Origin: Nakamurella sp.
GTDB taxonomy: Bacteria > Actinomycetota > Actinomycetes > Mycobacteriales > Nakamurellaceae
NCBI GenBank assembly: GCA_017882715.1
Contig: JADGOY010000010.1
Coordinates: 1 to 45,276, forward strand
Direction of reading: 5' to 3'
Length of the DNA: 45,276 nt
A program made the position numbers and the translations under genes. Of this stretch, positions 1 to 45,276 are shown in pieces. How positions within the stretch are numbered: position 1 is the stretch's first letter; the number at the start of each line of letters is the position of its first letter. The notes beneath the pieces are model-generated. The model had not been told where the DNA came from, ran no database searches, and was given only the letters and a program-made list of their open reading frames with translations.

Positions 1-27
1 ACACACCGAGCGACGCTGGACAGGTGA
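1..27 (+). CDS. C-terminal end of an upstream gene (possibly PP2C phosphatase pstP), partial
   Basis: Frame 1 is open from the window edge and reads eight residues (THRATLDR) before TGA at 25-27. The stop overlaps the GTG start of the next gene by 4 bases (GTGA), the same coupling seen at the rodA/pbpA junction. In actinobacterial clusters of this kind the gene before rodA is normally the PP2C phosphatase pstP. The identity here is inferred from synteny only, since eight residues carry no family signal. Confidence 0.4.
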   Translation, partial: THRATLDR

Positions 28-1463
28 ACTCCCGCCGCCAACCCACCGGCCGGGTCGCGGAACTGTGGATGCTGATCTTCGCCGCGGTCATCGTCACGTC
101 GGCGCTTGTCCTGGTGCAGCTGAACCAGAACCGTTCGCTGAGCTGGAGCCTCGCCTATTACAGCGGCGGCTACCTGGCGGCGCTGGCGATCGCCCACCTG
201 TTGATCCGGCGGTACGCCCTGTACGCCGACCCGCTGCTGCTCCCGGTCGTGGCGTTGCTGAACGGCATCGGCCTGGTGATGATCTACCGGCTGGACCTGG
301 CCGCGGACGTGGCCGCGGTCAACCGCGGTGAGCCGACTCCGACCCCGCAGGCCTCGCTGCAGCTGGTCTGGACCGCGGTCGCCCTGGTCTTCTTCCTGGC
401 CGTGCTGCTGGTGGTGCGCGACCACACCGTTTTGCAGTCCTACGCCTACACGTTGGCGCTGGTGGGTGTTGTCTTCCTGGCCATCCCTGCGGTGCTGCCG
501 TCCAGCCTGTCCGAGGTCAACGGCGCCCAGATCTGGATCAAGGTTCCCGGCCTGTTCTCGATCCAGCCCGCGGAATTCGCCAAGATCGCCTTGATCATCT
601 TCGCGGCCGCCTTCCTGGTGTCCAAGCGCACCGTGCTGTCGACCGCGGGCAAGCGGCTGTTCGGCCTGGTGCTGCCCCGGGCGCGTGACCTCGGCCCGCT
701 GCTGGTCGCGTTGCTGCTGGCCCTGGCGGTGCTGGTCCGCGGCAAGGACCTCGGCACGGCGCTGCTGCTGTTCGGCACCCTGCTGGCGATGATCTACGTC
801 GCGACCGGCCGGGTGTCCTGGTTGATCATCGGCCTACTCGGGTTCGCCGGCGGCGCCTACCTGGCCTACCGGCTGTTCAGCCATGTCCGGGTCAGGGTCG
901 ACATCTGGCTGGACCCGTTCGGCGACCCGCTCGGCTCTGGCTACCAGCTCGTCCAGTCGCTGTTCGGCCTGGGCACCGGGGGCATCTTCGGCACCGGACT
1001 CGGTGCCGGCCGACCGGACATCGTGCCGTTCGCGTCGACCGACTTCATCATGGCCGCGCTGGGCGAGGAACTGGGACTGGTCGGGGTCGCGGCCATCCTG
1101 CTGTGCTACCTGATCCTGGCCGAGCGCGGAATCCGGACCGGGCTGGCCGCGCAGGACGGATTCGGCACGCTGCTGGCCGGCGGCTTGGCGTTCTCGCTCG
1201 CCCTGCAGGTGTTCATCGTCGTCGGCGGCGTCACCCGGCTGATCCCGTTGACCGGCCTTACCACCCCGTTTCTGTCCTACGGTGGCTCGTCGCTGCTGGC
1301 CAACTACGTGATCCTGGCCCTGCTGATCCGCATCTCCGATTCGTCCCGCCGGCCACCCGAACCCCGACCGGCGTCACCGCCGGCACGACCGGCGCCACTG
1401 TCCGAGGCGAACACCGAGATGGTGCCCGTGCTGAGCAAGGGCGACCCGGGTGACGCCTCGTGA
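24..1463 (+). CDS. rodA: SEDS-family peptidoglycan glycosyltransferase (FtsW/RodA)
   Basis: A 479-residue polytopic membrane protein of the SEDS family, which polymerises lipid II into glycan strands together with a class B penicillin-binding protein. About ten or more hydrophobic segments are visible. The family block with WLDP followed by GYQLVQS lies near residues 294-311, EELGLVG follows near 345, and the C-terminal LSYGGSS motif is near 419. The cytoplasmic tail is Pro/Arg-rich. The GTG start at 24 overlaps the upstream stop, and the TGA at 1461-1463 overlaps the pbpA GTG, so translation is probably coupled. RodA is preferred over FtsW because the direct partner is pbpA and the cluster matches the mycobacterial rodA-pbpA-pknA-pknB order. 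Confidence 0.93.
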   Translation: MNSRRQPTGRVAELWMLIFAAVIVTSALVLVQLNQNRSLSWSLAYYSGGYLAALAIAHLLIRRYALYADPLLLPVVALLNGIGLVMIYRLDLAADVAAVNRGEPTPTPQASLQLVWTAVALVFFLAVLLVVRDHTVLQSYAYTLALVGVVFLAIPAVLPSSLSEVNGAQIWIKVPGLFSIQPAEFAKIALIIFAAAFLVSKRTVLSTAGKRLFGLVLPRARDLGPLLVALLLALAVLVRGKDLGTALLLFGTLLAMIYVATGRVSWLIIGLLGFAGGAYLAYRLFSHVRVRVDIWLDPFGDPLGSGYQLVQSLFGLGTGGIFGTGLGAGRPDIVPFASTDFIMAALGEELGLVGVAAILLCYLILAERGIRTGLAAQDGFGTLLAGGLAFSLALQVFIVVGGVTRLIPLTGLTTPFLSYGGSSLLANYVILALLIRISDSSRRPPEPRPASPPARPAPLSEANTEMVPVLSKGDPGDAS

Positions 1464-2944
1464 AGCGGCCGCTGCGCCGACTCGGTACCGCCGTGATCGT
1501 GATGATCGGTCTGCTGCTGGCCAACATCGCCTACACCCAGGTCATCAAGGCCGATGACTACCGGGCCGACCCGAACAACAAACGCACCCTGGTGGCGGAG
1601 TACAGCCGGCAGCGCGGCCAGATCACCGCAGCCGGCGGCGTCGTGCTGGCCCGCTCCGATCCGGTCAACGACCAGTACCAGTACCAGCGGGTGTATCCGG
1701 GTGCCGGGATGTACGCGAACCTCACCGGCTATTACTCCATGCGCTACGGGCCGACCGGCCTGGAGCGGAACCAGAACGAGATCCTGTCCGGTGATTCCCC
1801 CGAGTTGATCGCCGGCCAGCTGTCCGACCTGATCACCGGGCGCGATCCGCGCGGTGGCAACGTCGAACTGACCGTGGTGCCCGCCGTCCAGCAGGCGGCA
1901 TACACCGCGATGACCGACAAGAAGTACGTCGGTGCCGTGGTGGCGATCGAACCGTCGACGGGGAAGATCCTGGCGATGGTGTCGACGCCGTCCTACAACC
2001 CGAACCCGCTGGCCAGCCACAGCGACGCGGTCCAGCGGAAGGCCTACAACGCCCTGCTCAACGACGACCCCAGCCCCCTGGTGAACCGGGCCACCGGCGC
2101 CGTCTACCCGCCCGGCTCCACCTTCAAGCTGGTGATCGCGGCGGCCGCACTCCAGCAGGAATACACGCCGCAGACCCCGGTCACCGGCAAGTCGAAGATC
2201 AACCTGCCGGACACCGGCGGGGCGACGTTGTCGAACTTCGGCGGCGAGACCTGCGGCAACGGCGGCGGCGCGGACGTCTCTTTGACCGAGGCCCTGGCCT
2301 TCTCCTGCAACACCGCCTTCGCCCAGGTCGCGATGAGTGTCGGCACCGTGCCGATCCGACGGCAGGCCGAGGCGCTGGGCATCGACGTGGCGCCGCCGCC
2401 CGACATCGGCGTCGACCTCGTCGGGTCGCGCCTGGGTGATGTGCCGGACACCGCGGCGCTGGCGCAGACCGGCATCGGTCAGCGGGACGTCGCGATGTCG
2501 CCCTTCCAGATGGCCTGGATCACGGCCACGATCGCCAATCGCGGGGATCAGATGGCGCCGCATCTGATCGCCAAGACCACCAAGCCGGATCTGTCGGTGA
2601 TCTCCCAGACCCAGCCGGAGTCACTCGGCCAGGCGATCCCGATTCCGGTGGCCGACGAGGTACGGGACATGATGGTGGCGTCCGAGAAGGAGACGCTGGG
2701 GTCCGGCGCGATCTCGAATCTCGTCATCGCATCGAAGACCGGGACCGCCGAACACGGAACGGACCCCAAGCACACTCCACCGCACGCGTGGTACGTGGCC
2801 TTCGCCCCGGCCGACAATCCGAAGGTCGCGGTGGCGGTGATGGTCGAGAACGGCGGCGGCCTCGGGCTGGACGCCACCGGATCGAAGGTCGCCGCGCCGA
2901 TCGGCCGTTCGGTGATCGCCGCCGCGTTGGCGGGCGGACCGTGA
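1460..2944 (+). CDS. pbpA: Class B penicillin-binding protein (transpeptidase) PbpA
   Basis: A 494-residue DD-transpeptidase that cross-links peptidoglycan, anchored by one N-terminal membrane segment (about residues 10-27). The three penicillin-binding motifs are visible: S220-TFK223 (SxxK, active-site serine), S282-C283-N284 (SxN) and K426-T-G (KTG). The N-terminal 150 residues form the dimerisation/non-penicillin-binding region, with an RYGPTGLE-type motif. The gene starts with GTG overlapping the rodA stop by 4 bases, and its own TGA overlaps the pknA start. It is the partner transpeptidase of the SEDS protein just upstream. All catalytic motifs are intact. Confidence 0.95.
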   Translation: MKRPLRRLGTAVIVMIGLLLANIAYTQVIKADDYRADPNNKRTLVAEYSRQRGQITAAGGVVLARSDPVNDQYQYQRVYPGAGMYANLTGYYSMRYGPTGLERNQNEILSGDSPELIAGQLSDLITGRDPRGGNVELTVVPAVQQAAYTAMTDKKYVGAVVAIEPSTGKILAMVSTPSYNPNPLASHSDAVQRKAYNALLNDDPSPLVNRATGAVYPPGSTFKLVIAAAALQQEYTPQTPVTGKSKINLPDTGGATLSNFGGETCGNGGGADVSLTEALAFSCNTAFAQVAMSVGTVPIRRQAEALGIDVAPPPDIGVDLVGSRLGDVPDTAALAQTGIGQRDVAMSPFQMAWITATIANRGDQMAPHLIAKTTKPDLSVISQTQPESLGQAIPIPVADEVRDMMVASEKETLGSGAISNLVIASKTGTAEHGTDPKHTPPHAWYVAFAPADNPKVAVAVMVENGGGLGLDATGSKVAAPIGRSVIAAALAGGP

Positions 2945-4188
2945 TGCTGACGCCCGGGTTGCTGCTGTCCGACCGCTACCGGCTGAACCGCTGCATCGCC
3001 GTGGGCGGCATGGGTGAGGTGTGGGCGGCCGACGACATCCGGCTCGTCCGAGTGGTGGCGGTGAAGATCCTCCGGTCGGAATTGACCGGTGATCCGGAGT
3101 TCGTCGACCGGTTCCGGACCGAGGCACGGATCACCGCTTCGCTCAACCACCCCGGTATCGCGTCGGTGTACGACTACGGCGAGGTCGCCACCGGCGGTGA
3201 CCCACGGAGGCGGAACACGGCCTACCTGGTGATGGAACTGATCGCCGGGGAGTCCCTGTCGGCCGCGTTGGCCCGGATGCACCGGCTGTCCGCGTCGCGG
3301 ACCCTGGACGTGCTGGATCAGGCCGGCCGCGCCCTGCAGGTCGCGCACGCCCGATTGCTGGTCCACCGCGACATCAAGCCCGGCAACCTGTTGATCACTC
3401 CCGGCGGCCAGGTCAAGATCACCGACTTCGGTATCGCGAAGGTCGCCCACCAGGTGCCGGTCACCCGTACCGGTTTGGTGATGGGCACGGCCCAGTACAT
3501 CTCGCCGGAACAGGCGACCGGGCATAACGCCGTGCCGGCCTCGGACATCTACTCGCTCGGCGTTGTCGCCTACGAATGCCTGGCCGGCCGATTGCCGTTC
3601 CCCGGTGAGAACGCCGTCGCGGTGGCGTTGGCCCACGTCAGGGACGTTCCCGGCCCGCTGCCGGCCGATGTGCCGGCCCCGGTCGCTGCGCTGGTCATGC
3701 AGCTGCTGGTCAAGGATCCCGCCGCCCGCTTGCCGAACGGAGCCGCACTGGCCCAGGCCGTCGGCCGGGTGCGATCAGCGGCCGCATCGGGTACCGGGGT
3801 GCTCTCGACGGCGCCGCCCGGCCTGCCCCGACCCATCCGCCCGACCGCCAGCTTCGCCTCCGCCGGACTGATTCCCGCGACGGGCGGAGCCGCGGTCCGC
3901 GCGGCGGTGCCGACCGGTCAACGCCGCGCACCGACCGCCGGCCCGCACCGGAATCAACCATTCCCAGCCACCGGGCAGTCCCACCCATCGCCGGTGCGCC
4001 GCCCGGCCGGGCGGCGCACCGGGCTCGCGGTCATGCTGGCGTTGCTGGTGCTGGCCTTGGCCGCCATGGCGGGTGTGGTGATCGACCAGCTCGCGGCCGG
4101 CATGCCAGCGCCGGCTGCGACCACCCGGTTGGGGTTCGCCCCCGGCGCCGGCTCCGGCCAAGGCACGCTGGGCGGATGGTCCTCGTGA
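2944..4188 (+). CDS. pknA: Membrane-anchored Ser/Thr protein kinase PknA
   Basis: A 414-residue Hanks-type kinase. The glycine loop is AVGGMGEV (from residue 19), the ATP lysine is K41, the catalytic loop HRDIKPGN contains D143, and the DFG aspartate is D161. A Pro/Ala-rich linker leads to one membrane helix at about 360-382 and a short, domain-free outer segment, so there are no PASTA repeats, as in mycobacterial PknA. The ATG at 2944 touches the pbpA TGA. An in-frame GTG at 2941 would give the same GTGA overlap used upstream and is an equally good start. It probably controls growth and division enzymes encoded in the same cluster. Confidence 0.92.
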   Translation: MLTPGLLLSDRYRLNRCIAVGGMGEVWAADDIRLVRVVAVKILRSELTGDPEFVDRFRTEARITASLNHPGIASVYDYGEVATGGDPRRRNTAYLVMELIAGESLSAALARMHRLSASRTLDVLDQAGRALQVAHARLLVHRDIKPGNLLITPGGQVKITDFGIAKVAHQVPVTRTGLVMGTAQYISPEQATGHNAVPASDIYSLGVVAYECLAGRLPFPGENAVAVALAHVRDVPGPLPADVPAPVAALVMQLLVKDPAARLPNGAALAQAVGRVRSAAASGTGVLSTAPPGLPRPIRPTASFASAGLIPATGGAAVRAAVPTGQRRAPTAGPHRNQPFPATGQSHPSPVRRPAGRRTGLAVMLALLVLALAAMAGVVIDQLAAGMPAPAATTRLGFAPGAGSGQGTLGGWSS

Positions 4189-4405
4189 TCGGTACCGCCG
4201 AGCAGGCAACCCGGGTGAGCGGATCCGCGTCGTCACCACGGCGGCCGTCCGCCTGCGGGGCGTCGTTGGTCGTGCTGCCATCGGGCCCCGGGTCGCGGGG
4301 ATGGTCGCCAGCGGCGAGCCGGGACGGATCGGCCGGTTGTCGCGCGGCATCATCACAACGGATCAAGGGCTCGGTCAGCACCTGCGGTGTTCACGAAGGA
4401 CGGCA
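4189..4405. other. pknA-pknB intergenic gap
   Basis: A 217-base gap between genes that are usually overlapping in other actinobacteria. Short open frames here (for example one starting at 4176) show no family resemblance. The gap could hold a separate pknB promoter, but no clear -35/-10 pair stands out. The pknB ribosome-binding site GAAGGA is at its right end (4395-4400). Confidence 0.5.
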
Positions 4406-6676
4406 ATGACGGCACACCTTTTCGGCGATCGCTACCAGGTCGGGGACACTCTCGGCTTCGGCGGTATGTCCGAGGTGCACCGTGGCCGTGACCTGCGCCT
4501 GGGTCGGGATGTGGCAGTGAAGGTGCTGCGCGCCGACCTGGCGCGAGACCCGTCGTTCCAGGCGCGGTTCCGGCGGGAGGCGCAAAACGCCGCGTCGTTG
4601 AATCATCCGGCGATCGTGGCGGTCTACGACACCGGTGAGACGGCCGGGGAGACCGGCCCGGTGCCGTACATCGTCATGGAGTTCGTCGACGGCGACACTC
4701 TCCGGGACGTGCTCAGACGGGAGGGACCGATGCCGCCGCGGCGGGCGATGGAGATCGTCGCCGACGTGTGCGCGGCGCTGGATTTCTCGCACCGGCACGG
4801 GATCGTGCATCGGGACGTCAAACCCGCGAACATCATGTTGAACCGGGCCGGCGCGGTGAAGGTGATGGACTTCGGCATCGCCCGTGCCGTGTCGGACGGC
4901 CAGGCCACCATGACGGCGACCTCCGCGGTGATCGGGACGGCGCAGTACCTCTCGCCGGAGCAGGCTCGGGGTGAATCCGTGGACGCCCGATCGGATGTGT
5001 ATGCGACCGGGTGCGTGTTGTACGAGTTGTTGACCGGGCAGCCGCCGTTCACCGGTGATTCGCCGGTGGCGATCGCCTACCAGCACGTGCGGGAGGCTCC
5101 CCGACCGCCCAGCGAGGCGCAGCCAGGACTGCCCAAGGAACTCGACGCGATCGTGTTGAAGGCGCTGAACAAGAACCCGCTCAACCGCTACCAGACGGCC
5201 GCGGAGATGCGATCGGACCTGGTACGGGCGTTGTCCGGGCAGGCGGTGCAGGCCACCCCGCTGATGTCCGACGACGAGCGGACCGAGTTGATGCGGGCGG
5301 CGCCGACGCGGGTGGCTGGTGGTTCACCGCCGTTGCTGGCCCCCCCGGTAGGGTCGGTGCCGGACGGGGACTGGGAACCGGAGGAGACCGACCGGTCCAA
5401 GCGGGTGTGGGGTTTCGTCGGCATCGGCGTGCTGTGCGTGGCGTTGCTGGCCGGGGCGATCTGGCTGACCCTGCGGGTGATCAGCGCGCCGCCGCCGCCG
5501 GCGCTGGTCGCGGTGCCGGACCTGTCCGGGATGTCGCTGGAGGAGGCCACCGCCAAACTTCGGGACAGCCGGTTGACCCTGGGCACGGTGACGCCCACCG
5601 AGTCCAGCGACCAGGACAAGGACAAGATCGTCAATCAGCGTCCGTCCAGCCAGACCCAGGTCGCCCAGGATTCCCCGGTCAACCTGGAGATCGGCAAGGG
5701 CGTCAGCCTGGTGGCCGTGCCCAACGTCGTCAGCTACACCCCGGACGCCGCCAAGAAGGCGCTGAACGACGCCAACCTGCAGTACCAGGAGGTTCCGCAA
5801 TCCTCCGCCGACGCCGACAAGGGCAAGGCACTGGCCCAGGACCCCGCGGCGCAGACGCAGGTGGCGCCCGGCTCGACGGTCAAGGTCACCATCGGCACCG
5901 GCCTGGAAACCGTGCAGGTACCCGATGGCATCGTGGGCCAGAGCCTGGACGATGCCACCGCGGCCCTGGCGGCGGTCAAGCTGCAGGTGGTGTCCCAGGA
6001 GGCCGACGGGACCGAACCGGCCAACCAGGTGACGGGCATCGACCCGGCCGCGGGGACCAGGGTGCAGGAGGGCACCACGATCACCCTGACGGTGTCGAAC
6101 AACAGCCTGATGGTCATGCCCAACCTGCAGAACAGCACGCCCGACGAAGCCGTTGCCATCCTGCAGCACAAGGGCTGGTCAGGCGCCGCCGACAGCCTGA
6201 GCAGATCGACGAAGGTCACCACCAACCCCGGTCTGGTCGGCGCCATACTCTCCCAGTCCCCCGCGCAGGGCACAGTCGTCCCGAAGGCCGGGACAGCGGT
6301 GAGGGTCGTCGTCGGAGAGGCCGGCACGATCACCATCCCCGACGTCGTCGGCAAGACCGAGGCCGACGCGCGGGCCGCGATGAACGGGATCCCGAACATC
6401 ACCTGGGGTGTCGCCGGCGACACTCCGCCCGGCAAGGCGGGCACCGTCCAGGGGCAGACCGCCGCCGGCGCGGTGCCGGCCGGTACCGCGGTCACGGTGA
6501 ACGTCTACGGACCGGAGGCGGCGCCCGCGCCGGCGCCCGGAACGACCGCGCCCGGAACGACCGCGCCCGGAACGACCGCAGCCGGAACGACCGCGACCGG
6601 AACGCCTGCGACCGGAACGCCTGCGACCGGAACGCCTGCGACCCCACCCGCCAGCCCACCGGCCACTAGCGGGTAA
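4406..6676 (+). CDS. pknB: Ser/Thr protein kinase PknB with five PASTA domains
   Basis: A 756-residue receptor-type kinase sensing peptidoglycan fragments. The kinase domain has K39, catalytic D137 in HRDVKPAN and DFG D155. The juxtamembrane linker contains TRVAGG-like Thr residues, and the membrane helix is at about 334-356. Five PASTA repeats follow from about residue 368 (starting VAVPDLSG, VAVPNVVS, VQVPDGIV, LMVMPNLQ and ITIPDVVG). The known mycobacterial protein has four. The C-terminal 50 residues are a Thr/Pro/Ala low-complexity tail built from a 15-base tandem repeat. The start is ATG 4406 because GAAGGA lies 5 bases upstream and the kinase fold begins at once; a longer in-frame extension to 4301 looks non-coding. 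All catalytic residues are present. Confidence 0.94.
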   Translation: MTAHLFGDRYQVGDTLGFGGMSEVHRGRDLRLGRDVAVKVLRADLARDPSFQARFRREAQNAASLNHPAIVAVYDTGETAGETGPVPYIVMEFVDGDTLRDVLRREGPMPPRRAMEIVADVCAALDFSHRHGIVHRDVKPANIMLNRAGAVKVMDFGIARAVSDGQATMTATSAVIGTAQYLSPEQARGESVDARSDVYATGCVLYELLTGQPPFTGDSPVAIAYQHVREAPRPPSEAQPGLPKELDAIVLKALNKNPLNRYQTAAEMRSDLVRALSGQAVQATPLMSDDERTELMRAAPTRVAGGSPPLLAPPVGSVPDGDWEPEETDRSKRVWGFVGIGVLCVALLAGAIWLTLRVISAPPPPALVAVPDLSGMSLEEATAKLRDSRLTLGTVTPTESSDQDKDKIVNQRPSSQTQVAQDSPVNLEIGKGVSLVAVPNVVSYTPDAAKKALNDANLQYQEVPQSSADADKGKALAQDPAAQTQVAPGSTVKVTIGTGLETVQVPDGIVGQSLDDATAALAAVKLQVVSQEADGTEPANQVTGIDPAAGTRVQEGTTITLTVSNNSLMVMPNLQNSTPDEAVAILQHKGWSGAADSLSRSTKVTTNPGLVGAILSQSPAQGTVVPKAGTAVRVVVGEAGTITIPDVVGKTEADARAAMNGIPNITWGVAGDTPPGKAGTVQGQTAAGAVPAGTAVTVNVYGPEAAPAPAPGTTAPGTTAPGTTAAGTTATGTPATGTPATGTPATPPASPPATSG
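6533..6637 (+). repeat. 15-base tandem repeat encoding the APGTT/ATGTP tail of PknB
   Basis: Seven head-to-tail 15-base units with core GCGCCCGGAACGACC, drifting to GCGACCGGAACGCCT in the last three. They encode APGTT three times, AAGTT once and ATGTP three times. The period is a multiple of three, so changes in copy number would keep the frame and only change the length of the outer tail. Such tails are often O-glycosylated or wall-associated in actinobacteria (family knowledge, not shown here). Confidence 0.85.
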
Positions 6677-6770
6677 CGCGTTCCGCCGCTGTCCGGCCGG
6701 GCGCAGATTCACCTGGTAGGTCCAAAGGGAACTCACCGATTCCACACGTCCGAAGGTGACTCTGACACCC

Positions 6771-8393
6771 ATGAGCCAGGACATGCCCCCACGCCCCGAC
6801 AGCGATCGGTCCATGGGAACTGCCGGACCCCCCGATCCAGCTGAATCGGGGGGTCCCGCCCGTACCGGTCCGCCACCCGTGACCCAGCCCGGATACGCCG
6901 CGCCCTCACCGTCGGACCAACCGACCGCCGTGCCGGGCTCGACCGGCTACCCGGGCTCGACCGCACGCCCCGGCACCGGGTGGAGCCGGCAGATGGATTC
7001 GGACACCGGCCCGGTCCCCGGCCGGCCCGCGCAGACCGACCAGGACTGGTGGCGTCCGCGGCCCAGTGGGGCGTGGTCCGCTCCCACCTGGGGCGACAAC
7101 ACGCCGCTGTCCGGCGGGTCGCCCTATGATCCGAACCGGCAGACCGGAACCACGCACACCCAGGCCTGGTCCGGCGGGGGTTCGGCCAGCGGCTACAGCC
7201 CGTACCAACCGCAGAGCTACGGCCCGGTCACCGGCAGCGCGACAGCCGGGAGGAACGGATCGGTCACCACCGTGAAGACCCATCGCGGCACGATCCTGGT
7301 CGCCACCGCGGCGACCGTGGCGCTGCTCGCAGGTTTCGGCGGTGGCTTCCTCGGCGGTCACCTGGCCTCGAATTCGAGCTCGGCGGACAGCTCGCTCACC
7401 CGGATCGGCACGTCCGCCCCCGTTTCGGACAACCACGTCGCCGCCCCGGCCGGATCGGTGCAGGAAGTCGCGACGAAGGTGCTGCCGTCCACCGTCTCCG
7501 TGCTGGCCAGCTCCTCCAGCAGCGGTGGCGAGGGGTCAGGCATCATCCTCACGGACGACGGCCTGATCCTGACCAACAATCACGTCGTCGAGGGCGCCAC
7601 CGATCTGCAGGTGCAGTTCAACGACGGCACCGCGGCAGCAGCCGAAGTGGTCGGCAAGACCGCGACCGACGACCTCGCGGTGATCAAGGCGCAAGGCGTT
7701 TCCGGACTCACCCCGGCCACCCTCGGCACATCCGGCAACCTGCAGGTAGGACAGCCGGTGGTGGCCATCGGTTCGCCACTGGGACTGTCCGCGACCGTGA
7801 CATCCGGCATCGTCTCGGCGCTCAACCGCCCGGTGCGGACGTCCTCCTCCCAGCAGACCCAGTCCGGCGCGTCCGGTCAGGACACCGTGATGAACGCGGT
7901 CCAGACCGACGCCGCCATCAACCCCGGCAACTCCGGTGGCGCCTTGGTCGACATGAGCGGTGCCGTCATCGGCATCAACTCGGCGATCGCCTCGCTGTCC
8001 AGTTCCTCCGACGGCAGCCAGGCCGGTTCGATCGGCGTCGGTTTCGCCATCCCGATCGACCAGGCCAAGCGGATCGCGCAGGAGATCATCGACACCGGCA
8101 AGGCCACCCAGGCCGTGCTCGGCGCGTCGGTCAGAGACACCTCGACCGGTTCCAGCCAGATCTCCTCGGGCGCGGAACTCGCCAACATCACGCCCGGCAG
8201 CGGCGCGGAGTCCGCGGGCCTGCAGTCCGGCGACGTCGTCACCAAGGTGGGCAACCAATCGGTGGAGTCCGCGGACGCGCTGATCGCCGCGATCCGGTCC
8301 GCCCAGCCGGGCGGCAACACCGAGATCACCTACACCCGTGGCTCGGACACCGAGACCGTCACCGTCACGCTCGGCTCTGCCACCGCCAACTGA
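6771..8393 (+). CDS. Membrane-anchored HtrA/DegP-type serine protease with PDZ domain
   Basis: A 540-residue S1C protease for extracytoplasmic protein quality control. A long Pro/Gly/Ser-rich cytoplasmic region (1-170) precedes one membrane helix (about 173-198). The trypsin-like domain carries the triad H271 (TNNHVVEG), D301 (TDDLAVIK) and S388 (NPGNSGGAL). A C-terminal PDZ domain occupies roughly 450-535, with the GDVVTKVG strand. The architecture matches actinobacterial PepD/HtrA proteins. The gene follows pknB by 94 bases on the same strand and is not part of the usual M. tuberculosis block. ATG 6771 is chosen; an in-frame GTG at 6756 is possible because no clear ribosome-binding site separates them. 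Confidence 0.93.
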   Translation: MSQDMPPRPDSDRSMGTAGPPDPAESGGPARTGPPPVTQPGYAAPSPSDQPTAVPGSTGYPGSTARPGTGWSRQMDSDTGPVPGRPAQTDQDWWRPRPSGAWSAPTWGDNTPLSGGSPYDPNRQTGTTHTQAWSGGGSASGYSPYQPQSYGPVTGSATAGRNGSVTTVKTHRGTILVATAATVALLAGFGGGFLGGHLASNSSSADSSLTRIGTSAPVSDNHVAAPAGSVQEVATKVLPSTVSVLASSSSSGGEGSGIILTDDGLILTNNHVVEGATDLQVQFNDGTAAAAEVVGKTATDDLAVIKAQGVSGLTPATLGTSGNLQVGQPVVAIGSPLGLSATVTSGIVSALNRPVRTSSSQQTQSGASGQDTVMNAVQTDAAINPGNSGGALVDMSGAVIGINSAIASLSSSSDGSQAGSIGVGFAIPIDQAKRIAQEIIDTGKATQAVLGASVRDTSTGSSQISSGAELANITPGSGAESAGLQSGDVVTKVGNQSVESADALIAAIRSAQPGGNTEITYTRGSDTETVTVTLGSATAN

Positions 8394-8437
8394 GCTCCAG
8401 CGGCACGGCGCCACGGCACTGAAGCGCCTGACGGCAA

Positions 8438-8474
8438 CTGCCTGGGTACGACGCCCCTACGTCGTCCCGGGCAG
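8438..8474. terminator. Hairpin between convergent htrA-like and hypothetical genes
   Basis: CTGCCTGGGTACGACG at 8438-8453 can pair, with one mismatch and one bulge, with ACGTCGTCCCGGGCAG at 8459-8474 around a 5-base loop. It lies just after the protease gene and overlaps the last codons of the convergent gene. This is the expected place for a shared bidirectional terminator. There is no T-run, which is common in high-GC actinobacteria. Confidence 0.5.
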
Positions 8475-8834
8475 TTCGTCGTTCTCTGCGTTCTCTGCGC
8501 CTGATGGGCTCGGTCCGTAGAGGGATCGGTAGGCGGCGCTCGCGGTGTCGGCCTGCCGGGCATCGTGCTCGACAGCCCAGCGCCGGGTCGCCCGGTCGAT
8601 GGCGATGGTGGTCCAGCCGCGGCCGTCCTCGTCGCTCAGGTGGATCAGCATGGTGGAAGCGTTGTGTTCCACCCGCAGCCGGTGGAGCGGGTTGCCCTGC
8701 TCGTGCAGACCCCTGACGGCCTTGACAGCCGCGCCCGCCGACTCCGGTGCAGGTTCGTCGGCGACAAAGGATGTCCATCGGCTGCGCGGCGGAGGGCCGT
8801 CCCGCTTGTCCTTCGGCGCCGGACTCTTCCCCAC
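8457..8834 (-). CDS. Conserved hypothetical protein, 125 aa
   Basis: A soluble, highly charged protein with a Lys/Arg/Pro-rich N-terminus and a compact region around residues 45-110 (HRLRVEHNASTMLIHLSDED, then GWTTIAIDRATRRWAVE). No family is recognised. It starts with GTG at 8834, only 15 bases after the stop of the trpG/pabA-like gene on the same strand, so it is probably the last gene of that operon. Codon use is like its neighbours. No signal peptide or membrane segment is seen. Confidence 0.65.
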   Translation of the reverse strand: MGKSPAPKDKRDGPPPRSRWTSFVADEPAPESAGAAVKAVRGLHEQGNPLHRLRVEHNASTMLIHLSDEDGRGWTTIAIDRATRRWAVEHDARQADTASAAYRSLYGPSPSGAENAENDELPGTT

Positions 8835-8849
8835 GGCTGGCGCTCGACC

Positions 8850-9494
8850 TCAGACGGCAGTGAGCCGCAGGCGTTCCACGTCGGCCTCCAGCGTGGGAAC
8901 CCGGTCGGCGGCATCCACGTCACCGCAGACCGCCAGCCAGTTCGCCAGCATCCGATGCCCGCCCTGGGTGAGCACCGATTCCGGGTGGAACTGGACGCCC
9001 TCCACGGCGTGCTCCCGGTGGCGCAGGCCCATGATCACTCCACCCTGGGTGCGGGCGGTGACCTCCAGTTCCACCGGCACCGTCCCGTCCATCACGGCCA
9101 GGGAGTGATAACGGGTCGCGGTGAACGGATCGGGAAGTCCGGCCAGCACACCGGCGCCCCCGTGGTGGACCAGCGAGGTCCGGCCGTGCAGCAACTCCCC
9201 GGCCCGGTCCACCACCGCGCCGTACACCTCGGCGATGGCCTGATGACCCAGACACACCCCGAAGATCGGCAGCCGGCCGGCGCCCCAGCGCACGATCTGT
9301 TCGCTGACGCCCGAGTCGGCCGGCGTGCCGGGGCCGGGGGACAGCAGTACGCCGTCCACGCCCAGGTCCGCGATCTCGTCTGTGGTGACAGCATCGTTGC
9401 GCCGGACGATGCAGTAAGCGCCGAGCTGCTCGAGGTACTGCACGAGGTTGAAGACGAAGGAGTCGTAGTTGTCGACGACGAGGATGGTGCTCAT
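8850..9494 (-). CDS. trpG/pabA: Anthranilate/aminodeoxychorismate synthase glutamine amidotransferase subunit
   Basis: A 214-residue class I glutamine amidotransferase supplying ammonia to anthranilate or 4-amino-4-deoxychorismate synthase (tryptophan or folate). The catalytic Cys C81 sits in GVCLGHQAI, with H170 and E172 in VQFHPES. The N-terminal VVDNYDSFVFN and the LLSPGPGTP motif are typical. The start is ATG 9494, since the family sequence begins there; in-frame sequence further upstream is unconserved. The neighbouring sortase, DUF881 and crgA genes place it where M. tuberculosis has Rv0013 (trpG). TrpG and PabA cannot be told apart from sequence alone and the protein may serve both pathways. 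Confidence 0.92.
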   Translation of the reverse strand: MSTILVVDNYDSFVFNLVQYLEQLGAYCIVRRNDAVTTDEIADLGVDGVLLSPGPGTPADSGVSEQIVRWGAGRLPIFGVCLGHQAIAEVYGAVVDRAGELLHGRTSLVHHGGAGVLAGLPDPFTATRYHSLAVMDGTVPVELEVTARTQGGVIMGLRHREHAVEGVQFHPESVLTQGGHRMLANWLAVCGDVDAADRVPTLEADVERLRLTAV

Positions 9495-9556
9495 GCCGAC
9501 CAGGGTCGCACAACCGGGTGAGCGAGGGTCCCGCATTTCGACACGCCTTGCAAACG

Positions 9557-9712
9557 TCAGCCGGTCGACATCCGGTCGAACGGCAGATACGGCTCCAGCC
9601 ACGGGAACACCACGAAGAACAACAAGGCCACGACGGCCAGGAACAGGCCGAGGGCCTGCAGTACCCTCAGCGCGGTCGGCCCCGGCAGCCGCCGCCAGAT
9701 CCACACGTACAT
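9557..9712 (-). CDS. Small single-pass membrane protein (51 aa) coupled to the sortase
   Basis: The short gene begins ATG at 9712, one base after the sortase stop (TGA-C-ATG), and ends TGA at 9557-9559. The protein starts MYVWIWRRLPGPTALRVLQA, followed by one strong hydrophobic helix (LGLFLAVVALLFFVVFPW) and a short acidic tail ending LPFDRMSTG. The positive-inside N-terminus, good GC3 codon use and near-overlap with the sortase support a real gene. A small membrane protein next to class E sortases is common in actinobacteria (general recollection). Its function is not known; it may assist the sortase or DUF881 protein in the membrane. Confidence 0.8.
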   Translation of the reverse strand: MYVWIWRRLPGPTALRVLQALGLFLAVVALLFFVVFPWLEPYLPFDRMSTG

Positions 9713-9713
9713 G

Positions 9714-10643
9714 TCAGCTTTCCCCCAGCTCGGGCGGCAGGAACCCGGGCGCCTTGGCGTAGCTCTGCACCAGCACCCCGTGGATGATCATCCGTTCCCG
9801 GTCGGAGAACTGCGGGTTGCAGGTGGTCAGGGTGATCACCCGCTGCGCGTCGGGCGGCACCGCGGTGGAGTCGACATGCGGAACCGGTAAGACCTGCGCA
9901 TAATCCGTCGGCACTGTGATCTCCCGGCCGTACACCCCTTCATAGGCCCCGGTCTGCACCCCTATGCCCACGCAGTGCGAGTGCGATGTGCTCGCCCAGG
10001 TCGCCACTTCCTCCTGCATCGGCAGCACCCGGTAGACGAACCAGTCGTCCCGGGTCTCGACGACGATCGCGTCGCAGGACGCCAGCAACGCCAGGTCGTT
10101 GAAGGGCGAGCCCTTGGACACCCGGTGTCCGGCGACCGCGAAGTTGCCCTGCTGCCCGGGCATCTGGGTGCCGTCATAGTGGCCTGGACCGATGTAGAGG
10201 TCGTCGGAGTTGGTGCCCTCGACGACGGTGAAGCGGTAGTCGGATCCGAACGCCGGGACGTACAGCTTGGCGAAGCCCTCGCCGGACAGGGTCTCGTACT
10301 GAGGCGTCCGTTGCCGCGGGTCGGTGACGAGCAGGTTGGGATCGGTCACCGCGACGGTGTCTGCGGGGCTCACCTCGGCGCTGGCCCAGACCTTGTCGAC
10401 CGCCTCGGTGGCCGCCGCCTGCTTCTGACTGCCGAACAGATCGGTGACGTACACCTCGTACACCACGAACAGCAGCACCACGATCCCGAGGGTGATCAGC
10501 AGCTGGCCCACGCCGCGGATCGCCGTCCGCGTCGCGTCCCGGCCCCGGCGGTGGGGCACCGACGGTGCTGCCTGCGGTGCCCGGGATGCCGGTGCCCGAT
10601 CGTCGCCAGCCGGCCGGTGATCGCTGGACAAGGGACTGCTCAT
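9714..10643 (-). CDS. Class E sortase
   Basis: A 309-residue cysteine transpeptidase that anchors secreted proteins to the cell wall. The N-terminus is cytoplasmic and Pro/Arg-rich, with one membrane helix at about 47-68. The sortase domain has catalytic H173 (AVAGHRV), C275 in the TLTTC motif and an arginine in SDRER at 282-284. The start ATG overlaps the DUF881 stop by 4 bases (ATGA). No LPXTG/LAXTG substrate gene is visible nearby. A sortase at this position is seen in many high-GC Gram-positives but not in M. tuberculosis. Confidence 0.93.
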   Translation of the reverse strand: MSSPLSSDHRPAGDDRAPASRAPQAAPSVPHRRGRDATRTAIRGVGQLLITLGIVVLLFVVYEVYVTDLFGSQKQAAATEAVDKVWASAEVSPADTVAVTDPNLLVTDPRQRTPQYETLSGEGFAKLYVPAFGSDYRFTVVEGTNSDDLYIGPGHYDGTQMPGQQGNFAVAGHRVSKGSPFNDLALLASCDAIVVETRDDWFVYRVLPMQEEVATWASTSHSHCVGIGVQTGAYEGVYGREITVPTDYAQVLPVPHVDSTAVPPDAQRVITLTTCNPQFSDRERMIIHGVLVQSYAKAPGFLPPELGES

Positions 10644-11461
10644 CCGCCTGCCTGCCGCGCCGATGTCATCCGGATCGGCCCGTCGTAGGCCGGGAGTACG
10701 ACGTCGTCCAACGCGGTGACGTCGTAGACGAGCTGGAACTTGTCGACGTACTGGCGGTAGAGCCGCACGCCAGGCTCGACATCGAGAGCGGCGGTCATCG
10801 CGTCCGCGTCACCGATCGCCGTCACCACGAACGGCGGCGAGTAGGTGCGCCCCTGCAGCAGCAGGGTGTTGCCGATACAGCGGACCGCCGAGGTGGTGAG
10901 CACCCGTTGATCCATGATCATCATCGCCTCCGCGCCACCCGCCCAGAGCGCGTTGACGACGGACTGGACGTCCTGCTGATGCACCACCAGGTCGTCCGGG
11001 TCCACACCGGCGGGATAGTTGCCGTCGGCGTCCCGGGGCGCGTCGGACAGCGCCACCCGCAGCCCCGGCCCGGCCACCGGGGTCAGTCCGGCGGCCGCCT
11101 GTAGCCCGCTTGACCGTTCCCGCGCCTGGGCGACCTGCGGAGATCGGTCGCCTGCGGCAGCCGCGTCGATCTGGTCCTGCAGTTTGACGGCGAAGGCGTC
11201 GGCGCCGGTGACCCGCTGTTCGGCCTCGTTCACGATCGCCGACAGGTCCACAGATCGAACGCTGATGTCCTCACCGGCGGAGTAGGACCGTGCGGTACCC
11301 AGCAGCAGCCCGGCGATCAGGCAGACGAAGACGACGGCGATCCGCCAGCGCGCCGCGCGCCACTCCCGGAGCCCGGACAGGCCAGGTCGCCGCACCCCGA
11401 CCTCCTCCTCCGGTACCTCTTCCGTCGCCTGCATCGATCGGCCGGAAACCTCGCCGGACAC
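10640..11461 (-). CDS. DUF881 family membrane protein
   Basis: 273 residues: a charged cytoplasmic N-terminus, one membrane helix near 39-57 ([15 protein letters not shown]), a coiled-coil-like stretch (about 65-115), then the DUF881 fold with [12 protein letters not shown] near 134-145, [12 protein letters not shown] and a [10 protein letters not shown] segment. It corresponds to Rv0012 in the M. tuberculosis order. It starts with GTG at 11461, is divergent from crgA, and its stop overlaps the sortase start (ATGA). DUF881 proteins are linked by genomic context to cell division, but their biochemical role is unknown. Confidence 0.9.
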
Positions 11462-11599
11462 CGTAGGCTAGTTGCCAGGACGTACGGGTCCGGTGATCCA
11501 TCCGAACCCGTGCGCGGCGGCGGCCGGCCAACAGAAGCGCCGCGCCGCAGGTTCCCGACCCCGTTCCAGTATGCGGGGTGGTCAGCGTGGAGGGATGAC

Positions 11600-11887
11600 G
11601 TGCCGAAATCCAAGGTCCGCAAGAAGGTGGCGAGTTCGACCGCCCGGGCATCGACCGAGGCGAACGAGGCCGCGGCGGCCGCGACCCGCGCGCATGTCGC
11701 CGCGCCGTCGTCGCCGCTGTACATCGGCATCATGCTCGGTCTGATGGTCCTCGGGCTGCTATGGCTGGTCGTCTACTACCTGTGGGGCGCGAACATCCCG
11801 TTCATCGCCGGGCTGGGCAACTGGAATTTCGCGGTCGGGTTTACCCTGATGATCGCCGGTCTGCTGATGACGATGCGCTGGCGCTGA
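11600..11887 (+). CDS. crgA: Cell division protein CrgA
   Basis: A 95-residue membrane protein that recruits FtsZ, FtsI and PBPs in actinobacteria. The N-terminus is basic (VPKSKVRKK), followed by two membrane helices at about 40-62 and 75-92 with the conserved connecting GLGNWN segment. Length matches the 93-residue mycobacterial protein. GTG 11600 is chosen because GGAGGG lies 5-6 bases upstream at 11589-11594 and the conserved basic N-terminus begins there; longer in-frame starts (11510) are unlikely. It is divergent from the DUF881-sortase-trpG operon. Confidence 0.93.
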
Positions 11888-11943
11888 CCGCACCTTCGCC
11901 CCCGGATGTCTGGGTGGAACGACACCGGTGTGATTCATCCCCA

Positions 11944-12429
11944 ATGTGGACAAGTGCTGTGGACTACTCCTCGCCGTTCCCCGGTCCTGGATCCCGATCG
12001 TGGGGCCCGCGGCCCATGCTGCTCGCCGCCGGGGTGCTCGCGGCGGTGGCTGTCGGCTGCTGGGGAGCGCTCAGCGCGAGTCCGCAGGAACGCCTGGCAT
12101 CGGGCGCAATCTGCCTGGTATTGCTCACTCTCACATTCGCCGGCTACCGGCGGCGGCTGGTGGCAGGTCCCGGCGGGCTGCTGATCAGGGGGTTGACCGG
12201 GACGCGCACCGTGCAGTGGTGGCAGGTCCGAAGCCTGACCGAGGGCACCAATCGCAGACTGGGCGCGGGGTCCACCACCATCGAGGTGGACCTGCACGAC
12301 GATGATCTGCTCATCTTCGGTCGCACCGACCTGGGAACAGATCCGACGGAGGTGCTCCCCGAGCTTCAGCGGTGGTGGTCGGTGACGCCGCGGACCGATT
12401 GGCCGGTCAATGGGCGGGAACGCAGCTGA
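11944..12429 (+). CDS. PH-domain membrane protein
   Basis: A 161-residue protein with two closely spaced membrane segments (about 24-62), then a small domain with GPGGLLIRGLTGTRTVQWWQ, typical of the actinobacterial PH-domain membrane proteins. It sits where M. tuberculosis has Rv0010c, beside crgA and a cyclophilin. The start is ATG 11944; it has no strong ribosome-binding site and an alternative ATG lies at 12016. The 3' end overlaps the convergent rhomboid gene by 23 bases. The precise role is unknown. Confidence 0.8.
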   Translation: MWTSAVDYSSPFPGPGSRSWGPRPMLLAAGVLAAVAVGCWGALSASPQERLASGAICLVLLTLTFAGYRRRLVAGPGGLLIRGLTGTRTVQWWQVRSLTEGTNRRLGAGSTTIEVDLHDDDLLIFGRTDLGTDPTEVLPELQRWWSVTPRTDWPVNGRERS

Positions 12430-13339
12430 TTCCACGAGTGTCGTAGAGGCAGAACCACTCGCCGAGCTGCGCGTCTCGCAGCACCGCCAGCCCCACCAGC
12501 ACCACGACCACGCCGATCGCCGTACCCCACTGCCAGGTCCTTCGCGACTCTGGCGGCGGGTAGACCATCGCGGCGCCGACGACGGCGCCGACCACCAACC
12601 CACCCAGGTGCCCCTGCCACGAGATTCCGCTGAACTGGAACGTGACGTAGATGTTCAGCGCCAGCACGATGAGCAACGGCCGCAGCTCGTAACGCAGCCG
12701 CTTGAACGTGACCAGCAGGGCGCCCATCAGGCCGTAGATGGCCCCCGAGGCACCGATGGTGGGAACGAAGGGCGCGCTGAACAACAGCACGCTGACCGAC
12801 GCGCCCAGCAGACTCAACAGATAGATCAGCAGGAACCTGCCGCGGCCCAGGATCCGTTCGAGCGGGATTCCCAGGATGTACAGCGAGATCATGTTGGTCG
12901 CGATGTGGATGAGGTTGGCGTGCAGGAAGCCGGCGGTCAGCAGCCGCCAGTACTCCCCGGAGGACACCTCGATCGGGATCAGCGCCCCGCGTTGGTAGAG
13001 GCCGGAATCGGACAGGTCCATCGCAGAGCGGGCCTGCACCGCGGTCGCCAGGAAGGCCACCAGGTTCAGGCCGATGAGCACCATCGACACCACCGGCCGC
13101 TGGCCGAGCCGGGAGCCGGCGACCGTCCGGGGTGGGCGATAGTTGGCCTGTGCCTCGGCCACGCATGCCCGGCAGTGGAACCCGACGCTCGCCGGGGTCA
13201 GGCATTCCGGACACGCCGGACGGCCGCAGCGGGTACAGGCCAACGCGGTCCCGCGGTCCGGGTGCCAGGTGCACACGTGGGTCTGCGACGCCGGCAGCCC
13301 GGCCGGGCCGCCGGTCGGATATCGGGGAGGCGTGGTCAC
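12407..13339 (-). CDS. Rhomboid-family intramembrane serine protease with N-terminal zinc-finger-like domain
   Basis: 310 residues. The N-terminus has a Cys/His-rich zinc-binding-like module (C23, H26, C35, C38, C43, C46, H55, C56, C59) as in many actinobacterial rhomboids. The six-helix core has the HANLIHIATNM motif (H140, H145, N149), the catalytic GASG with S198 and the dyad histidine H244 in WQGHLGG. It cleaves membrane proteins within the bilayer. It is 52 bases downstream of the cyclophilin gene on the same strand and probably co-transcribed. The start is GTG 13339. Confidence 0.94.
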   Translation of the reverse strand: MTTPPRYPTGGPAGLPASQTHVCTWHPDRGTALACTRCGRPACPECLTPASVGFHCRACVAEAQANYRPPRTVAGSRLGQRPVVSMVLIGLNLVAFLATAVQARSAMDLSDSGLYQRGALIPIEVSSGEYWRLLTAGFLHANLIHIATNMISLYILGIPLERILGRGRFLLIYLLSLLGASVSVLLFSAPFVPTIGASGAIYGLMGALLVTFKRLRYELRPLLIVLALNIYVTFQFSGISWQGHLGGLVVGAVVGAAMVYPPPESRRTWQWGTAIGVVVVLVGLAVLRDAQLGEWFCLYDTRGISCVPAH

Positions 13340-13391
13340 CGGGCTGGTCTCTTGTCGGGCGGTCTGCTCGTCCGGAATCGGCCGACGAGCG

Positions 13392-13937
13392 TCAGGCCGA
13401 CGGCGCGGCTGGGGTCGACTCGTCCTCGATGGTGATCGAGTTGATCACCACGTCGTCCGACGGGCGGTCGAACCGGTCCACCGAGGTGGCGGCGACGGCA
13501 TCGACCACGTCACGCGAAGCCTGATCCGCGACCTTGCCGAAGATGGTGTGCTTGAACGTCAGGTGCGGCTGCGGGCCGACCGTGATGAAGAACTGCGATC
13601 CGTTGGTCCCCGGTCCCGCGTTGGCCATCGCGAGCAGGTACGGCTTGGTGAAGGCCAGCTCGGGGTGGAACTCGTCGGCGAAGGTGTAGCCGGGCCCACC
13701 ACGGCCGGTACCGGTCGGGTCGCCGCCCTGGATCATGAACCCGGAGATCACCCGGTGAAAGATCGCGCCGTCGTAGAACGGCCCCTGGGTTTCCCCGGTC
13801 GGGTTCTTGGTCGTGTATTTGGCGGTGCCACGGGCCAGGCCGACGAAGTTGTTCACTGTCTTCGGGGCGTGGTTGGGCAGCAGCTCGATCCGGATGTCGC
13901 CGCGATTGGTGTGCAGGGTCGCGTAGAGGGTGCTCAC
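13392..13937 (-). CDS. ppiA: Peptidyl-prolyl cis-trans isomerase, cyclophilin type
   Basis: A 181-residue cytoplasmic cyclophilin that accelerates proline isomerisation during folding. Diagnostic motifs include FHRVISGFMIQGGDPTGTG with the catalytic Arg, GPGYTFADEF, MANAGPGTNGSQFFIT and the HTIFGKV segment. The length is normal for the family. The start is GTG 13937, where VSTLYATLHTNRGDI begins as in other PpiA proteins; AGGA lies about 9 bases upstream. A longer form to 13955 is possible but less conserved. It matches Rv0009 in the syntenic block. Confidence 0.93.
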   Translation of the reverse strand: MSTLYATLHTNRGDIRIELLPNHAPKTVNNFVGLARGTAKYTTKNPTGETQGPFYDGAIFHRVISGFMIQGGDPTGTGRGGPGYTFADEFHPELAFTKPYLLAMANAGPGTNGSQFFITVGPQPHLTFKHTIFGKVADQASRDVVDAVAATSVDRFDRPSDDVVINSITIEDESTPAAPSA

Positions 13938-13989
13938 GAGGCACCATCCTGCCACGGCGCACTGTGCCGGCCCTGCCTGTGGCCGTCCA

Positions 13990-14043
13990 TGGCCGTCTGC
14001 GGCTCTCGGTGGCCGTCTGCGGCTCTCGGTGGCCGTCTGCGGC
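13990..14043. repeat. 20-base tandem repeat, 2.5 copies
   Basis: The unit TGGCCGTCTGCGGCTCTCGG is repeated exactly at 13990-14009 and 14010-14029, followed by a partial copy to 14043. It lies in the gap between ppiA and the lipoprotein gene. No role is evident. The copies are identical, so the duplication looks recent. Confidence 0.85.
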
Positions 14044-14062
14044 GATCTGGAGCTGTCCGTCG

Positions 14063-14677
14063 CTAGAGGCCGAGCTTCGCCACTGTCTTGATCACCATCT
14101 GCCGGCCCTTGATCGACTGCAGCTGGTTGGACTCGGCAACGATGGCGATCGGGCCCTTGGAGACGGCGTAGACGGACTTGTCGACGGTCACCATGGCGCC
14201 TCCCGTCCAGCCCGGAGGTTGGTTCGCCGGGTCCGAGCTGCCGATCGGTACGTCGTCGTCGACCGCCGCCGTCGCGGATTCCGCGGTGTCAGCCTGGATC
14301 ACCCGTACCGAGGCCAGCCAGCCGCCGTCCGACCGGCTGAACACGCAGATCGGGTACGGCGACACCTCGACGATCTGGGTCTGACCGGTGTGCTGACCGT
14401 TGATGTCGGCCACGTCGGCGTCGGACAGGTAGGGGCAGTCCGCGGGCACCGCTGCGGGTTCGTCCGTGGCCGGCGGCGGCGCGGCGGTTCGGGCGCTGCT
14501 GAACACGGACGTCATGGTGGTCGGCAACAGCGAAGTGGTGGTTCCGATCGGCACGGTCTGGGTGGCCGGCGTCGTCGACCCGTCGCCGCTGCCGCCGGCG
14601 GCGGAGCATCCGGCGAGCACCGCCGCCACGACAGCGAGACCACCGATGAGGGCGAAGAGACGCTCGGCTCGAGCCAT
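14063..14677 (-). CDS. Secreted lipoprotein, DUF2020/DUF3558-like
   Basis: A 204-residue predicted lipoprotein. The signal peptide is MARAERLFALIGGLAVVAAV followed by lipobox LAGC (C24), then a Ser/Gly/Thr-rich linker. The mature domain starts near CPYLSDADVADINGQ and ends VIKTVAKLGL. The layout resembles actinobacterial lipoprotein families with a CPYL motif (DUF2020) or a CxF motif (DUF3558, here PICVF). The family assignment is tentative. ATG 14677 is chosen because GGGGAGG lies 5-6 bases upstream and the signal peptide begins there. The substrate is unknown. Confidence 0.75.
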   Translation of the reverse strand: MARAERLFALIGGLAVVAAVLAGCSAAGGSGDGSTTPATQTVPIGTTTSLLPTTMTSVFSSARTAAPPPATDEPAAVPADCPYLSDADVADINGQHTGQTQIVEVSPYPICVFSRSDGGWLASVRVIQADTAESATAAVDDDVPIGSSDPANQPPGWTGGAMVTVDKSVYAVSKGPIAIVAESNQLQSIKGRQMVIKTVAKLGL

Positions 14678-14727
14678 CGCACCTCCCCGCCCATGGGTGT
14701 CGCCCTCGCACACCCGCAGCTCCGCGA

Positions 14728-15114
14728 TCATCGAGGCCGATCCGCAGCGCTCCCACCATCATCGACGTCATAGTGGTGCAATCCGATCAGGACACCCGCT
14801 GGATCGGTGACGTAACAGCGGGAGCCCATGCCCGGCATGGTGAACGGCGCCACCACCACGGCGCCACCGTGGTCGGTCACGGACGTCGCTGCTGCGGCGA
14901 GATCGGGCACCCGGATGACCGGGATGCACCGCGGTTGACCGTCCAGGGACCCCAGTAGCCCGGTGTCGACACCGGGTGCATCACCGTGCGGGGCGACCAG
15001 GTGGTCCGCGGCGGAGAACGGCTGCGGCTGCCAACCGAAAACGGCCGACATGAAGGCGACCGACCGCGTCAGGTTCGGGCTGTTGATCTCGACGTAGCTC
15101 ACCGGCTGGGTCAT
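14728..15114 (-). CDS. VOC-family (glyoxalase/bleomycin-resistance fold) protein
   Basis: A 128-residue single VOC domain with two beta-alpha-beta-beta-beta modules (PVSYVEINSPNLTRSVAFMS; then IPVIRVPDLAAAATSVTDHG and YVTDPAGVLIGLH). Its start overlaps the stop of the arsR-type gene by 4 bases (ATGA), so the pair is one operon. Such ArsR-VOC pairs are often involved in small-molecule or toxicant responses; the ligand cannot be told from sequence. Confidence 0.85.
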   Translation of the reverse strand: MTQPVSYVEINSPNLTRSVAFMSAVFGWQPQPFSAADHLVAPHGDAPGVDTGLLGSLDGQPRCIPVIRVPDLAAAATSVTDHGGAVVVAPFTMPGMGSRCYVTDPAGVLIGLHHYDVDDGGSAADRPR

Positions 15115-15464
15115 GGTCGCTCCCTGACTCGATGCTCACGATCCGGCAGCCGCAACGTGGGGGCGGACTCCCACGTTCGGAGCAGCCCGCCGAACCAGTC
15201 CTGCGCGAGGTAGAGCCGCGCCGGGCGGATCTCGTGCCAGCGTTGCCGACCGGCCTGGGTGGTGGTGATCAGACCGGCGTCGATCAGCACGGCCAGATGT
15301 TGGGAACCCGCTGGCCTGCTCATCGTCAGCAGTTCGGCCAACTGCCCGCTGGTCGCGGGACCGTAGGACAGCCGCTGCAGCTGCGCGCGTCGCGACGGAT
15401 CGGCCAGTGCCCGCAGGGTCGTACTCAGTTCGTCGGCCACTACCGGCGCCTTTCCGTGAGTCAT
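15111..15464 (-). CDS. ArsR-family winged-helix transcriptional regulator
   Basis: 117 residues. The HTH core reads LRALADPSRRAQLQRLS, then the recognition-helix region MSRPAGSQHLAVLIDAGLI and a wing with the conserved TTTQAGRQRWHEI. There is no metal-binding CxC pair, so it belongs to the non-metal SmtB/ArsR subgroup commonly paired with VOC or SRPBCC enzymes. It is the first gene of the pair with the VOC protein. ATG 15464 is used; GTG 15473 in the same frame is an alternative. A perfect inverted repeat immediately upstream is a likely self-operator. Confidence 0.88.
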   Translation of the reverse strand: MTHGKAPVVADELSTTLRALADPSRRAQLQRLSYGPATSGQLAELLTMSRPAGSQHLAVLIDAGLITTTQAGRQRWHEIRPARLYLAQDWFGGLLRTWESAPTLRLPDREHRVRERP

Positions 15465-15482
15465 TGCTGACACATTAAATCA

Positions 15483-15498
15483 GTAAGTCCTGACTTAC
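15483..15498. promoter_or_regulatory. Inverted repeat, probable ArsR operator
   Basis: GTAAGTC at 15483-15489 and GACTTAC at 15492-15498 form a perfect 7-2-7 inverted repeat, 10-19 bases upstream of the arsR start. AT-rich symmetrical sequence is unusual in this GC-rich window. ArsR-family dimers bind sites of this shape at their own promoters (family knowledge); binding here is inferred. Confidence 0.6.
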
Positions 15499-15620
15499 GC
15501 AGGTGGGATCGCCGGCGCTCCGCCGGACGACCGGCTCTCTCGGGTACCCTCGGCCAGACGAACTCATCGTCAAACCCAGCGCGCCAGGCGTCGGGCACGC
15601 CATCCGCGGAGAGAGACACC

Positions 15621-16025
15621 ATGGTCGCCACGCAGCGCCGCAACACGACGCAGCGGGCCACCATCCTGCAGGTGCTGGCCGGCACGGATGAGTTCGTTTC
15701 CGCCCAGGATCTGCACAACGCGCTGCGCTCGTCGGGTTCCACCATTGGACTGGCGACCGTGTACCGGGCACTGCAGGACATGGCCGGCGGCGGCGACCTG
15801 GACACCGTCCGTAACCATTCCGGCGAGATCCTCTACCGGCAGTGTGAGCAGCCGAAGCACCATCACCATCTGGTCTGCCGGCAGTGCGGCAGAACCCAGG
15901 AGGTCGAGGCCCCCGAGGTGGAACAATGGGCCCGGACCGTTGCCGCGCAGCACGGCTACACCGACATCGACCATGAGCTGGAACTCTTCGGGCTCTGCGC
16001 CCAGTGCTCCGCTCCCGCGGACTGA
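15621..16025 (+). CDS. zur: Fur-family regulator, probably zinc-responsive Zur
   Basis: A 134-residue Fur-type repressor. The N-terminal winged helix includes TTQRATILQVL and TIGLATVYRALQDMA. The metal site is HHHHLVCRQCG, with a second CxxC near the end (CAQC), giving a structural Cys4 zinc site as in Zur. The ATG at 15621 follows GGAGAGAG. In actinobacteria zur is often next to a metal transporter or arsR gene. Here the next feature is the remnant of a CDF metal transporter. Fur versus Zur is judged from length and the HHHHLVC pattern. Confidence 0.88.
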   Translation: MVATQRRNTTQRATILQVLAGTDEFVSAQDLHNALRSSGSTIGLATVYRALQDMAGGGDLDTVRNHSGEILYRQCEQPKHHHHLVCRQCGRTQEVEAPEVEQWARTVAAQHGYTDIDHELELFGLCAQCSAPAD

Positions 16026-16044
16026 GCCCGACTGCTGGCAGGTG

Positions 16045-16477
16045 TCAGGCCGGCAGCGACGGTTCGTCCGGAGCCGACGGGCTGAGCGTGGTGGCCACCA
16101 GCGCCGGAGAGTTGGACACCCGGGCTTCCAGATCGCGCATTCGCGCGGCCAGGTGGGGTTCGGCATCGTCTCCGGACAAATCCACATCAGCTACAGCTGG
16201 GCCGGCGGGACCGCTTGTTGGCGACGATCAGAAGGATCTCGTTGCCCGTGTCCTCCCAGGAGCGGGCGGCCTCGGCGACCAAGGAGGCGGAACCGGTCAG
16301 CATCGCGGCGATCGACTTCGCCACCGCGATCAGGAGATTCGCGACGAACGCGACCAGCACCGTCAGCGTGCTCTCGGTGTCCGTCGGCGAACCGATCGGC
16401 ACGATGGCGTCCGGCGCTCCGCCCGGGCTGGGGGGCCGACAGGGCGAAGAGTCCGGCGCGATCCGCTCCGCAGGCAT
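16045..16477 (-). pseudogene. Cation diffusion facilitator (CDF) transporter, middle deleted
   Basis: The frame starting at 16477 carries a CDF N-terminus: ESTLTVLVAFVANLLIAVAK, then MLTGSASLVAEAARSWEDTG and NKRSRRP, which covers TM1 to early TM2. It then ends abruptly at 16187. Directly adjoining it, in a +1 frame from about 16192 to the TGA at 16045, is an acidic segment ending TTLSPSAPDEPSLPA. This resembles the C-terminal tail of this CDF subfamily. The membrane core and HPFGYGRERF-type region between them are missing. It reads as an internal deletion that joined the two ends out of frame. The C-terminal match is from memory of the family and less certain than the N-terminal one. Confidence 0.7.
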
Positions 16478-16553
16478 GGGGGCATGGTGACACGGAGCAT
16501 CTGCCGCGATGCAGGCGGTGTTCCGGTGTCAGCGCGGCGAAAGGAGGCTCGCG

Positions 16554-17036
16554 GTGAAGCGCAGTGCTGGCACGGTGCTGTATCGGGTCGAGGACGGCGT
16601 CCTGCAGGTCATGCTGGTGCACATGGGCGGACCGTTCTGGGCCCGCAAGGACGAGCACGCCTGGTCGATTCCCAAGGGTGAGTACGCCGAGGGTGAGGAT
16701 GCGCACTCGGTGGCCGCCCGGGAGTTCGCGGAGGAGTTGGGTTCGCCGCTCCCCGACGGCCCGGAGAGCTACCTGGGCGAGACCCGGCAGAGCGGAAAGG
16801 CGGTGGCGGCGTTCGCGCGTCGGGCGGACTTCGACGCGGCCGGTGCCACCAGCAACACCTTCGAGATGGAGTGGCCCCCCCGATCCGGGCGGATGCAGTC
16901 GTTCCCTGAAGTGGACCGCGCCGAGTGGTTCGACGTCACCACCGCCAGGGCAAAACTCGTCAGGGGACAAGCAGTCTTCCTGGACCGTCTCATTGCGCTG
17001 AACCGACGCGCGGCCCCAGGCGACGCACACCCGTGA
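16554..17036 (+). CDS. Nudix hydrolase
   Basis: 160 residues. The Nudix box is complete: G at GEYAEGE followed by DAHSVAAREFAEELGS (pattern GX5EX7REUXEEXGU). The N-terminus KRSAGTVLYRVEDGVLQVML and the HAWSIPKGEY segment resemble diadenosine polyphosphate/NTP pyrophosphohydrolases. The GTG start at 16554 has a near-consensus AAAGGAGG 5 bases upstream (16541-16548), which decides against the longer frame. The substrate is not predictable in detail. Confidence 0.92.
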   Translation: MKRSAGTVLYRVEDGVLQVMLVHMGGPFWARKDEHAWSIPKGEYAEGEDAHSVAAREFAEELGSPLPDGPESYLGETRQSGKAVAAFARRADFDAAGATSNTFEMEWPPRSGRMQSFPEVDRAEWFDVTTARAKLVRGQAVFLDRLIALNRRAAPGDAHP

Positions 17037-17079
17037 GTTGATGCTCCCACCGCCGTCCGGCGTTGCCTGACGCGACACG

Positions 17080-17498
17080 CATCGTGCTGAACACGTTGGA
17101 CCTGGACGACTTCGTGTTCCGGCGCTGCAGGCCGGGGCGGCCGGGTTCCTGTGACGGGCCCCCCGCCACGCGATCTCATCCAGGCGGTCCTGGTGGTGGC
17201 CGCAGGCGACGCGATGCTCTCCCGGGCGTCACCAGGCGGCTGATCACCCACTTCGCGGACGATCCGCGGGCCGAGCACCGGCGGCGCGCGCAGGCTCGGC
17301 TGGCCGCACCGATCGCGAGCGCGAGGTTCTCGCCGAGGTGGGAAAGGGCCTGTCCAACAACGATATCGGCGCGTGGCTGTATGTGATCTGAGCGAGGCGA
17401 CCGTGCAGGCGCGCGTGTCACGCCTGCTGATCAAGCTGGACACGGCCAACCGGGTGCAGGTCGCGATCCTGGCGCACGAGGCCGGGCTGTTGGACTGA
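17080..17498 (+). pseudogene. NarL/LuxR-type response regulator, decayed
   Basis: Three reading frames together give the end of a receiver domain and a whole HTH. They include NTLDLDDFVF and ALQAGAAGFL (interrupted by TGA), then RDLIQAVLVVAAGDAMLS, GVTRRLITHFADDP, TDREREVLAEVGKGLSNNDI and finally SEATVQARVSRLLIKLD with RVQVAILAHEAGLLD before TGA at 17496. At least three frameshifts and one stop separate them, and the phospho-acceptor half of the receiver is absent. This is mutational decay, not a single sequencing error. Confidence 0.8.
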
Positions 17499-17524
17499 CC
17501 CGCCCTGATATCAGCCCAGATTCG

Positions 17525-18718
17525 TCAGCGACCGGTCCAGTCGCCCGACACCCGGCCCACGGGTTCGACCTGATCGAGCCACTGCCGCACCGAGTCGCTG
17601 TGCTGGCCCAGGGTCGGTGGCGCACGGTGGCCGGTCGGCGGGTGCTCGTCGAACCGCAACGGCGGGCCCGGCAGATTGATATTCCCGAGCGTCGAATGAT
17701 CGACCTCGAGCACCAGTCCCTGGGAGCGGGTCTGATCCCACTCGTAGACCCGGTCCAGGGTGCGCACCTCGCCGGCCGGGATCCCGGCCTTGTCCAGGTC
17801 GAGCAGCAGGTCGGCGACGTCACGGTCGGCGAAGGCATCGTTGATCAGCTCGATCAGCGCCTGCCGGTGCTTCACCCTGGCGGCGTTGTCGGCGAACAGC
17901 GGGTCGGCCGGGTCGATGCCCACCACCGGCGCGAACGCCCGCCACAGTCCCTCGCTGCCAACCGCGACCTGCATGATCGCGTCGCGGCAGCGGAAGGACC
18001 CGTAGGGCGCAAGCGAGGGATGGTGATTGCCCTGGGCTTGCGGGACCTCGCCGGCCACGGTGTAGCGGGTGCCCTGGAACGCGTGCACGCCCACGATGGC
18101 GGCCAGCAGGCTGGTACGGACCACCCCGCCGCGGCCGGTCTGCTCGCGCTCGTACAGAGCGGATACGACTCCGTAGGCGCCGTACATCCCGGCGAGCAGG
18201 TCGCCGATGGGCACCCCGATCCGGGTCGGTTCTTCGGGGGACGGCCCGGTCAGGCTCATCAGGCCCGCCTCCCCCTGGGCGATCTGGTCGTAGCCGGCAC
18301 GACCGCCCTGCGGCCCGTCATGCCCGAAACCGGAGATCGACAGCACCACCAGACGAGGATTGAGCCCGTGCAGCCGCTCGGTGGAAAAACCCCGACGGTC
18401 GAGCACGCCGGGTCGGAAGTTCTCCACCAGCACGTCGGAGACCTGGACCAACCGGGTCAGGGTCGATCGCCCGTCGTCACTCTCGAGGTCGAGGACGATC
18501 GACTCCTTGTTCCGATTGCACGCCAGGAAGTACGTCGACTCGCGGGCGTCCTCGGGTCCGACGAACGGCGGACCCCAGCCTCGGGTGTCGTCACCGGTAC
18601 CCGGCGATTCGACCTTGATCACCCGGGCGCCAAGGTCGCCGAGCATCATCGCGGCGTGCGGCCCGGCCAGCGCCCTCGACAGATCGACGACCGTCACGCC
18701 GTGCAGTGGACCACGCAT
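17525..18718 (-). CDS. CoA-transferase family III (CaiB/BaiF type)
   Basis: A 397-residue enzyme moving CoA between carboxylic acids. The N-terminus GVTVVDLSRALAGPHAAMML, the ARVIKVE motif, VENFRPGVL, and GYDQIAQGEAGLM with the predicted catalytic Asp are all typical. The C-terminal half has the DRVYEWDQTRSQGLV segment. The length is normal. ATG 18718 is chosen because GGAGG is 4-5 bases upstream and the family sequence begins there; upstream in-frame sequence to 18811 is probably leader. The substrate acid is unknown and no partner dehydrogenase is nearby. Confidence 0.92.
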   Translation of the reverse strand: MRGPLHGVTVVDLSRALAGPHAAMMLGDLGARVIKVESPGTGDDTRGWGPPFVGPEDARESTYFLACNRNKESIVLDLESDDGRSTLTRLVQVSDVLVENFRPGVLDRRGFSTERLHGLNPRLVVLSISGFGHDGPQGGRAGYDQIAQGEAGLMSLTGPSPEEPTRIGVPIGDLLAGMYGAYGVVSALYEREQTGRGGVVRTSLLAAIVGVHAFQGTRYTVAGEVPQAQGNHHPSLAPYGSFRCRDAIMQVAVGSEGLWRAFAPVVGIDPADPLFADNAARVKHRQALIELINDAFADRDVADLLLDLDKAGIPAGEVRTLDRVYEWDQTRSQGLVLEVDHSTLGNINLPGPPLRFDEHPPTGHRAPPTLGQHSDSVRQWLDQVEPVGRVSGDWTGR

Positions 18719-18868
18719 CCAGACCTCCAAGGCGTCGGCGTACATGCTCTGTTTGCCCAAACTAGCGACCGAAGACATGCCTGTCCCTCGGGACCGGGGG
18801 GCTAACCCCACTGCCGGTCTCCGCGATCCGCTCTACCGTTCGGCATAGGACAACCGAGAGGACATCCT

Positions 18869-19615
18869 GTGGCCATGACAACGACGCCCACACGGACAAG
18901 AATGGTGACGCCCAGAACCGTGCTCCTGGTTCCGGCACTCGCCGGACTGGCGGCGCTGCTGGCGGGCTGCGGCGTGCTGGGCGATGCGGGGCCGCAGACC
19001 ACCACCCAGCGGACGATCCAGGGCGTCACCGCGGTCGAACTGCACACCAGCGGCGACCTGACCATCACCGTCGGCGAGTCGCAGGGTTTGACCATCACGG
19101 CGGGCGCCAACCAACTCGACTACCTGACCACCGAGGTGGACAACGGCACGTTGATGCTGGACAGCAAATCCAACATGCCCTCCGGCGGGCCCATCTCCTA
19201 TGCGCTGGTCGTCCCGTCCATCAACAGCCTGGTGGTCAGTGGGTCGGGCAATGCGACCGGCGACGGGGTCGCCAAGGGCGACTTTCAGGTCACCGTGTCA
19301 GGGTCCGGCAATGCCAACCTGACCGGTCTGGATGTCCCATCGGTGGCGGTGGATATGTCCGGGTCCGGCAACCTGACGCTCGCCGGGCGCGCCGATGCCC
19401 AGCAGGTCGACGTCCACGGTTCCGGCGACTACGACGGGAAAGGCCTGACCAGCGCCGACGCCGGCGTCCAGGTGAGCGGATCGGGCAGCGCCGGCGTCAA
19501 CGTCTCCGCGCGGCTGACCGCATCGATCAGCGGTAGTGGCGACATCAACTACTCCGGTTCACCCAGCCAGGTGGAGAAGTCGGTGACGGGGAGCGGCTCG
19601 ATCAACGGGAGCTGA
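18869..19615 (+). CDS. DUF2807 (GIN-domain) lipoprotein
   Basis: 248 residues. A lipoprotein signal ends in LLAGC (C34). The mature part is a right-handed beta-helix-like DUF2807 domain with repeated SGSGN/GSGD motifs about every 18-20 residues (VVSGSGNATG, TVSGSGNANL, DMSGSGNLTL, DVHGSGDYDG, QVSGSGSAGV, SISGSGDINY), each a turn of the helix. It starts with GTG 18869; ATG 18875 is an alternative. The function of the family is unknown; it is exported and probably surface-bound. Confidence 0.9.
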   Translation: MAMTTTPTRTRMVTPRTVLLVPALAGLAALLAGCGVLGDAGPQTTTQRTIQGVTAVELHTSGDLTITVGESQGLTITAGANQLDYLTTEVDNGTLMLDSKSNMPSGGPISYALVVPSINSLVVSGSGNATGDGVAKGDFQVTVSGSGNANLTGLDVPSVAVDMSGSGNLTLAGRADAQQVDVHGSGDYDGKGLTSADAGVQVSGSGSAGVNVSARLTASISGSGDINYSGSPSQVEKSVTGSGSINGS

Positions 19616-19782
19616 CGGGATCTGTCGACAGCCCAGCGCAGGTAGATCATCCGGTCCGGCGCCACCGGGCGCCCTGCCTGCAGTGCCAACGCCGCCAGCA
19701 ACGCTCGCGGCTTGGGCGCGCACAGGTCGATCGTGACGTTCTCGCGGCTGACGAGCAGCGGCCCGAGCACAGCGACCTGCAT
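19616..19782 (-). pseudogene. N-terminal fragment of an AfsR/SARP-type regulator
   Basis: The frame from ATG 19782 reads MQVAVLGPLLVSRENVTIDL, then APKPRALLAALALQAGRPVA, then PDRMIYLRWAVDRS. This is the start of a SARP winged-helix domain (compare the family pattern VLGPL...GPKQRALLALLL...GRPVS.D.L...LW). Homology stops about 54 residues in, and the frame then runs into the antisense of the DUF2807 gene. The DNA-recognition part and BTAD domain are absent. Confidence 0.65.
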
Positions 19783-20162
19783 GCCTCGTACGGTAGTGAT
19801 CACGCCCGGTCTCGGTACCGGGGTTTCGGGAGCTCTGGTGGCGGGTCGGCGATGGGTGGTGATCGCCACACAATGCATCGGTGGTCTGGCGGAAGAGGGG
19901 TCGAAAGCCCATTTCACCACCGAAACGACGTCGGAACTGCGCTCGGTGACCATTTGCGATCCCCACCGACAGGTTCAGCCGTCCGCCACCAGAGTGGCGT
20001 AACCCGGGGCGACGCACCGCGCTCGTACACTGGAGATGCTGGATCGATCCAGACCTGCACGGACCGGTATTGATCGGTTCAGCCCCCCTCGCCCCGGCGT
20101 TCGGCCGGGGCGGTCCAGGGGCGACGAGGCCCCGCTCCAACTATCAGAGCGGACATTCCGCC
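19783..20162. other. Intergenic region with a GC hairpin
   Basis: 380 bases without a recognised gene. CGCCCCGG at 20090-20097 and CCGGGGCG at 20105-20112 form a perfect 8-base stem with a 7-base loop, about 50 bases upstream of the small gene at 20163. It could be a terminator for something upstream or a leader structure. A TACACT hexamer at about 20025 could be a -10 element. Nothing else is seen. Confidence 0.4.
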
Positions 20163-20384
20163 ATGGACTCAACCGAGAAGGACACCATCAACACTCACGA
20201 TCACTTCGAGGCCGGCACACCGGCCGGCGGCGACGTCGGCCCGACCTTCCTGCACGACACCAATGCGACAGCGATGAGCGACCGACTGCGCCAACTCTGG
20301 CAAGCGGGCACGCACGACATCACCATCACCTTCAGCGACGGCGCCCCGCTGCGGCCACCGCCCCCCGGTCACACCGACCGGTAG
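20163..20384 (+). CDS. Small hypothetical protein, 73 aa
   Basis: A polar protein starting MDSTEKDTINTHDHF, with the only ordered-looking part at MSDRLRQLWQAGTHDITITF and a Pro-rich end. No family is recognised. The ribosome-binding site is weak. It is followed after 86 bases by another very small gene with a good ribosome-binding site, so the two may be co-transcribed. It could also be a chance frame. Confidence 0.4.
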   Translation: MDSTEKDTINTHDHFEAGTPAGGDVGPTFLHDTNATAMSDRLRQLWQAGTHDITITFSDGAPLRPPPPGHTDR

Positions 20385-20470
20385 TGCCGAGCGGGCCGTG
20401 CGCTCCCGCGGCACACCCGCACCCGAACGTCGCCGAAACCACCGTCACCACCGACTTCAAGGAGCCACAC

Positions 20471-20581
20471 ATGAATTCCATCCGTGACATGCACAAGGCG
20501 GCGTCAGGACTCGTCGTCACCGTTGGCACGCTGGTGCTCGTCGCGGCCGGTCCCGACGTCGCCGCACTGATCGTCGTCTGA
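20471..20581 (+). CDS. Very small hydrophobic protein, 36 aa
   Basis: The gene runs from ATG 20471 to TGA 20579-20581. The protein starts MNSIRDMHKAASGLVVTVGT and continues with a hydrophobic helix (LVLVAAGPDVAALIVV). AAGGAG lies 8 bases upstream of the ATG, one of the better ribosome-binding sites in this region. One positively flanked membrane helix suggests a membrane peptide. No family is recognised. Confidence 0.5.
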   Translation: MNSIRDMHKAASGLVVTVGTLVLVAAGPDVAALIVV

Positions 20582-20607
20582 ACCGGTCCGACTTCCACAC
20601 CAGGACG

Positions 20608-20948
20608 ATGGACCGGCAGGCGTGCGACCGGGAGTTCGACACGATCGTTTCCGCGCTCGAACCGTCGCCCGGCCCACGATCCGAGGAAGGGAGTTCGGAC
20701 CACGCGCAGGACATCCGGCGCATCGTGAGCGTGCTGTTCTGCAGCATGGAATCGATCCGTCGATCGTGGCGTTCGCCGTCCGGCGAACCGCGTTGCACTG
20801 GGGTCAGGACGAGGACGCCGTCGATGTCGCGGTCACCGCTTTCCTGCTGGCCGGCGCGACCCGCGTGATGGCCGAACTCCGTCCGCTGGAAGAGGTCCAG
20901 TCTGGAAGAGGTCCAGTGGTGAACGGCCCGGTCGTCGGCATCCGCTGA
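20608..20948 (+). pseudogene. Possible frameshifted hypothetical gene
   Basis: From ATG 20608 an acidic frame (MDRQACDREFDTIVSALEPS, then DHAQDIRRIVSVLF) has coding-like composition up to about 20750. The next frame continues with IDPSIVAFAVRRTALHWGQD and DAVDVAVTAFLLAGATRVMA, ending at 20948. The two halves could be one gene with a frameshift, or the second could start independently at a GTG near 20765. No family is recognised, so this is weakly supported. Confidence 0.3.
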
Positions 20949-20990
20949 CGCCCGGGCGTGCCTCGGGCGCGGGCCAGGCCGCCGCGAGGC

Positions 20991-21974
20991 TCAGTGCCCC
21001 ATTTCTGCTGCGGTTGCCTGGATCCGCGCCAGCCGCTGCGGACTCGGCCAGCGCACCTTGGTCGCCCAGCCCACCTTTTCCAGCAACCAGATGATCCTGG
21101 CCGAGATGTCGATCTGCCCACGCAGCACCCCGTGCCGTGCACAGGTGGGGTCGGCGTGATGCAAGTTGTGCCAGGACTCGCCGAAGCTCAGGATCGCCAA
21201 CGGCCAGAAGTTGGCCGACCGGTCCCTGGCGGCGAACGGCCGCTCGCCGATCATGTGGCAGATCGAGTTGACCGACCAGGTCACGTGGTGCAGCAACGCC
21301 ACCCGCACCAGCGAAGCCCAGAAGAACGCGGTCACCGCGCCCCACCACGACCAGGTGACCAGGCCTCCGATGAGTGCGGGGCCCGCGAGCGTCACCGCCG
21401 TGCAGGCAATGAAGTGCGAGTTCACCCGGGCGACATCCCGGTCGGCGAGCAGGTCGGGCGCAAACCGTTCCTGGTTGGTCATGTCCCGCTCGAAGAGCCA
21501 GCCCATGTGGGCGTGCCAGAACCCCTTGGCCACGGCCGCCATCGAGGTGCCGTACAGCCACGGTGAATGCGGGTCGCCCTCTCGGTCGGAGAAGGCATGG
21601 TGCCGACGGTGGTCGGCCACCCAGATGATCACCGGGCCCTGCATGGCCATCTGACCGAGAGCAGCGAGCGTGACCCGCAGTCCGCGGACGGCGGTGAACG
21701 CCCCGTGGGTGAAGTAGCGATGGAATCCGACCGTGATGGCTGCGCCGGTCACTACGTAGAACGCGGCCCCGATGATGACATCGGTCCAGGTCAGGCCCCA
21801 TCCCCAGGCAAAGGGCACCGCCGCCAGCAGGGCCACCAGCGGGACGACCGAGAAGAAGTACACGGTGAACTGCGAGAAGGAATCGCGACGGCCGGTGGTG
21901 AGCGGCTTGGGGCCGGCGGCGGGTGGCGACGCGACGGGACGTGTTGGAGTGGATCGGGTACGTGCGGTTGACAT
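20991..21974 (-). CDS. Acyl-CoA (stearoyl-type, delta-9) fatty acid desaturase
   Basis: A 327-residue integral di-iron desaturase introducing a double bond into fatty acyl chains for membrane fluidity. The histidine boxes are H85-RYFTH90, H122-RRHH126 and H269-NLHH273. Four membrane segments surround them. The start ATG 21974 gives a short Pro-rich cytoplasmic N-terminus. It is divergent from the PIG-L gene with 227 bases between; two copies of GCTGTCAAC at 22120 and 22138 lie in that gap. It is close to mycobacterial DesA3-like enzymes in layout. Confidence 0.94.
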   Translation of the reverse strand: MSTARTRSTPTRPVASPPAAGPKPLTTGRRDSFSQFTVYFFSVVPLVALLAAVPFAWGWGLTWTDVIIGAAFYVVTGAAITVGFHRYFTHGAFTAVRGLRVTLAALGQMAMQGPVIIWVADHRRHHAFSDREGDPHSPWLYGTSMAAVAKGFWHAHMGWLFERDMTNQERFAPDLLADRDVARVNSHFIACTAVTLAGPALIGGLVTWSWWGAVTAFFWASLVRVALLHHVTWSVNSICHMIGERPFAARDRSANFWPLAILSFGESWHNLHHADPTCARHGVLRGQIDISARIIWLLEKVGWATKVRWPSPQRLARIQATAAEMGH

Positions 21975-22201
21975 CAGTGGGTTCCAGACAGAGGACGGAC
22001 CTCGGGAGATGTCTGGGCGGCGAGTGGGACTCGCGGAGTCGCGGCCCGGGAAGGCGGCGGCACCGGCCCCAGGCCGGCTGTCGGTGTCAGCATGGTCCAG
22101 AGAACCCGAGGATGTTCACGCTGTCAACAATGCCGAGGCTGTCAACCCTGCGGGCGCGCCCCGTTCCGGCCGCGCCGCGTCGCTGCCGTACCTTCACCCG
22201 C

Positions 22202-23005
22202 ATGGCCACCCTGGTGTCGTTTCACGCTCATCCCGACGACGAGTGCATCACTTGTGGGGGGGTGATGCGCAAGGCGTCGGACGAGGGTCACCGCGTCGTT
22301 CTGGTGGCGGCCACCCGTGGCGAACACGGCGAGGTCGAGCCCGGGTTCCTTGACGAAGGGGAACAGCTCTGGCGTCGCCGGGTGACCGAAACCTATGCAG
22401 CTGCCGGCATTCTCGGCGCTCATCGGACGGAGTTCCTGGGATATGTGGATTCCGGGATGATGGGTACGCCGTCCAATGATGCGCCGGATTCCTTCTGGCA
22501 GGCGCCGATCGAGCAGGCGGCAGAGAAGCTCGCCGGCGTCCTCCGGGAGGAGAACGCCGACGTCCTGACCGTCTACGACGACCACGGGGGCTACGGCCAT
22601 CCCGACCACATCCAGGTGCACCGAGTCGGGATGCGCGCCGCCGAGTTGGCCGGCACCGCACGCGTCTATCAACAGACGACGAATCGCGACCACCTCAAAC
22701 GCGGCATCGCGGTCTTCCGCGCGCAGGCCCGTGCCGCGGGGATCGCCGACTCGCCCAGGCCCGACCCTGGGTTTGTGGAGACGTTGGGGACACCGGAATC
22801 GCAGATCACCTGCGCCGTCGACGTCTCGGCCTATGTCGACCACAAACGCAGGGCCATGCGGGCCCACGCCAGCCAGATCAGCGAGCAGTCCATGTGGCTG
22901 ACGATGCCGGACCAGGCGTTCCTCTACTCGTTCGGCACCGAGTGGTTCATCAGGGACGGTCAAGGACCGGGGATCACCGAGACGGACCTGATGGCCGGAC
23001 TCTGA
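22202..23005 (+). CDS. PIG-L family deacetylase (MshB/Mca-like)
   Basis: 267 residues. A zinc-dependent N-acetylglucosamine-type deacetylase fold with the AHPDDE motif at residues 9-14 and the third ligand in GYGHPDHIQVH. Actinobacterial members act on mycothiol precursors (MshB), mycothiol S-conjugates (Mca) or antibiotic sugars. Which applies here cannot be settled; length is a little below MshB/Mca. ATG 22202 is chosen because the family sequence MATLVSFHAHPDDE begins there. No ribosome-binding site is visible, so the mRNA may be leaderless or the gene weakly translated. Confidence 0.9.
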   Translation: MATLVSFHAHPDDECITCGGVMRKASDEGHRVVLVAATRGEHGEVEPGFLDEGEQLWRRRVTETYAAAGILGAHRTEFLGYVDSGMMGTPSNDAPDSFWQAPIEQAAEKLAGVLREENADVLTVYDDHGGYGHPDHIQVHRVGMRAAELAGTARVYQQTTNRDHLKRGIAVFRAQARAAGIADSPRPDPGFVETLGTPESQITCAVDVSAYVDHKRRAMRAHASQISEQSMWLTMPDQAFLYSFGTEWFIRDGQGPGITETDLMAGL

Positions 23006-23018
23006 TCACTGCTGGTGA

Positions 23019-23032
23019 CCCGGGCGCCCGGG
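23019..23032. terminator. GC-rich perfect palindrome after the PIG-L gene
   Basis: CCCGGGCGCCCGGG is a perfect 14-base palindrome 13 bases after the PIG-L stop codon. It could form a stable hairpin ending transcription, but the loop would be tight and there is no T-run. Confidence 0.3.
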
Positions 23033-23117
23033 CTCGGTGGGCCCTACGACGTGAACCGGCGCTTGACCCAGCGCTCGAACCGCTGCGCATCAGCGGGTTC
23101 CCGCAGCCCCGACGAAG

Positions 23118-24133
23118 GTGGGCCGCCCACCGTCGACGCTGTGGGCGGGCCCCGAGCGGATCGGCCGCGGCGCGCGATCCGGAGTGCATCCGGTGCAGGG
23201 CACCGTGCGCACCGAACCGGTCAGTCTGAAACCCGGCTTCACCTCGGAACACGAAACCGGCGACTTCGGGTACGCGATGGACCTCGGCCTACCGATACCG
23301 GGGAAAACGGCGTTCGGCCTCGATCCGGAGATCAAACGGGAATGCGTATGGATGGGGCCGACCCTGCGACCCTCGGCCACGCTCGCCGACCGGCACGGCC
23401 CGGTTGTGCGCCTACGGGACGGCTCAGGGGCGTGGGTCACCCACCAGTACGGACTCGAGCGGTTCGACAGCATGCTGAGCCACGCCGCGGGCGCTGCCGA
23501 CGCACCCGAGCTGATGACCCTACGGGAACGGATCCGGGCCTGGCGGTTCTACGACCATTTTCGCACCGACATCGCTGCACCGGCCCGGGTACCCCAGGTG
23601 GGCACCTTCACCCCGGCTCTCACCCACGACGGCGCGGACCTGCCGGCCGCACTGCAGACCATCAGGGAGATCGGGGATTCCGCCGGCCTCGATCACGCCG
23701 TCACCCGTGCGTTTCCCGGCAGCCAGGTCGAGATCGCGGTCACCGGAGGGCGTTTCGAGCTCAACTTGCGTCAGCCCGGCCTGCTCCGGCCGTTGACCGC
23801 CGTCGAGCTCTCCGAGGGAACGCTGCGGTACCTGCTCCTGGTCGCCGCCCGGCTCACACCGCGGCCACCGGAACTCCTGATGATCAACGAACCGGAAACC
23901 AGCCTGCATCCCGACCTGCTCCATGCGCTGCCGAATTGATCGTGACCGCTGCCGGCGCCGCGCAGATCGTCACCGTGTCGCACTCACGGCGGCTGGTGGA
24001 CGATCTGCGCGAACATGCCGAACAGTCCGGCGTTGACCATCAGGCTGTCGAATTGACCACGGAGTTCGGCCAGACCGCCATGGTGGGTCAGCGGCTCCTG
24101 GACGAGCCGTCGTGGCATTGGCCGTCGCGCTGA
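23118..24133 (+). pseudogene. AAA-type ATPase (AAA_21/OLD-like), truncated and frameshifted
   Basis: The frame from 23118 carries STLWAGPERIGRG, a long middle domain, LTAVELSEGTLRYLLLVAAR (ABC-like signature region) and Walker B/D-loop LLMINEPETSLHPDLL, then stops at 23939. The next frame continues without a gap with LIVTAAGAAQIVTVSHSRRL (switch histidine) to 24133. The N-terminal P-loop that must precede STLWAG is absent. This is a single-frame relic of a RecF/SbcC-like ATPase of the type found in stand-alone or defence-associated proteins. Confidence 0.8.
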
Positions 24134-24157
24134 CCCGGGACGTCTGAACGCGGACCG

Positions 24158-24536
24158 TCAGGCGGGGACCCAGTTCATCTCGTCCGGATCGGGGCCGGTC
24201 CGCTCGTCCCGGTTCAAACCGGTGATGAGCGACACGTCGGTGTCGGTCAGTTCGAAATCGAAGATCTCGACGTTCTCCAGCATGCGGCCCCGCTTCAGCG
24301 ACTTCGGGAACACGATGTTCCCAGCTGGATGTGCCAGCGGAGCACGATCTGCGCCGACGTCTTGCCGCAACTGCTGGCCAGGTCGTTGATCGTCGGGTCT
24401 TCCAGGACGCGCCCTGCGCGATCTGGGACAGTGCCTCGGTCGCGATGCCGTGCTCGGCGTCGAACGCCGGCAGGTCGTCCTGGGTCAGGTACGGATGAAG
24501 CTCGATCTGGTTGACCGCGGGGATCTTGACAGACAT
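24158..24536 (-). pseudogene. Aldo/keto reductase, 5'-truncated and frameshifted
   Basis: Three frames in order give NQIELHPYLTQDDLPAFDAE and HGIATEALSQIA, then DPTINDLASSCGKTSAQIVL with RWHIQLG, then NIVFPKSLKRGRMLENVEIF and DFELTDTDVSLITGLN before TGA at 24158. These are consecutive C-terminal blocks of an AKR barrel (substrate strand, NADPH-binding PKS motif). The N-terminal half with the catalytic Asp-Tyr-Lys is missing. An intact, different AKR lies at 29297. Confidence 0.78.
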
Positions 24537-24622
24537 AGTCCGGCCAAGACGGTCCCCCCATCCGCCGCCCCGCCGCGCGCCGAGACAACCCCCGGGGCTG
24601 ACTGAGCCGACTTGACCATCGG

Positions 24623-26389
24623 TCAGCTTGCCCCGCAGTCGGGCCGGCACATCCGCTGGCCGACGGCGTCCAGGAAGATCTCGCCGATGTTGTTGGGATC
24701 GAGCGAGACGTAGGTCGATCCACCCGTGGCGGTGCTGATCTGGGTCAACGCGTCCACGTCGCTGTCCGGTCCGAAACCGATCGAGATCACCGTGACCGGA
24801 CGCTGCGGGTCCGCCTCGTTCTTCAGGGTGGTCAGCAGGGTCGGCAGGCCGATGGTGTTCGCGTCGTCGTTCATCCCGTCGGAAAGGATCAGCACCGTGT
24901 TCACCCGGTTCGGGTCCCAGCTGGCGCGCATCGCCCGGACGGCGGCCAGCGTGGTGTCATACAGGCCGGTGCCGCCGTCCGGGATGGCCTGGGTCGCGTC
25001 CAGCGCCTGTCCGAGTTTCTGCTGACCGGTGACGCCGTCCGGACCCGGAGCGAGTGTGCCGACCGGGACGAGTTCGCGATAGTCGGTGGACGGGGTCAGG
25101 TTGGTCGAGAACACCCACAGACCGAGTTCGCTGTCGGGCGGGTAGAGCCCGAGGCCGCGCTTGGCTGCGCCCTTCGCGAGTTCGATCCGGGACTTTCCAC
25201 CGGAACCGGGGACCTCCGCCTGCATCGAGCCGGAGATGTCCAGGATGGCGAGCAGCCGGGACGGTTCGTTGCTCAACTCGACGTCGCGGATCGCACTCTC
25301 GACGTCTGCGGCGTCGGACAGCGCCACACCGACCGCAGCCTGTGGATTGATGCCGGCGTCACCGGACAGCGCCGGACCGGCGGCTCCTGCCGGGTCCCGG
25401 AAGCCGGCGGCCTGGACGGCGGCCTTGCCGTCCGGACCGAGCAACGAGCCCAGCAACTCGTCGGCGGCGGCTGATGATGACGATGACGATGCCAAAGCGA
25501 CGAACGGGTAGTTCAGGTTGGTGCCGGCAGAGGGATACACGGCCACCGCCGGAGCCGCGCCGGTCTCCTTGTTGTGGGCCCAGACGGCCTGCTCGGTGAC
25601 CGGCAACGCCGTCCCCGGATCACTGCCGATCCGGGCCAGCAACTCTTCACCCGAGGTGGGCAGGTTCGCCGGGCTGGAGCGCAATCCCCAGGTCAGCGCC
25701 GCGCGCGCATCGGATTGACCGGCCACAGTGGATTGCAGGGCGAGGATGCCACCGACCGCATCGGCGGACTGTCTCGGCGCCGGCAGGCCCATCCGCACCG
25801 GGGTGGTGGTCAGGCGCGTGCTCAGCAAGGAATTGACGGTGACCGGACCTGCCGCGGACAACTGCTGGACCGTCGGCGCCGCCAGCGCGTACACCACGGG
25901 GCTGGCGGCCACCGAGGGTGAACCGGCGGGAACGGGAACACCCTCGCCGCCGGCCCAGGTCACCCAGACCGATGAGTCAGGAATCCACACGTCGGGATGG
26001 GTGGCGCCGGCGGCCGTCCACTGCGATGCGAACTTCGCCGGGTCGACCGGTGTGACCGTCACCTGGCAATCCTTGGCCTGCGCAGCGATCGTGCCGACAG
26101 CATCGGCGATGTCCGGCGCGGCAGCGACGGTCAGCGCGCAGTCAGACGAGGAGGCATTCCCCGCAGCTCGAGCCCCGGATGCGTCTCCCGCGGCACCGCT
26201 GGGCCCGCCGACGGCCGCGTCCTGGCTGCTCGATCCCGACCGCACGATGACGGTCACCACGCCGACGACCGCGACGAGGGCGACCACTCCCACCACCATG
26301 GCCGCACGCTGACCCTTGGATCGGCGCCGGGAATGCCGACCGCGACCGGACGGGGGGACCGCGCCGGGACTACCAGGCTGATCTGTCAT
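24623..26389 (-). CDS. Membrane-anchored VWA-domain protein with extracellular-binding-protein-like domain
   Basis: 588 residues. A basic cytoplasmic N-terminus and one membrane helix (about 30-48) lead to a Ser/Gly/Ala linker, then a periplasmic-binding-protein-type fold (CALTVAAAPDIADAVGTIAA; DVWIPDSSVWVTW). A von Willebrand A domain follows, with MIDAS D384-I-S-G-S388 and VLILSDGMNDDANT. Cys residues near the C-terminus (CRPDCGAS) could form a disulfide. Such substrate-binding plus VWA proteins are widespread in actinobacteria, but the ligand is unknown. The stop is TGA at 24623. It stands alone with pseudogenes on both sides. Confidence 0.88.
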   Translation of the reverse strand: MTDQPGSPGAVPPSGRGRHSRRRSKGQRAAMVVGVVALVAVVGVVTVIVRSGSSSQDAAVGGPSGAAGDASGARAAGNASSSDCALTVAAAPDIADAVGTIAAQAKDCQVTVTPVDPAKFASQWTAAGATHPDVWIPDSSVWVTWAGGEGVPVPAGSPSVAASPVVYALAAPTVQQLSAAGPVTVNSLLSTRLTTTPVRMGLPAPRQSADAVGGILALQSTVAGQSDARAALTWGLRSSPANLPTSGEELLARIGSDPGTALPVTEQAVWAHNKETGAAPAVAVYPSAGTNLNYPFVALASSSSSSAAADELLGSLLGPDGKAAVQAAGFRDPAGAAGPALSGDAGINPQAAVGVALSDAADVESAIRDVELSNEPSRLLAILDISGSMQAEVPGSGGKSRIELAKGAAKRGLGLYPPDSELGLWVFSTNLTPSTDYRELVPVGTLAPGPDGVTGQQKLGQALDATQAIPDGGTGLYDTTLAAVRAMRASWDPNRVNTVLILSDGMNDDANTIGLPTLLTTLKNEADPQRPVTVISIGFGPDSDVDALTQISTATGGSTYVSLDPNNIGEIFLDAVGQRMCRPDCGAS

Positions 26390-26554
26390 GGCGACACGCC
26401 ACCTCCACGGGTCGGTGCACGGTTCCGCGCCGATCGGCCGACGTCGGGCCAGGACGACACGCCCGACGCACAGTCAGACAGCAGGCCCGGCCCGGTGATA
26501 CCTCGCCGCCCGGGTCAAGCTCACCGCGCCGGGCGGCGCGTGGCAAGACCCTGG

Positions 26555-27940
26555 CGCCGACGACAGGCCGATCCAGCTCGGCGGCCGGCGGCAGGCGGCT
26601 GGGGCGCTGGTGCTGGGACACGGTCGGGTGGTCTCCGTGAGGCACTGGCCGACGCGGTCTGGCCGGACTCCAAACCGGCCCAGCTCCAGTCGGGGCTGCA
26701 CGCGCACATCTCCCACCTGCGCAAGCGCCTGGCTCCCGAGGGTGCGCCAGGCCTGCGGACGGGCGGCATCGAACGGTTCGGACCCGGTTACGCGCTCGGC
26801 TACCCGAAGACGCCGTCGACGCCTGACGCTCCGAATCACTGGCCACGGTGCCGTCCATGTCAATGGATTCGACCCGGGCACGGCGGTGACCGAGACACTC
26901 ACCCGGGCGCTGTCGCTCTGGCGCGGCGCCGCGCCGGCCGAGTACGCCGACGAGACCTGGTCACAGCCGGCGGCGCACCGGTGGACCGAGTTGCACGCCA
27001 TCACCCGGGAACGGCTCTACGGGGCCGGATTGGATCGCGGTGAGAGTGCCGTGCTGGTGCCCGAACTCCGGTCCTTCGTGGCGGAGGCCCCGCTACGCGA
27101 GGAACGCTGGCGGCCGCTGGCGCTGTGGCGGTCTCACCGGCGGGCCGACGCGCACGCCGCGCTGCGCAGGCTCCGCACACTGCTGGCCGACGAGCTGGGA
27201 GTGGATCCGGGGCCCGCTTTTGCAGTACTCAAGGCTGAGATCCCCTCCCAGGCAGGCAGTCTCGACACGATCACCCAAACGGCCGAGAAGCCGCTCGACA
27301 GCATTGCTGCGCCACAGCTTCCGCTCGCGCCCACCGACAACGGGTCCGACATCGTCGAGCGGGATGACGATCTCGCGATCATCGACGAGGCCCTGCGGTC
27401 GGCACTGGACGGCGACGGCCAGTGGTGCTCATCGAAGGCCCCGCCGGTATCGGCAAGACCCGGCTGCTGCGCCAGCAGATCGTCGTTGTCGTGCTGCTCC
27501 CCGGTTCGCAGGGTGACCACCAGCACGACCGGCAGGCCCTCCAGCCGGGGGAGGGCGAGGTCCCGAGGAACCGCAGCGAGCCGACGTCGCACCACTGCAC
27601 GTCGTCGACCGCGACGATCGGCCCCGCACGCGCGGACAGCTCCACGGTCGGCCCAGCACAACCTTCCTTGCAGCACCCCGAATGTGGTGTCGCCTGCCGG
27701 GTTGGCCGCATCCGTGTGTGAAGCGAGGACCAGTGTTCTCGTCGTCACCCCGCAGCCGATGAGCGGTACCGGAATCGGCGAGCTGGTCCGCGGCCGGCTG
27801 GGCGACGATCCCTGACGAGACGTTCGTCGGGTCGTGCCGTCGGACCACCCGCGGCAACCCGCTGCTGTTGCGCCAACTGCTGCGCGCCCTGGAATCCGAC
27901 GGGATCAAACCGACGGCATCGAATCCGGACACCGTCCGCG
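26555..27940 (+). pseudogene. SARP/BTAD regulator with ATPase domain, decayed and internally rearranged
   Basis: Pieces in order on the plus strand: DRPIQLGGRRQ, then ALADAVWPDSKPAQLQSGLH and AHISHLRKRLAPEG (winged helix); LTRALSLWRGAAPAEYADET to LADELGVDPGPAF (BTAD helices); VERDDDLAIIDEALRSAL, and in another frame VVLIEGPAGIGKTRLLRQ (P-loop). After a non-coding stretch come PQPMSGTGIGELVRGRLGDD and TTRGNPLLLRQLLRALESDG. At least four frameshifts separate these. The Walker B region expected between P-loop and the last two pieces is present only on the opposite strand (see the next entry). Confidence 0.82.
27476..27713 (-). pseudogene. Inverted Walker B segment of the SARP-type ATPase
   Basis: Read on the minus strand this block gives AANPAGDTTFGVLQGRLCW, then TVELSARAGPIVAVDDVQWC with DVGSLRFL (Walker B), then RDLALPRLEGLPVVLVVTLR and TGEQHDNDDLLAQ, with two frameshifts. 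This is exactly the part of a SARP/LuxR-type NTPase domain missing from the plus-strand remnant on both sides of it. The plus-strand P-loop ends at about 27475 and the plus-strand C-terminal part resumes near 27733. The simplest reading is an in-place inversion of about 240 bases. A separate antisense relic is possible but would need to match the gap by chance. Confidence 0.7.
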
Positions 27941-28226
27941 CCAATTCGCTGACTTCGCCGTATCGATCGGGTGATCTGACCCAATTGGACCATTTCGTTG
28001 ACTACACTGGGTAACACAGTTCGTGTCTTGGCTTAGAACCACGGGGGTCGCCGCAGGCAGCAGATCATCCGGGACGTACATGTCTCTCTGCGCTGTGAGA
28101 GCGGTCCACCGACTGCCGAACGGGGCGCCTGGCCGACGGCCGGCCCCGACACCGACTCGACACCCACCGGGTATCTGCATGCCCTGACGCGGTTCGACGA
28201 ATCCAGAACACCCGGAGGACGGTCAC
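27941..28226. other. Intergenic region before the SH3-zincin gene
   Basis: 286 bases between the regulator remnant and the secreted zincin gene. No coding signal is recognised. An AT-richer stretch around 27990-28020 could hold a promoter, but no clear hexamer pair was identified. GGAGGA at 28214-28219 is the ribosome-binding site of the next gene. Confidence 0.4.
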
Positions 28227-29168
28227 ATGTTCAGGACACGCAAATCGCAATTCTCGCGAGGGCTTGCCCTCGCCGGAGCCGGAGTTCTGGCCGTCACCAC
28301 CTCGATGGTGCTGACCACGACCGCGGCTCGCAGCCCAGTTTCCGCCTCGGGGCCGGACGCGAGTCGAGCGATCGTCAATTCATCGACAGCGGTCGCGCCG
28401 GTCACCACCCGGTCTGCTGCGACCGAGACCACGGACACGCCCGCAACCAGGGTGAGTACGCCCGCTCCCGTTCCGGCTCTCGACGCGACGCAGCCATCGG
28501 TGACACCCGCGCCAGACCCAGCACCCGAAGCGCCGCGTTTGTCCGCGGATAGCCTGATCACCGGGCGGGTGATGTGGGCGACCGAGTCGGTGAACGTCCG
28601 CGACACTCCAGGCACGGACGGCGCCGTCGTCGCCGTACTCAGCAGCGGCCAGTCGATCACCGCGGGAGAGGACGTCGCCGGGTGGGTGCCCATACACTCC
28701 GGTGACACTTACGGCTGGGCGTCATCGCACTTCCTCGCCGACGGCACACCTCCGGCCGAAACCCCCGCGCCGCAGCCAGAGCCGGCCTCGTCGGGCAATT
28801 GGATGACCGACATGATCCCACAGGTCGACCCCGGCGGCGCGGCCACCTGGATGTTCGAGAGGAACGGTTCTTGGGGCGCCTCCGACGGGCACACCATCTA
28901 CATCGACCCGGATGTTCCGTCCAGCAAGCGCTTCTCGGTACTGGTGCACGAATACAGCCATGTCCTGCAGGTCCAGGCGTACGGCAGCTTGAACGAATCA
29001 GTCGCCGCGATGAGCGCCCTGATCGGCGGCAGCCCCTCGGATGTCACGGCCAACGAGAGGGCGGCCGATTGCATGGCGCTGATGCTGGGGGCGACCTGGG
29101 TCAACTACGGCTGCGACGATTCGTTGCGTGCCGCGGCCGCGGCGATTCTGGCAGGCCACCGCCCGTAG
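28227..29168 (+). CDS. Secreted SH3-domain protein with C-terminal HExxH zincin-like domain
   Basis: 313 residues. An N-terminal signal region (basic RTRKSQFSR, then hydrophobic ALAGAGVLAVTT) is followed by a long Thr/Pro/Ala linker, and a bacterial SH3 module (GRVMWATESVNVRDTPGTDG to GWASSHFL, about residues 112-173). A Pro/Glu spacer leads to a C-terminal domain with H241-E-Y-S-H245 (HExxH), a downstream acidic residue in NERAADCMALMLGA as possible third ligand region, and two cysteines (DCMAL, YGCDD). The motif predicts a zinc metallopeptidase or an inactive relative. It starts at ATG 28227, 7 bases after GGAGGA. No family name is recognised for this combination. Confidence 0.82.
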   Translation: MFRTRKSQFSRGLALAGAGVLAVTTSMVLTTTAARSPVSASGPDASRAIVNSSTAVAPVTTRSAATETTDTPATRVSTPAPVPALDATQPSVTPAPDPAPEAPRLSADSLITGRVMWATESVNVRDTPGTDGAVVAVLSSGQSITAGEDVAGWVPIHSGDTYGWASSHFLADGTPPAETPAPQPEPASSGNWMTDMIPQVDPGGAATWMFERNGSWGASDGHTIYIDPDVPSSKRFSVLVHEYSHVLQVQAYGSLNESVAAMSALIGGSPSDVTANERAADCMALMLGATWVNYGCDDSLRAAAAAILAGHRP

Positions 29169-29296
29169 ACCTCCGTGGCAGCCGTTCCGGAGAATCGAGG
29201 TGTATCCGCCCAGTGGGCACGGGCTCTACATGTCCCGGCCACGGTGATGCCCGCGAGGCCAGGAGGCCCGCGACTTCCGACTGCTGACACCGACCC

Positions 29297-30157
29297 TCAG
29301 GCTGCGCCATCCAGCGCCGCGACCGTGTCTGCGGGGAGGGTGAGCGACGCCGCAGCGAGGTTCTCCTCGAGGTGCCCGACCGAACCCGTCCCCGGGATCG
29401 GGAGCATCACCGGCGAACGCTGCAGCACCCAGGCCAGCGCGACCTGCGCCGGGGTCGCGTCCAGTTCCTTCGCGGCGATGTCCACCGGGCCACCCGGCCG
29501 AGCCAACTCGCCCGCGGATACCGGTGCCCACGGGATGAAGCCGATGCCCTGGGCGGCGCAGTACTCCAGCACGTCCTGCGACGAGCGGTCGGTCAGGTTG
29601 TAGCGGTTCTGCACGGTCGCGACCGTGAAGACCTTCTGTGCCTCCTTGATCTCCTCGACCGAGACCTGCGACAGGCCCAGCGCCTTCACCTTGCCCTCGT
29701 CCTGGAGTTCCTTGAGCAGACCGAACTGTTCGGCGACGTCGACCTTCGGGTCGATGCGGTGCAACTGGAACAGGTCGATGACGTCGACCTTCAGGCGCCG
29801 CAGGCTCAACTCGGCCTGCTGGCGCAGGTACTCCGGGCGGCACAATGCGATCCATCGCTTCGGGCCGGTGCGAGCCAGCCCAGCCTTGGTGGCGATCGTC
29901 ACATCCGCGGGGTACGGGTACAGCGCCTCGGCGATGATCTCCTCGCTGATGCCGGGCCCGTACGAGTCGGCGGTGTCGATGAAGTCCACGCCCAGTTCGA
30001 CTGCGCGCCGGACGACGGCCCTGGCCACCTCACGGTCGGCCGGTTCGCCCCAGATGCCGGGTCCGGTGATCCGCATCGCCCCGAAGCCGAGCCGGTGAAC
30101 CGTGCCCAGGTCGCGGATGCCGAAGGTTCCACCTGCTGCCACGTTGATGTCGGTCAT
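29297..30157 (-). CDS. Aldo/keto reductase
   Basis: An NADPH-dependent carbonyl reductase of about 286 residues. The N-terminal [18 protein letters not shown] is followed by the catalytic Asp/Tyr block [12 protein letters not shown], the Lys in [27 protein letters not shown] with the catalytic His, and a C-terminal [16 protein letters not shown] cofactor-binding block. All tetrad residues are present. It is closest in layout to the oxidoreductase YajO/Tas-like branch. The start is ATG 30157; an in-frame GTG at 30166 is an alternative. The gene is monocistronic. Confidence 0.92.
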
Positions 30158-30277
30158 GACTGGCACAACCGGTGCAGGGGCCGAGGTTGTTCCTGATCGC
30201 AGGCAGATCTTCAGCGGAAATCACGAGGCGAACTGTTGGCGGCCGACCGCGAGGAACCCGGCGTGCGACGAGGCAAG

Positions 30278-30682
30278 GTGACCCTTTACCCGGACAATTC
30301 CGCTCTGGCGAAGCTTGTGCTCAGTGACGTCGAATCGACACACCTCCGGGAGTGACTGCGGCATCGACCGACCTCGCCGTTGGTGACAAACAGCATCGGC
30401 GTGGTGGAGTTCCGTAGACTCGCCGCGCGAATCAGCCAGGAGGCCCTGTCCACCGCAGTGCTGTTGCTGGCGTGTTGCTGGCGCGCATCGGTCACGTCGA
30501 GCTGACCCCGGGGACGCTGACACTCGCGGCCGAGATTCCACCCCCGAGGTGCGGACGCTCGACGCCTTGCATGTCGCGCTGCTGCGAGCGTGACCGACCT
30601 GCAGCCTCTGGTCACCTATCATCAACGAACGGCTATCGCGGCGACCGCGTACGGTCTGCCCGTCGCTGCTCCCGGACGATAA
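30278..30682 (+). pseudogene. VapC-type PIN-domain toxin, inactivated
   Basis: GTG 30278 starts VTLYPDNSALAKLVLSDVES, the N-terminal PIN block, then hits TGA at 30353-30355 where the family has a Trp (REWL). The same frame goes on with TNSIGVVEFRRLAARIS. Shifted frames give ARIGHVELTPGTLTLAAEIP, VRTLDALHVALLRA and DLQPLVTYHQRTAIAATAYG with LPVAAPGR before TAA at 30680. The acidic PIN residues D, E, D are mostly preserved but one stop and three frameshifts break the gene. About 90 bases upstream could hold the tail of the partner antitoxin (frame ending CDEAR at 30280), which is not confidently recognised. Confidence 0.78.
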
Positions 30683-30716
30683 TCGGCCACGCCCCGGGGC
30701 CGACCGACGAATCCGT

Positions 30717-31511
30717 TCAGGCCAGCGCAGACCGCAGGAAGGCGATCTCCTCGGCCCGCTCGGCCGGGCCGCCCGGGGTTTCCAGGATCACCGGCGCACC
30801 CGCCGCGCGGACGACTTCGACCAGGACCTCGGTCGCGATCTCCCCGCCGACAAGCGGCGCGTGACGGTCCCGGCCAGAGCCGGCCTCGTCACGCGAGTTG
30901 TTGCAGTGCACCAGGTCGATGCGCCCGGTGATGCCGCGGATCTCGTCGACCACGGTGCTGAGGTCCAGGCCGCTGGCATGGGCGTGGCAGGTGTCCAGCA
31001 CGAACCCCGCGCCGAACTCCCCCACCTGATCCCAGAGCCGGGCGATTGCTTCGAGGTGCCTGGTCATGGCATTGTCGCCGCCTGCGGTGTTCTCGATCAG
31101 GATCGGCAGTGGGAATCCGCCGTCCTCCTGTTGCCGGGCGAACGCCTTGCGCCAGTTGTCGAATCCGACGGTCGGGTCGTCCTTGGCCAGCACATGCCCG
31201 CCGTGCACGATCAGTCCCTTGGCGCCGATCGCGGCTGCGGCCACCGCGTGGGTGCCGAGCAGCTTGCGGCTCGGGATGCGGATCCGGTTGTTCGTGGTCG
31301 CCACGTTGACGATGTACGGCGCGTGCACGTACACGTCCAGTTCACCGTCTCGGAGCTCGGCGGCATGCGGGTGCTCCTTGGGTGTCTTCCACCCCTGCGG
31401 GTCGGCGAGGAAGATCTGTACCCCGTCGGCGCCCGACTCGGCGGCTTCCAAGATGGGGTTGGCGTCGTCTTCACGGGCACCGACGTGGACGCCGAGGGAT
31501 GGGACGGTCAC
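30717..31511 (-). CDS. Endonuclease IV-like AP endonuclease (TIM barrel)
   Basis: 264 residues of the xylose-isomerase-like TIM-barrel fold used by Nfo. Zinc-ligand blocks are visible: HAPYIVNVA, LIVHGGHV, ILIENTAGGDN, VLDTCHAHASG and LVHCNNSRDE. Family endonuclease IV cleaves 5' of abasic sites in base-excision repair. The GTG start at 31511 is used because VTVPSLGVHVG begins the fold there; a longer in-frame form to 31571 is unlikely. It is a little shorter than E. coli Nfo (285 residues). Confidence 0.9.
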   Translation of the reverse strand: MTVPSLGVHVGAREDDANPILEAAESGADGVQIFLADPQGWKTPKEHPHAAELRDGELDVYVHAPYIVNVATTNNRIRIPSRKLLGTHAVAAAAIGAKGLIVHGGHVLAKDDPTVGFDNWRKAFARQQEDGGFPLPILIENTAGGDNAMTRHLEAIARLWDQVGEFGAGFVLDTCHAHASGLDLSTVVDEIRGITGRIDLVHCNNSRDEAGSGRDRHAPLVGGEIATEVLVEVVRAAGAPVILETPGGPAERAEEIAFLRSALA

Positions 31512-31956
31512 GGGCCCGAGAGTAGCGGGGCGGGCCGACAGACCTTCCGACCGCGGCCGACGCCCGCGCATCGCGCCAAGCTATGACCAGGGGTGACGCA
31601 GCCGGACAGCCGGGACGGCGTGCCGGCTGGCAGCGTCGTCGCCGATTGCGGGGAAGATCAGAGTGCGGCGGACTCCCGGGAGCAGTGGTGACCCGCTCGG
31701 TGACGGTCGGCGCGGCGGGCTGGTAGTGCCGCGGGTGGCCCTCGACGTGCAAGTCGGGGAGCTTGCGGTCCAGCCAGCCGGGTGGTTCTTGCTAACAATT
31801 GTTATTGTAATGACTGTTAGCGTCTGCGGACACGGGCGCTGCGGTGTCATTCAATGCCCGATGATCCCGCCGCGGTCGAACCCGGGGTTGAGTGTCGGTG
31901 GCCGATGTCACCATCGGTTCAGCGCACGACGAGCGCGACGACCCAGGGGGTTCATC
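31512..31956. other. Intergenic region with AT-rich palindrome
   Basis: 445 bases. The minus strand from about 31760 to 31590 has codon-like composition (for example LDRKLPDLHVEGHPRHYQPA in one frame), but no family is recognised. The only sharp element is the AT-rich palindrome at 31791-31831, described separately. AGGGGG at 31945-31950 is the ribosome-binding site of the next gene. Confidence 0.4.
31791..31831. promoter_or_regulatory. AT-rich operator-like palindrome
   Basis: TAACAATTGTTA at 31793-31804 is a perfect 12-base palindrome. It lies inside a wider repeat, GCTAACA (31791) and TGTTAGC (about 31825), separated by 17 bases. The whole 40-base island is AT-rich in a GC-rich window, as expected for a promoter/operator. 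The nearest downstream genes are the broken gene at 31957 (plus) and the endonuclease at 31511 (minus), neither adjacent to a regulator. Confidence 0.5.
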
Positions 31957-32619
31957 GTGGACACGCAGTTGTTCGGGTCGGAGCGGCTCGCCGACCTTGA
32001 CCTGTCCGTTCCGGTGATCGAAGCTGCGCTGCGGCGTGCCGACACCGCCACCAACGCCGGCTCGCCATTGGATCCGCCGATCATGGAGGGGCTGAACCGG
32101 TGGGGCCTCACCACCCGGTACCTGCGCGAATCACTGGTCGCCTCGGGCTGGTCCTACGACAACCCGCGCAACCTTGCCCGCACCATCCACCGGTCCGGCG
32201 CGTTCGCCGTCGTCGTCACCACCGGTGACGAGAACACGGGTCTGGCTCAGCGAAACCCCGGCCCCAAGCATGCCAAGGGGTATGCGACAGGACTGGCCGT
32301 GCTCGGCAACGGGCAACTGGCGCTGGACCTGGGACCGCGACTGCCGACGGTGCAGCAGGGCATGGCGATCGACGCGTCACCGCAGCGAACCTGATTCCTG
32401 CTGTTCTACACCGACCTCGACAGCTTCAGCGCAGAGGTCTCACTGCCCGCCTCTTTCGCCGACGGGCGGATCACCCGCTGGGCGGAGCGCATCCTGCTCC
32501 CGGCGATCGCGCGAACCCGCTGTTCCGACGATGCAGAAGTCGTACGCGTTCAGTGGACGACCATCGTGGGCCCGGACGAGGTTGCGCAGCTATCCGCAAG
32601 AGGATCGGCCTCGCAGTAG
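31957..32619 (+). pseudogene. Hypothetical gene interrupted by an in-frame TGA
   Basis: GTG 31957 follows AGGGGG by 6 bases. The frame reads VDTQLFGSERLADLDLSVPV, then GWSYDNPRNLARTIHRSGAF and AVVVTTGDENTGLAQRNPGP, to TGA at 32392-32394. After that stop the same frame stays coding-like (FLLFYTDLDSFSAEVSLPAS, ITRWAERILLPAIA) to TAG at 32617. A Trp (TGG) would fit at the stop, since the related pattern TWFLLY is what one expects there. The full length would be 220 residues. Family function is unknown; similar proteins are recalled from actinobacterial accessory regions. Confidence 0.65.
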
Positions 32620-32626
32620 TCGGGGC

Positions 32627-32670
32627 CGCGCGACCCGCTGGTCGGAGCCGCGCTTGGCGCGGGTCGCGCG
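32627..32670. terminator. Strong inverted repeat between convergent genes
   Basis: GCGCGACCCGC at 32628-32638 pairs perfectly with GCGGGTCGCGC at 32659-32669 (12 base pairs counting the outer C-G). The 20-base loop can itself pair partly. It lies 8 bases after the broken plus-strand gene and about 107 bases before the end of the minus-strand ATPase operon. A shared terminator is likely. Confidence 0.45.
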
Positions 32671-32776
32671 AGAGTCCCCGCCACGAGCAGGCTCGTCGTT
32701 GCCGCCACAGCGAGCCTTGAAACGGTGCGGCGCGGCGCGTTCTTTCGCTGTTCGCCCGCACGGTGTCGGCCCCAAC

Positions 32777-33829
32777 TCAGCCCTCACCCTCGGCGATCGC
32801 CAACTCGACGTGCCCTCGCTCGATGCGTTTGGCGTCCAGATCGTCGACCGCGAGAGTCAGCGCGGCATGCAGGACGAGCAGCAGGTTCCGGCGCACATCG
32901 GACGGTCGGCTGGAGTAGTAGTCGTGCAGCGTCACGAGCGCGGCGTCGGCCAGCACCTCGTTGGCCTCGATCGCGGGCAGCCCGTGTCTGTCCATGGCCA
33001 GCGCGATCCGCCGGTGCGCGATGGCGGCGATCCCGCCGGCCGATGGCACGGCCGGCACGGAGATCATGCGGGACAGGAAGCCCCTGGCCGCACGGAAGGC
33101 CGGGTCATCCAGGTAGGTCGGGTGCACCGCAATGGCGGCCGCGGCGTCCAATTCCTCTGCGAGCAACCGTGGAATCGTGGCGAAGAACGCGGCGCGGGTC
33201 TGCGAGCTCTCCGGCAGGTAAGCCGTATTCAGCCAGCGGTCGGTGTCGTCCAGGACCAGCACCGGCGTCAGACCTCGCGATCGGAACAGGTCGAGGATCT
33301 GCCGGCCCTGATCCATGATCTGGTCGCTGGTGTGGCTCGGTTCGTCGACGGCGGCCTCCAGCTCGTAGGCCAGCCGGACGGACAGCCCGACCAGACCCGG
33401 CGTGACGCTGAACCCTCTGCCGCGCTTGATCTTCGGGCGGGTCTCGTTCTCGATCTTGCGGGCCTGGCCGCCGCGATCTGGCTGCGCCTGCTGGACCAGC
33501 CGGCTGACCACCTGTACCAGGTGGCGGACGAAGGCGACCGGATCGCCGGCGACCGCCGGGCGCTCGACGGCGACCGGAATGGGCAGCGGCACCAGATCCT
33601 CGACCATCGGGTGCAACGTGGCGGCGATGACGCTCGACTTGCCGGCGCCGCTGGTGCCCACCAAGGTGACCCGTTCGCGTCGCCGCAGCGCGGACGCCAG
33701 GGCTTGCTCGCAGCCGCGGGTCCCGGTCATGGTGTCGAACGGAACGTGCACGGCGAACAGCTCCTGATGCCTGGGTGAAGGGTCGAACGCTCCGCTGTCG
33801 TACAGGATCTCCAGATCCTTGCGGGTCAT
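32777..33829 (-). CDS. P-loop ATPase, second gene of a two-ATPase operon
   Basis: 350 residues. An N-terminal lead (residues 1-50) is followed by Walker A G58-TSGAGKSS66 and Walker B VLVLDDTDRW (D194, D195). The latter has the ...DDxDRW form of KAP/Orc1-Cdc6-like ATPases. The region after residue 200 has a sensor-like PRLLAEELDAAAAIAVHP, and a C-terminal helical domain (AHRRIALAMDRHGLPAIEAN). No known effector domain is seen. It overlaps the upstream ATPase gene by 4 bases (ATGA), so the two are coupled. The exact family is not recognised; archaeal-type AAA or STAND-like switches are possible. Confidence 0.8.
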   Translation of the reverse strand: MTRKDLEILYDSGAFDPSPRHQELFAVHVPFDTMTGTRGCEQALASALRRRERVTLVGTSGAGKSSVIAATLHPMVEDLVPLPIPVAVERPAVAGDPVAFVRHLVQVVSRLVQQAQPDRGGQARKIENETRPKIKRGRGFSVTPGLVGLSVRLAYELEAAVDEPSHTSDQIMDQGRQILDLFRSRGLTPVLVLDDTDRWLNTAYLPESSQTRAAFFATIPRLLAEELDAAAAIAVHPTYLDDPAFRAARGFLSRMISVPAVPSAGGIAAIAHRRIALAMDRHGLPAIEANEVLADAALVTLHDYYSSRPSDVRRNLLLVLHAALTLAVDDLDAKRIERGHVELAIAEGEG

Positions 33830-34917
33830 GTCGACCCCTGATCGCGCGAATCCGGATCGGACTGTGGATCATGAGACGCCGGCGTCGCCGGCGCCGGTTC
33901 GCCGAACTCGGCCGGCGGCTTGAGCCGGTACAGCTTGCGCGGCCGGCCGCGCCCGGTGTTCTCCTCCCGCATGTCCACCAAGCCCCTGTCCTCCAGTTCG
34001 GCCATCACCTGAATCACCCGCGTCCGGGTCCAGCCCATCCGCGCGAGCAATCGCTCGTCGGACGCACTGGACCAACCCAAGGCCTCCAGTTCCTGGGCGA
34101 GCATCCGCGCCGGCCGGCTCAAATCGCCGATCGCCGCGGCTCTCGCCTCGAGTCCCGCAATGGCATTGAACCGCTGACCCCCGACAGCGGGCGTCGCGAC
34201 CAGCTCGCGAAGCAGGTCCAGCAGGCGCCGCGGCGTCTCCCTGGCACTGTCCGTCAACACCGTGACCAGCTCGGCGGGCAGGTCCGCACCCGGCTGACCG
34301 GGCGGACCCAGGCGCCGGCGGGCGAGTTCCACAGCCTCCTCGGCGGCCAGCGATCCCAACTCCACCCGGGTCTCGAAGAACACGTCCGCAGGTGGCCGCA
34401 ACAGGCCACTCAGCTGGGCCGTCGAAGTGGTGACCAGCCAGCGCACGTCGATCTGCCAGAGCTCGTCGCGCAGCGCGCCGAACACCTCGGACCCAGCCGC
34501 CGCGGTCACATCCTCGACAACCATGATTCGCGTGCTGCCAGACTCCGATTCTTGGGCGTCACCGATCTCCCTTCTCAATTCGTCGAGTAACTGCACTGGG
34601 GTTCGGTGGTGCGCGGTGTCAGACAGTCCGGGCTCGTCGCGCGGTCGGGTGGCGGCGAGCACCGCGGCCAACAGGTCAGCTGCAGTGCGAGCCTCGTTGG
34701 CCCGGACGTAGGTGTACCGGAGCAGGTCACCGGCCGCATGCGACCGGAACATCATCGCGCGGACCAGCGAGGACTTGCCGCTTCCGGGCTGCCCGACGAC
34801 CAGGCAGTTGAGGCCGGACCGCAGGGATCGTTCGATCCTGGCCAGCGCGTCGTCGCGGCCGACGAACAAGGCTTGATCCGCCGAGTTGTCCAGGAGGGGT
34901 CGACCGCTGAGCTGCAT
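33826..34917 (-). CDS. AAA+ ATPase with C-terminal winged-helix domain
   Basis: 363 residues. The N-terminal FVGRDDALARIERSLRSG box precedes Walker A G42-QPGSGKSS50, then Walker B IMVVEDV near 132 and RWLVTTS (sensor 1). A lid region (ELVTVLTDSARETPRRLLDL) leads to a winged helix at about 285-345 (ASDERLLARMGWTRTRVIQV, ELEDRGLVDMREENTGRGRP). The layout resembles Orc1/Cdc6-like ATPases with a DNA-binding wing. ATG 34917 begins about 6 bases after a TATAGT box, so the mRNA looks leaderless. A 5-1-5 palindrome precedes it. The coupled downstream ATPase suggests a two-component ATP-dependent complex. Confidence 0.82.
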   Translation of the reverse strand: MQLSGRPLLDNSADQALFVGRDDALARIERSLRSGLNCLVVGQPGSGKSSLVRAMMFRSHAAGDLLRYTYVRANEARTAADLLAAVLAATRPRDEPGLSDTAHHRTPVQLLDELRREIGDAQESESGSTRIMVVEDVTAAAGSEVFGALRDELWQIDVRWLVTTSTAQLSGLLRPPADVFFETRVELGSLAAEEAVELARRRLGPPGQPGADLPAELVTVLTDSARETPRRLLDLLRELVATPAVGGQRFNAIAGLEARAAAIGDLSRPARMLAQELEALGWSSASDERLLARMGWTRTRVIQVMAELEDRGLVDMREENTGRGRPRKLYRLKPPAEFGEPAPATPASHDPQSDPDSRDQGST

Positions 34918-34923
34918 GTGCTA

Positions 34924-34944
34924 ACTATACTTACGGTAAGGAGT
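34924..34944 (-). promoter_or_regulatory. Leaderless promoter with palindrome for the two-ATPase operon
   Basis: On the minus strand CTTAC-C-GTAAG (5-1-5 palindrome) is followed directly by TATAGT and, 6 bases later, by the ATG at 34917. TATAGT fits a -10 element for transcription starting at or near the start codon. The palindrome would sit between -35 and -10, where a repressor would block the promoter. The -35 is not clear (TTCCTC-like). Confidence 0.5.
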
Positions 34945-35299
34945 GTGAGGAACGCGCGGAACCCACTCGAGTCTGCTACTCCCGGAAAGAGCCACGGGGG
35001 CCGCGCGAGTTCGGCTAAGGCTCCCGCAGCTTCGGCGGGCCTATTTGGGTCCCGCTCGATGCGCGTTGTCCGCGGGATCTTCCTCGGGTCATTACCCGAC
35101 CTGAACATCGCCGATGGACGATCAACGAGTGCGGCAAGCGGCTTCAGCGGATCAGGACTGGTTGAACGCTGCCCGGTTGGTCCGCCGCTCCGGTTCGGAG
35201 CCACCGGAACCCAGGTCGATGCGGTCGTCTCCTCCGGCGCGGTGGCATTCCTTGCGGCGGCACTGACCAGCGACCCCTCGGCCGACAAACGAATAGCGA
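34945..35299. other. Region upstream of the DUF1501 remnant
   Basis: About 355 bases with no recognised gene. Open frames on both strands (for example minus-strand LAALVDRPSAMFRSGND) have no family signal. It may be decayed coding sequence belonging to the DUF1501 fragment that follows. No hairpin or repeat stands out. Confidence 0.35.
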
Positions 35300-35500
35300 A
35301 TGCTCCTGGCCGGAGTGCCGGTCCGCGGCGGGTTCTACGATGAGCAGCCCGACCTGACCGATCTCGACGACGGCGACCTGAAACCAACCGTCGACTTCCG
35401 CACCATCTACCAGGAACTCGTCACCGGGGTGCTGGCCTTCGACCCGGGTCCGATCGTCCCTGACGCGCCCTCCGCCTCGCCGCTCGGGTTCCTCGCCTGA
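35300..35500 (+). pseudogene. C-terminal fragment of a DUF1501 protein
   Basis: The frame from 35300 reads MLLAGVPVRGGFYDEQPDLT, then DLDDGDLKPTVDFRTIYQEL and VTGVLAFDPGPIV, ending TGA at 35498. This is the C-terminal end of DUF1501 proteins (Tat-exported, unknown function; typical ...GGLYGEYPSLTDLDDGDL...DFR.VY..L). Only about 65 of the usual 400 residues remain. Confidence 0.7.
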
Positions 35501-35551
35501 ATGAGCCCTGACGCTGGTCGTGCCGGCGCGGATTGCTGGATACTCGCGGGT

Positions 35552-36388
35552 GTGACCGAGCGTCCGCCGGATCCGTCCTCGCAGGCGCCGGCCGAATCGT
35601 CGCCGGCGGGCCCGGGCCGACTGGAACAGCTGGCCGGCGACCTGCGTCGGCTCGAGAGCCGGCTCGGACCAGAGGTGGGCTCGCTCGAGCATGCCGGTGA
35701 GCGCGCGGTCGACGACGTCGCCCGAGCCGCGAGGCCGGCTTGGCGACGGCTGACCCGCGGCGAGCCCCGATGGCCGGTCAGCGTCGCGGTTCTGCTGATG
35801 GTCGCGCTGCAACTGTCCCTTCCGGGGGATCTCACCCCGATCGGTCGCTGGCTGCTGCCCGCCATGGAATTTGTCGTGCTGGCGATACTGATCGCCGCCA
35901 ATCCGCGCCGGATCGACCGCCGCTCGCTTGTCCTGCGTGTCCTCGGCTTGACGTTGATCGCCGTCGCCAGCCTGGCCAACGCCTGGTCGGTCGTGCTGCT
36001 CATCAACGACCTGCTGCACGGTACGAACGGCGACGATCCGGTTCCGCTGCTGGCCACCGGGGCAAACATCTGGATCACGAATGTCATCATTTTCGCGCTG
36101 TGGTACTGGGAACTCGACCGTGGCGGCCCGGCGTGCCGGGCCGCGGGCGTGGACCCGTACCCGGACTTCCTGTTCCCGCAGATGTCGGACAACCAGGGCA
36201 TTGATCGGGAATGGGAACCGGAATTCCTGGACTATGCGTATGTGTCGTTCACCAACGCGACCGCTTTCAGTCCCACGGACACGATGCCGTTGTCGCGGTG
36301 GGCGAAGTTGGCAATGATGCTGCAGGCGTCGGTCTCATTGGTGACCGCGGCACTGGTCATCGCCCGCGCGGTGAACATCCTCAAATAG
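35552..36388 (+). CDS. DUF1345-like integral membrane protein
   Basis: 278 residues. A Pro/Ala/Ser-rich cytoplasmic N-terminus and an amphipathic, coiled-coil-like stretch (LEQLAGDLRRLESRLGPEVG) precede about five membrane helices. The C-terminal part, YAYVSFTNATAFSPTDTMPL followed by SRWAKLAMMLQASVSLVTAA, is the hallmark DUF1345 block that resembles ion-channel pore regions. The GTG at 35552 is used; the ATG at 35501, abutting the stop of the DUF1501 fragment, is an in-frame alternative. The transport role is inferred from the pore-like block only. Confidence 0.8.
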   Translation: MTERPPDPSSQAPAESSPAGPGRLEQLAGDLRRLESRLGPEVGSLEHAGERAVDDVARAARPAWRRLTRGEPRWPVSVAVLLMVALQLSLPGDLTPIGRWLLPAMEFVVLAILIAANPRRIDRRSLVLRVLGLTLIAVASLANAWSVVLLINDLLHGTNGDDPVPLLATGANIWITNVIIFALWYWELDRGGPACRAAGVDPYPDFLFPQMSDNQGIDREWEPEFLDYAYVSFTNATAFSPTDTMPLSRWAKLAMMLQASVSLVTAALVIARAVNILK

Positions 36389-36601
36389 TCCCGCCGCGCC
36401 GGGTGGGCGTGAATCGGATCGACGCGGACGACCCGTCGGCGGTCTCCAAAGGGTGAGCCGCACCAGGGGTCCGGCGGCTGGTCCGTCTCGGGTACCTGGC
36501 GAAGTCGGGGATCGACGCAGCAGAGTCGAACGTCCTGGTGAAGCCGCGGCGGACCGCGGCGTGGGGGCGCGGTGGTAGAGAATTGACGAGGTGGTAGGGA
36601 A
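36389..36601. other. Intergenic region with a 17-base direct repeat
   Basis: 213 bases. No gene is recognised. Near its right end GGTGGTAGAGAATTGAC (36571-36587) is repeated with one change as GGTGGTAGGGAATTGAC (36590-36606), 19 bases apart and immediately upstream of the HNH-endonuclease remnant. The 19-base spacing puts both on nearly the same helix face. Confidence 0.6.
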
Positions 36602-36606
36602 TTGAC
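36571..36606. repeat. 17-base direct repeat pair
   Basis: Two copies differing at one base, starting at 36571 and 36590. Each contains TTGAC, a -35-like hexamer, so one or both may be promoter elements or a regulator site for the endonuclease gene that used to follow. Confidence 0.7.
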
Positions 36607-36945
36607 TGGTGAGGATGTCGTCGGGGTGACGGACGGCGATTGGTATCGCTGTCTGTATGGCCGCCGGGCATCAGAGGTCAATTTCTGGCAGCCCGGTGCC
36701 GGGCGGCGCTTCTCCGCCATCCCGCAGCGGCCCCCTTCTGGTTCGACACCCACTACCAAGAGAACCGCATCCGTCGGTGGCGGCTTTCTCAGTGGTTGGA
36801 CGTCGCTGACGGTGTCGCGACCATGGGAGTTCTTCGGCGAAGACAACGGCTGCCGCGACCTTCCCGACATGCGCCGGCGTAATGCTCGATATCGTCGCGC
36901 GACTTCTGTCGAGTCGGATCCGGAGATCGGAACTGATCCCAGCTC
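36602..36945 (+). pseudogene. N-terminal part of an HNH-type restriction endonuclease, frameshifted
   Basis: GTG 36626 starts VTDGDWYRCLYGRRASEVNF with WQPGAGRRFSAI; the next frame gives FWFDTHYQENRI; the third gives VGGGFLSGWTSLTVSRPWEF with FGEDNGCRDLPDMRRRNARY and DPEIGTD. Joined, they follow the conserved N-terminal domain of an actinobacterial HNH endonuclease family (EVNFWRPGG...HYPHNRIVGGGFFSGF...AWEFFGEANG...DPEIGC). Homology ends near 36935, before the HNH motif, and sequence then runs into the DUF1353 gene end. Two frameshifts and loss of the catalytic half make it non-functional. Confidence 0.75.
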
Positions 36946-36946
36946 G

Positions 36947-37843
36947 TCATGCTGCTGTAGCCGCTGAGGGCCCTGGGTTCTGCGGCCCGGCGGCGTCGTC
37001 GGGGTTGGTGAGGATGTCGATGGCAGTCAGCGCGGCCGTTTCGGCGACGGTCTGAGCCCGCTGGGGCTTGGTTTGGCGGCGCGGGGCAGCGGATTTGGCG
37101 CGTCCTACCGTGGTCGGCCCGAGTTCGGGGCTCGGTCCCTGTTTCACACCCGGCAGAACCCGCAGCACCGTCCACGGGATGGCGTTCAGGATGATGGTGG
37201 TGGCAACCGTGAGCGCCATGATCAGCACGACCGGCGGCGCGATGGCCGCTCCCACCAAGATCAGCACGAGTAGGCCGTCCGATTTCGACAGCGAGCCGAA
37301 AATCTGCACCAGCGTCAGGACCAGCAGCCAGATCGCGGCGGTGATCCACCAGTTATCGAGCCACAGATGGGAAATGATCGGGATTGCCATCAGGGCGGCG
37401 ATCGTCAACAACAGCAGGGGCACGACGAGCGTCCACAGTTGCAGCCTCGAGTATTGCCAGTACCGGTCCAGCGAAACGCCCACCCACAGCACCCGGCTGC
37501 GAATGCGGGACACGTCGCGTTTTCCATTTCCCTGATCCCCCAACGCAACCCGGAAGGTGTCGTCGGCACGCTTGCGCTTTTCGAAGGAGTGGTGTTTCTT
37601 GGCGTCATTGCACAGAGTGTCGTGCAGGAGGACCGGAAGAATCTGCTTGCCGTAAGGCCCGGCCAGGCCCCACAACGGTCCAGGGATGCTGGCGAGATCG
37701 GTCTCCATCGGCGCCACGAGAAATTCGGCATTTTCGGTGTCCGGGAGTCGGTAACTGAACTTGGTCGTCAGCTTGAATTCCCGGGTCCCCAGGAATTGCA
37801 GGTCCGGATTCGGGAACTTCCCGTGCTGGTCGAGGAAGGGCAT
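36947..37843 (-). CDS. DUF1353 membrane protein
   Basis: About 298 residues. The N-terminal half matches DUF1353: FKLTTKFSYRLPDTENAEF, then METDLASIPGPLWGLAGPYG, LPVLLHDTLCNDAKKHHSFE and DDTFRVAL. Two or three membrane helices follow (WTLVVPLLLLTIAALMAIP; ITAAIWLLVLTLVQIFG; LLVLILVGAAIAPPVVLIMA) and a basic C-terminal tail. DUF1353 proteins are common in phages and prophages and their function is unknown. ATG 37843 is used; an in-frame TTG at 37879 is possible. Confidence 0.82.
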   Translation of the reverse strand: MPFLDQHGKFPNPDLQFLGTREFKLTTKFSYRLPDTENAEFLVAPMETDLASIPGPLWGLAGPYGKQILPVLLHDTLCNDAKKHHSFEKRKRADDTFRVALGDQGNGKRDVSRIRSRVLWVGVSLDRYWQYSRLQLWTLVVPLLLLTIAALMAIPIISHLWLDNWWITAAIWLLVLTLVQIFGSLSKSDGLLVLILVGAAIAPPVVLIMALTVATTIILNAIPWTVLRVLPGVKQGPSPELGPTTVGRAKSAAPRRQTKPQRAQTVAETAALTAIDILTNPDDAAGPQNPGPSAATAA

Positions 37844-38004
37844 GCACGGAGTTTGGCTCGCCCTTGATGGGGGTGTCAATCGATATTAGACGGCGGGCGA
37901 AGGTTAATCGAACATGTGTTCCCATTTTCTGGGTGGTCCCGTTGTTTGCGATCTTCGGCGTCGATCAGGACGTTTGGGTGCGGTTCGCCCTGGTGGTGAC
38001 GGTG

Positions 38005-38145
38005 TTACCGCCGAGGTCGAGTGCCCATTGCGGGCTCGGCGATCCACACCTCGATGTCGTTCCCCCGCGAGAAGTCCGGCGACTCGATCGGAAACGCGTC
38101 CTCCTCGGATTCGCCGCGCAGGACGGAAACGACGCGCCAAGGAGG
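38005..38145 (-). other. Coding-like stretch after the TetR stop
   Basis: In the same frame as the TetR gene, beyond its TGA at 38146, 45 codons remain open to TAA at 38005 with strong coding-like composition (WRVVSVLRGESEEDAFPIES, PDFSRGNDIEVWIAEPAMGT). The TetR tail before the stop (GAVACGRPKRGTDSP) is not typical of the family. This may be the end of a lost gene fused to the TetR frame. No family is recognised. Confidence 0.3.
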
Positions 38146-38817
38146 TCATGGTGAGTCGGTTCCCCGCTTGGGGCGACCGCACGCTACGGCGCCTTGCGTT
38201 GTGGATCCTGGTTCGGTTCGGCCGGCCGCCTCGGTGAGCACCATCCGTCCCAGCAGATCGACCGCCGCGTCGACGCCCGCCCGATCGCCGGTGACGAGCA
38301 GGTCGAGCAGAAGACCCCGGGCGGCGGCGAGGCCGAGCCTCGCGTGGACGGTGGCCTGGTCGGGGTGGATGCCCTGACGGACGTAGAGCGCGGCGAGCGG
38401 CTCCATCCACACGTCAACCAGTCCGTCGAGCAACCTCGTGGTGTGCGGCCTACCTTGCAGCGCCTGCCCGGTCAGCTCGAAGAAAAGCGGCCCGAACAAG
38501 CTCGCGGCGCCGACGACGTGGTCCCAGAACAGCCGCGCTTGCTCCTGTGGTTCCAGTCCGTCGTTGTGCAGCAGGAAGTCCAGGGCGACGCGTTGCTGGT
38601 CCTCGACGGCCCGAACGATCTCGGCCGTGAGGCCGTCCTTCGAACCGAAATGGTAGATCAACATCCGGTGGCTCGTGCCGAGCTCGGCGGCGAGCCGGCG
38701 CAGGCTCAGGTGGCTGATCCCGCCCGACGCGGCGAGCCGGACTGCCTTGCCGATCAGCCGGTCGCGAGTTGGTGTTGTTGATTGCTGCGTGTCCAGTTCG
38801 GAGGCTATTTCTCGCAC
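38146..38817 (-). CDS. TetR-family transcriptional regulator
   Basis: 223 residues. The N-terminal HTH is TRDRLIGKAVRLAASGGISH with LSLRRLAAELGTSHRMLIYH and FGSKDGLTAEIV. A helical ligand domain ends near residue 195, followed by an unusual tail. It overlaps the SRPBCC gene by 13 bases and is probably co-transcribed. A 22-base perfect palindrome at the SRPBCC start is the likely operator. The ligand is unknown. Confidence 0.9.
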   Translation of the reverse strand: MREIASELDTQQSTTPTRDRLIGKAVRLAASGGISHLSLRRLAAELGTSHRMLIYHFGSKDGLTAEIVRAVEDQQRVALDFLLHNDGLEPQEQARLFWDHVVGAASLFGPLFFELTGQALQGRPHTTRLLDGLVDVWMEPLAALYVRQGIHPDQATVHARLGLAAARGLLLDLLVTGDRAGVDAAVDLLGRMVLTEAAGRTEPGSTTQGAVACGRPKRGTDSP

Positions 38818-39221
38818 AGGCGCTTGAGCCCCGCGCCCTCGATCGCGAGGTACCGCTCGGTCAAGCGCTTCGTCAGCGGCCCGACCACCGGGGCGAGCAG
38901 TCCGGATTGTTCGACCGACAGCGTGACGTTTGTCTCGTCACCGGCCTGCGTGACGACGTGGCGCGCGGTGATGACGAGACCCGGCATCCGGGATACCCAG
39001 GTGAAGAACCGGCCCGGTTCGAAATCGGTTACCTCCCAGACGGCTTTGCGCAGCCTTGGTTGTTTGATGCGCGCCCGGGCGCCGACAACCAGCGGCCCGG
39101 GCTCCAAGCGCTGAACCGTCGTCATGGTCTCGGTCCACTCCGGCCAGCGCTCGACATCGACGTAGATGTCGAAGACCTCCCGGGCGGGGGCGGCGATCGT
39201 GACAGAGTGGTCGATCAGCAT
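38805..39221 (-). CDS. SRPBCC (START/polyketide-cyclase-like) family protein
   Basis: 138 residues. A helix-grip fold with MLIDHSVTIAAPAREVFDIY, VERWPEWTETMTTV, and a C-terminal helix LTKRLTERYLAIEGAGLKRL. Such proteins bind hydrophobic ligands; many are regulated by a paired TetR protein. ATG 39221 is chosen because the fold begins there and the palindromic operator overlaps it; the mRNA may be leaderless. The gene precedes and overlaps the tetR gene. Confidence 0.87.
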   Translation of the reverse strand: MLIDHSVTIAAPAREVFDIYVDVERWPEWTETMTTVQRLEPGPLVVGARARIKQPRLRKAVWEVTDFEPGRFFTWVSRMPGLVITARHVVTQAGDETNVTLSVEQSGLLAPVVGPLTKRLTERYLAIEGAGLKRLCEK

Positions 39222-39239
39222 GTACCAAATGGTACATGC
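39218..39239. promoter_or_regulatory. 22-base perfect palindrome over the SRPBCC start codon
   Basis: GCATGTACCA (39218-39227) and TGGTACATGC (39230-39239) are perfect 10-base arms around AA. The ATG of the SRPBCC gene (39219-39221 on the plus strand as CAT) is inside the left arm. TetR-family dimers bind palindromes of this length; the site would both block transcription and cover the start codon. Confidence 0.75.
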
Positions 39240-39318
39240 CACTTCGAGTCCTCCGCCGGAACGGTGATCGCGCTTCGATATCGTGCTGGCGCTCACGGTA
39301 TTCGCGACAGATCGTTGG

Positions 39319-40017
39319 TCAAGCGCTCGCGTGTGCGATGCGTGCGCCGAGGTCTTCCACCTCGTCGAGGATCAGGCTTGCGCCCCATACCTGGTCGCGT
39401 TTGCGGTTGGTGAGTGGCCGCAGGACGCCGGCATCGCGTAACCGGTCGATAGCGGCAAGGACACTGCTCCTGGACGCGCGCCGACGGAACGCAGGCGTCC
39501 TCCGACGAGAGGATCGGGTGTGAGGGCAGCAGACCGAGCAGCTCATTGGCGGCGCCTCCGCCACGTGTCGGGCCGACCGTCTCACGCCAGTCGGCGGGGA
39601 TCTCGCGCGGCCGCTGTGCTGTGATTGCCGATTCCGCCGCTGCGGTGCGTGAGTTGTCGGCGAAAGACGCGATCAATGGCCGGACGCTGCCGCGGCGGTA
39701 GGCATTGAGCACGTCGAAGTACCGGTCGCGGTGCGCCACCAGAGCGGAGGCCAGCGGCACGACCACGCGTGTCGAGGCGCCACGTCGCCGCAGCACGGTG
39801 TTGATGAGGGCCCGGCCGACGCGACCGTTGCCGTCGGTGAACGGATGGATCGACTCGAATTGGGGTGGGCTGTAGCGGCCTGTACAAGCGCCGGCAGATC
39901 GTCGCGGTTGGCGAAGGCCACCAGGTCGTCCAGGTGGCTCTCGACTGTTTCGGGTGGCGGCGGGACGTAGACCGCACCGCGAGGCGAGTGGTCGATGCCC
40001 CCGATCCAGTTCTGCAT
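39319..40017 (-). pseudogene. Fic-domain AMP-transferase, N-truncated and frameshifted
   Basis: Three frames give MQNWIGGIDHSPRGAVYVPP, then (shifted) QFESIHPFTDGNGRVGRALI with NTVLRRRGASTRVVVPLASA, HRDRYFDVLNAYRRGSVRPL, and (shifted again) SSVLAAIDRLRDAGVLRPLT with LILDEVEDLGARIAHASA before TGA at 39319. The Fic motif HPFTDGNGRVGR is complete. The family usually has an additional N-terminal 120-150 residues carrying the inhibitory motif, absent here. Two frameshifts and the missing N-terminus point to a pseudogene. Confidence 0.83.
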
Positions 40018-40101
40018 TCGTCAACTCGACCTAACAGGGTCGCTGGTCCGAGTTCGACGGTTCTCCCGACGAAACCCGATCCGAGGGACCGATCGCCGCG
40101 C

Positions 40102-41247
40102 CTACGCCGTGGCGTCGACCAGGTCGAGCATGAACCGTGCGGAGGCGGCGCGCTCGGCAGTGATGCGGTGCAGTTCCGGGGTCGGCGGCGAGGCGAGGTG
40201 TTCGATCGGGATCGCGGACGCCCCGGAGAAGATCAGCATGAGCAAGGCATGGGCGCGCCGCACCAGCGCCGCGTCGATGTCGCAGCCCTCGGCCCGCAGA
40301 CCCTCGACATAGGCAGAGCTACAAGCCTTCTCGTTCCGCCGGAGATCGCCCGAGAAACACCGGCCCAGTTGTACGTCGCCCAGCAGCAGCTGACCGAGGT
40401 CGAAGCCCAGTGGCTGCTGCATCCAGAACCCGAAGTCGATCAGCACCAGGTCGTCCGAGTCGGGCCGGACGAGGATGTTGTTCGTGCAGGCGTCGCCGTG
40501 CGCCGATCCGGTCGGCACTTGCTCGACCTCGTCGACATACTCCGGGAGTCGGTCGGCGGCGTCGAGCAGCCGCTGCCGGAGGTCCTCATCGAAGGCCGCA
40601 GCCACCAGCGGGTGCTTCCAGATCCCGTCACTGCGCAGCATCGGCAGGACCTGATGGGTCAGCCGCCCGTGCAGGTACGAACTGACCGGGCGTCCGTTCG
40701 GGTTCCCGCCGATCCCGGCGAGCTCCCTGACCGCCGGACTGGCCGCCAGCCGGCCGAGCAGATAGGCCGCGTGCGCCAGGTGCTGAGGAGTCCAGGTCCG
40801 CCCAGCGACCGGAACCTCCTCGAGCCACACGGCAGCCGACTTCTCGTCGAGGTCGCGCACCGCGACGGCGGGCGGCATGGTCAACCCCGCCGGCAGCCGT
40901 TCGGCCAGGTCGGAGCGGTAGATCAACGGCTCGGTGCGCCATGGCACACTCCCCTCGGCCTGCTCGCGGAAGTCCGGCTGTACTGCCGCGAAGAGCGGGG
41001 ACCGCGACCAGGACTGCACATGTTTGACGAAGAAGCTGAAAGACGTTGCGCCGGTGGGCGTGTGGATCTCACCGCGGACCCAGTAGCGCCCGGCGGTGGT
41101 GATCGCGGGCAGGTCGTAGGGCACCACCTCCGCGTGCGAGTGCACCAGCTCGACCTTGTCGCGGCTTTCGCCGAGCCAATCGGCGACGATCCCGGTCAAC
41201 TCGGCATCGGTGACATCGGCCGGTCCAAGGACACTGCGGTCGGACAT
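40102..41247 (-). CDS. Aminoglycoside phosphotransferase-family (APH-like) kinase
   Basis: 381 residues of the protein-kinase-like APH fold. The Brenner motif AHGDACTNNILVRP and the DFG-equivalent LIDFGFWMQ are present, and the ATP-side region has KHVQSWSRSPLF. Members phosphorylate small alcohols, such as antibiotics, choline or sugars; the substrate here is unknown. It is divergent from a MarR regulator with shared operator DNA between. ATG 41247 is preferred; GTG 41259 is an in-frame alternative. Good candidate for a drug- or metabolite-inactivating enzyme. Confidence 0.88.
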   Translation of the reverse strand: MSDRSVLGPADVTDAELTGIVADWLGESRDKVELVHSHAEVVPYDLPAITTAGRYWVRGEIHTPTGATSFSFFVKHVQSWSRSPLFAAVQPDFREQAEGSVPWRTEPLIYRSDLAERLPAGLTMPPAVAVRDLDEKSAAVWLEEVPVAGRTWTPQHLAHAAYLLGRLAASPAVRELAGIGGNPNGRPVSSYLHGRLTHQVLPMLRSDGIWKHPLVAAAFDEDLRQRLLDAADRLPEYVDEVEQVPTGSAHGDACTNNILVRPDSDDLVLIDFGFWMQQPLGFDLGQLLLGDVQLGRCFSGDLRRNEKACSSAYVEGLRAEGCDIDAALVRRAHALLMLIFSGASAIPIEHLASPPTPELHRITAERAASARFMLDLVDATA

Positions 41248-41267
41248 CTGCACCACCACCCATCAGG

Positions 41268-41306
41268 AAAGCTACTTTCCTACCTGCATGAAGGTAAAGT
41301 AGCTTT
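41268..41306. promoter_or_regulatory. 11-base inverted repeat in the APH/marR divergent promoter
   Basis: AAAGCTACTTT (41268-41278) and AAAGTAGCTTT (41296-41306) are exact inverse complements 17 bases apart; each is itself nearly symmetrical (AAAG...CTTT). The second copy abuts the marR ATG at 41307, and TAAAGT at 41295-41300 fits a -10 for a leaderless marR mRNA. Two MarR dimer sites would allow coordinated repression of both genes. Confidence 0.7.
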
Positions 41307-41741
41307 ATGACTTCCGTCAAGGGTTTCGTGCCGAGAAGTGAATGGCATGCCGCGCTGCTGATGGGCTACGTGTTGCGCGAGGTGCATCACGTGTTCGCGG
41401 CGGAGGACTGGAAGGGCTTGCGGCAGTCACACTTCCGGGTGATCTCCTCGGTGCCGGCCGAGGGCATCAACATCACCGAACTCGGCGACCGGGTCGGCAT
41501 GACGAAGCAAGGCTGCGGCCAATTCGTCACCCAGCTCGTGGAGAGCGGCCATCTTCGGGTCGAAAGCAGTCCGTCTGATCGCCGGACCCGGATCGTGCAC
41601 CGCACCCCGGCTGGGAATCGGATCGTCGAGCAGGTGACGGCCCGGAACCTCGAGATCGAGCAGGTCTGGGCGGAGCGTGTCGGGGCGCAGCGGTACCGGG
41701 TGTTCCGGCAGGTGCTGGAGGAACTGGCGATCGGGAGTTGA
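41307..41741 (+). CDS. MarR-family transcriptional regulator
   Basis: 144 residues. The winged helix includes LRQSHFRVISSVPAEGINIT, DRVGMTKQGCGQFVTQLVES and the wing SSPSDRRTRIVHRTPAG. One Cys (C70) in the recognition helix could be redox-sensitive, though this is only a possibility. The ATG directly follows the inverted repeat. It probably controls itself and the divergent phosphotransferase. Confidence 0.92.
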   Translation: MTSVKGFVPRSEWHAALLMGYVLREVHHVFAAEDWKGLRQSHFRVISSVPAEGINITELGDRVGMTKQGCGQFVTQLVESGHLRVESSPSDRRTRIVHRTPAGNRIVEQVTARNLEIEQVWAERVGAQRYRVFRQVLEELAIGS

Positions 41742-42149
41742 ACCGCGACGGCGCCGACCCTATTCGGCGGTGACACGTGGTCCCAGGGGCAGGCCGCTGC
41801 GTACCCGAACCGCTCAGGGTTTGACGCGGTCGCCCCCGTGGATCGGACACACCAACGACTGTCACTGAGCTGAGTAAGCCCCCGCTGACCGTCGAGGACG
41901 TCGAGCTAGCGATGCAGTCCGGACGCACCGGCCGATCAGCACCGGCCCCGATTCGGGCCGCCGTCGAGACTGCGCGAATGGCAGTGGCGGCAATTGCCAG
42001 GTCTGCATCGTCGATCGCGTGATGGATTGGGAGCCACGTCCGGCCCAGAGCATCGGTTGCCCGGCTACCTCCGCGTGACCGGGAGTTCATCGAGGTGGTG
42101 TTCATCCCGGTGTCACCCGGGTAAGGCTGGTTGGTCGATACTGTGTGAC
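41742..42149. other. Region between marR and PPK2
   Basis: 408 bases. A short plus-strand frame around 41870-42022 (LSKPPLTVEDVELAMQSGRT, AVETARMAVAAIARSASSIA) has coding-like composition but no good start and no recognised family; it may be a gene remnant. GATACT at 42137-42142 is a candidate -10 for a leaderless PPK2 transcript starting near 42150. Confidence 0.4.
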
Positions 42150-43049
42150 GTGCTGATCCGCGAGAACTTCCGCGAGTACCTCGATCACCTGCTGCACGAC
42201 GGCTACTCGGTAGGGCATGACGCGCATGGCTCGGACCCGGACCTCATCGACCCGGGCGGCAGCCCGGTGGAGACCTGGCGCGAGGACTACCCCTACCAGG
42301 AGCGGCTGGACCGCGACGTCTACGAGGCGGAGAAGTATGCGTTGCAGATCGAGCTGCTGAAGTTCCAGTACTGGGTGCAGGACACCGGCAGCAAGCACGT
42401 CGTCCTGTTCGAGGGGCGCGACGCTGCCGGGAAGGGCGGCACGATCAAGCGGTTCATGGAGCACCTGAACCCGCGGGCCGCGCGGGTCGTCGCGCTGACC
42501 AAACCGACCGAGCCCGAGCTCGGGCAGTGGTACTTCCACCGCTACATCACGCACCTGCCCACGGCCGGCGAGATCGTGTTGTTCGACCGGTCCTGGTACA
42601 ACCGGGCTGGTGTCGAGCGGGTGATGGGGTTCTGCACCGACCGCGAGTACGAGATCTACCTGCGGCAGGCCCCGCTGTTCGAGGAGATGCTGGTCGAGAG
42701 CGGCTTCTCGCTGACCAAGCTGTGGTTCTCGGTGACCCAGGCCGAACAGCGGACCCGATTCGCGATCCGGCAGATCGACCCGGTGCGGCGGTGGAAACTC
42801 TCGCCGATGGACATCGAATCCTTGGACCGCTGGGACAGCTACACCGCCGCGAAAGAAGCGATGGTGGCCAATACCGACACCGATCACGCGCCGTGGACAT
42901 CCATCAAGAGCAACGACAAGAAGCGGGCCCGCATCAACGCCATGCGTTTCTTCCTGAACCAGTTCGACTACGAGGACAAGAATCCCTCCGTTGTCTATCC
43001 CGCCGACCCACTTGTCGTCCTGCGGGGCCGCGACTCCATCCAGGACTGA
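42150..43049 (+). CDS. ppk2: Polyphosphate kinase 2 (PPK2)
   Basis: 299 residues. The enzyme transfers phosphate between polyphosphate and (d)NDP or NMP. The Walker A is G89-RDAAGKGGTIKRF, the Walker B/lid block has D146-RSWYNRAGVERVMGF, and the C-terminal half includes RRWKLSPMDIESLDRWDSYT and the DHAPWTSIKSNDKKRARIN motif. Length and motifs fit single-domain class I PPK2. GTG 42150 is chosen because the family sequence begins with RENFREYLDHL; GATACT lies 7 bases upstream, suggesting a leaderless mRNA. Confidence 0.93.
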   Translation: MLIRENFREYLDHLLHDGYSVGHDAHGSDPDLIDPGGSPVETWREDYPYQERLDRDVYEAEKYALQIELLKFQYWVQDTGSKHVVLFEGRDAAGKGGTIKRFMEHLNPRAARVVALTKPTEPELGQWYFHRYITHLPTAGEIVLFDRSWYNRAGVERVMGFCTDREYEIYLRQAPLFEEMLVESGFSLTKLWFSVTQAEQRTRFAIRQIDPVRRWKLSPMDIESLDRWDSYTAAKEAMVANTDTDHAPWTSIKSNDKKRARINAMRFFLNQFDYEDKNPSVVYPADPLVVLRGRDSIQD

Positions 43050-43283
43050 CCCGACGCCGCCCGCTGTAACCCGCGAGTGGGTCCTCGGACTCGCCGACGC
43101 TTCCAGCGAGGTCGGCAGCCGTGTGCGGGTCACTACCACGGCCTGGGTCGGTGCGGGGGCAGGTCGCTCAGGACGGCTTTCGCCGCCTGGACATCCACTG
43201 CCCAACCCGACAGGGGTTTCGTCATCCCCGCGGTGCTGCCAGGCTTGGCCGTGTCCGACACCACATCACCAGGAGGTCCGCCC

Positions 43284-44057
43284 ATGCCCACCAGATCCGA
43301 ACCGTGGCCTGCGGGCACACCCTGTTGGGTCGACCTCGGGGCGCCGGACGTCGCGGCGTCCACCGCGTTCTACGGCGCGGTGCTGGGCTGGTCATTCTTC
43401 GACAGCGGCGAGGAGTTCGGGCACTACAACATCTGTCAGGTGGACGGTCACGCGGCGGCCGCGATCGGTCCGAAGCAGGACCGGTCCCAGCCCACGGCCT
43501 GGACGGTGTACCTGGCCAGCGACGACGCCGATGCCACGGCTGCGACGATCACCGCCAACGGCGGAACCGTGCTCGCCGAGCCGTTCGACGTCCCCGGGAA
43601 CGGCCGGATGACCATCGCGATGGATCCGGCGGGCGCCGCGTTCGGGGTGTGGCAGGCCGGCGGCACGATCGGCGCCGAGATCTACAACGAGCCCGGCGGT
43701 CTGACCTGGACCGACGCCCGGCTCACCGATCCCGACGCCGCCCGCGCCTTCTACACCGACGTTTTCGGCTACTCCTACCAGAACCTGGATGGAGCCCCGG
43801 GCGACTACACGACCTTCCATCTGGGCGGAGACCCGTTGGGAGGTATGGGCGGCATGATGGGCGCCCCGGCCGGCACGCCGTCCCACTGGGTGGCCTACTT
43901 CTCGGTCGCGGATGTGGATGCCGCGGTCGCGGCCGCGACCGGCGGCGGCGGCACGCTGCTGGGCGATCCGATGGATACCCCGTTCGGGCGGATGGCATTT
44001 CTGACCGATCCGGACCAAGCCGTCTTCGCCCTCGCCGGCCCACCGCCCGGCGCTTGA
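43284..44057 (+). CDS. Two-domain VOC-family protein
   Basis: 257 residues with two tandem VOC domains: TPCWVDLGAPDVAASTAFYG to MDPAGAAFGVWQA, then LTWTDARLTDPDAARAFYTD to LTDPDQAVFALA. The fold includes glyoxalases, dioxygenases and antibiotic-binding proteins; metal ligands are not fully conserved, so it may be a binding protein. ATG 43284 has AGGAGG 7 bases upstream, which decides the start. Similar two-domain VOC proteins are frequent in actinobacteria. Confidence 0.9.
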   Translation: MPTRSEPWPAGTPCWVDLGAPDVAASTAFYGAVLGWSFFDSGEEFGHYNICQVDGHAAAAIGPKQDRSQPTAWTVYLASDDADATAATITANGGTVLAEPFDVPGNGRMTIAMDPAGAAFGVWQAGGTIGAEIYNEPGGLTWTDARLTDPDAARAFYTDVFGYSYQNLDGAPGDYTTFHLGGDPLGGMGGMMGAPAGTPSHWVAYFSVADVDAAVAAATGGGGTLLGDPMDTPFGRMAFLTDPDQAVFALAGPPPGA

Positions 44058-44165
44058 CGACTCGAACACAGCATTCCGTTATCGGCGGCCGCAGCCGCAA
44101 GCCTCCACGTTGGCTGCGCCGATCTGGGCCGCTTGCTGTTACCTACGCTGACCGGCGTTGCCTGG

Positions 44166-44285
44166 TCAGTTGCGACACCCGACCGGCTGTGATGCTTTGC
44201 CGACGTTCCACAGAATCAGCGGGGCGCCGACCAGCAGCAGACCCAACCCCACCAGCCCGACGACCAGGGTGACCAGACGTCTCAC
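44166..44285 (-). pseudogene. Truncated Tad-locus gene (N-terminus of a LysM/BTAD-type membrane protein)
   Basis: GTG 44285 lies 2 bases after the TadE/G stop, with GGAGG 6-7 bases upstream. It reads MRRLVTLVVGLVGLGLLLVG (V read as the start Met), then APLILWNVGKASQPVGCRN and TGA at 44166. In actinobacterial Tad/Flp loci the gene after TadE/G usually begins with just such a basic residue plus membrane helix and continues for hundreds of residues (LysM or BTAD protein). Here only 39 residues remain. It could alternatively be a genuine small membrane gene. Confidence 0.55.
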
Positions 44286-44287
44286 GT

Positions 44288-44713
44288 TTATCCTCCGCCC
44301 ACGCTCCGGACGAGATCCGCTCGACCGGTGCCGCGCGCCGTCATGCGGTCGATGTTGATCAGCCCGAGAAACACGGTCTTCGTGGTAATCGTCACCGTGA
44401 CGTTCAGCTGGCTGCCGTCGATCCGGACGGTGCCATGCAGGTTCCCGTCGGTGTTCGCGGCGGCCAGATACTTTTCCGCGGCCCCGGTGACCGCGGTGGG
44501 GTCGGTGACCCCGCCTGGCGTGGAGGCCTGCAACCCGGCGCGGGCGGCTTCGGTGGCGACCCGCTCCGCTCGGACACTCGCCTGCACCTGCGCGCCGCCG
44601 TCAACGGCCAGGCCGATGAACAACAGGATGCCGATCGCCATCACGACGACGTAGCTGGTCACCGCGGCGCCGCGGTCCGGGTCCGCCAGCAACGCCTTCC
44701 ACCGGCCCGTCAT
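44288..44713 (-). CDS. TadE/TadG-family pilus assembly protein
   Basis: 141 residues. The N-terminus DPDRGAAVTSYVVVMAIGIL with one membrane helix (about 17-37) is the class III pilin-like/TadE signature, followed by an outer domain (AERVATEAARAGLQASTPGG, VRIDGSQLNVTVTITTKTVF). Minor pseudopilins of the Tad/Flp system have this shape. The start overlaps the upstream TadE gene's stop by 4 bases (ATGA). Confidence 0.85.
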   Translation of the reverse strand: MTGRWKALLADPDRGAAVTSYVVVMAIGILLFIGLAVDGGAQVQASVRAERVATEAARAGLQASTPGGVTDPTAVTGAAEKYLAAANTDGNLHGTVRIDGSQLNVTVTITTKTVFLGLINIDRMTARGTGRADLVRSVGGG

Positions 44714-45157
44714 GGCGTGGACCTTTCACGGAACACGTCGATCGGCGAGACGCGGACGTCCGTGATCGTCATCGTTCCGGGGAGGCCGGGCACCGCGTAC
44801 TTGGCCAAGGGAAGGGTGCACTGGACGGTCGTCCGAACCGCGGCGCCGGGTGTGCGGTCGGCGAATTCGGAGGGGTCGACATCGACGTGGACGTCGTCGC
44901 AGTCCAGTCCCCGGTCGGCGAGCGCGGCCCTGGCCGCCGCCTGACCTGCCTGTTGGGCGGTATCCGCGCCGCGTTGCAGCGAGGCGGCGCGGGCCGCGGC
45001 CGTGGCGGCGGCGGCGGCGGCGGCGGCGCCGTTACCTCTGACGATGTTTCCGCCGGCCACACCGAAAAACGAGCAGGATCATCAGGATCGGCACCACGAT
45101 GACCAGTTCCAGGCTCTCGGTGGCGCCGCGTTCAATGCCGCGGGCCGCTGTCAGCAC
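44710..45157 (-). pseudogene. TadE-family protein with a frameshift in a T5 run
   Basis: The upstream frame from GTG 45157 reads VLTAARGIERGATESLELVI with VVPILMILLVF (TadE helix), then goes out of frame. The other frame continues AGGNIVRGNGAAAAAAAATA with AARAASLQRGADTAQQAGQA, a canonical TadE segment, to TGA at 44710. Deleting one T from the TTTTT run (plus-strand A5 at 45065-45069) restores LLVFGVAGGNIVRGNG. The frameshift could be real, a sequencing error in a homopolymer, or a phase-variable switch. A gene 148 residues long would result from repair. Confidence 0.75.
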
Positions 45158-45276
45158 CAGTCGAACGACCCAGACATCCGTTACAGCCGATGGCCGCGTT
45201 GAGTTGAGCCATCCCACGGGAGACATTGCCAGCAACTCCATCACCTACAACCGCACCCAACAGGTAGGGCCGCATG
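45132..45276 (-). CDS. Partial upstream Tad-locus gene (uncertain)
   Basis: A minus-strand frame open from the window edge ends at TGA 45132-45134 and overlaps the TadE start. The visible part reads RPYLLGAVVGDGVAGNVSRG and MAQLNAAIGCNGC. This could be the end of a small Flp-pilin or TadC-associated gene, but with only about 46 residues no family is certain. It may be a chance frame. Confidence 0.3.
   Translation of the reverse strand, partial: MRPYLLGAVVGDGVAGNVSRGMAQLNAAIGCNGCLGRSTGADSGPRH

Follow-up and report, generated by a model that had tools for sequence, protein, structure and literature searches.

A reverse-complemented Walker B segment in the remnant of a SARP-type regulator gene of Nakamurella sp.

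Positions 26568–27942 of the contig analysed here are the 5′ remnant of a dead, large SARP-type regulator gene (winged helix, BTAD, AAA_16 NTPase), and the Walker B segment of its NTPase domain has very probably been inverted in place with a loss of about 180–240 nt, most likely in one event, by break and re-ligation or by template switching. That the Walker B segment is flipped is confirmed by profile scoring and by comparison with relatives. The window—the whole 45,276-nt stretch of DNA that was analysed—makes up contig C324 of a draft genome that totals 4.65 Mb.

Identity and state of the regulator remnant

The remnant corresponds to approximately the first 550 residues of a protein whose relatives are about 1200 residues long. 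Three intact relatives scanned with Pfam (L106, L112, and L115) contain a winged helix, BTAD, and AAA_16 followed by a LuxR-like C-terminus; BTAD, AAA_16, and Trans_reg_C score above the cut-off in all three, while GerE does so in L112 and lies below the cut-off in L106 and L115. Large regulators of the BTAD, AAA_16, and LuxR-like type are presumably those labelled SARP-LAL. On the plus strand of the window, tblastn of the relatives places the winged-helix remnant at 26568–26842 in two frames, 26568–26636 and 26639/26645–26842, with 48% identity to L113 over 25 aa and 42% over 66 aa. These matches are to the region that Pfam calls Trans_reg_C in the three scanned relatives; Pfam made no Trans_reg_C call in the window frames supplied to it. 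BTAD and linker follow in one plus-strand frame (26871–27421), with a gap of two residues near 27115 in the alignments; Pfam recognizes BTAD on window positions 26610–27815 (E 3.8e-23), and the top relative is 61% identical over 129 aa. The P-loop VVLIEGPAGIGKTRLL (Walker A) occupies 27422–27469 of the plus strand, equivalent to columns 15–30 of an NTPase profile described below. After a gap, relatives and profile identify the post-Walker part, again on the plus strand, in a first frame at 27741–27809 (VVTPQPMS..RGRLGDD) and a second frame at 27811–27942 (PDETFVGSCRRTTRGNPLLLRQLLRALESDG.., the part containing GNPLLLRQLLRAL); together, 27741–27942 cover profile columns 180–246. BTAD, P-loop, and the GNPLLLRQLLRAL part are thus found on the strand and at the positions given in the original prediction.

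All five segments of the remnant match large SARP regulators, stretch by stretch at about 33–88% identity. Unlike these regulators, the remnant is dead: it bears six frameshifts (three before the inverted block, two within it, and one after), its NTPase is inverted and shortened, and the C-terminal half with its LuxR-type HTH was not found by tblastn in a region searched to 28300, where matches end at 27942. Past this point, 10 of 13 relatives continue for 636–675 residues; L101 and L113 are matched up to where their stretch ends, and for L103 the 3′ part of the remnant gives no match. Since the neighbouring frames at 24623–26389, 28227–29168, and 29297–30166 are open, the frameshifts do not reflect general sequencing error. 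The upstream neighbour (24623–26389) is an open reverse frame with a solute-binding domain, in which VWA also matches narrowly below its cut-off, and the downstream neighbour (28227–29168) is an open forward frame with an SH3 domain. Frameshifts had been predicted to follow the inversion; six are present, and they may have arisen before or after it.

When the whole region was searched at nucleotide level against 41 genomes, nothing longer than about 140 nt matched apart from the window itself. In the 17 genomes of the genus, BTAD matches outside the window stay at or below 45% identity. Better relatives were obtained from 397 genomes of the order, of which 101, counting the one that carries the window, match at E ≤ 1e-20; the 13 best of these matches outside the window are 47–61% identical in BTAD. 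Of the 13 relatives used for the NTPase comparison, 12 belong to families elsewhere in the order and one, L101, to a MAG named Frankiales. They were drawn from 22 loci (L101–L122), two of which (L101 and L102) were supplied by a contig scan, and were chosen for matching the NTPase. The other loci stayed outside the profile: L109, which is split over two frames; L116–L122 (n = 7), whose matches are confined to winged helix, BTAD, or linker; and L102, which is absent from the 26 frames listed. Synteny proved uninformative: within the genus, the best match to the upstream neighbour lies in G002 (51%) and that to the downstream neighbour in G012 (55%), and no other window gene was matched at E ≤ 1e-8 among frames of at least 150 aa in the fetched stretches.

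Elsewhere in the window, a short plus-strand frame at 17244–17495 ends in half a LuxR-type HTH (GerE E 1.6e-4, below the curated cut-off) and is perhaps another regulator remnant. On the minus strand, 19552–19974 contains MQVAVLGPLLVSRENVTIDLCAPKPR and by eye resembles the start of another SARP-type protein, and 24161–24484 contains VFPKSLKRGRMLENVEIFDFELTDTDVSLITGL and by eye resembles an aldo-keto reductase C-terminus; Pfam returned nothing at E 0.01 for either. Coding density in the window is low when judged by a coarse filter based on the GC content of the codon positions, with 17 gaps of more than 400 nt between likely genes, the regulator pseudogene among them. Some of these gaps hold genes missed by the filter (e.g., a GATase at 8853–9713), so part of the low density is attributable to the filter.

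The strand switch within the NTPase

A profile was built from the NTPase segment of the 13 relatives, and the alignment to it permits frameshifts. In the best alignment, the plus strand is followed up to 27469, through the P-loop, then the minus strand from 27691 to 27470, through Walker B, and then again the plus strand at 27741–27942. The inverted block (27470–27691, minus; DTTFGVLQG..LCWA..TVELSA..AVDDVQWCDVGSLRFL..RLEGLPVVLVVTLRTGEQHDNDDLLA) corresponds to columns 99–170, its outer part (27649–27691) being weakly supported. Walker A and Walker B consequently do not occur in order on one strand: the Walker B block lies on the opposite strand and columns 31–98 are absent. The Walker B segment, AVDDVQWCDVGSLRFL with its flanks, had been predicted on the minus strand at 27476–27713, within the gap, and both strand and place are borne out. 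The proposed in-place inversion of about 240 bases likewise stands as an inversion, since collinearity is obtained only with the block flipped; as a clean flip it does not, since columns 31–98 have been lost.

Tblastn with individual relatives gives the same arrangement. For 12 of the 13, matches run plus, minus, plus with rising protein coordinates; L103, the closest relative in BTAD and the weakest in the NTPase, gives plus and minus. L109, with its two frames, also fits the plus, minus, plus pattern. In the case of L106 (1210 aa), residues 146–327 match 26886–27443 and residues 321–336 match 27422–27469 on the plus strand, residues 418–444 and 450–476 match 27645–27467 on the minus strand, and residues 477–506 and 512–551 match 27717–27942 on the plus strand. 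Plus-strand matches that extend into the block for L113, L103, L104, and L109 are read as over-extensions of the P-loop match. Pfam leaves the minus-strand block unrecognized; the subfamily profile recognizes it. Relatives and window agree in order only if the block is taken from the opposite strand, and this supports an in-place inversion within one regulator gene.

Profile scores agree with this conclusion. When pieces are chained at a charge of 12 bits per jump, the whole region scores 227.4 bits with the block read on the minus strand as opposed to 146–149 bits otherwise (148.5 with the block on the plus strand, 146.2 with the block ignored), so that, together with the collinear flanks in 12 of 13 relatives, the region has the in-place reverse complement that characterizes a microinversion. 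The restored order hence aligns better than the current one; the opposite result had been named as one that would refute the prediction. Replacing the block by 200 shuffled versions gives a mean of 147.6 and a maximum of 153.7 bits, and a single plus-strand alignment without free jumps yields 105.7 bits, equal to the 3′ part alone. Taken by itself, the block scores 93.2 bits on the minus and 14.3 on the plus strand; 200 dinucleotide shuffles of it average 14.6 (maximum 22.3), and 200 random 251-nt pieces of the window average 14.5 (maximum 24.0). The same segment in the 13 relatives scores 177–257 bits in sense, high by construction, and 11.4–17.9 bits in antisense. This last comparison bears on the idea that the antisense of a GC-rich gene resembles protein by chance, for which the many open antisense frames in the region might speak: with at most 17.9 bits in the relatives' antisense versus 93.2 for the block, it is refuted, and its probability is negligible.

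Junctions and lost codons

The left junction was placed by scoring every position from 27455 to 27491. Position 27469 is best (227.4 bits), followed by 27470–27472 (225.5), 27466–27468 (224.4), and positions from 27476 (220.6), so that 27469/27470 exceeds the neighbouring codons by 2–3 bits. At this point, the plus-strand part ends in RLL (column 30) and the block in LLA (column 170). The abutting ends in the piecewise alignment are partly set by the cut points, and the junction rests on the base-by-base scan. Around it, at 27464–27478, lies the palindromic 15-mer CTGCTGCGCCAGCAG, which arises where CTGCTG (Leu-Leu) is followed by CTGCTGGCG (Leu-Leu-Ala) in reverse-complemented form. This palindrome had been pointed out as having two ends that are inverted copies of each other, and it is present; as the driver of the event it fares less well. 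In all 13 relatives, each of the two sites has Glu two residues behind the Leu pair; at the second site, this pair reads Leu-Val in L103 and Leu-Ile in L101. The longest inverted repeats that these relatives share between the sites measure 4–6 nt. A 15-mer already in place at both sites would need both Glu residues to be Gln, whereas its formation as a by-product of joining needs no such substitution and is therefore favoured. To judge from the codons on either side, the palindrome probably came about when two Leu-Leu codon pairs were joined in head-to-head orientation, rather than having driven the event as a repeat.

The right junction is less sharply defined. The best interval is 27692–27740 and the score is flat over 27696–27738; moving the junction down to 27648 costs 1.3 bits, and moving it up to 27744 or 27750 costs 4.6 or 8.7 bits. 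The upper bound is consequently firm and the lower one soft, possibly as low as about 27648, which places the junction to about 50–90 nt. In the best alignment, columns 31–98 (68 codons) are absent. Columns 171–179 could fit 27714–27740, leaving room for at most seven unrecognized codons in 27692–27713; if the weakly scoring outer block (columns 99–111) is discounted, about 80 codons are absent. With some 60–80 codons missing between P-loop and block, the flip was accompanied by a loss of roughly 180–240 nt. Between 27451–27495 and 27685–27750, the longest exact inverted repeat is 7 nt, and the best inverted matches of 8, 10, 12, and 15 nt are equalled by 172, 169, 137, and 49 of 300 shuffles; the end repeats of a microinversion by switching at inverted repeats are accordingly not seen between these two stretches. 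The lack of an inverted repeat found between the junctions argues against homologous or site-specific inversion, a reversible switch, and an assembler flip.

Origin of the inversion

Two routes could lead to the present arrangement. Nearby breaks might have been followed by end trimming and by re-ligation of a fragment of about 220–270 nt in reverse; alternatively, a polymerase might have switched template to the opposite strand and then back. We infer a single event, one of these repair routes, and a gene free of selection. Genes for Ku (E 1.3e-52; 1910–2449, minus) and a LigD polymerase domain (E 1.5e-82; 2608–3342, plus) lie side by side on contig C393 of the same genome, and since both are encoded, end joining is available. 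Two further LigD-polymerase matches above the cut-off are located on C283 and C221. Inversion with deletion is a possible outcome of Ku/LigD end joining, and a flip with trimming but without repeats, as observed here, is what rejoined broken ends could leave. Template switching is described in a few coding genes, where the spacer between short inverted repeats became inverted (PMC8604942). The microinversions reported between human and chimpanzee are 17–33 nt long and flanked by inverted repeats (PMC8755829). Microinversions by template switching or break repair likewise leave a short segment reverse-complemented in place (PMC8755829, PMC8604942). The block in the remnant differs in its length of about 220–270 nt, compared with the 17–33 nt of the human–chimpanzee set (PMC8755829), in that no end repeats were found, and in the adjoining loss.

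Other origins of the flipped block have been weighed against an inversion within the gene. The genome is represented by a single draft assembly of 403 contigs that is 88.6% complete, and fold-back chimeras arise in amplified DNA, so that the block might have been flipped by the assembler or in a chimeric amplified molecule. A 7-nt repeat is too short for an assembler strand switch, however, and no longer inverted repeat was found between the two junctions; moreover, an artefact would leave unexplained the lost codons, the frameshifts, and the missing 3′ half beside open neighbouring frames, which makes this explanation improbable. The existence of invertible segments (invertons) in bacteria (PMC11892184) raises the question of a reversible intragenic switch caught in one orientation and then decayed. 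The palindromic 15-mer at the left junction would suit such a switch, but no partner repeat was found for it near the right junction and no second copy in the window at up to two mismatches, so that the flanking inverted repeats of an inverton were not found. Since adjoining codons have been lost, flipping back would not restore the gene. Both an inverton, which is extremely unlikely, and a pre-existing inverted repeat were rejected on the repeat lengths in the relatives (4–6 nt) and between the two junction stretches of the window (at most 7 nt) and on the missing 15-mer copy.

It is also conceivable that the block stems from a different NTPase gene and was inserted backwards, replacing the regulator gene's own segment. 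The genome does contain other BTAD proteins (five matches, the window itself included), and the Walker B region of L076, from the same genome, also matches the block on the minus strand, but this match is poorer (48% over 29 aa, E 0.006). Among 933 open frames from the fetched loci, with copies of the window excluded, the best-scoring genes for the block are L113, L115, L112, and L114; for the 3′ flank they are L114, L112, and L113, then L107 and L101. The 5′ piece is not long enough for such a ranking. Owing to overlapping loci (L113 = L092 = L141; L115 = L094 = L142; L112 = L091; L114 = L093), there are fewer genes than rows. Block and flank order their shared top relatives differently, and L115, near the top for the block, is not among the best 14 matches listed for the flank. 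Nonetheless, three top genes (L113, L112, and L114) are common to both, and the best alignment assigns to the block no columns other than those absent from the plus-strand gene. A foreign insert is accordingly given little credence, and an inversion of the gene's own segment is preferred.

An inversion inside a dead gene is a known kind of mutation and of modest interest; taken alone, the present case is one scar in one dead regulator. The flip could nevertheless be recognized from protein profiles alone, with relatives only 47–61% identical in the best-kept domain, and one of its ends could be placed to a codon by profile scoring. Among the literature matches listed, no report of small inversions inside bacterial pseudogenes was found, and PMC2483231 offers only a reference. 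Strand-switch scoring could be applied to annotated pseudogenes to count small bacterial inversions and to compare repeat-free ones with the presence of Ku and LigD. It is a tentative view, somewhat less likely to be right than wrong, that the remnant represents a repeat-free, single-event inversion with deletion in a bacterial gene—produced through Ku/LigD end joining or a template switch in two steps—which stayed readable at the protein level long after the gene had died, and that scars of this sort may be widespread in actinobacterial pseudogenes yet go unnoticed, since strand switches are not something that gene callers and nucleotide aligners search for.
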